Assembly (NCBI RefSeq): GCF_944324745.1
Contig: NZ_CALUXO010000037.1
Span: 1-48,453 of the forward strand
Source of the DNA: an uncultured Thomasclavelia sp.
GTDB lineage: Bacteria; Bacillota_I; Bacilli_A; Erysipelotrichales; Coprobacillaceae
Direction of reading: 5' to 3'
Length of the DNA: 48,453 bases
Part shown: positions 1 through 48,453 of the stretch, piece after piece
Position numbering within the stretch: position 1 is the first letter of the stretch
Layout of the letters: each line of letters opens with the position of its first letter
The notes under the pieces: generated by a model
Databases searched by the model: none
What the model saw: only the letters and a program-made list of their open reading frames with translations
Told to the model about the DNA's origin: nothing
Program-made: the position numbers and the translations under genes

Positions 1-2
1 TT

Positions 3-1532
3 ACAGTTTCTTATGACGTTGATATACCCAAGAATGATATTTCAAGAACAGTTAAGAGTATCGTGGAAAGGATAAATTTGGCAAAATATATCGATTTCTC
101 TAACAGAAATACATACGGGTATGATGCAGTCATGATGTTTGAATGTGTCATTTTAGGAAAAGCATTAAGAGGATACGTTTCCGTAAGAGAATACGAAGAA
201 TTATGTAGATTTGATAATCGCTTTAAATTCATAACTAATGGCAAGATCCCATCTTTCATGGCTTTTGAAAGATTTATAAAAAACGATCTGACAATGTCAA
301 TTGATGATATATTTATTGATATCAATAAAATAATAGAGGAAGATCTGGATATCAATGCAAAGATACTTTATATCGATGGGAGTAAATTTGAAGCGAATGC
401 CAATAAAATGACATTTGTATGGAAAAAATCATCACAAAAATATTATCAAAACACCTGGAAGAAATTTATCAAACTAGTAAAAAAATTAAACCGATATTTT
501 AGCAGAGAAGGGATCGAAGTTTACTATTCATTGATCAAAGAACCCAATATAGCATATATGCTGGAAATAGCAGATAGAATAGAAAGATACATGGAAGCAA
601 ATAAAATAGAATTTGTTCATGGAAAAGGGAAGAAAAAAAGTGAGATACAAAAACTATATGAGGAATTAAAAGAATATGCGCTCAAGATATCCAAATATGT
701 AATGCATTTTGATATATGTGGGGAAAGAAATAGTTTTTCGAAAACAGATCCTGACGCCACGTTCATGAAAATGAAGTATGACTACTATAATCATACAAAT
801 GTATTTAAACCAGGGTATAATGTACAGTTTGGAATAAGTGATGGATTTATAAGGAATGTGTATGTAAGCAGTGACTGCAATGATTTACCAACATATATAC
901 CATTTATGGAGAAATATTACCAGGCATATGGAAAATACCCAGAAAAAACACCAGCAGATGCCGGATATGGAAGTTATGATAATTACATGTTCTGTAAAAA
1001 ACATGAGATAGATTTATATATGAAATATTCGGGATATTATAAAGAACAGGAAAAAAAGACAGAAAAGAATCAATTCAAGGTATCACAAATGCGGCAGGAA
1101 GATGGAAGTTATGTATGTCCACAGGGATATAAATTTGAATTTGTGAAAGAAACGATCAATACCAAAGGGCGATATAAGAAAGTAAATCAGATACTGGAAA
1201 ATAAACATTGCGAAGGATGCCCGTTAAAATCAAAGTGTACAAAAAGCAAAGGCAACCGAAAAATAACCAATAATGAAAAATTAAATCAGATGAAGAAAGA
1301 AGTAAGAGATAATCTGGCTAGTGAAGTAGGAAAAGAATATATAAAATGGAGACAGATATATTCAGAAGGAGTATTTGGAATATTAAAGGAAGATCATCAT
1401 TACTCAAAATTAAGAAGAAGAGGAGAATCTGGAGTCAAATTAGAAATAACGCTGGTCGCGATAGGATTTAATATTAGAAAATATCATAAAATGATGATGG
1501 AGAAGCAAAAAAAAGAAGCTCTAATTAATTAA
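3..1532 (+). CDS. IS1182-family transposase, 5' end cut by window edge
   Basis: DDE transposase that cuts and joins insertion sequence ends. The frame stays open upstream of the GTG at 63 to the window edge, reading an N-terminal stretch typical of the family, so the true start lies outside the window. Counted from the GTG at 63, candidate catalytic residues are D105 (in YIDGSKFEAN), D299 (in PADAGYGSYDN) and E435 (in YSEGVFGILKEDHHY). A four-cysteine zinc ribbon sits between the second D and the E (C352, C383, C386, C392, in CEGCPLKSKC). This D/D/E plus zinc-ribbon layout matches IS1182 (DDE_Tnp_1 with a DUF772 N-terminus). No stop or frameshift is visible in the part present, so the enzyme could be active. 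The family call is confident; the exact IS is not known. Confidence 0.9.
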   Translation, partial: TVSYDVDIPKNDISRTVKSIVERINLAKYIDFSNRNTYGYDAVMMFECVILGKALRGYVSVREYEELCRFDNRFKFITNGKIPSFMAFERFIKNDLTMSIDDIFIDINKIIEEDLDINAKILYIDGSKFEANANKMTFVWKKSSQKYYQNTWKKFIKLVKKLNRYFSREGIEVYYSLIKEPNIAYMLEIADRIERYMEANKIEFVHGKGKKKSEIQKLYEELKEYALKISKYVMHFDICGERNSFSKTDPDATFMKMKYDYYNHTNVFKPGYNVQFGISDGFIRNVYVSSDCNDLPTYIPFMEKYYQAYGKYPEKTPADAGYGSYDNYMFCKKHEIDLYMKYSGYYKEQEKKTEKNQFKVSQMRQEDGSYVCPQGYKFEFVKETINTKGRYKKVNQILENKHCEGCPLKSKCTKSKGNRKITNNEKLNQMKKEVRDNLASEVGKEYIKWRQIYSEGVFGILKEDHHYSKLRRRGESGVKLEITLVAIGFNIRKYHKMMMEKQKKEALIN

Positions 1533-1585
1533 AAAGATCCAAAAAGTCCTTGAAAAAAAACAGATTTTGAAACAGATACCCTTAT

Positions 1586-1608
1586 TGCGCCTAAAAAAGG
1601 CTTTTTTT
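1586..1608 (+). terminator. Weak terminator-like hairpin after the transposase
   Basis: A short GCCT/AGGC stem with a six-A loop is followed by seven T residues, 50-75 bases after the transposase stop. It may end transposase transcription or lie within the right end of the insertion sequence. The terminal inverted repeat cannot be defined because the left end is outside the window. Confidence 0.4.
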
Positions 1609-1673
1609 ATGCAAAAATTAATTAAAAATAGCAAAAAAATTAAATTTTCCAAAAAATAATCTTCAAAACAAAA

Positions 1674-1726
1674 AAAGAAGCTGTAACGCTTCATTAAAGG
1701 TTAAAAAAACCTCCTTTCGTTACAGC
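1674..1726 (-). terminator. Rho-independent terminator of the NTF2-like gene
   Basis: The arms GCTGTAACG (1680-1688) and CGTTACAGC (1718-1726) pair, with an inner AGGTT/AACCT hairpin. On the minus strand the stem is followed by TTCTTTTTTT. It sits directly after the stop of the minus-strand gene ending at 1739. Confidence 0.75.
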
Positions 1727-1738
1727 CCCTATTTTTGC

Positions 1739-2101
1739 TTAATAAACTAATGCTGTAAAACTAAAAGTAACTAATTTATAGTCATCACCAATTTTACTAT
1801 AAACTTCAGTTACTGTAAAATGATGAGTCGTTGGTTTACCATCTAATAATAAACCATAATTACAATCAGTAATTACTACAGCTGTATCACCATAGGAATT
1901 AACATCCTGGCTATTAATGATTAACTCTGTCGGTTTAAAAGTACCATCAGTGTAAAACTTAATTTCTTGGTCCAATTTACAAGTAATCCCAATATGAACA
2001 AAATTACAATTTTCATCAGCAATAGCGCGCATCATCGTTTCATCACTATTTTCCATAGCATTCCAAAATTGTTTAGATAGTTTTAATATTTCATCTTTCA
2101 T
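1739..2101 (-). CDS. NTF2-like / DUF4440-SnoaL-type protein
   Basis: A 120-residue single-domain protein. The pattern of an N-terminal helix (LSKQFWNAMENSDETMMRAI), then 'NCNFVHIG', then four strands ending 'HHFTVTEVYSKIGDDYKLV', is the usual layout of the NTF2-like fold, a cone-shaped barrel that binds small ligands or acts as a small enzyme or immunity-type protein. The fold gives no specific reaction. No signal peptide or membrane segment. It stands alone, with its own terminator and a plain ATG start behind a GGAG-type ribosome site. The fold call is by pattern recognition; function is unknown. Confidence 0.7.
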   Translation of the reverse strand: MKDEILKLSKQFWNAMENSDETMMRAIADENCNFVHIGITCKLDQEIKFYTDGTFKPTELIINSQDVNSYGDTAVVITDCNYGLLLDGKPTTHHFTVTEVYSKIGDDYKLVTFSFTALVY

Positions 2102-2237
2102 AATCTATAACTCCTTTTATTTACAAATAAATTGTAATTAAAATAGCTAAGAAAGTACAATATTGAGTTTTCATAAAAGTATGATTTTGACGCATAGTAA
2201 ACTGGTTTCTATATCTCATTAATATTAGTTATTAATC

Positions 2238-2289
2238 TAAAAAAATACGATTTCATTAGTAAATTTTGAATCACTAATTAAATCGTATT
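2238..2289 (-). terminator. Terminator after the aldo/keto reductase gene
   Basis: A long hairpin: AATACGATTT (2244-2253) pairs with AAATCGTATT (2280-2289), with an inner ATTAGT/ACTAAT extension. On the minus strand it is followed by a run of T residues. The rest of the 2102-2303 gap shows no gene. Confidence 0.75.
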
Positions 2290-2303
2290 AATTTGATTAA
2301 ATC

Positions 2304-3446
2304 TTATTTTCTAGCTGAAAAAACATTTTGTTTTTCAAATACTTCCTTAACATCTTCTAAATACTTCCGAATTGGTAAATGCTGAGGACAAGCTTTTTCA
2401 CATAAACCACATTTAATACAATCACTGGCTTTTCCATGATTATTTAAAGTTATATTATTATAATAAACCTGCTGGCTTGAAAAGCTGCCAGAAATTTGCT
2501 TAATACTATTATATAAAGCAAAATATTGTGGAATTACGATTTTTTTAGGACAATCATGGGTGCAGTACTCACAAGCCGTACATGGAATAGCCACATTATC
2601 ATTAATTATTTTTGATGCCTTGGTAATTATTTTATATTCATCATCATTTAAGGGTTCGAAGTTATCAAAAGTGGCACAATTATCTAAAACTTGTTGTTCA
2701 CTGTTCATACCACTTAAAACCATAAAAATTCCTTCTTGACTAGCAGCAAATCTTAAAGCCCAGCTGGCTGGTGAAGCATTAGGATGATATTGTTTCATCA
2801 TGGTCAATATTTCATCAGGAACATTAACTAAAGTTCCACCTTTACAAGGTTCCATAACAACAACTGGTTTATGATATTTATTGGCAATCTCTAAACAACG
2901 TTTAGATTGAACATTTGGCTGCAACCAGTCAGCATAATTAATTTGTAGTTGTACAAAATCTAAATTATCTCCATATTTTGCTAAAATTTTATCTAATAAT
3001 TCTGGTGTGTCATGAAAAGACATTCCAACATGTTTAATTTTTCCCTCAGCTTTTTTCTTTTTAACGAATCCAAAAACATCATACTGACAACACTTATCAT
3101 AAACATTATGTCCCATGTTATGTAATAGATAATAATCAAAATATTCAACACCACAATTAGTTAATTGTTCTTGAAATTTTATTTCTAAATCCGTAGCATC
3201 TTTAAAATCACGTAATGGCATCTTGGTTGCTAGTAAAAATGCCTCACGAGGATAGCGATCAACTAATGCTTTTTTTATCGCTTTTTCACATTGATAACCA
3301 TGATAAGTATATGCTGTATCAAAATATGTAAAGCCTTTTTCAATAAATAAATCGAATAATTTTTCAATCTGGTCATAATCAAAAGATGTCTAATCATCTT
3401 GATTAATGACTGGCAAACGCATACATCCAAATCCAAATTTCTTCAT
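2304..3446 (-). pseudogene. Aldo/keto reductase with 4Fe-4S C-terminus, interrupted by an in-frame TAG
   Basis: The family uses NAD(P)H to reduce carbonyl groups; this subgroup carries a C-terminal ferredoxin-like part. The natural start is the ATG at 3446 (MKKFGFGCMRLPVINQDD), but codon 19 is TAG (3390-3392). After it the frame runs on without other damage through the catalytic-site stretch YFDTAYTYHGY, the barrel, and two cysteine clusters (CTACEYCTHDC and CIKCGLCEKAC). The open part starting at the ATG at 3221 lacks the first strand and the catalytic Asp/Tyr, so an internal start could not give a working enzyme. A single substitution (for example CAG to TAG) would explain the break. It could be a recent pseudogene, a gene read through by a suppressor, or a sequencing error. 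Confidence 0.8.
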
Positions 3447-3563
3447 TCTCACATCTCCTCAAATATAACTTATATAAGTATTATAACGTTTAACAATTAT
3501 TAATAACATCAATTTTTTTCTATTAATCTATATTCTTTATTAAGTTATATAATCAATAACTGT

Positions 3564-5612
3564 TTAGTGACTAACAAAATGATATGCTTGATCTTGGCTG
3601 ACATCTTTAACTAGCGGACTTTCTAGAGCCACCAGTCCTATGCTACCATCACTAGTAGAAGAAAAAGATTTAGCCAGATAACCACCAGGAGCTTTTAAAA
3701 TCCGATAGTATACTTCTAACCCAGTTTCCTCACTTTCATTGCCACTGGTAAAGATTCCTGATGCATTGACCTGGACAAAAAACTCATCTTGATTGCCATT
3801 TAAAACGGTAATTGTTTGAATTTGTTCATCAACATCAATACCATCACTAGGATTTTCAAAATACTGTTGCTGGTAAGCTAACCTAGTTATTTCAAAATAA
3901 TCAGCACTTGTTGTTTCGATTTTATAATATCTATCTCCCGACTTTAAACTATCATAAGCCTTTTGATCATTAACTAATTCATGCATTTCATTAATATATG
4001 ATAAATCACTTTCACGAATTGTAGTATTATTAGCAGCTATTGTCTCATTTCCTTTATCAGTTGTACAAAATAATTCAACAGAACAATTATTACTTAAATC
4101 CACTAGCATAATCGTACCCCCACTACCAATTAGACCATTATCATTGATCTGACAATTTTGATTTAATGCGATTACAAAACGCGGCTGATCATTTTCGTTT
4201 AAAACAATAGCGGTTGTTCCAAATTGATCAATTTGATCAGGGATAAAAGAATCATAGCTACCTTCACTGCTGACATTAATGGTACCATTAGTAACTGATA
4301 AATTATATGTCTTGTCTTCATCATATAAATTACGCCAATTACCAGATAAAGATGGGGCTACATAATAATACGAATAACCACTGCCACGATCACCATAAGT
4401 TGCTACATATACTTGTTTTTGACCATTAAATTCATAGGTTACTAAATTGTTATCTTGGTTCAACCACATAGTATTAAGACTATTCCTATCAGCAATGAAG
4501 CTCTCATTCACTCTGGCAAAACATAAAAATGTATAGTGTAAATCCCGCACCTGACCAGTTTGTTTATTTTGCTTCAATACTAATTGTGAAGAAAGGTTCG
4601 GTGATAATGAATAATATGTTTTATTATTGCTGATCATATCGCCAAAGATCCAGGTAGCTACTAAAATCAATAATACTGTTAACACCATTAATAATCCCTT
4701 GCTTCGATTTAATTTAATTTTTTTGATAACTATTAAAAGCACTGAAGAAATAATCATTAATAAAATCATCATCATTTCCATTTGATCAAAGATATATTCA
4801 AAGCCAACACGTTTCATGACTATTTGATATCCTAATTCTAAAACTGCCGCGACTATTAAAACAATCCAGGTAATTGCTTTGATCCAGTATTTAATCTTAT
4901 CTTCATTACTACAATGCTGCCAAGTAGCATTAACTAAATGATTTTCAATTAAATGATAATCAGCACTATTTAAATACAAAATCGTGCGACCACATTTTAA
5001 AATAGCATAATCACCCAATTCCCAGATCTTATCAATATCATGATAAAGATAAATAATTTCCTGATTATTGATAATATAACTTAAGCGATCTTCTTGTAAT
5101 AAATACTGAATATCATAATCTTTAATAATAAACTTTTTATACAAATAAATAATAACAGGTATCAACAATAAAATGACACCTACCGTCATAACAATTACCG
5201 AAAAAAGTTTTAAATGATGATTTAAATAACGATCCAATAAATAGAAACTAATACCGGCAAAGATAAATAACCAGCCCCAAACAAACAAAATCATTGATAT
5301 TATTTTTCTTTGATAATATTGTTCTTTTAAATAGGCTAGCTGAATTGATGACGAAATCGTTATTTTTTGATAATTATGCAATAATGATTGATGCTGTTTA
5401 TTATGATCTTGCCCATCAAGCAATTCATCAACTGTTATGTCTAGAGCTTTTGCTAAATCTTTTAATAAAGATATGTCTGGTAAACTAGCCGCATTTTCCC
5501 ATTTAGATACGGCTTTATTTGTAATATTTAGTTTTTGAGCTAATTCTTTTTGCGTTAGTCCCTTCTCTTTTCTCTTTTTGGCAATATATTGACCAATTTT
5601 TTGATTATCCAT
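3564..5612 (-). CDS. XRE-family regulator fused to a five-helix membrane region and a large C-terminal domain
   Basis: A 682-residue protein. Residues 6-65 form a Cro/C1-type helix-turn-helix (KGLTQKELAQKLNITNKAVSKWEN). Hydrophobic segments lie at about 104-126, 136-158, 246-265, 279-297 and 306-326. With a cytoplasmic DNA-binding end, five crossings would place the 350-residue C-terminal part outside the cell, rich in beta-type sequence and Asn/Ser. The layout suggests a membrane-tethered one-component sensor: the outside or membrane part senses something and the HTH acts on DNA at the membrane. This is inference; the C-terminal domain is not recognised. It starts with ATG behind a GAGGAGGAAG ribosome site. 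A dyad over its own -35 suggests autoregulation. It lies just upstream of the broken aldo/keto reductase, in the same direction. Confidence 0.8.
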   Translation of the reverse strand: MDNQKIGQYIAKKRKEKGLTQKELAQKLNITNKAVSKWENAASLPDISLLKDLAKALDITVDELLDGQDHNKQHQSLLHNYQKITISSSIQLAYLKEQYYQRKIISMILFVWGWLFIFAGISFYLLDRYLNHHLKLFSVIVMTVGVILLLIPVIIYLYKKFIIKDYDIQYLLQEDRLSYIINNQEIIYLYHDIDKIWELGDYAILKCGRTILYLNSADYHLIENHLVNATWQHCSNEDKIKYWIKAITWIVLIVAAVLELGYQIVMKRVGFEYIFDQMEMMMILLMIISSVLLIVIKKIKLNRSKGLLMVLTVLLILVATWIFGDMISNNKTYYSLSPNLSSQLVLKQNKQTGQVRDLHYTFLCFARVNESFIADRNSLNTMWLNQDNNLVTYEFNGQKQVYVATYGDRGSGYSYYYVAPSLSGNWRNLYDEDKTYNLSVTNGTINVSSEGSYDSFIPDQIDQFGTTAIVLNENDQPRFVIALNQNCQINDNGLIGSGGTIMLVDLSNNCSVELFCTTDKGNETIAANNTTIRESDLSYINEMHELVNDQKAYDSLKSGDRYYKIETTSADYFEITRLAYQQQYFENPSDGIDVDEQIQTITVLNGNQDEFFVQVNASGIFTSGNESEETGLEVYYRILKAPGGYLAKSFSSTSDGSIGLVALESPLVKDVSQDQAYHFVSH

Positions 5613-5636
5613 CGAACTTCCTCCTCAACTATCTTT

Positions 5637-5667
5637 ATTTTAGCTAATTATCATTAAAAATGACAAT
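5637..5667 (-). promoter_or_regulatory. Promoter of the XRE membrane regulator with overlapping operator-like dyad
   Basis: On the minus strand TTGTCA (5661-5666) and TAAAAT (5637-5642) are 18 bases apart. A 9-3-9 inverted repeat (ATTATCATT at 5647-5655, AATGACAAT at 5659-5667, one mismatch) covers the -35 and part of the spacer. That is where an XRE repressor would bind to control its own gene. Binding is inferred. Confidence 0.5.
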
Positions 5668-5756
5668 ATTTATCTAGTTCAATAGTTCTCTTATTAGTAG
5701 AATCTCATTGTAATCCCTTTTTATTTATAATAATAGTTATAAACCACTTAGATACC

Positions 5757-5787
5757 AAAAAACAACTATGCTTTCATAGTTGTTTTT
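5757..5787 (-). terminator. Terminator of the DUF4299-type gene
   Basis: AACAACTATG (5761-5770) pairs perfectly with CATAGTTGTT (5775-5784). A-tracts and T-tracts flank both sides, so it can work in either direction. It sits against the stop codon at 5786. Confidence 0.8.
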
Positions 5788-6631
5788 AATTTGTCTTATT
5801 TTCTAATAAAACCTCATATTTATTGAGCATTTCCTCAATTTCTGCAATACTTAAAGTAACTACGATATGATTGGCGTCAAAATACGTTGCTTCACTAATT
5901 GATTTAATAAAATCTTGATAGCTAATCATGCGATTTTCTTTAATAATGATATACCAGTCGGTAACCCCTTCAATTTGATTAAAGATAATATATGGTTCTA
6001 AGGGAACTACTGTTGGAAGATTAGCCTGCGTGATATAAATACCTGCTAATCTGTCTTGAATTCGATAAACTTTACAGGCAGCATAATAAACATCTAACGA
6101 CTGTAATCGCCCTAAAAGATCAGAAAGTTTAAAAAGACTTCCATCAATTTCATTTAATTCATCAATTCCTAAAGAAATTGGATGATAAATTCCTAAAATT
6201 TGAAAATACCGATATTCACTATTATTAACTTTATCTTTTAAATCAAGCAAAGCATTAATACTAGCTTCACAATCATTTTCATATAATTGATCAATTTCAT
6301 TTAGATACTTAACTTGATCATCAATCAAAAACTGATCGGTTTTTAGCTGCCAGCAGATTTTTTTGATCAATTCATAAAAGCCAATAATTTCTTCGTGACC
6401 GGTTGGCAAACTTAATACTAAAATTATATCATGTTGCTCAAAGGAAACTTCAATTCCTCTAGCCAGACGCTTTGAATCATAAAGTAATGTATTTGCTCCC
6501 GTTTTATCTGGAACTAAACGATAGTTTTGATCACTAATTCCATATGATAAATTCGAAATAGCAATAATATCATTAATATCTAATGGTTTTTTAAATAGCT
6601 TTTTTTGTTTGATTCTAACATTAACTGACAC
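5786..6631 (-). CDS. DUF4299-type protein of unknown function
   Basis: About 281 residues, soluble, with no signal peptide or membrane segment. The opening (MSVNVRIKQKKLFKK, then 'INDIIAISNLSYG'), the 'RGIEVSF' and 'VLSLPTG' stretches, and the length resemble the DUF4299 family of streptococci and relatives, whose role is unknown. The open frame reaches a GTG at 6640, but the next GTG at 6631 gives the family-like MSVNV start and better spacing from the AGGG at 6641-6645. Both starts remain possible. It is a single gene with its own terminator. The family call is by memory of sequence pattern and moderately sure. Confidence 0.55.
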   Translation of the reverse strand: MSVNVRIKQKKLFKKPLDINDIIAISNLSYGISDQNYRLVPDKTGANTLLYDSKRLARGIEVSFEQHDIILVLSLPTGHEEIIGFYELIKKICWQLKTDQFLIDDQVKYLNEIDQLYENDCEASINALLDLKDKVNNSEYRYFQILGIYHPISLGIDELNEIDGSLFKLSDLLGRLQSLDVYYAACKVYRIQDRLAGIYITQANLPTVVPLEPYIIFNQIEGVTDWYIIIKENRMISYQDFIKSISEATYFDANHIVVTLSIAEIEEMLNKYEVLLENKTN

Positions 6632-6706
6632 TATTATCACATCCCTGTTATTATCCTATCATATTTTTATAATTGATAAAACTAGGATAATTTATTACAA
6701 GAATAA

Positions 6707-7718
6707 TTATTTATTCCAAAAATAACACAATCCATTATAAGTCATTGCTGGCAGTAGTGTCATGACTATACCCATCTCTAACTAGAAATGACATATTAGC
6801 TTGAGTTTCATCATTTCCTAAAACAAACATTCCACTTGAAGCATCAGCCATCGCCTCAATTTGATTTTTAAATGAATTATAAGCAAAATCATTAGTACCT
6901 GAAGCGGCAAAAATAAAGAAATCGATAGTGCTATATCCTTGATCTATAACAAACTGGGCCATTGCATCACCATCATTTGAATAGCTGCCACTCATCGGCA
7001 TAAAATAGCGAAAATAATCTAAACAATAACGAAATGTACACCAGGTATTAACAGAACCCATTGAAAAGCCACCAAAACCACGATGATCACGGCTAGCCTT
7101 TATTCCTTCTAAGGAAGTATCATCAGCATAAGTACTATACTGACTTTCAACAGCTAGAATTAAATCATTAACTAGTTCGTTATGAAATTGATCGGTTAAA
7201 TCAAGCGCTAAACTATAATCCCAACTATCATGGTCACTAGTATTATTATACGTCAACAATACTATGATCATTGGCTGTATTTTTCCATCTTCAATCGCAT
7301 GATCAATGACGTTTTTAAAACTGGTCGGATTTTGTTCAGTTCCCATGATTATAGTTTCATTGCTCTAACCACCATGACTTAAATAAAAGATATTATATTG
7401 CCTATTAGCATCATAGTTAGCAGGAAGATAGACCCAGGCTTCCTTGGTTAATGGCTGTGAGTGTTCTTCATAACTAAATGATTCCCAGGTTTGATAAGTT
7501 AATTTATTTAAAGTTCCTTGTTGATTAACAGGAGTGTAATAATCATCAGGTATATAGGCCAGTTCATCAGGAACGATTCCACTTAAATTTGTTGTTTCCA
7601 TGTTTTCTTCCTCCTTATTATCAGTCATGTTAGACGAATTGTTTTCTTGAACATTACAAGCTGTCAAAAAAACAAGTACTAAACTTACTAATACTATTTT
7701 AAATACTTTGATTTTCAT
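6707..7718 (-). pseudogene. Secreted lipoprotein esterase (feruloyl esterase / enterochelin esterase-like), broken
   Basis: Family: alpha/beta-hydrolase esterases, often feruloyl or acetyl esterases acting on plant polysaccharide. The N-terminus has a lipoprotein signal with lipobox LTAC (cleavage before the Cys), a polar linker, then the esterase fold: YLPANYDANRQYNIFYLSHGG, the nucleophile elbow GFSMGS and the late His in GYSHD. There are two lesions. A TAG follows SHGG, at about 7362-7364, where a Trp or Gly codon is expected. Near the end the reading frame stops after SNDL, while a one-base shift restores the family-like ending YNGLCYFWNK with a stop at 6707-6709. Start ATG at 7718. The gene is therefore very likely non-functional. 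The downstream open part (from 7346) keeps the nucleophile but has no export signal. Confidence 0.8.
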
Positions 7719-7917
7719 TAAATCACCGTACTTTCTATATTAAATTTTCACTACTAATTTTATTAGGGTTACTATCAAAAGTACAATACCAATAAATTAA
7801 TCTAGTATGATTAAAATGCATAGTAAGCTAGATAATAAAGACTTTTATTATTGTAAAATCATTTATAAAGAATATTAATAACTTAAAATTCAATATCTAA
7901 GCAGTTTTATTGGATAT

Positions 7918-7954
7918 TAAAAGATAGAACTTTAAAAAACGTTCTATCTTTTTC
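7918..7954. terminator. Bidirectional terminator below the ABC transporter operon
   Basis: AAGATAGAAC (7921-7930) pairs with GTTCTATCTT (7941-7950). The plus-side tail is TTTTTCTT and the minus-side tail is a weaker TTTTAATAT. It closes the sigma/ABC operon coming from the right. The rest of 7719-7984 shows no gene. Confidence 0.65.
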
Positions 7955-7984
7955 TTGATTAAATCTATTTTAAATTCTAATCGG

Positions 7985-9190
7985 CTATTTTATTTGAATT
8001 TTTTTATACCGTTGATAAATTACTGGAATTAAAATTAATGATACTACGGTATATACTGGCATAATTATATTTAAAATCGTCGTAACATGACCTTTAATTT
8101 CTACCAACCCAATATTTCTAATTTCATTATAAGCATCTAACAAACGATCTGGGAAAAATGAACAAATTTCAGGCAGTGGCATGATCCGACTCAAAAACGG
8201 AAAAGCACATAAGATTATAAATGGCATCATAATGGCAATTACGGTTGACCGAGTTAAAGCAGAAGCTAGCATAGCAACAACGGCTGCAAATAAAGTTCCA
8301 ATGTATCCAGCAAGAACCAGTAATAAATATGTTTGAAATATCGTAATATTATAACAGCTGCGCCAAAAAACAAATTGAATTGGACAATTCATTCCATCGA
8401 TACCACAAACTAAAAGGACTCCAATGGTATACAAAGTCACAAAAACAATAAAGGTAACTGTGGTAATTAAAAAACCAGCCCCGATTTTAGACCAGATAGC
8501 TTTATTTCTGCCTAACTTAGTAGAAAAATAAATAGAATCAGCTTTAGTTTGAAATTCATTAGAAAAAATATCGGCGATAAAGTAACCAATAAAAAGTGCT
8601 AAAATCATCATAAAAGTTGGCAGATTTTGTAACAAAGCACTCCAGCCATCAAAATATTCATAATAAAATGGTGTCTTGAGATCTTGATATTGTTTAATTA
8701 AAAAATCTTGTTCTGGTTTGGAAAAATGTTCTTCTCCAGAAGCCAGCCAATCTTTTAAATTAGAAATCCGTTTTTCATAAACGTTAGCTGCATCATCTTC
8801 ACTGATTTTTTCAATCGCATAATAATCGTATTCTTGCCAGGGACTATTAGCATTATTAATTAAATCAGCTATTGCTTCCGTGCCTTGAATTTGATGAAAG
8901 AGTTTATTTTCTTCTTCAATTGAATTCGATGTCTTTTGCGATACAATTTCATTTCTTTGCCTATAAACAGTTTTAAAAACATCTTTTGTCAAATATCCAG
9001 CCCATTGATTTCGGTCTTGTCTTAGTTTAGTAGCCGCGGTTATTCCGGTACTACTATTTCCACTAGCATCAGTATATTCAATTCGATTAATAGTTAACAT
9101 GGAAACAACAACTAAAACAACTAATAAAACTAAAACGGCTATTTTATTTCTGGCTTTAGAAAAAACTTTCTTTATTTCAAATTTTAGCAT
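7985..9190 (-). CDS. ABC-2 type transporter permease
   Basis: About 401 residues. One N-terminal membrane segment (NKIAVLVLLVVLVVVSMLTI) is followed by a large loop of about 150 residues that would lie outside, then a block of about five membrane segments from 'LPTFMMILALFIGYFIADIF' to the C-terminus. This is the usual topology of ABC-2 permeases that export peptides, antibiotics or lipids. The frame extends up to a TTG at 9214, but the ATG at 9190 is the better start, overlapping the ATPase gene by 14 bases. It is the last gene of a four-gene operon with an ECF sigma factor. Substrate unknown; the context suggests export or resistance induced by an envelope signal. Confidence 0.8.
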   Translation of the reverse strand: MLKFEIKKVFSKARNKIAVLVLLVVLVVVSMLTINRIEYTDASGNSSTGITAATKLRQDRNQWAGYLTKDVFKTVYRQRNEIVSQKTSNSIEEENKLFHQIQGTEAIADLINNANSPWQEYDYYAIEKISEDDAANVYEKRISNLKDWLASGEEHFSKPEQDFLIKQYQDLKTPFYYEYFDGWSALLQNLPTFMMILALFIGYFIADIFSNEFQTKADSIYFSTKLGRNKAIWSKIGAGFLITTVTFIVFVTLYTIGVLLVCGIDGMNCPIQFVFWRSCYNITIFQTYLLLVLAGYIGTLFAAVVAMLASALTRSTVIAIMMPFIILCAFPFLSRIMPLPEICSFFPDRLLDAYNEIRNIGLVEIKGHVTTILNIIMPVYTVVSLILIPVIYQRYKKIQIK

Positions 9191-10064
9191 CACTATCACC
9201 AACCTTATTACCAAAATAATATAAAAATACGTCCTCTAAATTAGTAGTTTCTATAGCAGCATCAGCTACCGGTTTTTCTTTTGCAATTACTCTTAATTCA
9301 ACCCCTTGAGACTCAGTTTTAATATTAGAAATCATGTACTTTTTCATAAAATCATTAACTTCATTTTTTAAAACATGACACTTCCAAACCTGTTGTGGCA
9401 TTGAATCAATTAATTGCTGTGCTGTTCCTTGATGAACAATTTGTCCATCTTTCATTAATAAAATTTCATTAGCGATATATTCAATATCTGATACAATATG
9501 AGTTGATAAAAGAACTAATCTTTCTTCCGCCAATTCACTAATTAAATTACGAAATCTAATTCGTTCATTAGGATCCAATCCGGCCGTTGGCTCATCAAGG
9601 ATCAATATTTGGGGATCATTTAACATTGCCTGAGCAATTCCAGCTCTTCGTTTCATCCCGCCTGATAACTTTTTCATTTTACGATTGCTCACTTTTTGCA
9701 AACCTACTTTGCTTATTAACATCTTAACCCTTTTTTTAGCCACTGCTGGACGGATTCCTTTTAAAGCAGCAATATACATTAAATAATCTTTAACACTAAA
9801 CTCTGGATAAAAGCCAAATTCTTGTGGTAAATAACCTAAAATTTTTCGATAATCACTACCCATCTTATTTATATTTTGACCATCACACATGATCATTCCT
9901 TTACTAGGTTCTAACAGAGTACATATCATTCGCATCAAAGTAGTTTTACCAGCCCCATTAACTCCCAGTAATCCATAAACACCATTAGTCATCGTTAGAT
10001 TAATGTGGTTAACAGCAGTAAAATCATCAAACTTCTTGGTTAAATCAACTATCTTTATTTCCAT
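9177..10064 (-). CDS. ABC transporter ATP-binding protein
   Basis: About 295 residues. It has a Walker A (GVNGAGKTT, residues 34-42), Q-loop Q81 in GYLPQEF, signature LSGGMKRR (133-140), Walker B ILILDEPTAGLDP with E158, and switch His189 in STHIVSD. It powers the permease encoded next. The ATG at 10064 is preferred to the TTG at 10067 because the GGGAGG site lies nine bases upstream. It overlaps both neighbours, which implies translational coupling. The C-terminal 90 residues resemble the regulatory tail of ABC-2 exporters (CcmA-like). Substrate unknown. Confidence 0.9.
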   Translation of the reverse strand: MEIKIVDLTKKFDDFTAVNHINLTMTNGVYGLLGVNGAGKTTLMRMICTLLEPSKGMIMCDGQNINKMGSDYRKILGYLPQEFGFYPEFSVKDYLMYIAALKGIRPAVAKKRVKMLISKVGLQKVSNRKMKKLSGGMKRRAGIAQAMLNDPQILILDEPTAGLDPNERIRFRNLISELAEERLVLLSTHIVSDIEYIANEILLMKDGQIVHQGTAQQLIDSMPQQVWKCHVLKNEVNDFMKKYMISNIKTESQGVELRVIAKEKPVADAAIETTNLEDVFLYYFGNKVGDSDAKI

Positions 10065-10815
10065 CAAAACTTACCTCCCATATTTTATTACATTGATAAA
10101 TCGTACGGTAAATAAAAAACAATAACATTACTATTGCCAGGATAAATATAATAATCCAAATTGGGATGATCATAATCGAATATAATCCATCATTAATTAA
10201 AATTAACCACCAGACAATACTCCAAAAGATACATAAAGCAATAGCAATTGTTTCATTTAATATATGCTTATTACATAAGACCCCAAAACAAATACAGGCC
10301 GTAATAATCATCGGTAAAAGAAATTGAATTAATAATTCACTTATAGAAAACTTTAAAGAAATCGTGGTCATTAAACAAAATAGAGTAACTAATATCATGT
10401 CGACAATTCCAAATAATAAAATTCGGGCAGCATAAACCTGTCTTAAAGAATAATAAGTCACTGACTCTATTTCCAGACAATTATTAATCCGATTTTTCCA
10501 TAACTCTGGTATAATCAAAATAATAAACAAGACAGCCCCGACCCCCATGCTTCGATAAGAATAAAGAATATCATCATAATAAGGAAGACTGACCCATAAT
10601 AACATCAAGATCAAAAACTGTAATAACCACCATCTTTTTTGAATCAATTTAAACTGAAGTTCTAAAAATGATCGATATGATAAGATATGATTTGCTTCTT
10701 CTAATAAAAAACGTTCTTTACAAGCTTCAATCGTAGCCTCAATTTTTGTTTTATCTACAACAATATCCTGATGATTTAATTTTTTATACTTGATTATTTG
10801 CTCATCTAATTTCAT
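10045..10815 (-). CDS. Six-helix integral membrane protein, possible anti-sigma or permease partner
   Basis: 256 residues. A charged cytoplasmic N-terminus of about 60 residues is followed by membrane segments at about 61-79, 92-107, 130-153, 161-181, 188-208 and 212-240. Its ATG overlaps the sigma factor stop by four bases (ATGA), and its own end overlaps the ATPase start. A gene directly behind an ECF sigma factor is often its anti-sigma factor; the soluble N-terminus could hold the sigma factor. However there is no zinc-binding HXXXCXXC, and it could instead be a membrane subunit of the transporter. Not a recognised family. Confidence 0.55.
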   Translation of the reverse strand: MKLDEQIIKYKKLNHQDIVVDKTKIEATIEACKERFLLEEANHILSYRSFLELQFKLIQKRWWLLQFLILMLLWVSLPYYDDILYSYRSMGVGAVLFIILIIPELWKNRINNCLEIESVTYYSLRQVYAARILLFGIVDMILVTLFCLMTTISLKFSISELLIQFLLPMIITACICFGVLCNKHILNETIAIALCIFWSIVWWLILINDGLYSIMIIPIWIIIFILAIVMLLFFIYRTIYQCNKIWEVSFDGNKDS

Positions 10816-11339
10816 TTTTCTCCCTCCCTCAATAATTTTTTTAACTGTAACTTAGCTTGACGTAATCGATATTTAACCAGCGACAGGCTAATATTTAATA
10901 TTCGAGCAATATCCTTTAATTTTATTTCTTCAAAATAATATAAAATTATAACTTCTCTATATTCTTCAGGAATTTTTGTTAGTGCCCATTCTAGCATCAT
11001 TCGTTTTTCAAAATCTTCATTTTCATCTTTTCCTTGATCAATCATTTCAAATTGAAAACTATCTAAAGCAATATCTTTTCTTTTTTTATAAAAATTCTTA
11101 CATAGATTATGAGCTATCGTATATAAATAATTCTTAGTTTTTCCTCGATATTGGTATTCAGATAATTTACCAAAAAAACTGACAAACGTCTCTTGGGTTA
11201 AATCTTGGGCATATTCATGATCATTACAATGATATAAGCAGTATTTCAATATATCCTGATAATATTTATAAACAAACTGGTCAAAGGCCTGTTCGTCACC
11301 TTGCTTCATTTTCCTGATTAAAAGAAAATCCGCATCCAC
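10812..11339 (-). CDS. ECF-type RNA polymerase sigma factor
   Basis: 175 residues. Region 2 spans about 20-85 (FDQFVYKYYQDILKYCL, then 'EYAQDLTQETFVSFF') and recognises the -10. Region 4 spans about 122-170 (PEEYREVIILYYFEE, then the HTH 'KLKDIARILNISLSLVKYRLRQAK') and recognises the -35. No region 1 or 3, as in ECF sigma factors. The start is GTG at 11339, behind AGGAGG with good spacing. It heads an operon with a membrane protein and an ABC exporter, a layout seen for stress or antimicrobial-peptide responses. Autoregulation is likely but I found no clear ECF promoter pair upstream. Confidence 0.88.
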   Translation of the reverse strand: MDADFLLIRKMKQGDEQAFDQFVYKYYQDILKYCLYHCNDHEYAQDLTQETFVSFFGKLSEYQYRGKTKNYLYTIAHNLCKNFYKKRKDIALDSFQFEMIDQGKDENEDFEKRMMLEWALTKIPEEYREVIILYYFEEIKLKDIARILNISLSLVKYRLRQAKLQLKKLLREGEK

Positions 11340-11460
11340 AATTGCCTCCTTTCTCGCTTAAAAGTTCTAAACGTTTATCCCTTTCACCATATATAACAAT
11401 TCTATTTAATAAAAAGTTAGTGAAAAAACTAAATTTTTTCTAAAATTATTTTTACTTAAT

Positions 11461-11499
11461 AAAAAAAGAAACATAAGAGATCAATGTCCCTTATGTTTC
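11461..11499 (-). terminator. Terminator overlapping the end of yjdF
   Basis: GAAACATAAG (11468-11477) pairs with CTTATGTTTC (11490-11499), followed on the minus strand by seven T residues. One arm lies within the last codons of yjdF. The gap up to the sigma gene (11340-11460) holds only leader and promoter DNA. Confidence 0.75.
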
Positions 11500-11897
11500 A
11501 TCTTTTTCTTTTGCTGTTTCAATGCAAACTTATAATTGGCAGCTTGCTTTTTTTGAACTTGTTTTTGGATTTGACATAACTGTTTTCGTTGCTCTTGTTG
11601 CAACTTTAATGCCTGTTGTGACTTGGTGCCAATTCCTTGATTCTGTAACTGCTTTTTAGCCTCTTTAAGCAATCGTTTCGGATTTTTCTTTAACTGTTTA
11701 TAAGTTACTGCCACAGCTGGACTAAATTGTAAACTATTATAATTTCTTAAGACAAATCTTAAAACCTCATAGTCTTTGGGCTCATTACCAAATACTACTC
11801 TGGCTACAGTTAATTTGCCTTCATCGATCCGTTCGAAAACGCCGATCCAAAAAGGATCTTCAAAATAAACTGTCAGTTTACATTTTATTGCATTCAT
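11481..11897 (-). CDS. yjdF: YjdF family protein (DUF2992)
   Basis: 138 residues. The N-terminal half (KCKLTVYFEDPFWIGVFE, 'ARVVFGNEPKDYEV', 'FVLRNYNSLQFSPAV') and the very basic, Gln/Lys-rich C-terminal tail are typical of YjdF/DUF2992. The biochemical role is unknown. In Bacillus the gene is under a riboswitch that binds azaaromatic compounds, so a role in handling such toxic molecules is thought likely. The same RNA type is seen directly upstream here. ATG at 11897 behind AAGGAGGG. It is a single gene with its own terminator. Confidence 0.85.
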   Translation of the reverse strand: MNAIKCKLTVYFEDPFWIGVFERIDEGKLTVARVVFGNEPKDYEVLRFVLRNYNSLQFSPAVAVTYKQLKKNPKRLLKEAKKQLQNQGIGTKSQQALKLQQEQRKQLCQIQKQVQKKQAANYKFALKQQKKKMKHKGH

Positions 11898-11922
11898 CTT
11901 TGCCCTCCTTTATTAATAATAA

Positions 11923-12034
11923 GTAAAGAATGGACAACCCGGAGGGGCAGGTTACTTACCCTATTTTTTATAGGACGGCTGGGCTACCTACCAGCTCTAG
12001 TGGCATAGCAGCCACATTGCGTTTTTATCTTTAC
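11923..12034 (-). ncRNA. yjdF-motif riboswitch
   Basis: Structured leader directly upstream of yjdF. The closing stem P1 is visible: GTAAAGA (complement of 12028-12034) pairs with TCTTTAC (complement of 11923-11929). Inside are GC-rich elements unlike the AT-rich surroundings: TGTGGCTGCTATGCCA, GAGCTGGTAGG/AGCCCAGC, CCTATAAAAAATAGGG and CCCCTCCGGG. The match in position and in the conserved GTGGCTGCTATG-type segment agrees with the yjdF RNA motif, which senses azaaromatic molecules. The 3' arm of P1 ends some 26 bases before the ATG and close to the AAGGAGG, so control of translation start is likely. I could not run a covariance model. Confidence 0.8.
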
Positions 12035-12110
12035 AATTTATATAATAATATTAATTAATTAATTTTGCTAGATATTTTTAACATTACTGTAATTATTATA
12101 GCTTATTCAT

Positions 12111-12140
12111 AAAAAAATCCTGCTACTTTAGCAGCAGGAC
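12111..12140 (-). terminator. Terminator of the unknown gene at 12172
   Basis: TCCTGCT (12118-12124) pairs with AGCAGGA (12133-12139), followed on the minus strand by seven T residues. Confidence 0.8.
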
Positions 12141-12171
12141 TTATAAATATCAAATAATGATAAAAAATTAT

Positions 12172-12573
12172 TTACTTCGATTTAACAACCGGAATTTCTC
12201 CAGGCTGCAACCAATCTTGATAACAGGTCTCATAAATTTCATCAGATTTTTTCTGAATCCGATTTTTTTCTGCTTTGAAATCTGGATCAATATCAGGTCC
12301 AAATAACAATTTGACTTTTTGAAATAAGTCTTCGGGTTTTATTGGAACTTGTAAAATCCCCATGTATTCCAGAGTCGAAGGGCACTTAGCTTTTTGATAG
12401 TTGGCAATAGCTTTACGCTTTAAATCTAGATCGATATACTTGTCATCCCAGGAAATGGAATGATATGGGATGGCAGCTTGTTTTAAAAAATAAACAACAT
12501 CACCACGGAGATCTTCTGGAAGATAAAAGTCATACATTTTTGTTTCTTGTGGCAAATCTTTAAATGAAATCAT
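12172..12573 (-). CDS. Hypothetical protein, 133 residues
   Basis: I do not recognise this protein. It is soluble and mixed alpha/beta, with no signal peptide, membrane segment or cysteine motif. The first third (KDLPQETKMYDFYLPEDLRG, then 'VVYFLKQAAIPYHSISWDDKYIDLDLK') looks like a small domain; the C-terminal part has a Lys/Glu-rich helix. The frame reaches a TTG at 12579, but the ATG at 12573 is taken as start behind AAAGGAG. It stands alone with its own terminator, upstream of the yjdF riboswitch. Confidence 0.7.
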   Translation of the reverse strand: MISFKDLPQETKMYDFYLPEDLRGDVVYFLKQAAIPYHSISWDDKYIDLDLKRKAIANYQKAKCPSTLEYMGILQVPIKPEDLFQKVKLLFGPDIDPDFKAEKNRIQKKSDEIYETCYQDWLQPGEIPVVKSK

Positions 12574-12716
12574 GGACAAAACACTCCTTTTTAATAGATT
12601 TAGTGATAATTATCAACCGACAATCAATTTATTTTCATTATATAATATTTAAATCAATAGAACTAGTAAGTTATTTTAGTTTTATTACAAAATAAAACAC
12701 CTAATCTAAAAATATT

Positions 12717-13256
12717 TTACATTTTTATTATCTTTTTAATCGTATTGGCTGTTCTAATTGTTAGTTGATGACTAATATTACTATTAGCTGTTTTAGACCA
12801 CCAATTAGTTTTTTGATAATCCTTTCTAACAAAAGACCAAAAAATTGCATCTTGATAATTAAAAATTCTTTCCAGTCCATCTTTAGGATTTCCCATTTCA
12901 TAATAAACTTCATCAAATGTAGCTGGTGGCAAGATAAAAATAAGATTATCATAAATTGTTTTATCTTTACCACCCCACCATTTAGGAGCATTATTTACTA
13001 TATCAATAAGTTTTTCTTGTAATACAACCAAGACAGGTATTTCTAAAGTAAATATTTTTTTGATCATTGTTGCAATTTCTTTAGTAATATTTTTAATATC
13101 ATTTATGGCAGTTGAAAAAATAATATTGCCGCTATTTAAATAGGTTTTTACTTCTTCAAACCCCAATTTTTCAAACTCTTTTTTTAAATCAGCCATCAAA
13201 ATTTTATTCTTACCACTAATATTAATTCCTCGTAACAAAGCTACATATCTTTTCAT
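12717..13256 (-). CDS. DUF1697 domain protein
   Basis: 179 residues. The opening MKRYVALLRGINISGKNKI, followed by 'LKKEFEKLGFEEVKTYLNSGNIIF', is the hallmark of DUF1697, a widespread single-domain family with ferredoxin-like halves and unknown function. The C-terminal 'FWSFVRKDYQKTNWWSKTANSNISHQ', with 'TIRTANTIKKI', is also family-typical and the length is normal. ATG start behind GGAGAG. No neighbours share its promoter. Confidence 0.9.
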   Translation of the reverse strand: MKRYVALLRGINISGKNKILMADLKKEFEKLGFEEVKTYLNSGNIIFSTAINDIKNITKEIATMIKKIFTLEIPVLVVLQEKLIDIVNNAPKWWGGKDKTIYDNLIFILPPATFDEVYYEMGNPKDGLERIFNYQDAIFWSFVRKDYQKTNWWSKTANSNISHQLTIRTANTIKKIIKM

Positions 13257-13417
13257 ATCTATCTCTCCATTTTAATATCATACTTTAATTCTATCACAAA
13301 AAATAAGTTTTTGATGTCTACAAAACATCTTAATAATTTTTACAGATAATATTTTAAATCAAGGCGTTTTAAATAACTAAATGATTAAAATTTACATAGT
13401 ATATTATGGTGATTAAG

Positions 13418-13723
13418 ATGCCTTTACCAATCATTCATCCCCTTGCCCTTGATGGCTTAGCTGTTTTATTAATTACCCCATTGACCGAAAGCCTGTCAGT
13501 TGATGAACAAGCAATTGTCGGTGCCTTTTTTAATGTGCTAGGTGACTTATTATCTTTAAACAGTGCTTATTTATCAACATTCCAAACATCTAATACTCCT
13601 AGTGAAGAACAAACAGACGATTTTGAAACTGATAACCAAGATAAAGAGTTCGAACTATTGAAGAAAAGCTTTCAAAAATTAGAAGCTGAACTAAAAAAAA
13701 TTAAACAAGAGCATTATAAATAA
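13418..13723 (+). CDS. Small hypothetical protein with C-terminal coiled coil
   Basis: About 101 residues, not recognised. The N-terminal half (IHPLALDGLAVLLITPLTES, then 'VGAFFNVLGDLLSLNSAYLS') is hydrophobic, without charged anchors, and may be membrane-associated. An acidic linker (SEEQTDDFETDNQD) follows, and then a Lys/Glu/Leu-rich helix able to form a coiled coil. The ATG at 13418, with GGTGAT just upstream, is favoured over the ATG at 13406, which has no ribosome site. The layout resembles small cell-surface or spore-associated proteins, but nothing specific can be claimed. Confidence 0.6.
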   Translation: MPLPIIHPLALDGLAVLLITPLTESLSVDEQAIVGAFFNVLGDLLSLNSAYLSTFQTSNTPSEEQTDDFETDNQDKEFELLKKSFQKLEAELKKIKQEHYK

Positions 13724-13797
13724 ATGTCTAACATGGCTCTAAAAATTGCTATATTACTGGATAACTGATAAAAAGTTTATATAGAAAGGAGATTATT

Positions 13798-14406
13798 ATG
13801 GATTTCAAGCAATGGAAATGGACCCGCCAGCCAGCAAATTACACTATTTATGATGATAAAATTGAAATTATAACTAAACCACATACTGATTTGTGGCAAA
13901 GAACCTACTATCATTTTCAAAATGATAATGCACCAGTATTTCAAATGGAGACTGATGAAAAATATTTTAGTTTTGTGGTAAAAACTGAGTTTAATGAAAG
14001 TCATCATCGTTTTGACCAATGTGGCATTGTCATGTATTTAGATAGTGAAAATTGGCTAAAAGGATCAATCGAATATGAAAATGACCAATATCAGCATTTA
14101 GGTAGCGTAGTCACAAATAATGGTTATTCTGATTGGGCAACCACCGTTATCGATGCTTCAATCAAAACAATGTGGTATCGTTTTAGTCGTCGTGAGGATG
14201 ATTATCGAATCGAATGCTCTAGCGATGGTATTAATTATCAGCAAATGAGAATTTGTCATATGCATAAAGGTAATGGAAAAATCAAATTTGGCATTTATGC
14301 CTGTTCTCCAGAAGATTCTTCATTTAAAGCTGTTTTTAGTCAGATGGAAATAACTGAATGTAAATGGTTAGCCCATGATGGGCAACAACCTGATAAAATT
14401 ATCTAA
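13798..14406 (+). CDS. DUF1349 domain protein (concanavalin-like fold)
   Basis: 202 residues. The sequence 'WKWTRQPANY', 'TKPHTDLWQRTYYHF', 'DNAPVFQME', 'FDQCGIVMYLDSENWLKGSIEY', 'MWYRFSRREDDYRIECSSDG' and 'FGIYACSP' follows the DUF1349 pattern of a jelly-roll lectin/glucanase-like fold (YesU group). The family is linked to sugar-related proteins but has no fixed reaction. No signal peptide, so it is cytoplasmic. ATG behind AGAAAGGAG. It ends in a terminator shared with the convergent zinc-ribbon gene. Confidence 0.85.
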   Translation: MDFKQWKWTRQPANYTIYDDKIEIITKPHTDLWQRTYYHFQNDNAPVFQMETDEKYFSFVVKTEFNESHHRFDQCGIVMYLDSENWLKGSIEYENDQYQHLGSVVTNNGYSDWATTVIDASIKTMWYRFSRREDDYRIECSSDGINYQQMRICHMHKGNGKIKFGIYACSPEDSSFKAVFSQMEITECKWLAHDGQQPDKII

Positions 14407-14439
14407 ATAATTGCATTAATATTTTTTATTAAACAGTTA

Positions 14440-14474
14440 AAAAGAACCTGCTTAAATACAGGTTCTTATTTTTT
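14440..14474. terminator. Bidirectional terminator between convergent genes
   Basis: AAGAACCTG (14442-14450) pairs with CAGGTTCTT (14459-14467), with T-tracts on both strands. It serves the DUF1349 gene and the zinc-ribbon gene. Confidence 0.85.
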
Positions 14475-14687
14475 TAATTGAAGAATATGTCGTTTACCAC
14501 ATTTAGGACATCGTACTAAATAACCATCGACTAAACAATTGATATTTCCAAATGTCTCTATGAATCTTGGATTCCATTGATAATGACACTCAGGACATTT
14601 AAAATAATAATATTTTTTTACATAAACTGATCGTAATATTAATAATAGTATTATCACGATAATTATAAAAATTATAATTTTTAACAT
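14466..14687 (-). CDS. Small membrane protein with a zinc ribbon
   Basis: About 73 residues. A hydrophobic N-terminal helix of about 20 residues is followed by a two-knuckle zinc ribbon (CPEC at one end, CPKC at the other, 32-33 residues apart). It probably sits in the membrane with the ribbon in the cytoplasm. Such tiny anchored zinc ribbons are common in Firmicutes but have no assigned function. The ATG at 14687 is favoured over the TTG at 14690; AAGGTGG lies upstream. Confidence 0.75.
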   Translation of the reverse strand: MLKIIIFIIIVIILLLILRSVYVKKYYYFKCPECHYQWNPRFIETFGNINCLVDGYLVRCPKCGKRHILQLKK

Positions 14688-14780
14688 CAATATTTTACCA
14701 CCTTATAAGATATAATTCTGTTTAATCAAATATTATCTTTTATATGTTTAAGCATCTAGATGCTTTTAGATATTGATCTT

Positions 14781-15560
14781 TTAATTCTTATTATTTAAAT
14801 AATTAATAATTTCATTTTCGCGTTGTTTAATAATAACAGTCCGTCTTTTAAGATAATCAAAATAAAACTTTTTACAATCATCATTATGCAACTTATTTTT
14901 AACACATTTTATAAAACTATTTAAATCATTAAAAGAATTTTCATATCCGCTAATAGCATACATCTGATCATTACTGATAAAAAAAGAATTATTTTCAATC
15001 ACAGGTTTTAAAAAAGCATTAGGATAAAGTTCGATTAAAGCTTTGGTCCATTTAGGATATTTTTTAAAAAACCATTCTGGTATATCAAAAATACCCATTT
15101 TCCCTTTTAACTCATTACCTCCAGGCCAGATAGGAATAACATTTCCAATCGAAAAATAAACTTGAATAAAATCTTTTAATTCACTTGCTTCATTATACTC
15201 TTTAAAAGCCCTATCTGTACTACACTTATATAAAAAACGAGTACTATAACAACACAACCGATTATTTTGTTGTTCATATTTTTCTTTTTCAAACAGTTCT
15301 TCAAATCGTTTATTATTTACTACCATTAATCCTAAATAATAAATTAAAGTAAAAGAATATAATACATCTAATTCTTCCCATTTTAATTTATTGACTAAAT
15401 CTCTATTAGCCCATTCAACTGAAGGATATGCTATTGGTTCTTCATTAACTAACTCTCTTGGTGTCAGTTTCCATCTAAACATTTCACTAACTGAATTTAA
15501 TTGATATTTTTCTTTCATAAATTTCTTATTCCCTTTATGATTTAATTTTTTCACCAACAT
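14781..15560 (-). CDS. Hypothetical protein, 259 residues
   Basis: Not recognised with confidence. It is soluble, alpha-rich, and dense in aromatic residues and Lys. Stretches such as 'SVSEMFRWKLTPRELVN', 'LYSFTLIYYLGLMVVNNKRF' and 'VIPIWPGGNELKGKMGIFDIPEWFF' look conserved, recalling uncharacterised proteins scattered among gut Firmicutes, often beside phage or accessory genes. The ATG at 15560 has no clear ribosome site; the ATG at 15518 (MKEKYQLNSVSEMF) has AAAGGG 12 bases upstream and may be the true start. No known catalytic motif is visible. Its position in a block of decaying and unknown genes suggests it was acquired. Confidence 0.6.
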   Translation of the reverse strand: MLVKKLNHKGNKKFMKEKYQLNSVSEMFRWKLTPRELVNEEPIAYPSVEWANRDLVNKLKWEELDVLYSFTLIYYLGLMVVNNKRFEELFEKEKYEQQNNRLCCYSTRFLYKCSTDRAFKEYNEASELKDFIQVYFSIGNVIPIWPGGNELKGKMGIFDIPEWFFKKYPKWTKALIELYPNAFLKPVIENNSFFISNDQMYAISGYENSFNDLNSFIKCVKNKLHNDDCKKFYFDYLKRRTVIIKQRENEIINYLNNKN

Positions 15561-15669
15561 TATATCTTAGATTACCTTTATCAACAAGATTGCTTCCCTT
15601 AAATATGATTTTATTATCTGTATAAATCAAGTATAATATGTACTACTTAATTAAAAGGAGCTGTTAGAA

Positions 15670-16417
15670 ATGTCTGATTAGAATCATGATCTATATTTAA
15701 AATTTGAACAACAGCGAACACAACCAGCCATTGATTCAGCAAAACGAATTACTTAAAAAAATCCACATACTATCGTTGATTTAGGTTGTGTTCCCGGTAA
15801 TATAAAAGAAGTTTTTCCTAAAGCTGATATTATTGGAATTGATAACTCTAGCACCATGATTGAAAAAGCCCAAGCCAGTTATCCAGATTTGCAATTTAAA
15901 CTATAAGATATTAGAGACTTAAATCAAACATACGACATTATTTTTTCAAATGCCTGCTTGCAATGGTTACCAGATCATCACTCATTAATTTCCAAACTGA
16001 TAAATCATTTAAATCCTGAAGGTGTTTTAGCTATTCAAATTCCAATCAACCAAGAAGAACCACTATATAAAATTATTCAAAAAACCGTTGATAATTCGCC
16101 ATATGATTTTCATCAAGCCACTACTAAACAAAATGATACACTGGTTCCTGAAGAATATTCTAGTATTTTAAGCTCATGTTGTCATTCATTTGATATCTTT
16201 GAAACTATTTATTATCACGAATTACCAACTCATAGTGATTTACTTAACTGGGTCAAGGGTACTAGATTACGCTCTTATCTAGACTGTTTAAATTTCTAGC
16301 AGCAAGTTTGAATTTGAAAATGAATTATTGACAAAGATTCAAAAAACTTATCCAGAAACAAGAACTAAAACTGTAATTCTAAAATTTCGACGTTTATTCT
16401 TTTTAGCAACAAAATAA
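15670..16417 (+). pseudogene. Decayed Tam-like SAM methyltransferase
   Basis: Remains of a trans-aconitate 2-methyltransferase-like enzyme. A good ribosome site (AAGGAG, 15655-15660) precedes the ATG at 15670. The frame reads MSD, a TAG where the family has Trp (15679-15681), 'NHDLYLKFEQQRTQPAID', TAA at 15754, a damaged SAM motif (DLGCVPGN with the second Gly lost and several residues missing after it), TAA at 15904, then an open stretch with 'NACLQWLPDH'. It next runs into a TAG at 16297. A one-base shift then gives the family-like tail 'FENELLTKIQKTYPETRTK', ending at 16417. At least five lesions make it certainly non-functional. The remaining open stretch from 15958 is not a gene of its own. 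Confidence 0.88.
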
Positions 16418-16429
16418 AGGCATTTATTA

Positions 16430-16467
16430 AAAAAGTATATTGGATAATTATCAACAATATACTTTTT
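16430..16467. terminator. Bidirectional terminator between the Tam pseudogene and the MerR fusion
   Basis: AAAAGTATATT (16431-16441) pairs with AATATACTTTT (16456-16466), with A/T tails on both sides. Confidence 0.7.
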
Positions 16468-16485
16468 GATTTTATCTTAATTAAA

Positions 16486-17652
16486 TCAACTATTAATAAT
16501 TTTTTTAGCTTTAAACATTCCTGCATGGGTCGTTAGATAAAATACTCTATTTTTATTAAAATAATTCTTTAAATACTCATAAAATAACCATTTCTTTTTA
16601 TAAAGGATTTCTAAACTAGAACTTAAGCCTTTGCAGCTCATTATAAATTGATAAAATAAATCTAGATCAGTAACTTCATAAACTTCTTTACGATCAAATG
16701 CTTCGATATCACAAAAATATTGGCTCAATTTTTCGCTACCATTTTCATATCCAAAATGTTCATATAATATTTCTTGATCAAATGATATTTTTGAATCAAA
16801 TTTTTTTACCATTTCATCCCTTTCTATCATCATATCTTTAGCAATCGTTGAACAATACAAAGTTCCATTTTTCTTAAGAACTCGATATATTTCTTTTAAT
16901 GCCTGTTTCAAATTTTCAAAATACATTAAGACATGATTGACAATAATAATATCAAAACTTTCATCATCATAAGGCAAACAAAAACAATCAGCATATTCAA
17001 AAGCTTTTATTTGTGGAATATCATGTAATTTAAGATAACTTTCATCGATCATTTTTTGTGATATATCACTTAAAATTATTTCAATATCTTCCGGTATTTT
17101 AGCTCGATTACACTTCCATAATGTCCCATCGCCACAACCTATTTCTAATACTTTAGCACCAGGAAAAAATAAATAATGATCAAACATCCATTGATGAAAA
17201 TTATTATCAAAATGAGTATGTTGATGATGAAACATAACTCTAGTCGTTAACCCATCTGGTGTTTCAAATTGAAGCTGTAAATTCTGGTTATTTTGAATTT
17301 GTAAAAATCTCGTATATATATCGGAAATATTCATATTATTTTCATCTTGGAGTTCATCAATAAGTGATAACATTGTTTTAGTATTAGTTAGTTGAATATT
17401 TAATAAATCTTTTTGCATGACAATCTGCTCTTCAATGTTTTTATTTTTGATAATATATTTTATTTCTTCCAGGGTATATCCCGCTCTTTTTAAAAGCTGG
17501 ATTGATTGAAGCAATATCAAATAACTTTCATCGATATATTTTTGATTGTTTTCAATAATTGGATCAATAATACCAATACTTTCATAATATCTTAAAGTTC
17601 TTATCGTCGTATGACTTTTATTGGCAAATTCTCTAAAACTATATTTCTTCAT
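16486..17652 (-). CDS. MerR-type regulator fused to a SAM-dependent methyltransferase
   Basis: 388 residues. Residues 2-70 are a MerR winged helix (SFREFANKSHTTIRTLRYYESIGII, then 'LLKRAGYTLEEIKYII'). Residues 74-105 form the dimer coiled coil. From about 165 there is a class I methyltransferase with motif I VLEIGCGDGT (168-177), an acidic motif in 'ILSDIS', 'DESFDIIIVNHVLMYF' and 'ALKEIYRVLKKNGTLYCS'. In typical MerR proteins the C-terminal part senses a ligand; here the methyltransferase would be an enzyme or a SAM/ligand sensor. The ATG at 17652 follows AGGTGG; the open frame extends two GTG codons further. The substrate is unknown. A single gene with its own terminator. Confidence 0.85.
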   Translation of the reverse strand: MKKYSFREFANKSHTTIRTLRYYESIGIIDPIIENNQKYIDESYLILLQSIQLLKRAGYTLEEIKYIIKNKNIEEQIVMQKDLLNIQLTNTKTMLSLIDELQDENNMNISDIYTRFLQIQNNQNLQLQFETPDGLTTRVMFHHQHTHFDNNFHQWMFDHYLFFPGAKVLEIGCGDGTLWKCNRAKIPEDIEIILSDISQKMIDESYLKLHDIPQIKAFEYADCFCLPYDDESFDIIIVNHVLMYFENLKQALKEIYRVLKKNGTLYCSTIAKDMMIERDEMVKKFDSKISFDQEILYEHFGYENGSEKLSQYFCDIEAFDRKEVYEVTDLDLFYQFIMSCKGLSSSLEILYKKKWLFYEYLKNYFNKNRVFYLTTHAGMFKAKKIINS

Positions 17653-17805
17653 TAATTTCACCACCTGATTAGATTATAGTTTGAAACGTAACGTCACTAT
17701 CAATAAAATTCAAATAATCCTGATTAAAAACTTTTTTAACCACTTTAATTATTTCTTAGATTTTATGATATAATGTCCATATATGAAATAAAGGAGAATT
17801 GATTC

Positions 17806-18624
17806 ATGGCTATAAAAATGATTGCGGTTGATATGGATGGAACTTTTTTAAATGAACAATCAGCATACAACCAAGAACGCTTTAATCAAATTTATCAGAT
17901 TTTAAAAAAACGGGGAATTCGTTTTGTTGTAGCAAGTGGCAATCCTTATCTTAAACTTCAAAACTGTTTTCCACAAATTCAAGAGGAACTTACTTATATT
18001 GCCGAAAATGGCGGATATATCATCGATCAAGGTGAAGAACTTTTTTCTGCTCATCTTGCAACTCAAGTTAGCCAGCTTATTATTGATGCCCTACGAACAA
18101 TGCCTGATGTACTATGCTGGGTTTGTACCAAAGATCAATCTTATACTTTAGAAACATTACCTGAACAATATTATCAGATGTTTCTTCCTTATTTTCCAAA
18201 TGTTAAGAAAATTAAGGATTTTAAAGATATAAAAGAAGCTATTGTTAAATTTGCTTTATATCTTCCGCAAAAAAATGTCAACGAACGTATTCATGACCTT
18301 ACTGAAATCGTTAGTCAAAATGCTAGAATTGTTGATAGCGGGCACTATTGTGTTGATATTATTCCACAAAATGTCAGTAAAGGACATGCTATTGAAATTC
18401 TGATGGATAAATTAGATATTTCAGCTGATGAAATCATGGCTTTTGGTGATGCTGAAAATGATATCGAAATGCTACAAAAAGTTAAGTATGGTTATGTTAT
18501 GGAAAATGCTAAGGATTTTATGAAAGAACAATTTCAATGGATTGCTCCTTCTTTTAATGATGAAGGTGTTTTAGAAGTAATTGAATATTATCTTAAAACT
18601 AATTCTTTTTATAATCTAAAATAA
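17806..18624 (+). CDS. Cof-type HAD-IIB family phosphatase
   Basis: 272 residues, the usual length. HAD motif I is DMDGT (catalytic D9 and D11), motif II is 'FVVASGNPY', motif III Lys192 is in SKGHA, and motif IV is GDAEND (214-219). The middle part is the IIB cap. These cytoplasmic enzymes dephosphorylate sugar phosphates, FMN, pyridoxal phosphate or similar; the substrate cannot be told from sequence. ATG behind AAAGGAG. A TATAAT at 17769-17774 is a likely -10, but no good -35 is seen. It ends in its own terminator. Confidence 0.92.
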   Translation: MAIKMIAVDMDGTFLNEQSAYNQERFNQIYQILKKRGIRFVVASGNPYLKLQNCFPQIQEELTYIAENGGYIIDQGEELFSAHLATQVSQLIIDALRTMPDVLCWVCTKDQSYTLETLPEQYYQMFLPYFPNVKKIKDFKDIKEAIVKFALYLPQKNVNERIHDLTEIVSQNARIVDSGHYCVDIIPQNVSKGHAIEILMDKLDISADEIMAFGDAENDIEMLQKVKYGYVMENAKDFMKEQFQWIAPSFNDEGVLEVIEYYLKTNSFYNLK

Positions 18625-18649
18625 ACTAAAAAAGTATTGCTTGATAATT

Positions 18650-18684
18650 AAAATGAAGGCTTAACATCCTTCATTTTATTTTTG
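18650..18684 (+). terminator. Terminator of the HAD phosphatase gene
   Basis: AAAATGAAGG (18650-18659) pairs with CCTTCATTTT (18668-18677), followed by a T-rich tail. Confidence 0.8.
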
Positions 18685-18730
18685 ATAAAATAAATATAAA
18701 ACTAAATAAAGAAGCTAAAAAGAAGACACT

Positions 18731-18760
18731 TTGACTCCCTGTTTGCTTTAGCGTTATAAT
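18731..18760 (+). promoter_or_regulatory. Sigma-A promoter of the first LysR gene
   Basis: TTGACT (18731-18736) and TATAAT (18755-18760), 18 bases apart. Transcription would begin about ten bases before the ATG at 18778, so the leader is very short. Confidence 0.8.
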
Positions 18761-18777
18761 CACTATAGGTGAAAAAT

Positions 18778-19575
18778 ATGGAAATTAAAATACTAGAAAA
18801 TTTTTTGGCAATCATACAAATGCAAACAATATCTAAAGCTGCAAAACAATTGCATATCGCTCAGCCCCATCTTTCAAGACAAATGAAAGATTTAGAAAAA
18901 GAACTTGGAAAGCAATTATTCATTCGGGGTCAACAAAGGATCGAGTTAACTGAAGAGGGCATTTTATTACAACGCTATGCCACTGAAATACTTAATTTAG
19001 TTAATCAAGCTAAAGAAAAAATGCAAGAAAATGAAGCAGATCATTCCACCCAAATCAACATTGGCATTGAGAACGATTTTTCTAATAAAATTATAGTAAA
19101 AATATTAACAACACTTTATCAAGAGCCTAAAATTATACTTAATCTTACATATGACAATACTATCACTTTATTAAAATTAATTGATCAAAACGCTCTTGAC
19201 TGTGCTTTTGTTTTTGATCATCCTAAAATTAAAGATTATAATTTTATCTCATTACCAATTAAAACAAAATGGGGCTTAATTTGTAGAAAAGATGATAATC
19301 TTACAAATTTATGTAAGTTATCTTTAAATGATTTAAAAGATTTGCCATTAATTGTTTCTAAAACTTTTATAACTCATTTAAATAACCAAAAATTAAACAT
19401 TATTACTATAACTAATCAAATCATCGATTGTTTTCCAATGATAAAAGAAGGAGTCGGATACCTTATAACAACTAAAAACCAGTATAAGCAATTAAATGAT
19501 CCTTCATTATGTTTTAAAGAAATTGTTGATATTGATTCAAGTAATTGTTATTGTATTTTAAAAAAAAGACATTGA
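18778..19575 (+). CDS. LysR-family regulator, slightly short
   Basis: About 265 residues. The N-terminal winged HTH is intact ('LENFLAIIQMQTISKAAKQL', 'AQPHLSRQMKDLEKELGKQLF', 'RIELTEEG') and is followed by a periplasmic-binding-like effector domain. The ATG at 18778 lies behind AGGTG; the open frame reaches a GTG at 18769. It is a close relative of the LysR gene at 22562, and the two flank the rhamnosidase gene. It stops soon after an eight-A run (19560-19567); a one-base shift there would add 14 residues that fit a LysR C-terminal helix. It may be truncated, or may simply be a short member. Confidence 0.85.
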   Translation: MEIKILENFLAIIQMQTISKAAKQLHIAQPHLSRQMKDLEKELGKQLFIRGQQRIELTEEGILLQRYATEILNLVNQAKEKMQENEADHSTQINIGIENDFSNKIIVKILTTLYQEPKIILNLTYDNTITLLKLIDQNALDCAFVFDHPKIKDYNFISLPIKTKWGLICRKDDNLTNLCKLSLNDLKDLPLIVSKTFITHLNNQKLNIITITNQIIDCFPMIKEGVGYLITTKNQYKQLNDPSLCFKEIVDIDSSNCYCILKKRH

Positions 19576-19613
19576 TGAATACAAATTCAAGCTGATTTTT
19601 AACAGTATATAAA

Positions 19614-19646
19614 AATATTGGGTAGAAAAATTCTACCCAATTTTTG
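19614..19646. terminator. Bidirectional terminator between LysR and rhamnosidase genes
   Basis: ATTGGGTAGAA (19617-19627) pairs perfectly with TTCTACCCAAT (19631-19641), with T-tracts on both strands. It serves two convergent genes. Confidence 0.9.
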
Positions 19647-19700
19647 TTAATCAATGTATCAAAATTATCATTAAACTATCTAATTTAATAATATTTAAAT

Positions 19701-22418
19701 TTAACTACTTATCTCATCTACAAATGTATAATCACCACTATCAACTGTTTTTTGAATATGCGGTAAAACAATTTTAGCTGTAGTATTGACCGGCACTTTA
19801 ACATTCAAGATGACTTTATTTGCAACTAGCTGCCAATTAACTTCAATAAGTCCATAAGGAGAATATTGGGTTAAATTTACCTTAGTTAAGCCACAATCTA
19901 AAGCTGGACAAACTTTAAATTTATGATATCCCGGTTCAATTACTTGTAAGCCACCAATTTCTTTATATAACCATTCACCAATACAGCCAAAAGCGTAATG
20001 ATTATAACTATAAGTACTTACACTACCATCTTCTCCAATAGCGCCCCAGCTTTCCCACATCGTTGTTGCTCCATGTTCGACCATATACAACCAGCTAGGA
20101 CATTTTGTTTGAAATAATAGTTTATAGGCCAGATCGCGACAATCATTTTCACATAAGACATCCATCAAAAATAAAACACTTAAAAAGCCAGTATCCAAAC
20201 AGTTTCCATTATTTTCTATCAATGTTCTTAAATGATTGATCATTTTTGGTTTTATTTCTTCGGTTACTAAATTGTTTTTTAAGGCAATAACATAGATGCC
20301 CTGAAAATCAGCATCTATCGTTCCATCATTGTGAACATATTCTTCGATAAAAGCTTCTCTAATTTTTTCATATAAATCATGATATTTCTTGGCATCTGTC
20401 TCCTTATCAAGAATATGAGCAATCTTGGCCATAAAACGACTACTATAAGCCGCATATGCTGGTCCCACAATATTCATTGTAGCATAAGCCGTATCCATCA
20501 TCGCACCACCATCAGGATTTCCTAAAACAATGCTTGGTATTAGCCAATCTCCAAAATGGAAATCGGTATTCCATAAATAATAACTTCTTTTTTTTCTTTT
20601 ATCATCCCAATTTTCATAATCTTCAGGATGAAAATTATGCATCCTATTTTGGATATAATCCAACCATTTTTTCATGGCATCATAATTTTCTACTAAAACG
20701 TTTTTATCCCCATATACTTGATACATTGCATATGGAACTGTAATGATGGCATCGCCCCAGCCACAGCTTGTTTCAAACCCAGTCATTCCCTTGATAAAAA
20801 TTTCGTAGGCTTTTAAATATGGAACTACCACGGGAACAGCTCCATTTTCTAATTGATCTTTTCTAACATTGTGCAACCACGATTTTAGAAATGAATGCGC
20901 GTTTGTATTAAAACACATTGTCGAAGCATAAGCCATAATATCGCCTGTCCAACCAGCTTTTTCTCTTTGAGGACAATCAGTCGGTATAGAAATAGAGTTA
21001 GCTATTTGACTTGAAACAATATTTTCTTGTAATTGGTTAATTCTTTTATCATTTGTTGTAAAACTACCAATCTTTTTTAAATTACTGCTTAATACATGCA
21101 CTTTAAAATTATTAATAGATATTTCTCCTAGCCAATTAGAGATTCTAATATAGCGAAAACCATGATAAGTAAAATGTGGCCGATACGTTTGATAACCCTC
21201 TTTGGTAATATAAACATCCATTTGTTCTTTATTTATTCCTAAAATATTATTATAGTAATTACCCTGAGTATCTAATACTTCTGAATGTTCTAATTTAATT
21301 TCGATTCCGGCTGGAGCTACTAAACTAAATTCGACAAATCCGGCAATTATTCTACCAACATCAATAATCGTTTCACCGGCTGGAGAATGAATTATTTTTT
21401 TAGGTTTAAAGGTCTCAACAATTTTAACTGGTTCACTACTTTGTCCAATGAGATTATTCATCGGATAATCAACCGGAATTACTTTTTGCCATGAACTATC
21501 ATCATAACTAACAGTAGACCAGTCATTTAGTTCTTTTCTGGCATCATATTTTTCACCAACAAACAAATCTGAATAAATTATTGGACCAGATGAAGAAACC
21601 CCTTGCTCGCCACTAAATACTTGAGTTGTTCCATCAAAATAAGTTATGATACCCTCTAATAATAAGCCTAATTTATTGCCATATTGACAACTATCACCGG
21701 TCGTTCCAACTCTTCCGCTCCACCAGCCATCACCAATAATAACTCCTATAACATTTTGACCATTTTTTATAAAATTTGTTAGATCATAAGTTTGATATTG
21801 GAGCAATTTATGATAAGAGGTATGTTCAGGTGCTAATTCACGATTATCAATTCTGCTTCCATTTATATATAGCTGATAAATTCCATGAACACTTATATAT
21901 ACCCTTGCCTTTTGAACACTTCTATCTACCTCAAACGGAACGCGAATATATTTTGAAGGACGAAACTCATCAAAACTCTGTTCTTTTCCTTCATTAGGAT
22001 TACTAGCAACTGACTCTCTAGTCATTTCCTTGCCTTCTAGACTTGAAGGGGTCGGTTCTTGAACTGGTTCCACCCATTTTGTTGTAAAGGGAATATCTAA
22101 GCGTCCCGTTTCAAAAAAGGTTTCATTACTAGCTTTATTTTGATAGTTATCCCAAACATTTAATTTTACAGTATATCTCGTCATTGGTTCTATTTTAAAA
22201 CCATCAATAACATTTTCAATCGAGTTGTCATCTTCAATAATACCACTATCAATGATTAATTCATTTTGTTTAAATATTTGTAATTGATATTTAGTTTGAA
22301 AAACATGCTCTTGATTACTAGTTAAAATCCAGCTAAAAACAGGATTATAACAATCAATACCAATTGGCTCTTGCAAATGTTCTACTAATATTTCTTTAAT
22401 CTCAAATTTATTTTCCAT
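19701..22418 (-). CDS. GH78 alpha-L-rhamnosidase, cytoplasmic
   Basis: About 905 residues, the normal length for bacterial GH78. It removes terminal L-rhamnose from plant glycosides or polysaccharide fragments. An N-terminal fibronectin-like region is followed by 'RPSKYIRVPFEVD...YISVHGIYQLYINGSRID' and 'IGDGWWSGRVG' (the jelly-roll N domain), then the (alpha/alpha)6 catalytic barrel with 'SIPTDCPQREKAGWTGD', which holds the conserved Asp/Glu cluster, then 'GATTMWESWGAIGEDGSV' and a C-terminal beta domain. No signal peptide, so its substrates are imported. The ATG at 22418 has AGGAAGGG eight bases upstream; GTG and ATG codons lie just before it. It is divergent from a LysR gene that probably controls it. 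Confidence 0.93.
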   Translation of the reverse strand: MENKFEIKEILVEHLQEPIGIDCYNPVFSWILTSNQEHVFQTKYQLQIFKQNELIIDSGIIEDDNSIENVIDGFKIEPMTRYTVKLNVWDNYQNKASNETFFETGRLDIPFTTKWVEPVQEPTPSSLEGKEMTRESVASNPNEGKEQSFDEFRPSKYIRVPFEVDRSVQKARVYISVHGIYQLYINGSRIDNRELAPEHTSYHKLLQYQTYDLTNFIKNGQNVIGVIIGDGWWSGRVGTTGDSCQYGNKLGLLLEGIITYFDGTTQVFSGEQGVSSSGPIIYSDLFVGEKYDARKELNDWSTVSYDDSSWQKVIPVDYPMNNLIGQSSEPVKIVETFKPKKIIHSPAGETIIDVGRIIAGFVEFSLVAPAGIEIKLEHSEVLDTQGNYYNNILGINKEQMDVYITKEGYQTYRPHFTYHGFRYIRISNWLGEISINNFKVHVLSSNLKKIGSFTTNDKRINQLQENIVSSQIANSISIPTDCPQREKAGWTGDIMAYASTMCFNTNAHSFLKSWLHNVRKDQLENGAVPVVVPYLKAYEIFIKGMTGFETSCGWGDAIITVPYAMYQVYGDKNVLVENYDAMKKWLDYIQNRMHNFHPEDYENWDDKRKKRSYYLWNTDFHFGDWLIPSIVLGNPDGGAMMDTAYATMNIVGPAYAAYSSRFMAKIAHILDKETDAKKYHDLYEKIREAFIEEYVHNDGTIDADFQGIYVIALKNNLVTEEIKPKMINHLRTLIENNGNCLDTGFLSVLFLMDVLCENDCRDLAYKLLFQTKCPSWLYMVEHGATTMWESWGAIGEDGSVSTYSYNHYAFGCIGEWLYKEIGGLQVIEPGYHKFKVCPALDCGLTKVNLTQYSPYGLIEVNWQLVANKVILNVKVPVNTTAKIVLPHIQKTVDSGDYTFVDEISS

Positions 22419-22441
22419 CGTCATCACCCTTCCTGATTTAA

Positions 22442-22447
22442 ATTATA
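22442..22447 (-). promoter_or_regulatory. Candidate -10 for the rhamnosidase gene
   Basis: TATAAT on the minus strand, about 24 bases upstream of the ATG at 22418. The -35 at the right spacing (TTTTTA) is poor, as expected for a promoter needing an activator such as the divergent LysR protein. Confidence 0.45.
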
Positions 22448-22510
22448 TCAAAAGTATCAGACTATAAAAAATACTAATATCAAATACAGATATATACAAA
22501 ATATGAATAC

Positions 22511-22539
22511 TTGAAATCTAATTTGAATACGATTATGAT
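22511..22539 (+). promoter_or_regulatory. Promoter of the second LysR gene
   Basis: TTGAAA (22511-22516) and TATGAT (22534-22539), 17 bases apart, just upstream of the ATG at 22562. It lies back-to-back with the rhamnosidase promoter in a 140-base shared region. Confidence 0.65.
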
Positions 22540-22561
22540 TATATTAAGGATGTGAATATTG

Positions 22562-23443
22562 ATGGAAACAAAAACTTTACGTCATTTTTTAGCAATCGCT
22601 AATGAAGGAACTCTCTTACATGCAGCCAAATATTTAAATGTCTCACAGCCAACATTATCCCGACAAATGAAAGAATTAGAAAACGAGTTAGGAAAGAAGT
22701 TATTTATACGAGGTAATCGCCATATTACTTTAAACGATGCCGGTTATGAGTTTAAAGAATATGCCCTTTCGATCATTGATTTAATTGATAAAGCTAAACA
22801 CGATATAACCAATACCAATAGTTTTTTATCTGGTGATATTTATTTAGGAGCTGCCGAGACTAAAACAATGGAATTTATCATCTCAATAATAAACGAAATT
22901 CAAAATCAACATCCTGATCTATGTTTTCATTTTTATAGTGGTAATAGTGAAGATGTCATTTCTAAGATAAATAATGGTTTGTTGGATTTTGGTATTTTGA
23001 TCAATCCTAAAAATATTGACAGTTTTAACTACATACAGCTGCCATATAAAGATTCCTGTGGTATTTTAATGAATAAAAACAGCCCATTAGCCACTAAAGA
23101 TTATATCACTCCTGAAGATTTAATCGATCAACCACTAATTCTATCAAGACAAGATATGAGAAAAAATGAAGTATTAGAATGGTTTAATATTCCTTTTGAT
23201 CATCTTAAAATTAAAGCCACATATAATTTAATATACAATGCTTCATTGATGATTGCTAAAAGTGGTGGCTATACTTTTATGTTAGAAGGCTTGATAAATA
23301 CTGAGGGAACTGACTTGGTTTTAAAACCAATGAAACCAGAAATTAATATTGATGTCGTTCTATTTTGGAAAAAGTATCAGCCATTTTCTAAAGCATCACA
23401 ATTTTTCCTAAATACTGTTATTGAAAAAATAAAAGTAATTTAA
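22562..23443 (+). CDS. LysR-family regulator, likely controlling the rhamnosidase gene
   Basis: 293 residues, normal LysR length. The winged HTH 'LRHFLAIANEGTLLHAAKYL', 'SQPTLSRQMKELENELGKKLF' is followed by the two-lobed effector domain (from about 90) ending 'KYQPFSKASQFFLNTVIEKI'. The ATG at 22562 (after a TTG) lies behind AAGGATG. The gene is divergent from the GH78 gene, the classic place for a LysR protein and its target. The inducer may be rhamnose or a rhamnoside; that is inference. Confidence 0.9.
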   Translation: METKTLRHFLAIANEGTLLHAAKYLNVSQPTLSRQMKELENELGKKLFIRGNRHITLNDAGYEFKEYALSIIDLIDKAKHDITNTNSFLSGDIYLGAAETKTMEFIISIINEIQNQHPDLCFHFYSGNSEDVISKINNGLLDFGILINPKNIDSFNYIQLPYKDSCGILMNKNSPLATKDYITPEDLIDQPLILSRQDMRKNEVLEWFNIPFDHLKIKATYNLIYNASLMIAKSGGYTFMLEGLINTEGTDLVLKPMKPEINIDVVLFWKKYQPFSKASQFFLNTVIEKIKVI

Positions 23444-23583
23444 AATTTAATTACTGATTTATCTGGCCGATTACAATAAAATCATTAAATTATCTAAGCA
23501 GAATTTTTAATCAGATTTTTGCTTAAAATACCTAGATTAGTGCGTAAATAAACGGAAAATAAACGAAAAATTTGATTATCTAT

Positions 23584-23613
23584 AAAAAACGCTGATTATA
23601 TCAGCGTTTTTTG
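23584..23613 (-). terminator. Terminator of the fakA-like operon
   Basis: AAACGCTGA/TCAGCGTTT stem at 23587-23609 with T residues on both sides. Confidence 0.8.
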
Positions 23614-23623
23614 AGGTTTTTAT

Positions 23624-25279
23624 TTATTCGACACCAACAATAAATGAATAAACCGGTTGTTGTCCATTAATAACTTCTAACTCAATATCATAGTTATCTT
23701 CAACATAACTTTCTACTTCTTCTACGTCACCATCGTTAACATCCTCACCACAGATTAATGTAATGATTTCAGAATCATTATCAATGATATTTTTGAAAAC
23801 AGCTTCTAAAGCTTTTAATTTATCATCTTTGCAGGCAACAATATTTTTTTCTACTAATGCCATATAATCATTAGCTTTAATTTCGATTCCATCAACAGAT
23901 GTATCTTTAATCGCATAAGTAACTTGTCCTGTTTTAACATTTTCTGCTGCATCAGTCATATCAGCAATATTATCATCTAATGGTGCATCAGGATTATACA
24001 TAATGCATGCTGATAAACCTTGTGGAATGGTTTTAGTCGGGATAACAATAACATTAATTTCCCCTTCTAAAATTGTTGCTGTTTGTTGAGCTGTCATAAC
24101 AATATTAGAATTATTTGGTAAAATAATAACATTTTTAGCATTTACGCGTTTAACTGCCTGTACCATATCTTCAGCTGATGGATTCATTGTTTGGCCACCA
24201 TTTACCACGTAATCACAATGCAACTCTAAAAATGCATTTTTCAATCCTTCTCCAGCGCACACTGAAATAACTGCAGTTTCTTTAGCCGGTGCTTTTTCTT
24301 TTTCTTTATTATCGTCGACTCCAACAATAGATTGTCTTGCTTGAAGAGCATCATTTTGTTCTTGCATATTTTCGATTTTGATTTTTACAAATTCACCAAA
24401 TCTTTGAGCAATATTTAAAGCATTACCTGGTTTTAATGTATGTACATGGACTTTTACTATGTCTTCATCTTGTACAACAACAATACTATTTCCTGGTAAG
24501 CGTTCTAATTCTTTTTTTAGTTGATCTTCTTTAAATTTGTTAATTAAAGATGGTTCTAGACGGATAATAAATTCTGTACAATATCCATAACCTTCTTCGC
24601 CACTTTCGACACTGGCAACAGCATTCATAGCATTATCAGCAGATTTGATTTCAACATAATCAACTCTTTCTCCAGCTAATGCTGCCATAAATCCGGTAAA
24701 GACTAGTAATAACCCAGCACCACCACTATCAACTACACCAACTTCTTTTAACACCGGTAATAATTCTGGAGTACGATCAAGTGATAATTGCGCTTCTTTA
24801 ACAAAATATGAAAAGAAATCTTCAATTTCCATATCTGGCTTTACATATTTAGCAGCTGCTTCACTAGCTTCACGAATTACTGTTAAAATTGTTCCTTCAA
24901 CTGGTTTCATAACTGCTTTATAAGCAACTTTTGCTCCACTTTGTAAGGCTTCAGACCATAACATTGCATCAGCATCTTCATGACCTTGAAGTGTCATAGA
25001 AACACCTCTAAAAATTTGTGATAAAATTACCCCCGAATTACCACGGGCACCCATCAATAATCCTTTAGATAATTTTTTAGAAATATCACCAATATTATTA
25101 GAATCAAAATTATCGACTTCTTTAGCACCAGCTGAAAAAGTCAACGACATATTTGTTCCCGTATCACCATCAGGTACTGGAAAAACATTTAATGCGTCAA
25201 TTTCTGGATAATTATTGTGTAAGGTATTTGCACCACATAACACCATCTCTTTAAATAATTCACCTGTAACTATTTTCAT
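23624..25279 (-). CDS. fakA: DAK2-domain fatty acid kinase FakA-like protein (YloV)
   Basis: 551 residues. The N-terminal DAK2 domain binds ATP and Mg through 'NVFPVPDGDTGTNMSLT' (D37, D39, T40, N43) and 'GARGNSGVILSQIFRG'. The middle and C-terminal parts (from about 330) match the YloV/FakA family, ending 'ITLICGEDVNDGDVEEVESYVE'. In staphylococci FakA phosphorylates fatty acids held by FakB (DegV) proteins, so that outside fatty acids enter phospholipid synthesis. No DegV gene is in the window. The gene is 12 bases behind the Asp23 family gene, the usual Firmicute pair. Confidence 0.88.
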   Translation of the reverse strand: MKIVTGELFKEMVLCGANTLHNNYPEIDALNVFPVPDGDTGTNMSLTFSAGAKEVDNFDSNNIGDISKKLSKGLLMGARGNSGVILSQIFRGVSMTLQGHEDADAMLWSEALQSGAKVAYKAVMKPVEGTILTVIREASEAAAKYVKPDMEIEDFFSYFVKEAQLSLDRTPELLPVLKEVGVVDSGGAGLLLVFTGFMAALAGERVDYVEIKSADNAMNAVASVESGEEGYGYCTEFIIRLEPSLINKFKEDQLKKELERLPGNSIVVVQDEDIVKVHVHTLKPGNALNIAQRFGEFVKIKIENMQEQNDALQARQSIVGVDDNKEKEKAPAKETAVISVCAGEGLKNAFLELHCDYVVNGGQTMNPSAEDMVQAVKRVNAKNVIILPNNSNIVMTAQQTATILEGEINVIVIPTKTIPQGLSACIMYNPDAPLDDNIADMTDAAENVKTGQVTYAIKDTSVDGIEIKANDYMALVEKNIVACKDDKLKALEAVFKNIIDNDSEIITLICGEDVNDGDVEEVESYVEDNYDIELEVINGQQPVYSFIVGVE

Positions 25280-25291
25280 TTTCTATCTCCT

Positions 25292-25648
25292 CTACTCTAC
25301 TCCACGAATCCCTTGAACATAGACATTAACTGCTTCTACATTCACATCTAAAGTAGACTCAACTACATATTTTACCTTTTTTTGTACTTCGTGCAATACC
25401 TCAGTCATTTTGATTCCATAACCTAATAAAACATAAAGATCTAAAATTAGGCCACTTTCGCCATCACGAGCAACTATTCCTTTGGAATAATTTTCCTTTC
25501 TCAATAGGTCATAATAGCCATCTTTTAATCTTTTTTGACTAGCCATGCCAACTACTCCATAACATTCAATTGCAGCGCCACCAGCAATAGTTGCGACAAC
25601 ATCTAATGAAATGTTGACAGTGCCCATATTATTATTCTTTTCGATCAT
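25292..25648 (-). CDS. Asp23/Gls24 family envelope protein (YloU)
   Basis: 118 residues, a single Asp23 domain ('GTVNISLDVVATIAGGAAIE', 'VVGMAS', 'LILDLYVLLGYGIKMTEV', 'VEAVNVYVQGI'). In other Firmicutes such proteins are membrane-associated and linked to cell envelope stress. It forms an operon with fakA and is divergent from rpmB, as in Bacillus. AGGAGG lies upstream of the ATG. Confidence 0.9.
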   Translation of the reverse strand: MIEKNNNMGTVNISLDVVATIAGGAAIECYGVVGMASQKRLKDGYYDLLRKENYSKGIVARDGESGLILDLYVLLGYGIKMTEVLHEVQKKVKYVVESTLDVNVEAVNVYVQGIRGVE

Positions 25649-25836
25649 TTATCTATATGCCTCCTTATGTTCAATAAACAATACTATCTTAAGTAATTAT
25701 ATCTTAAATCACTACTCTTGACAATTATTAGGGCTAGAAATTATTCTATCAAACATTCAATTTTTTGCAAGTTTTATTTTATTTCTATAAAAACACTATT
25801 TTTTTCTAATAAAAATTAATTTTTTAAAAAAAGTGA

Positions 25837-25865
25837 TTGCTTTTTATTTATAAAAATGCTATTAT
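25837..25865 (+). promoter_or_regulatory. Promoter of rpmB
   Basis: TTGCTT (25837-25842) and TATTAT (25860-25865), 17 bases apart, about 44 bases before the ATG. The rest of 25649-25908 holds only A/T-rich intergenic sequence. Confidence 0.7.
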
Positions 25866-25908
25866 ATCCAAGTACGTAAAACACTACAAAGAGTAAGGAG
25901 GAGAACCC

Positions 25909-26094
25909 ATGTCAAGAAAATGTCAAATCAGTGGTAAAGGACCTATGTCTGGAAATACACGTTCTCATGCTTTAAATGCCAGCAGAAGAAAATGGAATGT
26001 AAATTTACAAAAAGCCACTATTTTAGTTAATGGTAAACCTACAAAAGTAAGAATTTCTGCTAGAGAATTAAGAACTTTAAGAAAATCAGCTTAA
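25909..26094 (+). CDS. rpmB: 50S ribosomal protein L28
   Basis: 61 residues, matching the L28 family end to end ('[24 protein letters not shown]', '[13 protein letters not shown]'). It lacks the CXXC zinc motif, so it is the C-minus form. A very strong AAGGAGGAG ribosome site precedes the ATG. It is divergent from the Asp23/fakA pair, as in other Firmicutes, and has its own terminator. Confidence 0.97.
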
Positions 26095-26100
26095 TAATAT

Positions 26101-26128
26101 TAATAGTACAGATAATGTACTATTTTTA
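26101..26128 (+). terminator. Terminator of rpmB
   Basis: AATAGTAC and GTACTATT arms (26102-26124) are followed by TTTTATTTT. Confidence 0.7.
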
Positions 26129-26176
26129 TTTTACCCGAAAACTGTCAAATATATTACTATATTATTATTTCAATCA

Positions 26177-26210
26177 TAAAAAGGGCTGTAACTCCATTAT
26201 AAGTTACAGC
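26177..26210 (-). terminator. Terminator of dnaJ and the heat-shock operon
   Basis: GGCTGTAACT (26183-26192) pairs with AGTTACAGCC (26201-26210), followed on the minus strand by CTTTTT. The GCTGTAAC core also occurs in the terminator at 1680-1726. Confidence 0.85.
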
Positions 26211-26220
26211 CATAATTTTT

Positions 26221-27348
26221 CTATTTTTTAAATTGACGTTTAAACGCATCAAATATCGATTCTTTTTTCTTCGACAATTTAGAAAGTTTTTGATATAATT
26301 CCTTTTCTTCTGAAGATAATTTTGTTGGTATCTTGACTTCAACTCGCACCATTTCATCACCATAATTACTGCTATGAAGATCTTTGACACCTTTTCCTTT
26401 AAGTCTTAAAATAGTTCCAGATTGTGTTCCAGCCGGAATTTTAACAGTAACATCACCTTGAACAGTTGGAACATCAACTTCACATCCTAAAGTCGCATCA
26501 ACATTAGAAACTGGTACCGTAATATGAATATTACGTCCATCTCGTTTAAAGTGTGGATGTGATCCAACATGAATTTCGACAAATAAATCACCATTAGGAC
26601 CACCATTGACACCACGACCACCTTTTCCAGCTACTCGTAACTGTTGATTAGAATTAATACCAGCTGGGATATCTAATTGAACTGTAACAGTTTTATTTTC
26701 ATAACCACGTCCATGACAATGTGGACATTTTTCTTTAATTACCTTTCCTGTACCATTACAATCAGGACAAGTAGTTTCAGTTACAAAAGTACCAAATGGA
26801 GATCTTTGTTGCTGTTGTACAGTTCCTCGTCCACCACAACGTGAACATGTTTGAACATCATTAGGAGATTTAGCACCAGTACCATTACAATGATTACATT
26901 GAGCATCATAAGTAACTTTGATATCTTTTTTTACTCCCTTAACAGCTTCCATAAAATCAATATTTAAACGCATTAAGTGGTCTTCACCACGACGTGGTCC
27001 ATTGTTTCGAGAACGAGAACGCGTTCCACCACCAAAGAATGAACCAAAAATATCACCTAAATCAACATCGTCAAATCCAAAGCCACCAAATCCGCCACCG
27101 GCACCACCATTTCCAGCACCTTGTTCAAAAGCAGCATGACCAAAACGGTCGTAAGTTGCCTTTTTATTAGGATCAGATAAAACTTCATATGCTTCCTGGA
27201 CCTCTTTAAACTTTTCCTCAGCACCAGGTTCTTTATTGACATCGGGATGATATTGTTTTGCTTTTTTACGATAAGCACGTTTGATCTCATCGGCTGAAGC
27301 CTGTCGATTAATACCTAAGACTTCATAATAATCTCTTTTTTCCGCCAT
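26221..27348 (-). CDS. dnaJ: Chaperone DnaJ (Hsp40)
   Basis: 375 residues, full-length type I DnaJ. The J domain (1-70) has HPD at 34-36, which stimulates DnaK's ATPase. It is followed by a Gly/Phe-rich linker (about 76-120), four zinc-finger repeats ([32 protein letters not shown]) and the C-terminal substrate-binding domain. It is the last gene of hrcA-grpE-dnaK-dnaJ. ATG behind GAGGGTG. A hairpin lies between dnaK and dnaJ. Confidence 0.98.
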
Positions 27349-27372
27349 ATATTCACCCTCTTTATACTAGTT

Positions 27373-27400
27373 AAAACCAAGGCGGCTAGGCCTTGGCTTT
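27373..27400 (-). promoter_or_regulatory. Intercistronic hairpin between dnaK and dnaJ
   Basis: CCAAGGC (27377-27383) pairs with GCCTTGG (27390-27396); the minus strand then has TTTTAAC. It could be a partial terminator, lowering dnaJ relative to dnaK, or an mRNA-stabilising end. Confidence 0.6.
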
Positions 27401-27403
27401 AAA

Positions 27404-29814
<2,411 letters not shown>

Positions 29815-29825
29815 TACATTCACCT

Positions 29826-30878
29826 CTATTCATCTTTCGAATCATCATCTGTCTCATCAAATTCCTCAAAGAAAGCTTCTTCAATATTCTTTGAGATATA
29901 CTCTACTAAGGAAACTACTTTATCATAAGGCATTCTAGTAGGCCCGATTACTGAAATAGATCCCTTGGTTCTTTCTCCGGTTTTAAATGAAGCAGAAATT
30001 ACCGAAACGTCTTCAATTTCATTTATTGGTGAATCAGAACCAATTCTTACAGTTACGCCTTCATCATCAGACATTGGCTGTAAGAAATCCCATACTTTAG
30101 AGTTTTCAAATGCACTAACGATTCTTCGTAATTTATTTACATCGTTATACTCAGGTTGATATAACATATTCTCTTTTCCTGAAAAATAGATATTGCTCGA
30201 AGCAAATCGAACAAACGCTTCAAGAAAAGCATTAAATAACTCTTCGTGTTCTTTGACTTTAACAGCTAACACCGGTTTAACATCTCGTTCTAATCGAAAT
30301 GCTACCTGATCGATCGGTGTGCCAATTAGTAGATCATTCATAACACCAACACAATCGATTATATCTTGCATCTTATGTTCCTGATTAATATCGAACACCT
30401 TATTTTCAACATGTCCATGATTAGTAATAATAATCGCAGTAACTCGATTATCACTAAGTGGGACCACACTGATTTGCTGCAAGGTATCAGCACTGGAATC
30501 CGGGCCTAAAACAACAGTAGTCAAATGCGTCAATTCACTTAGCATCTCACAACTATCTTGAATAATTTGATTCAAGCTACGATGCCGATCACTAAAAATT
30601 GTTGCTACCTGATTTTTTACTCCTTCATCCAAATCATGTTTAGCTATATTATCTACATAAAATCGATATCCTTCAATTGAAGGAATTCTTCCTGAAGATG
30701 TATGTGTCTTTTCAATATATCCATAATCTTCAAGATTACTCATCTCGTTTCGAATGGTTGCACTTGAATATGGCAATTGGTATTTTTTCATCAATGCCTT
30801 TGAGCCAACTGGCTCAGCCGTTTCAATAAACTCATCGACGATACATTTAAATATTAATAATTGCCTTGCTGTAAGCAT
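29826..30878 (-). CDS. hrcA: Heat-inducible transcription repressor HrcA
   Basis: 350 residues. The N-terminal winged HTH ('LTARQLLIFKCIVDEFIETAEPVGSKAL', 'PYSSATIRNEM', 'HTSSGRIPS') binds CIRCE; the C-terminal part is the HrcA dimer/GAF-like domain, ending in an acidic tail. It represses its own operon; activity depends on GroEL in Bacillus. The frame stays open upstream to a GTG inside the CIRCE at 30893, but the ATG at 30878 (MLTARQ) fits the family start and the AAGGGTGG upstream. Confidence 0.97.
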   Translation of the reverse strand: MLTARQLLIFKCIVDEFIETAEPVGSKALMKKYQLPYSSATIRNEMSNLEDYGYIEKTHTSSGRIPSIEGYRFYVDNIAKHDLDEGVKNQVATIFSDRHRSLNQIIQDSCEMLSELTHLTTVVLGPDSSADTLQQISVVPLSDNRVTAIIITNHGHVENKVFDINQEHKMQDIIDCVGVMNDLLIGTPIDQVAFRLERDVKPVLAVKVKEHEELFNAFLEAFVRFASSNIYFSGKENMLYQPEYNDVNKLRRIVSAFENSKVWDFLQPMSDDEGVTVRIGSDSPINEIEDVSVISASFKTGERTKGSISVIGPTRMPYDKVVSLVEYISKNIEEAFFEEFDETDDDSKDE

Positions 30879-30892
30879 TAGTTTCACCACCC

Positions 30893-30919
30893 TTAGCACT
30901 CATCTTTCCTTTGTGCTAA
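30893..30919. promoter_or_regulatory. CIRCE element 1 (HrcA operator)
   Basis: TTAGCACTC, nine-base spacer, TTGTGCTAA. The consensus is TTAGCACTC-N9-GAGTGCTAA, with two mismatches in the second arm. It lies between the -10 and the hrcA start. Confidence 0.9.
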
Positions 30920-30923
30920 ATAC

Positions 30924-30951
30924 ATTATACATCTTTTTTTAGCACTGTCAA
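30924..30951 (-). promoter_or_regulatory. Sigma-A promoter of the hrcA-grpE-dnaK-dnaJ operon
   Basis: Consensus TTGACA (30946-30951) and TATAAT (30924-30929), 16 bases apart on the minus strand. The -35 lies inside CIRCE element 2 and CIRCE element 1 is just downstream, so HrcA would block polymerase at both ends. Confidence 0.9.
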
Positions 30952-30965
30952 CACCTTTGTGCTAA
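30939..30965. promoter_or_regulatory. CIRCE element 2 (HrcA operator)
   Basis: TTAGCACTG, nine-base spacer, TTGTGCTAA. It overlaps the -35 hexamer of the heat-shock operon promoter. Three differences from consensus. Confidence 0.82.
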
Positions 30966-30976
30966 ATTTTCAAAAA

Positions 30977-31035
30977 ACAATAAAATATCTTATCTATCTC
31001 AGCAAAACAACCTTCATACTGTGATAAATAAGATA
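30977..31035 (-). terminator. Terminator of the hemW unit
   Basis: A 17-base stem (30986-31002 with 31019-31035, 15 of 17 paired) is followed on the minus strand by TTTTATTGTTTTTTG. It separates hemW from the heat-shock promoter. Confidence 0.75.
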
Positions 31036-31041
31036 CTCCAT

Positions 31042-32139
31042 CTATGATAAAAAATCAATTAATATTTCATTTAATAAATACAATGACTCCTTACTACACC
31101 TCAAATAATGATCATCAATAATTAACGTCTTTAAAGACAAATGCTTTTTTAATGCTTCCTTAAAAACCTCAAATACACTTAGATGATATCTGTGATAAAA
31201 ATCATCAATATCTAACCCGCGTACTAAACGTAGTGACATCATCAAATGATTAAACATAACATCCTCTTTAGTATTAATAATTTTACTAATAGTATCATCA
31301 CCATGTAAATATGCGGTTAAATTTCGATTGTGTTCATATAAGCAATCATCAATCTTGCCACTGGCGCCAATTCCAATTCCATAATAATTATCATATTTCC
31401 AATAAGCCAGATTATGCTTTGATTCATAACCTTTTTTGGCGTAATTACTTATTTCATATTTTTCAAAACCAGCTTGAGCTAATTTATGATCGATCAGCTG
31501 ATTGATCTGCATTTCATGATCTTCATCTAAAATATGATAATTTTGATTTTTTAAGACCGTATGATCTTCTAAAATCAATGCATAATAAGAAATATGTTGA
31601 ATATCTAAATTAACAGCGATATTTAAATCATTTGCAACATCATGCAATTTTTGATTTGGTAAACCATACATTAAATCAATCGAAATATTATTAATTTGAT
31701 AGTTATGTGCCAAGTCAATTAAATCAAAAACTTGTTGACTATGATGATGGCGGTTGATTTGCTTTAAAATTTCATCATTAAACGATTCTACTCCAATGCT
31801 TAAGCGATTAATGCCACCCTTTTTTAAAATTGCCAGCTTATCAGCATTCATACTTTCAGGATTAACTTCAATGCATACTTCCTGATCTTCATTTACATAA
31901 GGAGCAATCATATCCATTAAAAACTGCAATTGCTGCAAAGTTAAAGCACTAGGAGTACCACCACCGATATAAATAGTTTTTAAAGGATGGGTAATTTTTA
32001 GTGATTCTAATTCCTGCTTTAGAACCGTCAGATATTTATCAGCCAATTGTTCTTGATAAAATACTTTACAAAAATCACAATAAGCACAAATATCTTGGCA
32101 AAATGGAATATGTATATATAAGGAACTAGTCTTCATCAT
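31042..32139 (-). CDS. hemW: Radical SAM heme chaperone HemW
   Basis: About 365 residues. The N-terminal radical SAM cluster motif CQDICAYC (CX3CX2C) is followed directly by DFC, as in HemW rather than coproporphyrinogen oxidase HemN. GGGTPS and 'LSIGVESFNDEILKQINRHH' are present. HemW binds heme and is thought to insert it into respiratory proteins; older annotations called it HemN. It starts at the ATG pair 32139/32136, overlapping the end of the serine dehydratase gene by 14 bases. It lies just upstream of hrcA, its usual Firmicute place. Confidence 0.92.
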   Translation of the reverse strand: MMKTSSLYIHIPFCQDICAYCDFCKVFYQEQLADKYLTVLKQELESLKITHPLKTIYIGGGTPSALTLQQLQFLMDMIAPYVNEDQEVCIEVNPESMNADKLAILKKGGINRLSIGVESFNDEILKQINRHHHSQQVFDLIDLAHNYQINNISIDLMYGLPNQKLHDVANDLNIAVNLDIQHISYYALILEDHTVLKNQNYHILDEDHEMQINQLIDHKLAQAGFEKYEISNYAKKGYESKHNLAYWKYDNYYGIGIGASGKIDDCLYEHNRNLTAYLHGDDTISKIINTKEDVMFNHLMMSLRLVRGLDIDDFYHRYHLSVFEVFKEALKKHLSLKTLIIDDHYLRCSKESLYLLNEILIDFLS

Positions 32140-33340
32140 CAAAACCAAATTCTTTGGCCAAACCACCTAAAGAAGTTTCTTTATAAGCACTATTTAAATC
32201 TTTACCGGTTTGTTTCATCACGCGAACAACAGCATCAAAAGAAACCTTATTTTTTCTTAAATAACCTAGCTGTTTAGCATACATTGCCGCATCCATCGCT
32301 CTTAAAGCCCCAAAACCATTACGTTCAATACAAGGAATTTGAACATAGCCACCAATTGGGTCACAAGTAAGACCTAAATTATGCTCTAATCCCATTTCAC
32401 CAGCATATTGAATTAAACTATTATTTAATTCCAAGATCCAGCCATAAGCCGCTGCAGCCATAGCACAGGCACTACCGATTTCAGCCTGACAACCACCATC
32501 AGCTCCTGATATTGTTGCATTAGTTTTAATCACATTTCCAAAAATTCCTGCGACTGCCAAAGCTTTAATTATTTCTTTTTTTGGTAAACCTAATTGCTTA
32601 TAACAATAATATAATACCGCTGGTAAGACTCCACTAGCTCCACATGTTGGGGCCGTAACAATTTGATGACCACAAGCATTTTCTTCACTGACGGCATAAG
32701 CATAGCTGCTAACCAGCAAACGGTCTCGCTGACCGGAATGACGAGTATTAATTGCCTGTTGATACATCGATTTGGCAACTCTAGTTAATTTTAAGCGGCC
32801 GGGAATAATTCCGGTAGTTGAAAGACCAGCTTCAACACAGTCAAACATTGCATCTAAAACAGTAAATAAATAAGCCTTAAAATCTTCATCTTCAAAAGTA
32901 AGAGCATAATGATATAAATTGATTCCTTTTTCATCACAATAATCCAATACTTCATTTAAAGTATTATGCGGATATACTTGCTTTGGCGATTCAATCTTAG
33001 CATCATCGTACATTAAAGCACCACCACCAATTGAGTAAACAGTAATTCGATCAATTTCCTGATTATCTTGATAAACAATAAATAACATCCCGTTTGGGTG
33101 CTTTGGCAATGCTTCGCTGACAAAATGAATTTTAACTTTATCTTCTTTCAGCGTTTGTTCAATAATATAATCTGTTAAATGGCCTTTTCCCGTCAAAGCT
33201 AATGACCCATATAAATATACCTCATAATGGGTTGCCTGAGGGTAGGTTTCTTTTATTTTTAATGCGGCGCGTTGTGGCCCCATCGTATGCGATGATGAAG
33301 GACCAACACCAATTTTATATAACTCACGTAATGATTCCAT
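32126..33340 (-). CDS. sdaA: L-serine dehydratase, iron-sulfur dependent, single chain
   Basis: 404 residues. It has both parts of the Fe-S serine dehydratase in one chain: the beta-like N-terminus ('LYKIGVGPSSSHTMGPQRAA', with the serine-binding SSSHT) and the alpha-like catalytic part ('TAPTCGASGVLPAVLYY', 'GADGGCQAEIGSACAMAAAAYGW', 'PCIERNGFGALRAMDAA') holding the cluster cysteines. It turns L-serine into pyruvate and ammonia. Bacillus and many clostridia instead use separate sdaAA and sdaAB genes. Here it lies between holA and hemW, where Bacillus has rpsT, gpr and lepA. Confidence 0.92.
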   Translation of the reverse strand: MESLRELYKIGVGPSSSHTMGPQRAALKIKETYPQATHYEVYLYGSLALTGKGHLTDYIIEQTLKEDKVKIHFVSEALPKHPNGMLFIVYQDNQEIDRITVYSIGGGALMYDDAKIESPKQVYPHNTLNEVLDYCDEKGINLYHYALTFEDEDFKAYLFTVLDAMFDCVEAGLSTTGIIPGRLKLTRVAKSMYQQAINTRHSGQRDRLLVSSYAYAVSEENACGHQIVTAPTCGASGVLPAVLYYCYKQLGLPKKEIIKALAVAGIFGNVIKTNATISGADGGCQAEIGSACAMAAAAYGWILELNNSLIQYAGEMGLEHNLGLTCDPIGGYVQIPCIERNGFGALRAMDAAMYAKQLGYLRKNKVSFDAVVRVMKQTGKDLNSAYKETSLGGLAKEFGFDDED

Positions 33341-33348
33341 ATTCTCTC

Positions 33349-34296
33349 CTATATTCTAATTAAAAATAATTCTAATCCAACTTTTTTATCCAGTTTTCCA
33401 CTTTTTATTTTAACATCTAATTTAGATAATTGATCAATTGATTGAATCAGTTCATCTAATTGAAAGTTTTTTCCTTCTTGACGAACATATTTTAACCGAT
33501 ATGGATTAACCCCCAAAATTTTTCCAATTTCCTGATCAGTATATCCTTTTCGATCAAGCAACTTTACCTGATAGTGTAAGCGCATCTGATTGGCAATCGA
33601 AACAATCAGCTTAATAGGTTCTTCATTTAATATCATTAAATCATGATAAATACTAAAGATCTTTTGCCGATTCTTAGACAAAATAGCATTTGTCAAATCA
33701 AAAATATTTTCATCTAAAGGCTTATTGACCAATTTATCAACTACCTGATAAGTAATATGTTTACTATACAAACAAAGCTTTTCTACTTCATTAGCTACTC
33801 GCTCTAAACTTTCATCACAACGACTTAATAATAGTTCAAGAGCATCATCATCGATCACTGCTTCTCTTCTTTTAACTGCTTTACGAGTACTGTCTGATAA
33901 GCGATAGTGATTAACTTTATCATATTTAAAAACTTCAGCCTGTTGCAATAATTGTTTAACAATTTTTTTACGTTTATCGAAATCATCTCCATGATAATAA
34001 ATGACAAAAACAGTTTCTTGACACTCATCCAAACATTTTTGAAAATATTTTAACTGTTCAGCATCTTTCTTAACCTTTTTTGTCGTTAAAAAAACAGGAT
34101 TTTTCAAAATAACCATTTTATTATCAGTAAAAAATGGAGGTGTAATCAAATCTTCATAAACATCCTGCATTAAATCCTCATCACCACGAAAAATCGATAA
34201 ATTCATATTTTCGTCACTGCAATGATATTGTTGTTTCAATGCGGTCAATTTTTGTTCAATCAAAAACCGTTCTTGTCCATAAATTAATATAATCAC
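33349..34296 (-). CDS. holA: DNA polymerase III delta subunit HolA
   Basis: About 315 residues. It opens IILIYGQERFLIEQKLTAL, contains 'LITPPFFTDNKMVILKNP', and has the three-domain clamp-loader layout. The delta subunit opens the beta sliding clamp. It lies after comEC, as in Bacillus. The likely start is GTG at 34296, six bases after GGAGGG; an ATG at 34302 and the TTG at 34317 are also in frame but poorly spaced. Confidence 0.88.
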   Translation of the reverse strand: MIILIYGQERFLIEQKLTALKQQYHCSDENMNLSIFRGDEDLMQDVYEDLITPPFFTDNKMVILKNPVFLTTKKVKKDAEQLKYFQKCLDECQETVFVIYYHGDDFDKRKKIVKQLLQQAEVFKYDKVNHYRLSDSTRKAVKRREAVIDDDALELLLSRCDESLERVANEVEKLCLYSKHITYQVVDKLVNKPLDENIFDLTNAILSKNRQKIFSIYHDLMILNEEPIKLIVSIANQMRLHYQVKLLDRKGYTDQEIGKILGVNPYRLKYVRQEGKNFQLDELIQSIDQLSKLDVKIKSGKLDKKVGLELFLIRI

Positions 34297-34426
34297 ATAC
34301 ATCCCTCCAACACTCAAATTATAGCTTAAATCACTATCAATGTCATGAAAAATATCTCTTTTATCATTATTTATTAGGATAATAAATAATCTATTTTTAT
34401 TATTTACCTTTAATTATTTTCTATAA

Positions 34427-34463
34427 CAAAAAAAGCTAGAACCCATTCATCAGGATTCTAGCT
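34427..34463 (-). terminator. Terminator of comEC
   Basis: AGCTAGAA/TTCTAGCT stem with CC/GG inside (34434-34463), followed on the minus strand by seven T residues. Confidence 0.85.
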
Positions 34464-34466
34464 ATA

Positions 34467-36461
34467 TTAATCAAAAATATAATTATTTTTTCTATAATAA
34501 ACAATTTTAACCATACCACTTTGATCAGTGCGATAAGTCTTAATGCCATAATCATCCAATCTTTCAATCACCTCACTGCTAGGGTGTCCATAAAAATTAT
34601 TTTTACCACAGCTAATCAAAGCAATTTTGGGATCAATTGCCATTAAAAAAGCCGCACTGGTCGCACTTTGACTTCCATGATGTGATACTTTTAAAACATC
34701 AACCTTTAAATCCGGATATTTTTCAATCAGTTCTAATTCAACCGCAGTTGAAATATCACCAGTAAATAAATACTTTAACCCATTAATTTCAGCTAATAAG
34801 ACTAATGAATTATCATTACTATCTTCACTGTTGGAAGTTTCCAACATTTTAATTATTACATCGCCAATTACAATTTCAGATTGATATTCGGTGATGGTCT
34901 GTTTGATCTTGATTTGATTTTTAAGAGAATCATAGGCTCCACTATGATCAAAATCATCATGTGATAAAAAAACATAATCCAGCTGATAAATACCGATTGA
35001 ATGTAAATATGGCACTAGAGTAACTGATGCCAAATCACTATTTTTTAAACCACCAGTATCAATTAAAATATTACCACGATTAAAGGGTTGCTGAATTAAA
35101 AAACTATCGCCCTGACCAACATCAATCATCACTACCTGACCGTAAATTTGATAATATGGCTTAAAATATAACATTATCATCAAACTAACTAACAATAACA
35201 CTTCATGGTGGATTCGCTGTTTGACATTTATTTTAATTAACATTTTAAAATATATAAAATAAAAAGCCAGCAGAAAAAATAATGGTGGCTTTAAAAAATT
35301 AAGATAAATTGAAAAGTCGTGACTAAAGGTAATAATATTGTGCAATCCCTGGATAACCAGGGCAGTTACTGGTTTAAAAAAGGAACCAAATAATGTATAT
35401 AACCATAATAATTGATATAAGATAGTTACTAAAGGATTTAAAATTATCCCTAAAAATAAAGATAATAAATTAATTCGATATTGAATATTAATAATGATTG
35501 GTAAACTACCTAAATAAATTAAGCCATTTAAATACTTGTGAGAGTTGATTAAGATAATTAAAAAATATAAAAAATAAGAAAAAATAAATGATAAGCTATA
35601 AATCACATAGGGGTTTAAGCCCACCATCAATATCGTCACAATACTCAAGCTATCTAAACGATTTATATACTTTCCAAACAACAGGTTTAAAACCATCACC
35701 AGATACGCCCGAACAAAAGAAACATTAAAAGGAATAATATAAACATAAATACCAATGATCACCAAACATACATACTCTAATATTTTATCAGGAAACATAA
35801 ACGATAACGGTGTCTTGATTATTTTTTTCAACATATGAATATGCAACCCTGATAAAGCAAATAAATGAACAACCGACAATTCAGTTAATTGCTGATAGTA
35901 TTCATTGATTACCTGATCTTTGATGCCAACAATAAACATCGATGCATAACTAGAAACTAAATCATCATTATCAAAACGACTTATTAATTTATTAACTAAA
36001 GTATCATGCTTTTTACTAGCGATAATATTGGTTAAACTGGCATTGTTGGTAATACCTTGGCTATATAAATAGTTACGATAATTAAAGCCATTATCATTAG
36101 TAGCTTCGTTAATATCAAAATACTCAACCCCAATCTCTAGTTCATCACCAATTTTAAAACCAGTAAATTCGCCATAAACTTTAACTTTAGTTGTTGCAGT
36201 TTTTAAAACAATGTTATTATCATCTTGATTGACTATCTTCCCTTTCAATATTGAATCATCAACTGGGCTAGGATATCGTAATAATAAAACAAAAATTAGC
36301 GTAAAAACAATGATGGCAAATAATGTCATTAAATTTAAACGATAAATAATAAATAAACTGTATATAACTAGTAATATTATAAAAATGGGATGAACCAAAA
36401 TAATAACTACTGCCAATAAACAATATATGGCATAATAAATTAAATGATATTTTACAAACAT
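34467..36461 (-). CDS. comEC: ComEC/Rec2 DNA uptake channel protein
   Basis: 664 residues, a bit shorter than Bacillus ComEC. N-terminal membrane segments and a soluble DUF4131-like part ('KGKIVNQDDNNIVLKTATTKV') come first. The competence domain with many membrane helices (about 150-430, including 'ELSVVHLFALSGLHI') follows. The C-terminal metallo-beta-lactamase-like domain has 'VMIDVGQGDSFLIQ' and metal ligands in LSHDDFDHSG and 'VSHHGSQSA'. The protein forms the channel moving single-stranded DNA into the cell. It overlaps comEA by ten bases. Confidence 0.93.
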   Translation of the reverse strand: MFVKYHLIYYAIYCLLAVVIILVHPIFIILLVIYSLFIIYRLNLMTLFAIIVFTLIFVLLLRYPSPVDDSILKGKIVNQDDNNIVLKTATTKVKVYGEFTGFKIGDELEIGVEYFDINEATNDNGFNYRNYLYSQGITNNASLTNIIASKKHDTLVNKLISRFDNDDLVSSYASMFIVGIKDQVINEYYQQLTELSVVHLFALSGLHIHMLKKIIKTPLSFMFPDKILEYVCLVIIGIYVYIIPFNVSFVRAYLVMVLNLLFGKYINRLDSLSIVTILMVGLNPYVIYSLSFIFSYFLYFLIILINSHKYLNGLIYLGSLPIIINIQYRINLLSLFLGIILNPLVTILYQLLWLYTLFGSFFKPVTALVIQGLHNIITFSHDFSIYLNFLKPPLFFLLAFYFIYFKMLIKINVKQRIHHEVLLLVSLMIMLYFKPYYQIYGQVVMIDVGQGDSFLIQQPFNRGNILIDTGGLKNSDLASVTLVPYLHSIGIYQLDYVFLSHDDFDHSGAYDSLKNQIKIKQTITEYQSEIVIGDVIIKMLETSNSEDSNDNSLVLLAEINGLKYLFTGDISTAVELELIEKYPDLKVDVLKVSHHGSQSATSAAFLMAIDPKIALISCGKNNFYGHPSSEVIERLDDYGIKTYRTDQSGMVKIVYYRKNNYIFD

Positions 36462-36913
36462 AATAATTCCCGAATTCTTAAATAGGTTTTTTCACCGATT
36501 CCAGAGACATTTTTAATATCTTCTATCGTTTTAAATGGGGTTTGATTACGATAATCGATGATCTTTTGAGCAGTTTGAGGGCCGATGCCTTTAATAGTCA
36601 TCAATTCTTCGATTGAAGCATGATTTAATGAAATTAAATTTTGGTTATTTTCCGGTATATAAAAAACACTCTGGCTTTCTAAGACCGTTGTATCATCAAA
36701 GCCATAAGTGTTTTCAATTGCCAGCTGGTAAAATACATCTCCAATCGTTGGGATTTGTTCAAAAATTAAAGTTTCATTATATTTACCTTCAACAATGATT
36801 TTGATTTCCGGTTCTTTTTCGATTTTGACAACCTCAGTATCTGGCAAAACTAATGAATAGAAAGTAGAAATAATTAAGATGATCATTAAACCGATCACTT
36901 CATGTTTTTTCAT
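36452..36913 (-). CDS. comEA: Competence protein ComEA, DNA receptor
   Basis: About 153 residues. An N-terminal membrane anchor (GLMIILIISTFYSLVLP) is followed by a short SLBB-like segment and a C-terminal helix-hairpin-helix pair ('LNHASIEELMTIKGIGPQTAQKIIDYR', 'IKNVSGIGEKTYLRI'). It sits on the outer face of the membrane, binds incoming double-stranded DNA and hands it to ComEC. Of two adjacent ATG codons (36916 and 36913), the second is better spaced from AGGTG. Confidence 0.93.
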   Translation of the reverse strand: MKKHEVIGLMIILIISTFYSLVLPDTEVVKIEKEPEIKIIVEGKYNETLIFEQIPTIGDVFYQLAIENTYGFDDTTVLESQSVFYIPENNQNLISLNHASIEELMTIKGIGPQTAQKIIDYRNQTPFKTIEDIKNVSGIGEKTYLRIRELLCL

Positions 36914-36933
36914 CATATCACCTGCTTATAAAT

Positions 36934-36960
36934 CAAAAAAAGACTGTTGTTAAAACAGTC
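36934..36960 (-). terminator. Terminator of ruvAB
   Basis: GACTGTT (36942-36948) pairs with AACAGTC (36954-36960), followed on the minus strand by TTTTTTT. The outer arm lies within the ruvB stop. Confidence 0.75.
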
Positions 36961-37951
36961 GATCTTGATGGGGAACATTTAAATGCCGATAGGCCGCTTC
37001 AGTAGCAATTCTGCCTCTTGGTGTTCGTTTTATTAAACCAATTTGTAATAAATATGGTTCATAGACATCTTCTAATGTCTGTGGTTCTTCACCAATTGAT
37101 GCCGCCAAAGATTCTAAACCAACCGGTCCCCCTTGAAAACGTTGAATAATCCCTAAAAGATATTTATGGTCAACTTCATCTAACCCTAAAGTATCTACTT
37201 TCAAACGATCCAAGGCTTCAATCGTTCTTTCTTTGGTAATGACATCTTCACCATTGAATTGAGCAAAATCACGAACCCTTCGAAATAATCGGTTCGCAAT
37301 ACGTGGAGTTCCACGAGAACGCATTGCTAACGCCGCTTTAGCATCATCATCCATTGGCATTTGATAAATACGGCTAGTTCGATCAATGATAGTCTTCAAT
37401 TCTTCTTCATTATAATATTCCAATTTAGAAATAATACCAAAACGATCCCGCAGTGGGGCTGATAGATCACCTGCTCGGGTAGTCGCTCCAACTAAAGTAA
37501 ATGGTGGTAAGTCAATTCTAACTGATCTAGTAGAAGCGTCTTTACCAATTACAACATCAACACAAAAATCTTCCATTGCTGGATATAGGATTTCTTCAAC
37601 CACTTTATTTAATCGATGGATCTCATCGATAAATAGAACATCTCCAGGATCCAAAGCTGTTAAAATAGCTACTAAATCACCAGTTTTTTCAATACTAGGT
37701 CCAGTTGTGATCTTAATATGTTTTTCCATTTCATTGGCAATGATCATTGACATCGTTGTTTTTCCTAGACCTGGTGGTCCATAAAGCAAAACATGATCTA
37801 ACGATTCATTTCGCAATTTTGCGGCCCCAACAAATACTTTAAGATTTTCTTTTAAATCATTTTGGCCCACATATTCATCAAATGAAGTTGGACGTAAACT
37901 GCTTTCTTCTTTATCTTCAATATTAGCATCCAATATTTCATTTCGAGACAT
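36950..37951 (-). CDS. ruvB: Holliday junction branch migration ATPase RuvB
   Basis: 333 residues. An N-terminal AAA+ domain has Walker [10 protein letters not shown] (58-66) and Walker B LFIDEIHR (E110), with sensor 1 in 'GATTRAG'. The C-terminal winged helix follows ('[16 protein letters not shown]'). It drives branch migration in recombination together with RuvA, encoded just upstream. ATG behind AGGAGGA. Confidence 0.98.
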
Positions 37952-37962
37952 CCTGATCCTCC

Positions 37963-38526
37963 TTACTTAACTAATAAACTCAAGGCTTTTTTTACATAGC
38001 CATTAATATCTAATTTTTCATTCCTGATGCGTTTTAATACACGATCAACTTCGCTTTTACGATATCCTAAAGCTAATAAAACTTCCAGCGCTTCTTCTAA
38101 ATCATCATTAGCAACCAATGATTCCATTGGACGATTTTTAAATTTACCTTGTAAATCTAAAATAATCTGACCGGCTGCTTTTGGTCCAATTCCAGGAATT
38201 TTCTTTAGATATGAAACGTTTCCAGTTTCGATTGCATCGATGATACTATTAACATCACCGGTAGCTAAAATTCCAATTGCTGTTTTACATCCGATTCCTT
38301 TAACTAAAATCAATTTTAAAAACATTTCTTTTTCATCATCAGTTTTAAAACCATATAATACTATTCCATCTTCACGAACATGCTGATAAATAAAAACTTT
38401 AATCGTCTCATTTTTTGAAAACTCATATGGATTACTGACATATACCAAATAACCGATCCCTTGGTTGTCAATTACAATATGATCAGCATTGATAGCCACT
38501 ATTTCACCAACAATATAGCTGTACAT
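37963..38526 (-). CDS. ruvA: Holliday junction DNA-binding protein RuvA
   Basis: 187 residues. N-terminal OB fold (opening [12 protein letters not shown], then '[11 protein letters not shown]'), middle helix-hairpin-helix pair ('[15 protein letters not shown]', '[16 protein letters not shown]') and a C-terminal helical domain that contacts RuvB. It binds four-way DNA junctions. It is 11 bases before ruvB. The gap 38527-38656 holds the obgE terminator and ruvA leader. No ruvC is seen, as expected in Firmicutes. Confidence 0.96.
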
Positions 38527-38626
38527 TTTTCGACCCCTTTACATTTATTATTATACTATATATCTAATAACTTTTTGTCTCAAATTTGTATCAAATTGAC
38601 TCCTATCAATTATAGCATTAACACTA

Positions 38627-38658
38627 TAAAAAAGCCAACTAGAAATATCTAGCTGACT
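38627..38658 (-). terminator. Terminator of obgE
   Basis: An 11-base stem allowing G-U pairs (38633-38643 with 38648-38658), followed on the minus strand by TTTTTT. It overlaps the stop codon. Confidence 0.7.
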
Positions 38659-39937
38659 ATTCATAATATTCAAATTCAAAATCACCTATTGTGACATTAT
38701 CGCCATCTTTAGCTCCAGCTTGTCTTAAAGCTTCATCAATACCCATATTACGCATCTTGATTAATAATCGTTTCAATGAATCATCGCTAACTAGTGAAGT
38801 CATGGCTACTAAACGTTCAATCTTTTTACCAGTAATTGACCAGTTACCATTACCTAAATTATGTAATTCAAATGGTTTTTCTTCTTCTTGCATTGTATAG
38901 ACAACTGTATTTTCTTCGTTTTCTTCTAACGTAAAGACAGGAGCTTTTTCCAATGCATCAGCCACAGCATATAAAACCTGATCGACACCATCATGGATAA
39001 TTGCACTAATTGGATAAACTTTAACATCATCACCAACTTTTTCTTTAAAGCGAGCTAAGTTTTCTTCAGCACCTTCTTCATCCATTTTATTAGCTACTAC
39101 AATTTGGGGACGCTCTAACAGACGATATTGATATTCACCTAATTCTTTATTAATCGTAACATAATCTTCATAAGGATCACGGCCATCGACAGCTCCCATA
39201 TCAACAATATGGACAATAACGCGACAACGCTCAATATGACGTAAAAACTGATGTCCTAACCCTTTTCCTTGAGCAGCGCCAGCAATCAATCCTGGTAAAT
39301 CAGCCATAACAAAACTACGACCATCTTTTACTTGAACCACTCCTAGATTAGGAACAATTGTTGTAAAATGATAATCAGCAATTTCAGGTTTTGCTCTAGT
39401 TACTACTGATAGTAATGTTGATTTTCCAACTGATGGAAAACCGACCAATCCTACATCTGCCAATAATTTCAATTCACAAATCAAATCGAATTTTTCGCCA
39501 GGTTCCCCACGTTCACAAATTTGGGGCGCTGGATTTCTAGAAGTTGCAAAACGGGCATTTCCACGACCACCACGTCCTCCTTTGGCAATCACTACTTTTT
39601 GTTTATCTTCCGTCAAATCAGCCATAATTTGACCGGTTTGTTCATTAATAATAACGGTTCCCACTGGCACTTTAATAATCGTATCCATCGCATCTTTACC
39701 ATGCATTTTTTTAGGCATTCCATTTTGACCAGAAGGCGCCTTATATAAACGGTTATATTTTAAATCTAGTAAAGTTGAAAGTGAAGTAGTTGCTAAAAAG
39801 ATGATGCTGCCACCTTTTCCACCATCACCGCCAGCCGGTCCCCCTTTAGGAACGTGAGCCTCACGACGGAAAGCAACAGTTCCATCGCCACCTTTTCCAG
39901 CTTCAACTCTAATTTTTGCTTTATCTATAAATTGCAT
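38657..39937 (-). CDS. obgE: GTPase ObgE/CgtA
   Basis: 426 residues. The Gly-rich Obg fold (1-158, with '[20 protein letters not shown]') is followed by the GTPase domain with G1 GFPSVGKST (166-174), DLPG (213-216) and NKMD (283-286). Last comes the C-terminal OCT domain, ending '[13 protein letters not shown]'. It acts in late 50S ribosome assembly and stress or sporulation control. It is the last gene after rplU-prp-rpmA, the standard order. No spo0B gene lies between rpmA and obgE, unlike Bacillus. Confidence 0.97.
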
Positions 39938-39992
39938 TCAGCCACCTCTTTTCTATCTTATTATGACACCAAAAAATTATTATTTATACAAT

Positions 39993-40015
39993 AAAAAATC
40001 CCTTTTCAGGGATTT
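39993..40015 (-). terminator. Terminator of the rplU-prp-rpmA unit
   Basis: AAATCCC (39996-40002) pairs with GGGATTT (40009-40015), with T residues on the minus strand. It probably lets some transcription through to obgE. Confidence 0.65.
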
Positions 40016-40017
40016 AA

Positions 40018-40302
40018 CTATGCAGCAGGATATACAGAAACTTTTTTACGATCGCGTCCTAGTCTTTCGAATCTTACAACTCCATCAACTATTGCGAATA
40101 AAGTGTCGTCGCCACCTTTTTTAACGTTAGTACCAGGATGAATCTTAGTTCCTCTTTGACGATAAATAATTGATCCAGCTGAGCAAAATTGCCCGTCAGA
40201 TAATTTAGCTCCTAATCTTTTAGATTTAGAATCACGACCGTTTTTAGTTGACCCTACCCCTTTTTTAGAAGCGAATAATTGTAAATCTAATTTGAACATC
40301 AT
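40018..40302 (-). CDS. rpmA: 50S ribosomal protein L27, with cleavable N-terminus
   Basis: 94 residues, or 93 if the second ATG is used. The body ('[22 protein letters not shown]', '[10 protein letters not shown]', 'LFAIVDGVV') is L27. The N-terminus carries [10 protein letters not shown] before SKKG: this is the extension that Firmicutes remove with the protease Prp so that the L27 tail can reach the peptidyl transferase centre. The cleavage site would be LFA/SKKG. The prp gene lies four bases upstream. Confidence 0.97.
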
Positions 40303-40305
40303 TTT

Positions 40306-40629
40306 TTACACCTCCACAATCGATATTTTTATATACTGTCCGTAGCTGGCAACCATTGTTTTTAAAATTACTACAAGTGTCTCTAGTACCACTTGGCAAT
40401 CATGATCATATTGCTTAACTACGATATTGACATATCCATTATCCATTTCCAATGTACCTAGCTGACGTTTTAAAAAACCCATTTCTGCAAGCATATTTAA
40501 GATGCCAACAGCACTCGCTGATACACCAGCACATACTAAATCGTGACCATATTCACCACTTTCAGCATGTCCACTTATTTTTAAAGCGATTAGATAATCT
40601 TGATTTTGTTTAATTTCTACTTTAATCAT
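40306..40629 (-). CDS. prp: Ribosomal-processing cysteine protease Prp
   Basis: 107 residues. The signature GHAESGEYGHDLVCAGVSA holds the catalytic His (GHA) and Cys (VCAGVS). It cuts the N-terminal extension from L27. Its ATG overlaps the rplU stop by one base (TAATG), so it is translationally coupled between its two ribosomal neighbours, as in most Firmicutes. Confidence 0.96.
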   Translation of the reverse strand: MIKVEIKQNQDYLIALKISGHAESGEYGHDLVCAGVSASAVGILNMLAEMGFLKRQLGTLEMDNGYVNIVVKQYDHDCQVVLETLVVILKTMVASYGQYIKISIVEV

Positions 40630-40937
40630 TAACCGTTAATAGCATTAATAACTAATTTTGTATAAGGTTGTCTATGCCCTTGTTTTTTGTGATAATGTTT
40701 TTTAGGTTTGTATTTATAAACGATAACTTTCTTTTCTTTACCTTGTTTTTCTACAGTTGCTTCAACTGTTGCACCTTCAAGATAAGGAGCTCCTAATTTA
40801 ATAGAACCATCACCGATAGCTAAAACCTTATCAAAAACATATTTTTCTCCAGCTTCAACATCTAATTTTTCAACAAAAATAGTGTCTCCAGCTTCTACTT
40901 TTAATTGTTTTCCACCTGTTTCAATAATTGCGTACAT
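40629..40937 (-). CDS. rplU: 50S ribosomal protein L21
   Basis: 102 residues. It opens [18 protein letters not shown] and ends '[22 protein letters not shown]', as in L21 throughout. The open frame runs 18 codons further upstream, but the ATG at 40937 lies behind a perfect AGGAGGT and the upstream part is leader RNA. First gene of rplU-prp-rpmA. Confidence 0.97.
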
Positions 40938-40954
40938 CTTCGCACCTCCTATAA

Positions 40955-41042
40955 TTTTAATTATTCTAAGACTCGCCAACCGAGGCAGCAAAGCTTTAAT
41001 ACCTCTTATGCGCGGTTGTAGCTAGAGGTCTACAACAAGTGA
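40955..41042 (-). ncRNA. Ribosomal protein L21 leader RNA
   Basis: The leader between promoter and rplU is GC-richer than its surroundings. It holds GTTGTAG/CTACAAC pairing (41015-41021 with 41030-41036), a conserved-looking 'CAACCGCGCATAAGAGGTATTAAAGC' region (read on the minus strand), and GCC/GGC around 'TCGGTT'. This agrees with the L21 leader family of Firmicutes, which is believed to mediate feedback control. Assigned from position and motif memory; no covariance search was run. Confidence 0.68.
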
Positions 41043-41071
41043 ATTATATAATTTATACTCAGTTAAGTCAA
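41043..41071 (-). promoter_or_regulatory. Promoter of rplU-prp-rpmA
   Basis: TTGACT (41066-41071) and TATAAT (41043-41048), 17 bases apart on the minus strand. The -35 overlaps the last codons of spoIVFB. Confidence 0.85.
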
Positions 41072-41811
41072 CTATTTTTTAGATTTTTTATTAACTGTTT
41101 TAAAACATGAATTTCACTATCAGAATGACCATCGATAATATAATAATTAATATATGGTCGATAAAAACGATAATCATAATTGATCTTTGGTCGTTGATAA
41201 GGATTTTTGATCATCCGTTGTAAATACAAGCGAATGATTTGATATCTAAATTCCTTGATATAAGTATAATTAATATAAATCAAATAACCAGCAACTAACC
41301 AATAACCTAAACCATGATAATTTATTATTAAGATTGCCAGTGTCAGAATTGATAACTTAATTTGAATTCTAATAGCACGATAGTAATCTATATACAATGA
41401 TAACACTAATAAAAACAGTTTAGAACCATCTAATGGATAGATCGGTAATAAATTAAACGCTAAGATCAATTGATTAACTTGTAATACATATTCTTGATAC
41501 CAGACAAATTTAAAAATTATGAAAATAAAAAAATGCGTCACTAAACCACCTAGAAGCATGATCATTTCTTCAACAATATGATGCAGTCCATAATCTTCTA
41601 GACTTAAAAAAGCACCAAAGGGAAAAACAGTTACTTTATCAATTTCAAAATGATATTTTTTAGCAAAATAATAGTGACCATATTCATGAATACAGACAAT
41701 TATTAAAGCAATCAAGTAATTAGATAAATTATCAGCTAAAAAAGCCATCAGTAAATAAAGCAAAGTAAAAGGATGGACATACCAGTCACCCCATCCTTTG
41801 ATACTCTTCAT
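41068..41811 (-). CDS. spoIVFB: SpoIVFB-like intramembrane metalloprotease
   Basis: 247 residues. Site-2 protease family (M50): the zinc motif HEYGH (42-46) lies in a membrane helix and the third ligand is Asp128 in 'NLLPIYPLDGSK'. About six membrane segments in the first 180 residues are followed by a basic C-terminal region in place of the CBS domain. In Bacillus SpoIVFB cuts pro-sigma-K in the mother cell. The ATG at 41811 follows AGGAG; the open frame reaches 41838. It overlaps the SpoIVFA-like gene and sits between minD and rplU, as in Bacillus. Confidence 0.88.
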   Translation of the reverse strand: MKSIKGWGDWYVHPFTLLYLLMAFLADNLSNYLIALIIVCIHEYGHYYFAKKYHFEIDKVTVFPFGAFLSLEDYGLHHIVEEMIMLLGGLVTHFFIFIIFKFVWYQEYVLQVNQLILAFNLLPIYPLDGSKLFLLVLSLYIDYYRAIRIQIKLSILTLAILIINYHGLGYWLVAGYLIYINYTYIKEFRYQIIRLYLQRMIKNPYQRPKINYDYRFYRPYINYYIIDGHSDSEIHVLKQLIKNLKNS

Positions 41812-42361
41812 AACTGATCTCCTGACCCAAATATTCAAACTGTAATTTTAACTGTTGCTGATAAGTACCTAAAATCGTTCCCTGCTCCACTTGATCATAT
41901 AAAGTCACCGTTAAATTTTCAATATTATCATAAGTAATCGCCACTTCATCGTCACCTAATATAATAATATAGCTACTATTTTCCTGATTACTGCCAGTTT
42001 CAATTACACGACCATTTGTTATAGCGATAACCTCATTACTATCATTTTTATAATAATCACCAGAAATTGACTGATAAACTACTTCATTAGAAACATTAAT
42101 TTGTTTATCAGGTAAAAAAGAAAATAATGAATCCGTAATCCAAGTGGTAATCGCCTGATAATTAGCATCATTTAAGATCATCTCTTTAATTTTACTATCA
42201 GGATTTAACTTAACATAAGACATAGATACTAGTGTCACGACAATAACTACCATAAATTTGACCATAAAATTATAAAATCGTTTAAAATTGGCATCATTTA
42301 ACGGACGATGACTACCACGCCTTTTTTCAATTCGTTTGCGCACTTCGTCTAAATCATTCAT
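41786..42361 (-). CDS. spoIVFA: SpoIVFA-like protein with a degenerate LytM (M23) domain
   Basis: 191 residues. The cytoplasmic N-terminus (NDLDEVRKRIEKRRGSHRP) is followed by one membrane segment (about 31-50) and an outside domain. That domain has the M23 beta pattern ('GRVIETGS...YIIILGDDEVAITYDNIENLTV...GTILGTY') but no zinc-binding His. SpoIVFA in Bacillus holds and inhibits SpoIVFB. The ATG at 42361 follows AGGTGA. It is directly behind minD, and its end overlaps spoIVFB. Confidence 0.82.
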   Translation of the reverse strand: MNDLDEVRKRIEKRRGSHRPLNDANFKRFYNFMVKFMVVIVVTLVSMSYVKLNPDSKIKEMILNDANYQAITTWITDSLFSFLPDKQINVSNEVVYQSISGDYYKNDSNEVIAITNGRVIETGSNQENSSYIIILGDDEVAITYDNIENLTVTLYDQVEQGTILGTYQQQLKLQFEYLGQEISYEEYQRMG

Positions 42362-42409
42362 TCCATCACCTAGTAAATTATATGAAACAAAAATAATTAA
42401 ATTCATTAT

Positions 42410-43189
42410 TTATGAATAAAAAAACCGACGAATAAGACTCTTCTTTTTATATTTAGCATAAGGCACCTGTTGCCCTAACAGCCGTTTTGAAATATTAGTA
42501 AAACAATTATGTAACAGATGCTGATTATTTAAAAAGATGGGAACCCCACGATTATTAGCTTCAATCATATCATGGCTTTCATAGACGATCCCTAATAATG
42601 GTAATGATAGTATCTCTTTGGCATCATCAATCGTCAAAGAACGGGCATTTTCAATATCATCTAAATTGACTTTATTAACGATCATATTGATGGTATTAAT
42701 CCCTTTTTTCATCAATAAGCCAACGACACGATCAGCATCACGCAGCGAAGAAACATCTAAATTAACAACGATGATTGCTTCATTAGCCAACGAAGCTGAG
42801 TATTCAAATCCCTTTTCCACTCCAGCGGGACTATCAACAATAATAAAATCAAATTCATTTTTTAACCGTTCAATCAAAGCATTCATAATCTCAGTATCTA
42901 AATCCTCAAACGATAATGATTTACAAGACGGTAAGAGACTAAGTCCTACGATTCGTTTATCCTTAACAAGAACTTGCTCAATCGTACATCTACCTTCTAC
43001 AACATCATTTAAATCATAAACGACCCGATTTTCTAATCCCATCATAACATCTAAATTCTTTAAACCAAAATCACCATCAATCAAACATACTTTAAATTTA
43101 CTAAAGGCTAGGGCACTGGCTAAATTAACACTAATGCTGCTTTTACCAACACCACCTTTACCCGAAGTCACCACAATCACTCTAGACAT
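42410..43189 (-). CDS. minD: Septum site-determining ATPase MinD
   Basis: 259 residues. Deviant Walker A KGGVGKS (11-17), switch motifs 'LIDGDFGLKNLD' and 'FIIVDSPAG', and a C-terminal amphipathic basic helix (KKKSLIRRFFYS) for membrane binding. With MinC it blocks division at the poles. It overlaps minC by eight bases. Confidence 0.97.
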   Translation of the reverse strand: MSRVIVVTSGKGGVGKSSISVNLASALAFSKFKVCLIDGDFGLKNLDVMMGLENRVVYDLNDVVEGRCTIEQVLVKDKRIVGLSLLPSCKSLSFEDLDTEIMNALIERLKNEFDFIIVDSPAGVEKGFEYSASLANEAIIVVNLDVSSLRDADRVVGLLMKKGINTINMIVNKVNLDDIENARSLTIDDAKEILSLPLLGIVYESHDMIEANNRGVPIFLNNQHLLHNCFTNISKRLLGQQVPYAKYKKKSLIRRFFYS

Positions 43190-43757
43190 ATATCATATCC
43201 CCCTTATCTAAGAATATCTGACTATCCTTATAATAAAGCATCGTCAGTTCATAACTTGTATAATTATGTCGGGAAACTCCATTAATTCTTATATGGGCGT
43301 TTTTAAAACATTGACCACTAACTCTAGCATTAGCACTTAATCCTTCAATAAATCCACTTACTCGACCTAAAACATATAACTTTCCAACAAAACGAACAAT
43401 AGCTCCGGGATTGATCTGTCCAATTATCAAGGTATCCTGATCTAATTCTAGGACTTCTCCAGCATGAACTGTTTGATTAATGACTTTGATTTTATTTTTC
43501 TTTTCTTTTTTTTCTAATTTAACTCCTGCAAATAATAATACTTGTTTTTCAAACAGTAAATCTAATAACTCTATCAATTGATCAGCTGATAAAATTCGAC
43601 TTTGAAAATCAAAAAAAGCCTTAGGATAATAACCGTCGCTTTTTAACAACGGGGATTCCAAAAGGCTTTTAAATTCTTGCAATAAACTATTAAATTCCTG
43701 ACTATCATCAAAAACAAAAACTAAATGATTATTAACTCCTTTTACTTTGATATGCAT
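43182..43757 (-). CDS. minC: Septum site-determining protein MinC
   Basis: 191 residues. A short N-terminal domain is followed by the beta-helical C-terminal domain ('GEVLELDQDTLIIGQINPGAIV', 'GKLYVLGRVSGFIEGLSANARV') that binds MinD and FtsZ. It inhibits FtsZ ring formation. It overlaps mreD upstream and minD downstream. The gene order mreC-mreD-minC-minD is conserved in Firmicutes. Confidence 0.94.
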   Translation of the reverse strand: MHIKVKGVNNHLVFVFDDSQEFNSLLQEFKSLLESPLLKSDGYYPKAFFDFQSRILSADQLIELLDLLFEKQVLLFAGVKLEKKEKKNKIKVINQTVHAGEVLELDQDTLIIGQINPGAIVRFVGKLYVLGRVSGFIEGLSANARVSGQCFKNAHIRINGVSRHNYTSYELTMLYYKDSQIFLDKGDMIYV

Positions 43758-44265
43758 TGACTTTACCCTCGAATCCTAATTTCTTATGGATAAAATAAAC
43801 AGGCGCAATCAACAATAAATTTACTCCAATTGTCGGTAGTAATCGATTAGTGATAAAGGTAATCACTGATAGATGCGTCACATTAGATATCCACATCAAC
43901 CAGTATATCACTACTTCCTGGACGATTATTGTCACAATTACCGCAATAAACATTTCTAATAAAGTATAAGCCGCTAATTTAGTATATTTTTTCCCAAAAA
44001 AAGCATAGGAACAATAAAGTAAAACATAAATCAATAAACTATTGGCATAAACAACGGCATAATATAATCCAGTAACAGTTGCAAATATGTAACGATGCTC
44101 ATCTGAAATCGTATTGTTTAACAGCGTAAACATCATTAACCCAATACAAGGAATAATAGTAATCCCTAACTTATCAAAATTATAGGGTAAATAATAGCTA
44201 ATAACACTATCAATGACAAAACTGACAGCCATAACTAAATAATAACGATATAACTGCTTATTCAT
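43732..44265 (-). CDS. mreD: Rod shape-determining protein MreD
   Basis: 177 residues, hydrophobic, with about five membrane segments starting 'YYLVMAVSFVIDSVISYYLP'. MreD is weakly conserved, so the call rests on size, topology and place between mreC and minC. It is part of the elongation complex with MreC. Confidence 0.85.
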   Translation of the reverse strand: MNKQLYRYYLVMAVSFVIDSVISYYLPYNFDKLGITIIPCIGLMMFTLLNNTISDEHRYIFATVTGLYYAVVYANSLLIYVLLYCSYAFFGKKYTKLAAYTLLEMFIAVIVTIIVQEVVIYWLMWISNVTHLSVITFITNRLLPTIGVNLLLIAPVYFIHKKLGFEGKVNAYQSKRS

Positions 44266-45103
44266 TACTATCGCTCCTAAAAACTACGGCAACATAAGAT
44301 AAATCATTAAAATCTGCTGCTGGGGTTACTTGTACCGTCGTAGAATTTCCATCATCAGAAACACTAGAACCAGAAACAGTTCCGATATAAATTCCTTTAG
44401 GGGCCTTACCTCCTAAACCAGAAGTTATAACCTGAGCATTTTCTTCAAATTTGTCGACATCACTAAATAAAGTAACATTAAAACATTCATTTTCAATATC
44501 ATACCCAGTCAATAATCCATAGACATTTTCTTCACCATTCATGATTTGAATTGGTAAGGATGAACTAGGGTTTTCAGCAGTTAATAGCTGTACTCTAGCT
44601 GTAACTTCAGTTGTCGAAATAACTTTTCCAATCATTCCTTTGGAAGAAATAACGACCATGTCAGCTTCAACATCGGCCATACTTCCTAAATCAATCGTAA
44701 TTTCATTATTCCAGTCATTACTTTCACGAATAATAGATGTAGTCTTTATATTGTATTCAGTTGGTAAATGATCTATTTCCAACATTTGTTTCAATTCTTC
44801 AATCTCATTAGATAAAACATTAGTGTTAACTTCAACACTGGCATAAGCTGATAATCTAGCTTTTAAAATCTTATTTTCCTCATAGACATCTTTTAAATCA
44901 TTGTATTCATTAAATAAATCAGAAACAAATTCAATTGGCTTTTTAATTACATAATACTCAACAGCAGCAATTGAATCGCTGATCATTCTTTCAAAAGCTC
45001 CCTGCGATCTAGAAATAACTAACGAAATAGTTGAAAAGACTATAATCGTTACAGTTATTATAAAAATAATTCTTTTATTTTTTTGTTTTTTTCGATTATT
45101 CAA
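44258..45103 (-). CDS. mreC: Cell shape-determining protein MreC
   Basis: 281 residues. A basic cytoplasmic start, one membrane segment (IIFIITVTIIVFSTISLVIS), a coiled coil (about 68-115) and the beta-rich MreC domain outside ('TTSIIRESNDWNNEITID', 'GMIGKVISTTEVTARVQLLT', 'TSGLGGKAPKGIYIGTV'). It shapes wall synthesis with MreD and RodA/PBP. The start is a TTG (45101-45103) behind GAGGTGG; no ATG fits. It has its own promoter. mreB, which normally lies directly upstream, is missing here. Confidence 0.94.
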   Translation of the reverse strand: MNNRKKQKNKRIIFIITVTIIVFSTISLVISRSQGAFERMISDSIAAVEYYVIKKPIEFVSDLFNEYNDLKDVYEENKILKARLSAYASVEVNTNVLSNEIEELKQMLEIDHLPTEYNIKTTSIIRESNDWNNEITIDLGSMADVEADMVVISSKGMIGKVISTTEVTARVQLLTAENPSSSLPIQIMNGEENVYGLLTGYDIENECFNVTLFSDVDKFEENAQVITSGLGGKAPKGIYIGTVSGSSVSDDGNSTTVQVTPAADFNDLSYVAVVFRSDSNE

Positions 45104-45125
45104 ATTACCACCTCACGTTTATATC

Positions 45126-45154
45126 ATTATAAGGCATTAATATAAAATAATCAA
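45126..45154 (-). promoter_or_regulatory. Promoter of the mreC-mreD-minC-minD unit
   Basis: TTGATT (45149-45154) and TATAAT (45126-45131), 17 bases apart on the minus strand, between radC and mreC. Confidence 0.75.
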
Positions 45155-45160
45155 TTAACT

Positions 45161-45838
45161 TTAAACCTCAAAAACTCGATTTGACGCAAAGCTATAAAAT
45201 TTATTCCGTCCAATGATCAAATGATCAACTACTTCTATCTCAAGTTTTTTTGCTATATGATAAATTTGCTCAGTTACTTCAATATCTTCTATTGATGGTT
45301 TAGGATTCCCTGAAGGATGATTATGAATGACCATAATGCGACTGCAGCCACAAATCAAAGCCTCTTTAAACAACTCCCGAGCGCTAATTATAGAAATATT
45401 ATTACTGCCAATAAACACGACCTTTTCTCTAACTACCTCCAAATTAGAATTTAAACATAATACTAGTACTTTCTCCTGTTGTTCAAACATCAATTGATTT
45501 TTAACTAGTTCATAGCCATCTTTGGGTTCTTTAATAACAGCCAATGTTTCCGGTTGTTTCTTTAAACGCTTGGTCAGTTCAACGATTGCCAAAACCTCAA
45601 TTGCCTTTGCCTGCTTAATTCCTTTAATACTCGTTAACATCTGGTAAGTTATATTTTTTAAATAACTGAACCCACCGATTTCATTTATGACTCGCTGTGA
45701 TAATTCTATAACCGACTCTTGTTTACTTCCAGTACGTAAAACCAGCGCTAAAAGTTCAACATTAGTTAAACTTTCAACTCCAAAGCGAACAGCTTTTTCC
45801 CGGGGACGTTCTTCTAATGGATAACTGCTAAGTTTCAC
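45161..45838 (-). CDS. radC: RadC/JAMM domain protein
   Basis: 225 residues. An N-terminal helix-hairpin-helix region ('LTSIKGIKQAKAIEVL') precedes a JAMM metal site HNHPSGNPKPSIED (H172, H174, D185). Despite the name, a DNA repair role is not established; it is a putative metallo-hydrolase. It overlaps the SPOR-like gene by 11 bases. Confidence 0.95.
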   Translation of the reverse strand: MKLSSYPLEERPREKAVRFGVESLTNVELLALVLRTGSKQESVIELSQRVINEIGGFSYLKNITYQMLTSIKGIKQAKAIEVLAIVELTKRLKKQPETLAVIKEPKDGYELVKNQLMFEQQEKVLVLCLNSNLEVVREKVVFIGSNNISIISARELFKEALICGCSRIMVIHNHPSGNPKPSIEDIEVTEQIYHIAKKLEIEVVDHLIIGRNKFYSFASNRVFEV

Positions 45839-46217
45839 TTAATCTTGCAACCAATGCCTGATAGTCTTGCTGCTCTACTTTTTCTTTATATTCAGCTTCT
45901 AAACGTACTTGTTTGATCACACAGGTTATTCCATTATTGCTAATATCATTTCCCATATTTTTAGCCTCCTCTTCTGTTAAAAATATTCCTGTAATGACAA
46001 TAAAATTATTATTTTGCTGATATTTATAATTAGCTTTTTGTAATTGGGTCAATTTGGCTACCATCTCATCAGCATTAGCTTCCTCTTCATAATTTCCCAC
46101 TTGAACTATGTAGGCATTAAAATAACTGTTAAAAGTTGAAAAAAATTTCAAATAAACTCCCATAAAGCACATTGATAAAAACACTGCCAGCACGACAACA
46201 ACTCGAATAATCTTCAT
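45828..46217 (-). CDS. Small membrane-anchored SPOR-like protein
   Basis: 129 residues. An N-terminal membrane anchor (VVVVLAVFLSMCFMGVYL) precedes an outside domain reading 'YIVQVGNYEEEANADEMVAKLTQLQKANYKYQ', 'FIVITGIFLTEEEAKNMGNDI' and 'ITCVIKQVRL'. This is the SPOR pattern, which binds denuded glycan strands at the division site. SPOR is assigned by pattern only. The ATG at 46217 follows GGAGGGG. It is co-transcribed with radC and close to the mre/min genes, fitting a wall or division role. Confidence 0.7.
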   Translation of the reverse strand: MKIIRVVVVLAVFLSMCFMGVYLKFFSTFNSYFNAYIVQVGNYEEEANADEMVAKLTQLQKANYKYQQNNNFIVITGIFLTEEEAKNMGNDISNNGITCVIKQVRLEAEYKEKVEQQDYQALVARLSET

Positions 46218-46276
46218 CATCACCCCTCCAAGTAATTTATATGCTGACAGTTTTAAAATATGAATTCTGTTAAAAA

Positions 46277-46414
46277 TTATCTCCTAGTTATAAAACGACT
46301 TCTCATTATCTTAAAAAATCCGGCACCAGCAGCAATAATTATCGAACTGATTACATAAACTAGTGAAGAACCGCCATTTATTTCTTGTTGAACTTGTTTA
46401 CTTAATTCTTTCAT
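46277..46414 (-). CDS. Double-glycine leader peptide B (putative bacteriocin-like or signal peptide)
   Basis: 45 residues. The leader is MKELSKQVQQEINGG, with GG at 14-15, and cleavage would release a 30-residue peptide: a hydrophobic stretch (LVYVISSIIIAAGAGFF) and a basic end (KIMRSRFITRR). Its ATG (46414) is one base after the stop of peptide A, so it is probably translationally coupled; it has no strong ribosome site of its own. A longer frame from 46507 overlaps peptide A in another frame and is not the real gene. No C39-peptidase transporter, immunity gene or kinase is in the window. The double-glycine call is by motif; activity is unknown. Confidence 0.65.
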   Translation of the reverse strand: MKELSKQVQQEINGGSSLVYVISSIIIAAGAGFFKIMRSRFITRR

Positions 46415-46415
46415 C

Positions 46416-46574
46416 TTATCGCCATTCAATCGAAATGATTCTTGGAATCGAAATTCTTCCAGCACTAGATTTATACATCTTATAAACAGCTGTTCCAATA
46501 ACCACAAAGAAAATAACCCCTGCTACGCTACCACCGGTAATATCCATTTGCATTGCCTGTTGTAATTCATTCAT
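46416..46574 (-). CDS. Double-glycine leader peptide A (putative bacteriocin-like or signal peptide)
   Basis: 52 residues, encoded just upstream of peptide B and starting at the ATG at 46574 behind a perfect AGGAGG. The leader is MNELQQAMQMDITGG; it matches peptide B at M1, E3, L4, Q9, I12, G14 and G15, with acidic residues at position 11 in both. The released 37-residue peptide has a hydrophobic stretch (VAGVIFFVVIGTAVY) and a basic region (KMYKSSAGR), then SIPRIISIEWR. The cores also align: G-TAV-YKMYKS against G-AGF-FKIMRS. Two related GG peptides in tandem suggest a two-peptide bacteriocin or paired secreted signals. Too short for ordinary gene calling. Confidence 0.7.
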   Translation of the reverse strand: MNELQQAMQMDITGGSVAGVIFFVVIGTAVYKMYKSSAGRISIPRIISIEWR

Positions 46575-46683
46575 ATTGTTTTCCTCCTGTAATTTATTTA
46601 AAGGTCACACCGTCACTAAACCTTCTACTATACATATACACCTCTAATAATCATTTTTCTTTAACAAAATAAAATTATTTATC

Positions 46684-46715
46684 AAAAAAACAGCAGCTAT
46701 TTTCATAACTGCTGT
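46684..46715 (-). terminator. Terminator of valS
   Basis: ACAGCAG (46690-46696) pairs with CTGCTGT (46709-46715), followed on the minus strand by TTTTTTT. So the peptide pair downstream needs its own promoter, in 46575-46683. Confidence 0.85.
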
Positions 46716-46722
46716 AAAATAA

Positions 46723-48453
46723 TTACATTTGTTCCAACTGTTTCTTTACTGCTTCATATTTAGAAGTATAGTCAGCTAATTTATTTCTTTCCAAATCAAC
46801 TTTTTCTTTAGGCGCTTTAGAAACAAATTTTTCATTAGCTAACATTCCTTGACAACGTTTAATCTCACCTTCAAGTTTCTTTAACTGTTTCGTTAATTTT
46901 TCCTTTTCAGCATCTTTGTCAATATAATCACCTAATTCTACTAATAAAGAATTACCACCTTTAATTGTAATGTTGGCAACTTCGCCTTTAGCTTCAAGAT
47001 TATATCCAGAACATTTAGCATTACATAATTTTTTAATATATGGTAAACATTGATCCATTAAGGCTTCTAATTTACTATCTTTAGCATCGATAATATAAGC
47101 TATTTCAATTTTGTTTTTAATATTATATTGAGTTCTAATTTCTCGAATACCTTTGATAATATCAATTAAATATCTAAACTGGTCATTAATTGTAGCATCA
47201 CTAAATTGTTCATTAACTTGAGGCCAGGCAGCAATACAGATTGATTCTTCTAAATGAGGAATCGCCTGGAAAATTTCCTCAGTTACAAATGGCATAAATG
47301 GATGCAACATCTTAACGATAGCATTTAAAACATAAACCAAAGTATTTAAGCTGGCTTGTTTTTCAATTTCATTATCACTATTTAAATGTACTTTAGTTAA
47401 TTCAATATACCACGAACAGAAATCATCCCAAATGAAGTTATATAATTCATTTCCAACGTTGACAAATTCAAATTTATCCATGTTAGTATCAACTTCTTTA
47501 ATTACTTCATTCAAACGATTTAAAATCCATTTATCACAAAGATTTAAATGATCAAAAGTTAAATCTTCGTATTTCATTTGATCATCGATGTTCATCAAAA
47601 CAAATCGCGCACTATTCCAGATTTTATTGATAAAATTCCATGCCGCATTTAGTTTTTCTGGGCTATAACGTAAATCCATTCCTGGAGCTGAATTAGTTGT
47701 TAAGAAAAATCTTAAAGTATCAGCACCATATTCATCAATAACATCCATTGGATCGACACCATTACCTAATGATTTAGACATCTTCCGTCCTTGTTCGTCT
47801 CTGATCAATCCATGAATCAATACATGTTCAAATGGTCTTTGATCAGTAAAATGTAATGATTGGAAAATCATTCGGCTTACCCAGAAGAAAATAATATCAT
47901 AACCAGTTACTAAAGTATTAGTTGGGAAATAGCGTTTAAACAATTCACTGTCCGTATTTGGCCAACCCATAGTTGAAAATGGCCATAAAGCACTTGAAAA
48001 CCAGGTATCTAAAACATCTTCATCTTGTGTCCAATTCTCAATATCTTCAGGTGCTGTTTTTCCAACATAAACTTCACCAGTTTCTTTATGATACCAGGCC
48101 GGTACTCGATGTCCCCACCATAACTGTCGAGAAATACACCAGTCTTCAACATTTTCCATCCATTGAGTAAATGTTTTTTCAAAACGTTCAGGAACGAATT
48201 TTACTTTTGAATCTTTTAATTGATTTTCTAAGGCTGCTTTAGCTAATGGCTTCATCTTAACAAACCATTGTTTAGATAAATATGGTTCAACAATCGCATT
48301 ACTTCTTTCAGAATGTCCAACTTGATGCATATGTGTTTCAATATGATCAACTACTCCAGCTTTTTCAAAGTCTTCAACTAAGGCTTTACGACATTCGAAG
48401 CGATCCATACCTTGATATTTATGAGCTAGTTCATTCATTGTACCATCATCATT
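46723..48453 (-). CDS. valS: Valyl-tRNA synthetase, N-terminal part outside window
   Basis: The frame is open to the right edge (NDDGT just before MNELA), so about 300 N-terminal residues, with the HIGH motif, are missing. Visible parts are the end of the editing domain ('YQGMDRFECRKALVEDFE', 'ISRQLWWGHRVPAWYH'), 'DEDVLDTWFSSALWPFSTMGWP', the KMSKS motif (GRKMSKSLGNGVDP), the anticodon-binding domain and the C-terminal coiled-coil arm ('LTKQLKKLEGEIKRCQ'...'KKQLEQM'). It charges tRNA-Val. A T-box, if present, would lie outside the window. Confidence 0.98.
   Translation of the reverse strand, partial: NDDGTMNELAHKYQGMDRFECRKALVEDFEKAGVVDHIETHMHQVGHSERSNAIVEPYLSKQWFVKMKPLAKAALENQLKDSKVKFVPERFEKTFTQWMENVEDWCISRQLWWGHRVPAWYHKETGEVYVGKTAPEDIENWTQDEDVLDTWFSSALWPFSTMGWPNTDSELFKRYFPTNTLVTGYDIIFFWVSRMIFQSLHFTDQRPFEHVLIHGLIRDEQGRKMSKSLGNGVDPMDVIDEYGADTLRFFLTTNSAPGMDLRYSPEKLNAAWNFINKIWNSARFVLMNIDDQMKYEDLTFDHLNLCDKWILNRLNEVIKEVDTNMDKFEFVNVGNELYNFIWDDFCSWYIELTKVHLNSDNEIEKQASLNTLVYVLNAIVKMLHPFMPFVTEEIFQAIPHLEESICIAAWPQVNEQFSDATINDQFRYLIDIIKGIREIRTQYNIKNKIEIAYIIDAKDSKLEALMDQCLPYIKKLCNAKCSGYNLEAKGEVANITIKGGNSLLVELGDYIDKDAEKEKLTKQLKKLEGEIKRCQGMLANEKFVSKAPKEKVDLERNKLADYTSKYEAVKKQLEQM

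What the first reader, a model, noticed from the sequence alone, without database searches (positions are those of the whole stretch)
46277..46574. Two tandem tiny genes with matching double-glycine leaders between valS and the SPOR/radC genes
Seen: two overlapping-spaced ORFs (52 and 45 residues), each with a 15-residue leader of pattern MxEL....Q.[DE]I.GG, and core peptides that align with each other around G-x-x-[VF]-[YF]-K-[MI]-x-[KR]-S. Peptide A has a perfect AGGAGG; B starts one base after A stops. Known: such leaders are cut by C39-peptidase ABC transporters and mark class II bacteriocins or pheromones. Inferred: a two-peptide bacteriocin or a duplicated secreted signal, with hydrophobic helix plus cationic tail. 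No transporter, immunity or two-component gene is near, so export would depend on a distant system. The genes sit between core genes, where they are easy to miss.
Basis: partly seen in the sequence, partly recalled or inferred. Interest (0 to 1): 0.68.

Follow-up and report, generated by a model that had tools for sequence, protein, structure and literature searches.

The report
Ancient double-glycine micropeptide with distant transporter
Two tiny genes beside valS encode peptides with a transporter-cleavage tag; one of them belongs to an unnamed peptide family that sits at fixed places in the genomes of gut Erysipelotrichia, related small-genome bacteria and mycoplasmas, and is a likely cargo of a transporter type for which no cargo was known in mycoplasmas.

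Summary
Peptides A (52 aa) and B (45 aa) have 15-residue double-glycine leaders; B follows A's stop by one base. Both evolve as coding sequence (pN/pS A 0.25, B 0.55).

The bacteriocin reading is not supported for A. A lies between valS and radC in 19 genomes from 17 other genera of its family, with invariant leader (M1, E3, L4, G14, G15) and tail (S36, G39, R40, E50, W51) residues. The genome has one full C39 peptidase-ABC transporter, on another contig, directly upstream of ybeY, as in every family member where that locus could be read. One relative lost the peptide, the catalytic cysteine and the ATPase together.

Profile searches carried the family further. In other families the peptide again lies beside radC or valS, and the C39 protein beside ybeY often lacks the ATPase. 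Genomes without C39 encode leaderless versions. Two mycoplasma/Spiroplasma families carry GG peptides of the same kind (24 of 26 and 51 of 60 genomes). The JCVI-syn3A paper reports no such peptide for its C39 transporter, gene 0401.

Most likely A is a self-directed membrane micropeptide matured by C39. Its physiological role is inferred, not shown.

The parts
46416..46574 (-). Peptide A precursor, 52 aa: leader residues 1-15, hydrophobic part about 16-33, basic tail 34-52
   Evidence: ORF; conserved in family; pN/pS 0.25
46530..46574 (-). Double-glycine leader of A, MNELQQAMQMDITGG
   Evidence: Sequence; M1, E3, L4, G14, G15 invariant in 26 sequences
46422..46469 (-). Conserved tail of A, SSAGRISIPRIISIEW (residues 36-51), predicted beta hairpin
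   Evidence: S36, G39, R40, E50, W51 invariant; AlphaFold2 strands 39-43 and 47-51, mean pLDDT 74
46277..46414 (-). Peptide B precursor, 45 aa, starts one base after the stop of A
   Evidence: ORF; present in the 8 other genomes of the genus; pN/pS 0.55
46370..46414 (-). Double-glycine leader of B, MKELSKQVQQEINGG
   Evidence: Sequence
46583..46588 (-). Ribosome-binding site AGGAGG of A, 8 nt before its ATG
   Evidence: Sequence
46690..46715 (-). Terminator-like hairpin after valS, upstream of A
   Evidence: 11-pair stem and T run; shuffles give 0.1 per region
46723..48438 (-). 3' part of valS, conserved neighbour (gene runs beyond the window)
   Evidence: ORF; synteny
45828..46223 (-). SPOR-domain protein, neighbour in part of the family
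   Evidence: Pfam SPOR 1.2e-10; synteny
45161..45838 (-). radC, conserved neighbour
   Evidence: ORF; synteny; gene name from recognition of the sequence

Best explanation
A is the precursor of a conserved membrane micropeptide, not of a bacteriocin. The leader is recognised and cut after GG by the C39 peptidase domain of the genome's single full C39-ABC transporter (contig C73, upstream of ybeY). The product, about 37 residues with a hydrophobic helix and a basic hairpin tail, is exported or released into the membrane, where it acts on the producing cell. B is a faster-evolving duplicate made with it and using the same protease. In lineages whose C39 protein lacks the ATPase only cutting remains; where C39 is absent the peptide is encoded without a leader. 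Shown: the genes, their conservation, both fixed loci, co-occurrence, and the leader/C39 correlation. Inferred: that this protease cuts A, the membrane destination, and the self-directed role. The physiological effect is unknown.
For: Invariant leader and tail residues in 26 sequences; same place between valS and radC in 19 genomes of 17 other genera; one full C39-ABC transporter in the genome, upstream of ybeY in all family members where the locus could be read; combined loss in G016 of peptide, catalytic Cys and ATPase; only A and B fit the leader pattern in this genome. In other families of the class the peptide is again beside radC or valS, C39 is present in 43 of 44 f8 and 8 of 8 f19 genomes with the peptide, upstream of ybeY in 11 of 14 loci read, with Cys, His and Asp kept and no ABC domain found. 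Five f2 genomes without a C39 hit have leaderless peptides. Hydrophobic runs of about 20 residues and a net positive tail in A.
Against: No processing, export or expression was measured. Genome counts are not independent events. Exceptions: G317 has a GG leader without a C39 relative, G352 has a GG leader and no C39 hit, G330 has no C39 but a leader with GR. Leader position -7, hydrophobic in known GG peptides (PMC7018657), is Gln here. In family f12 a C39 transporter, near cdd-era in one locus, is accompanied by class IIb bacteriocin-like peptides, so this transporter type can serve bacteriocins.
Confidence: 0.6

Rival explanations
1. A and B are an exported cell-to-cell signal (pheromone), sensed by an unlinked receptor or after re-import.
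For: GG-leader peptides are often pheromones; B evolves faster than A; a BTAD-type regulator precedes the transporter in this genome.
Against: The tail of A is invariant across genera, unlike pheromones that diverge with their receptor; no kinase or receptor accompanies either locus across the family.
Confidence: 0.17
2. A and B are a two-peptide (class IIb) bacteriocin exported by the C73 transporter.
For: Size, hydrophobic core, basic tail, tandem pair and GG leaders fit; f12 genomes have class IIb-like GG peptides beside a C39 transporter.
Against: No immunity gene; no bacteriocin family match for A or B; strict vertical inheritance and an invariant tail; most other genera have A without a B-type partner; forms without leader or exporter exist.
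Confidence: 0.1
3. A is a small membrane protein that acts unprocessed; the GG is incidental and the C39 transporter has another cargo.
For: Leaderless relatives exist; the hydrophobic run could span a membrane.
Against: GG and leader residues are invariant in the family that has the transporter; co-loss in G016; no other short leader-pattern ORF in the genome; the mycoplasma relatives also keep a leader.
Confidence: 0.1

Closest known systems
GG peptides of peptidase-containing ABC transporters (ComC/BlpC/RtgG type)
   Same: Leader ending in GG, hydrophobic residues at -15, -12 and -4, short cargo, C39-ABC transporter in the genome
   Different: Peptide and transporter at separate fixed core loci; invariant tail; Gln at -7; relatives with C39 but no ATPase, or with no leader
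Mbov_0121 family peptidase domain-containing ABC transporter (NF045998) of mycoplasmas; JCVI-syn3A 0401 is described in PMC6609329 as a C39 transporter without a known GG peptide
   Same: Best NCBIfam match of this genome's transporter; a mycoplasma transporter at the ybeY-era locus passes the cut-off
   Different: This genome's protein scores 316 bits against a cut-off of 500; identity of 0401 with this family was not tested
Class IIb two-peptide bacteriocins (lactobin A/cerein 7B, lactococcin G types)
   Same: Tandem small GG-leader precursors with hydrophobic cores
   Different: No family match, no immunity gene, vertical inheritance with invariant tail
FapD, C39 maturation protease of functional amyloid (NF058616)
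   Same: A C39 protease outside an ABC transporter; weak match of mycoplasma C39 proteins
   Different: Substrate here is a micropeptide, and the C39 gene lies at ybeY

Membership tests
GG (double-glycine) peptide precursor | Leader of 15-20 residues ending in GG with hydrophobic residues at -15, -12, -7, -4 | tested here: inconclusive
   GG, -15, -12 and -4 fit and are conserved; -7 is Gln in A and B (rule from PMC7018657)
GG (double-glycine) peptide precursor | A C39-ABC transporter in the genome | tested here: met
   C73, 683 aa, Peptidase_C39 6e-36, ABC_membrane and ABC_tran
GG (double-glycine) peptide precursor | Cut after GG and exported | not testable with these tools
   Needs biochemistry
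Class IIb two-peptide bacteriocin | Match to a curated bacteriocin family | tested here: not met
   A and B: no NCBIfam match at E 1
Class IIb two-peptide bacteriocin | Immunity gene in the operon | tested here: not met
   Next genes are valS, SPOR and radC in the window; no conserved extra gene in relatives
Class IIb two-peptide bacteriocin | Killing activity that needs both peptides | not testable with these tools
   Needs an assay
NF045998 (Mbov_0121 family transporter) | Score over the curated cut-off of 500 bits | tested here: not met
   316 bits for this genome's transporter; a mycoplasma protein, L265, scores 526.5

The most novel reading that the evidence does not exclude
Erysipelotrichia, several small-genome families of the same class and the mycoplasmas inherited one C39-matured membrane micropeptide system, with peptide and protease at separate fixed core loci. 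Cutting, not export, is its most conserved step, and it supplies the unknown substrate of mycoplasma C39 transporters of the kind kept in the JCVI-syn3A minimal cell.
Probability: 0.5. Interest if true: 0.9.

Novelty: new variant of a known kind. Interest (0 to 1): 0.77.

Why it matters
The JCVI-syn3A paper (PMC6609329) states that no double-glycine peptide was identified for its C39 transporter 0401, notes the same for other mycoplasmas, and therefore proposes another function (uptake of lipoyl-lysine). Here nearly all sampled genomes of two code-4 families have such a peptide at a recognisable place, and the window's peptide A is a relative. That makes the transporter's role directly testable. 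It would also show that double-glycine peptides are not only weapons and signals but can be conserved core-genome membrane peptides, easy to miss because they are short and unlinked to their protease.

Tried and rejected
Two-peptide bacteriocin: rejected for A (conservation, no immunity gene, no family match). Other GG peptides in the genome as cargo: a leader-pattern scan gave only A and B in short frames. The second C39 hit, on C76 (L004), is a Peptidase_C39_2 protein without ABC domains. Apparent absence of the peptide in G017 and G031 was set aside as missing data: no radC found in either, G017's transporter is cut by a contig end, G031 is 82% complete. Laying the whole genome in the Python box was not possible. 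Literature searches for C39 with ybeY and for GG peptides in Thomasclavelia gave nothing. A conserved promoter: none convincing.

Full report
What is there. On the minus strand between valS and a SPOR-domain gene, A (46416-46574) and B (46277-46414) encode 52 and 45 residues. A has AGGAGG 8 nt before its ATG; B starts one base after A's stop with no ribosome site of its own, so it is probably coupled to A. A terminator-like hairpin follows valS. Across nine genomes of the genus pN/pS is 0.25 for A (tail 0.21) and 0.55 for B (core 0.64), with synonymous sites near saturation. Both evolve as coding sequence; A is much more constrained than B.

Distribution in the family. A search of 60 relatives found A (E below 1e-5) in family f1 almost without exception; the exceptions are G016, G017 and G031. 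Named records with the peptide include Thomasclavelia cocleata, T. saccharogumia, Faecalibacillus, Massilimicrobiota and Sharpea; the window's nearest named relatives are Thomasclavelia/Erysipelatoclostridium (83-87% identity in A). In 19 genomes from 17 other genera the peptide lies between valS and radC, followed by mreC where the stretch allows (in G014 the interval is split between two contigs). An alignment of 26 sequences has invariant M1, E3, L4, G14, G15, G27, S36, G39, R40, E50 and W51. One genus has three or four tandem copies. An AlphaFold2 model gives one helix (3-35) and two strands (39-43, 47-51), mean pLDDT 74.

The processing partner. The genome holds one full C39-ABC transporter, 683 aa, on contig C73, between a BTAD-type regulator and ybeY-cdd-era-recO. 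In every f1 genome where the stretch includes ybeY the transporter lies directly upstream of it; further upstream most genomes have dapF, dapH, an M20 peptidase and an aminotransferase, not a receptor or immunity gene. G016 keeps valS-SPOR-radC but has no peptide between them, and its protein at ybeY (540 aa) retains a C39-like domain with no Cys at the catalytic position and no recognisable ATPase domain. G017 and G031 cannot be judged because the relevant contigs are cut or missing.

Beyond the family. A profile of the f1 peptides found weak hits in 18 genomes of other families of the class. In all 18 the hit lies next to radC, valS or both, although position was not used in the search. With these added, a second profile matched 97 of 395 genomes of the class at E 0.01 (the weakest are chance), including 44 of f8 and 8 of f19 with strong scores. 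Of 29 loci read from that search, 23 show radC and 22 valS beside the peptide, and each shows at least one. C39 was found in 43 of the 44 and all 8. In 11 of 14 loci read its gene lies upstream of ybeY. The protein is mostly about 390 aa, C39 plus hydrophobic segments with no ABC domain in the three tested, or a stand-alone C39 of 127-170 aa; Cys, His and Asp are kept by eye. Five f2 genomes with no C39 hit have a leaderless peptide that starts in the hydrophobic part. These genomes are related, so the counts are not independent events.

Mycoplasmas. Three genomes of f16, which read TGA as Trp, gave hits to the second profile (E 3.8e-6, 0.001, 0.002). A profile with those three matched 24 of 26 f16 genomes at E below 0.001, the conserved Trp mostly written TGA; the other two have a similar ORF at weaker E. 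Not all of these leaders end in GG: several have PG or similar. A third profile matched 51 of 60 f5 genomes. Core-only profile comparisons, leaders removed, exceed all 60 column-shuffled controls: f1 to f16 23.0 against a maximum of 16.5; wider set to f16 37.6 against 11.8; f16 to f5 40.9 against 15.7; wider set to f5 17.8 against 15.3, which is marginal. So the link to f5 rests on f16 as the bridge. In f5 the peptide gene lies between rsmI and rplU in 5 of 7 loci read and just before rplU in 6; in part of f16 it also lies just before rplU, in others after valS and lspA (rsmI named from a TP_methylase match). The transporter in f5, f16 and f23 lies upstream of ybeY. One f16 transporter passes NCBIfam's Mbov_0121 cut-off. 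One f5 genus has a 619-aa C39 protein without an ABC_tran match.

Literature. PMC6609329 says of JCVI-syn3A gene 0401 that no double-glycine peptide candidate was identified and that this agrees with other mycoplasmas. No paper found describes this peptide family. I did not have the syn3A or M. mycoides sequence and cannot say whether either carries it.

Mechanism. Leader, transporter, co-loss and leaderless forms together argue that C39 removes the leader and that the mature core is the functional unit. Because C39 persists where the ATPase is gone, cutting seems more basic than ATP-driven export. The hydrophobic run and basic tail argue for a membrane place. What the peptide does is open; code-4 families keep it away from radC and mre genes, so a role tied only to RadC or wall synthesis is unlikely.

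Caution. E-values are per genome and for short sequences, start codons outside the window were chosen with ribosome sites by eye, and family labels f1-f25 are the tool's.

Noticed in passing
L200-L205 (family f12): A roughly 700-aa C39-ABC transporter has two small GG-leader genes just downstream in most loci read; one peptide passes a class IIb bacteriocin cut-off. Cores such as G[IV]IDG..RP..C recur across several genera.
   Followed up: partly
L003:8754-9941: A BTAD-type regulator with a weak GGDEF-like tail stands before the C39 transporter in this genome and two others of the genus; other relatives have lysine-biosynthesis genes or other genes there.
   Followed up: partly
L258:4024-5880: A 619-aa mycoplasma-type C39 protein upstream of ybeY aligns along the transporter model but gives no ABC_tran match: a possibly dead ATPase. 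Similar-sized frames lie at the same place in L260 and L261.
   Followed up: no
L248:596-823: A second, different GG-leader ORF follows the family peptide in one f5 genome.
   Followed up: no
L055:4775-5036: Two further GG-leader ORFs with unrelated cores precede the family peptide in G010; G020 (L064:5009) has one after it.
   Followed up: no
L087:4651-6685: The C39 transporter of G014 is split into two frames (186 and 480 aa) although the genome has four peptide copies: a frameshift or an assembly error.
   Followed up: no
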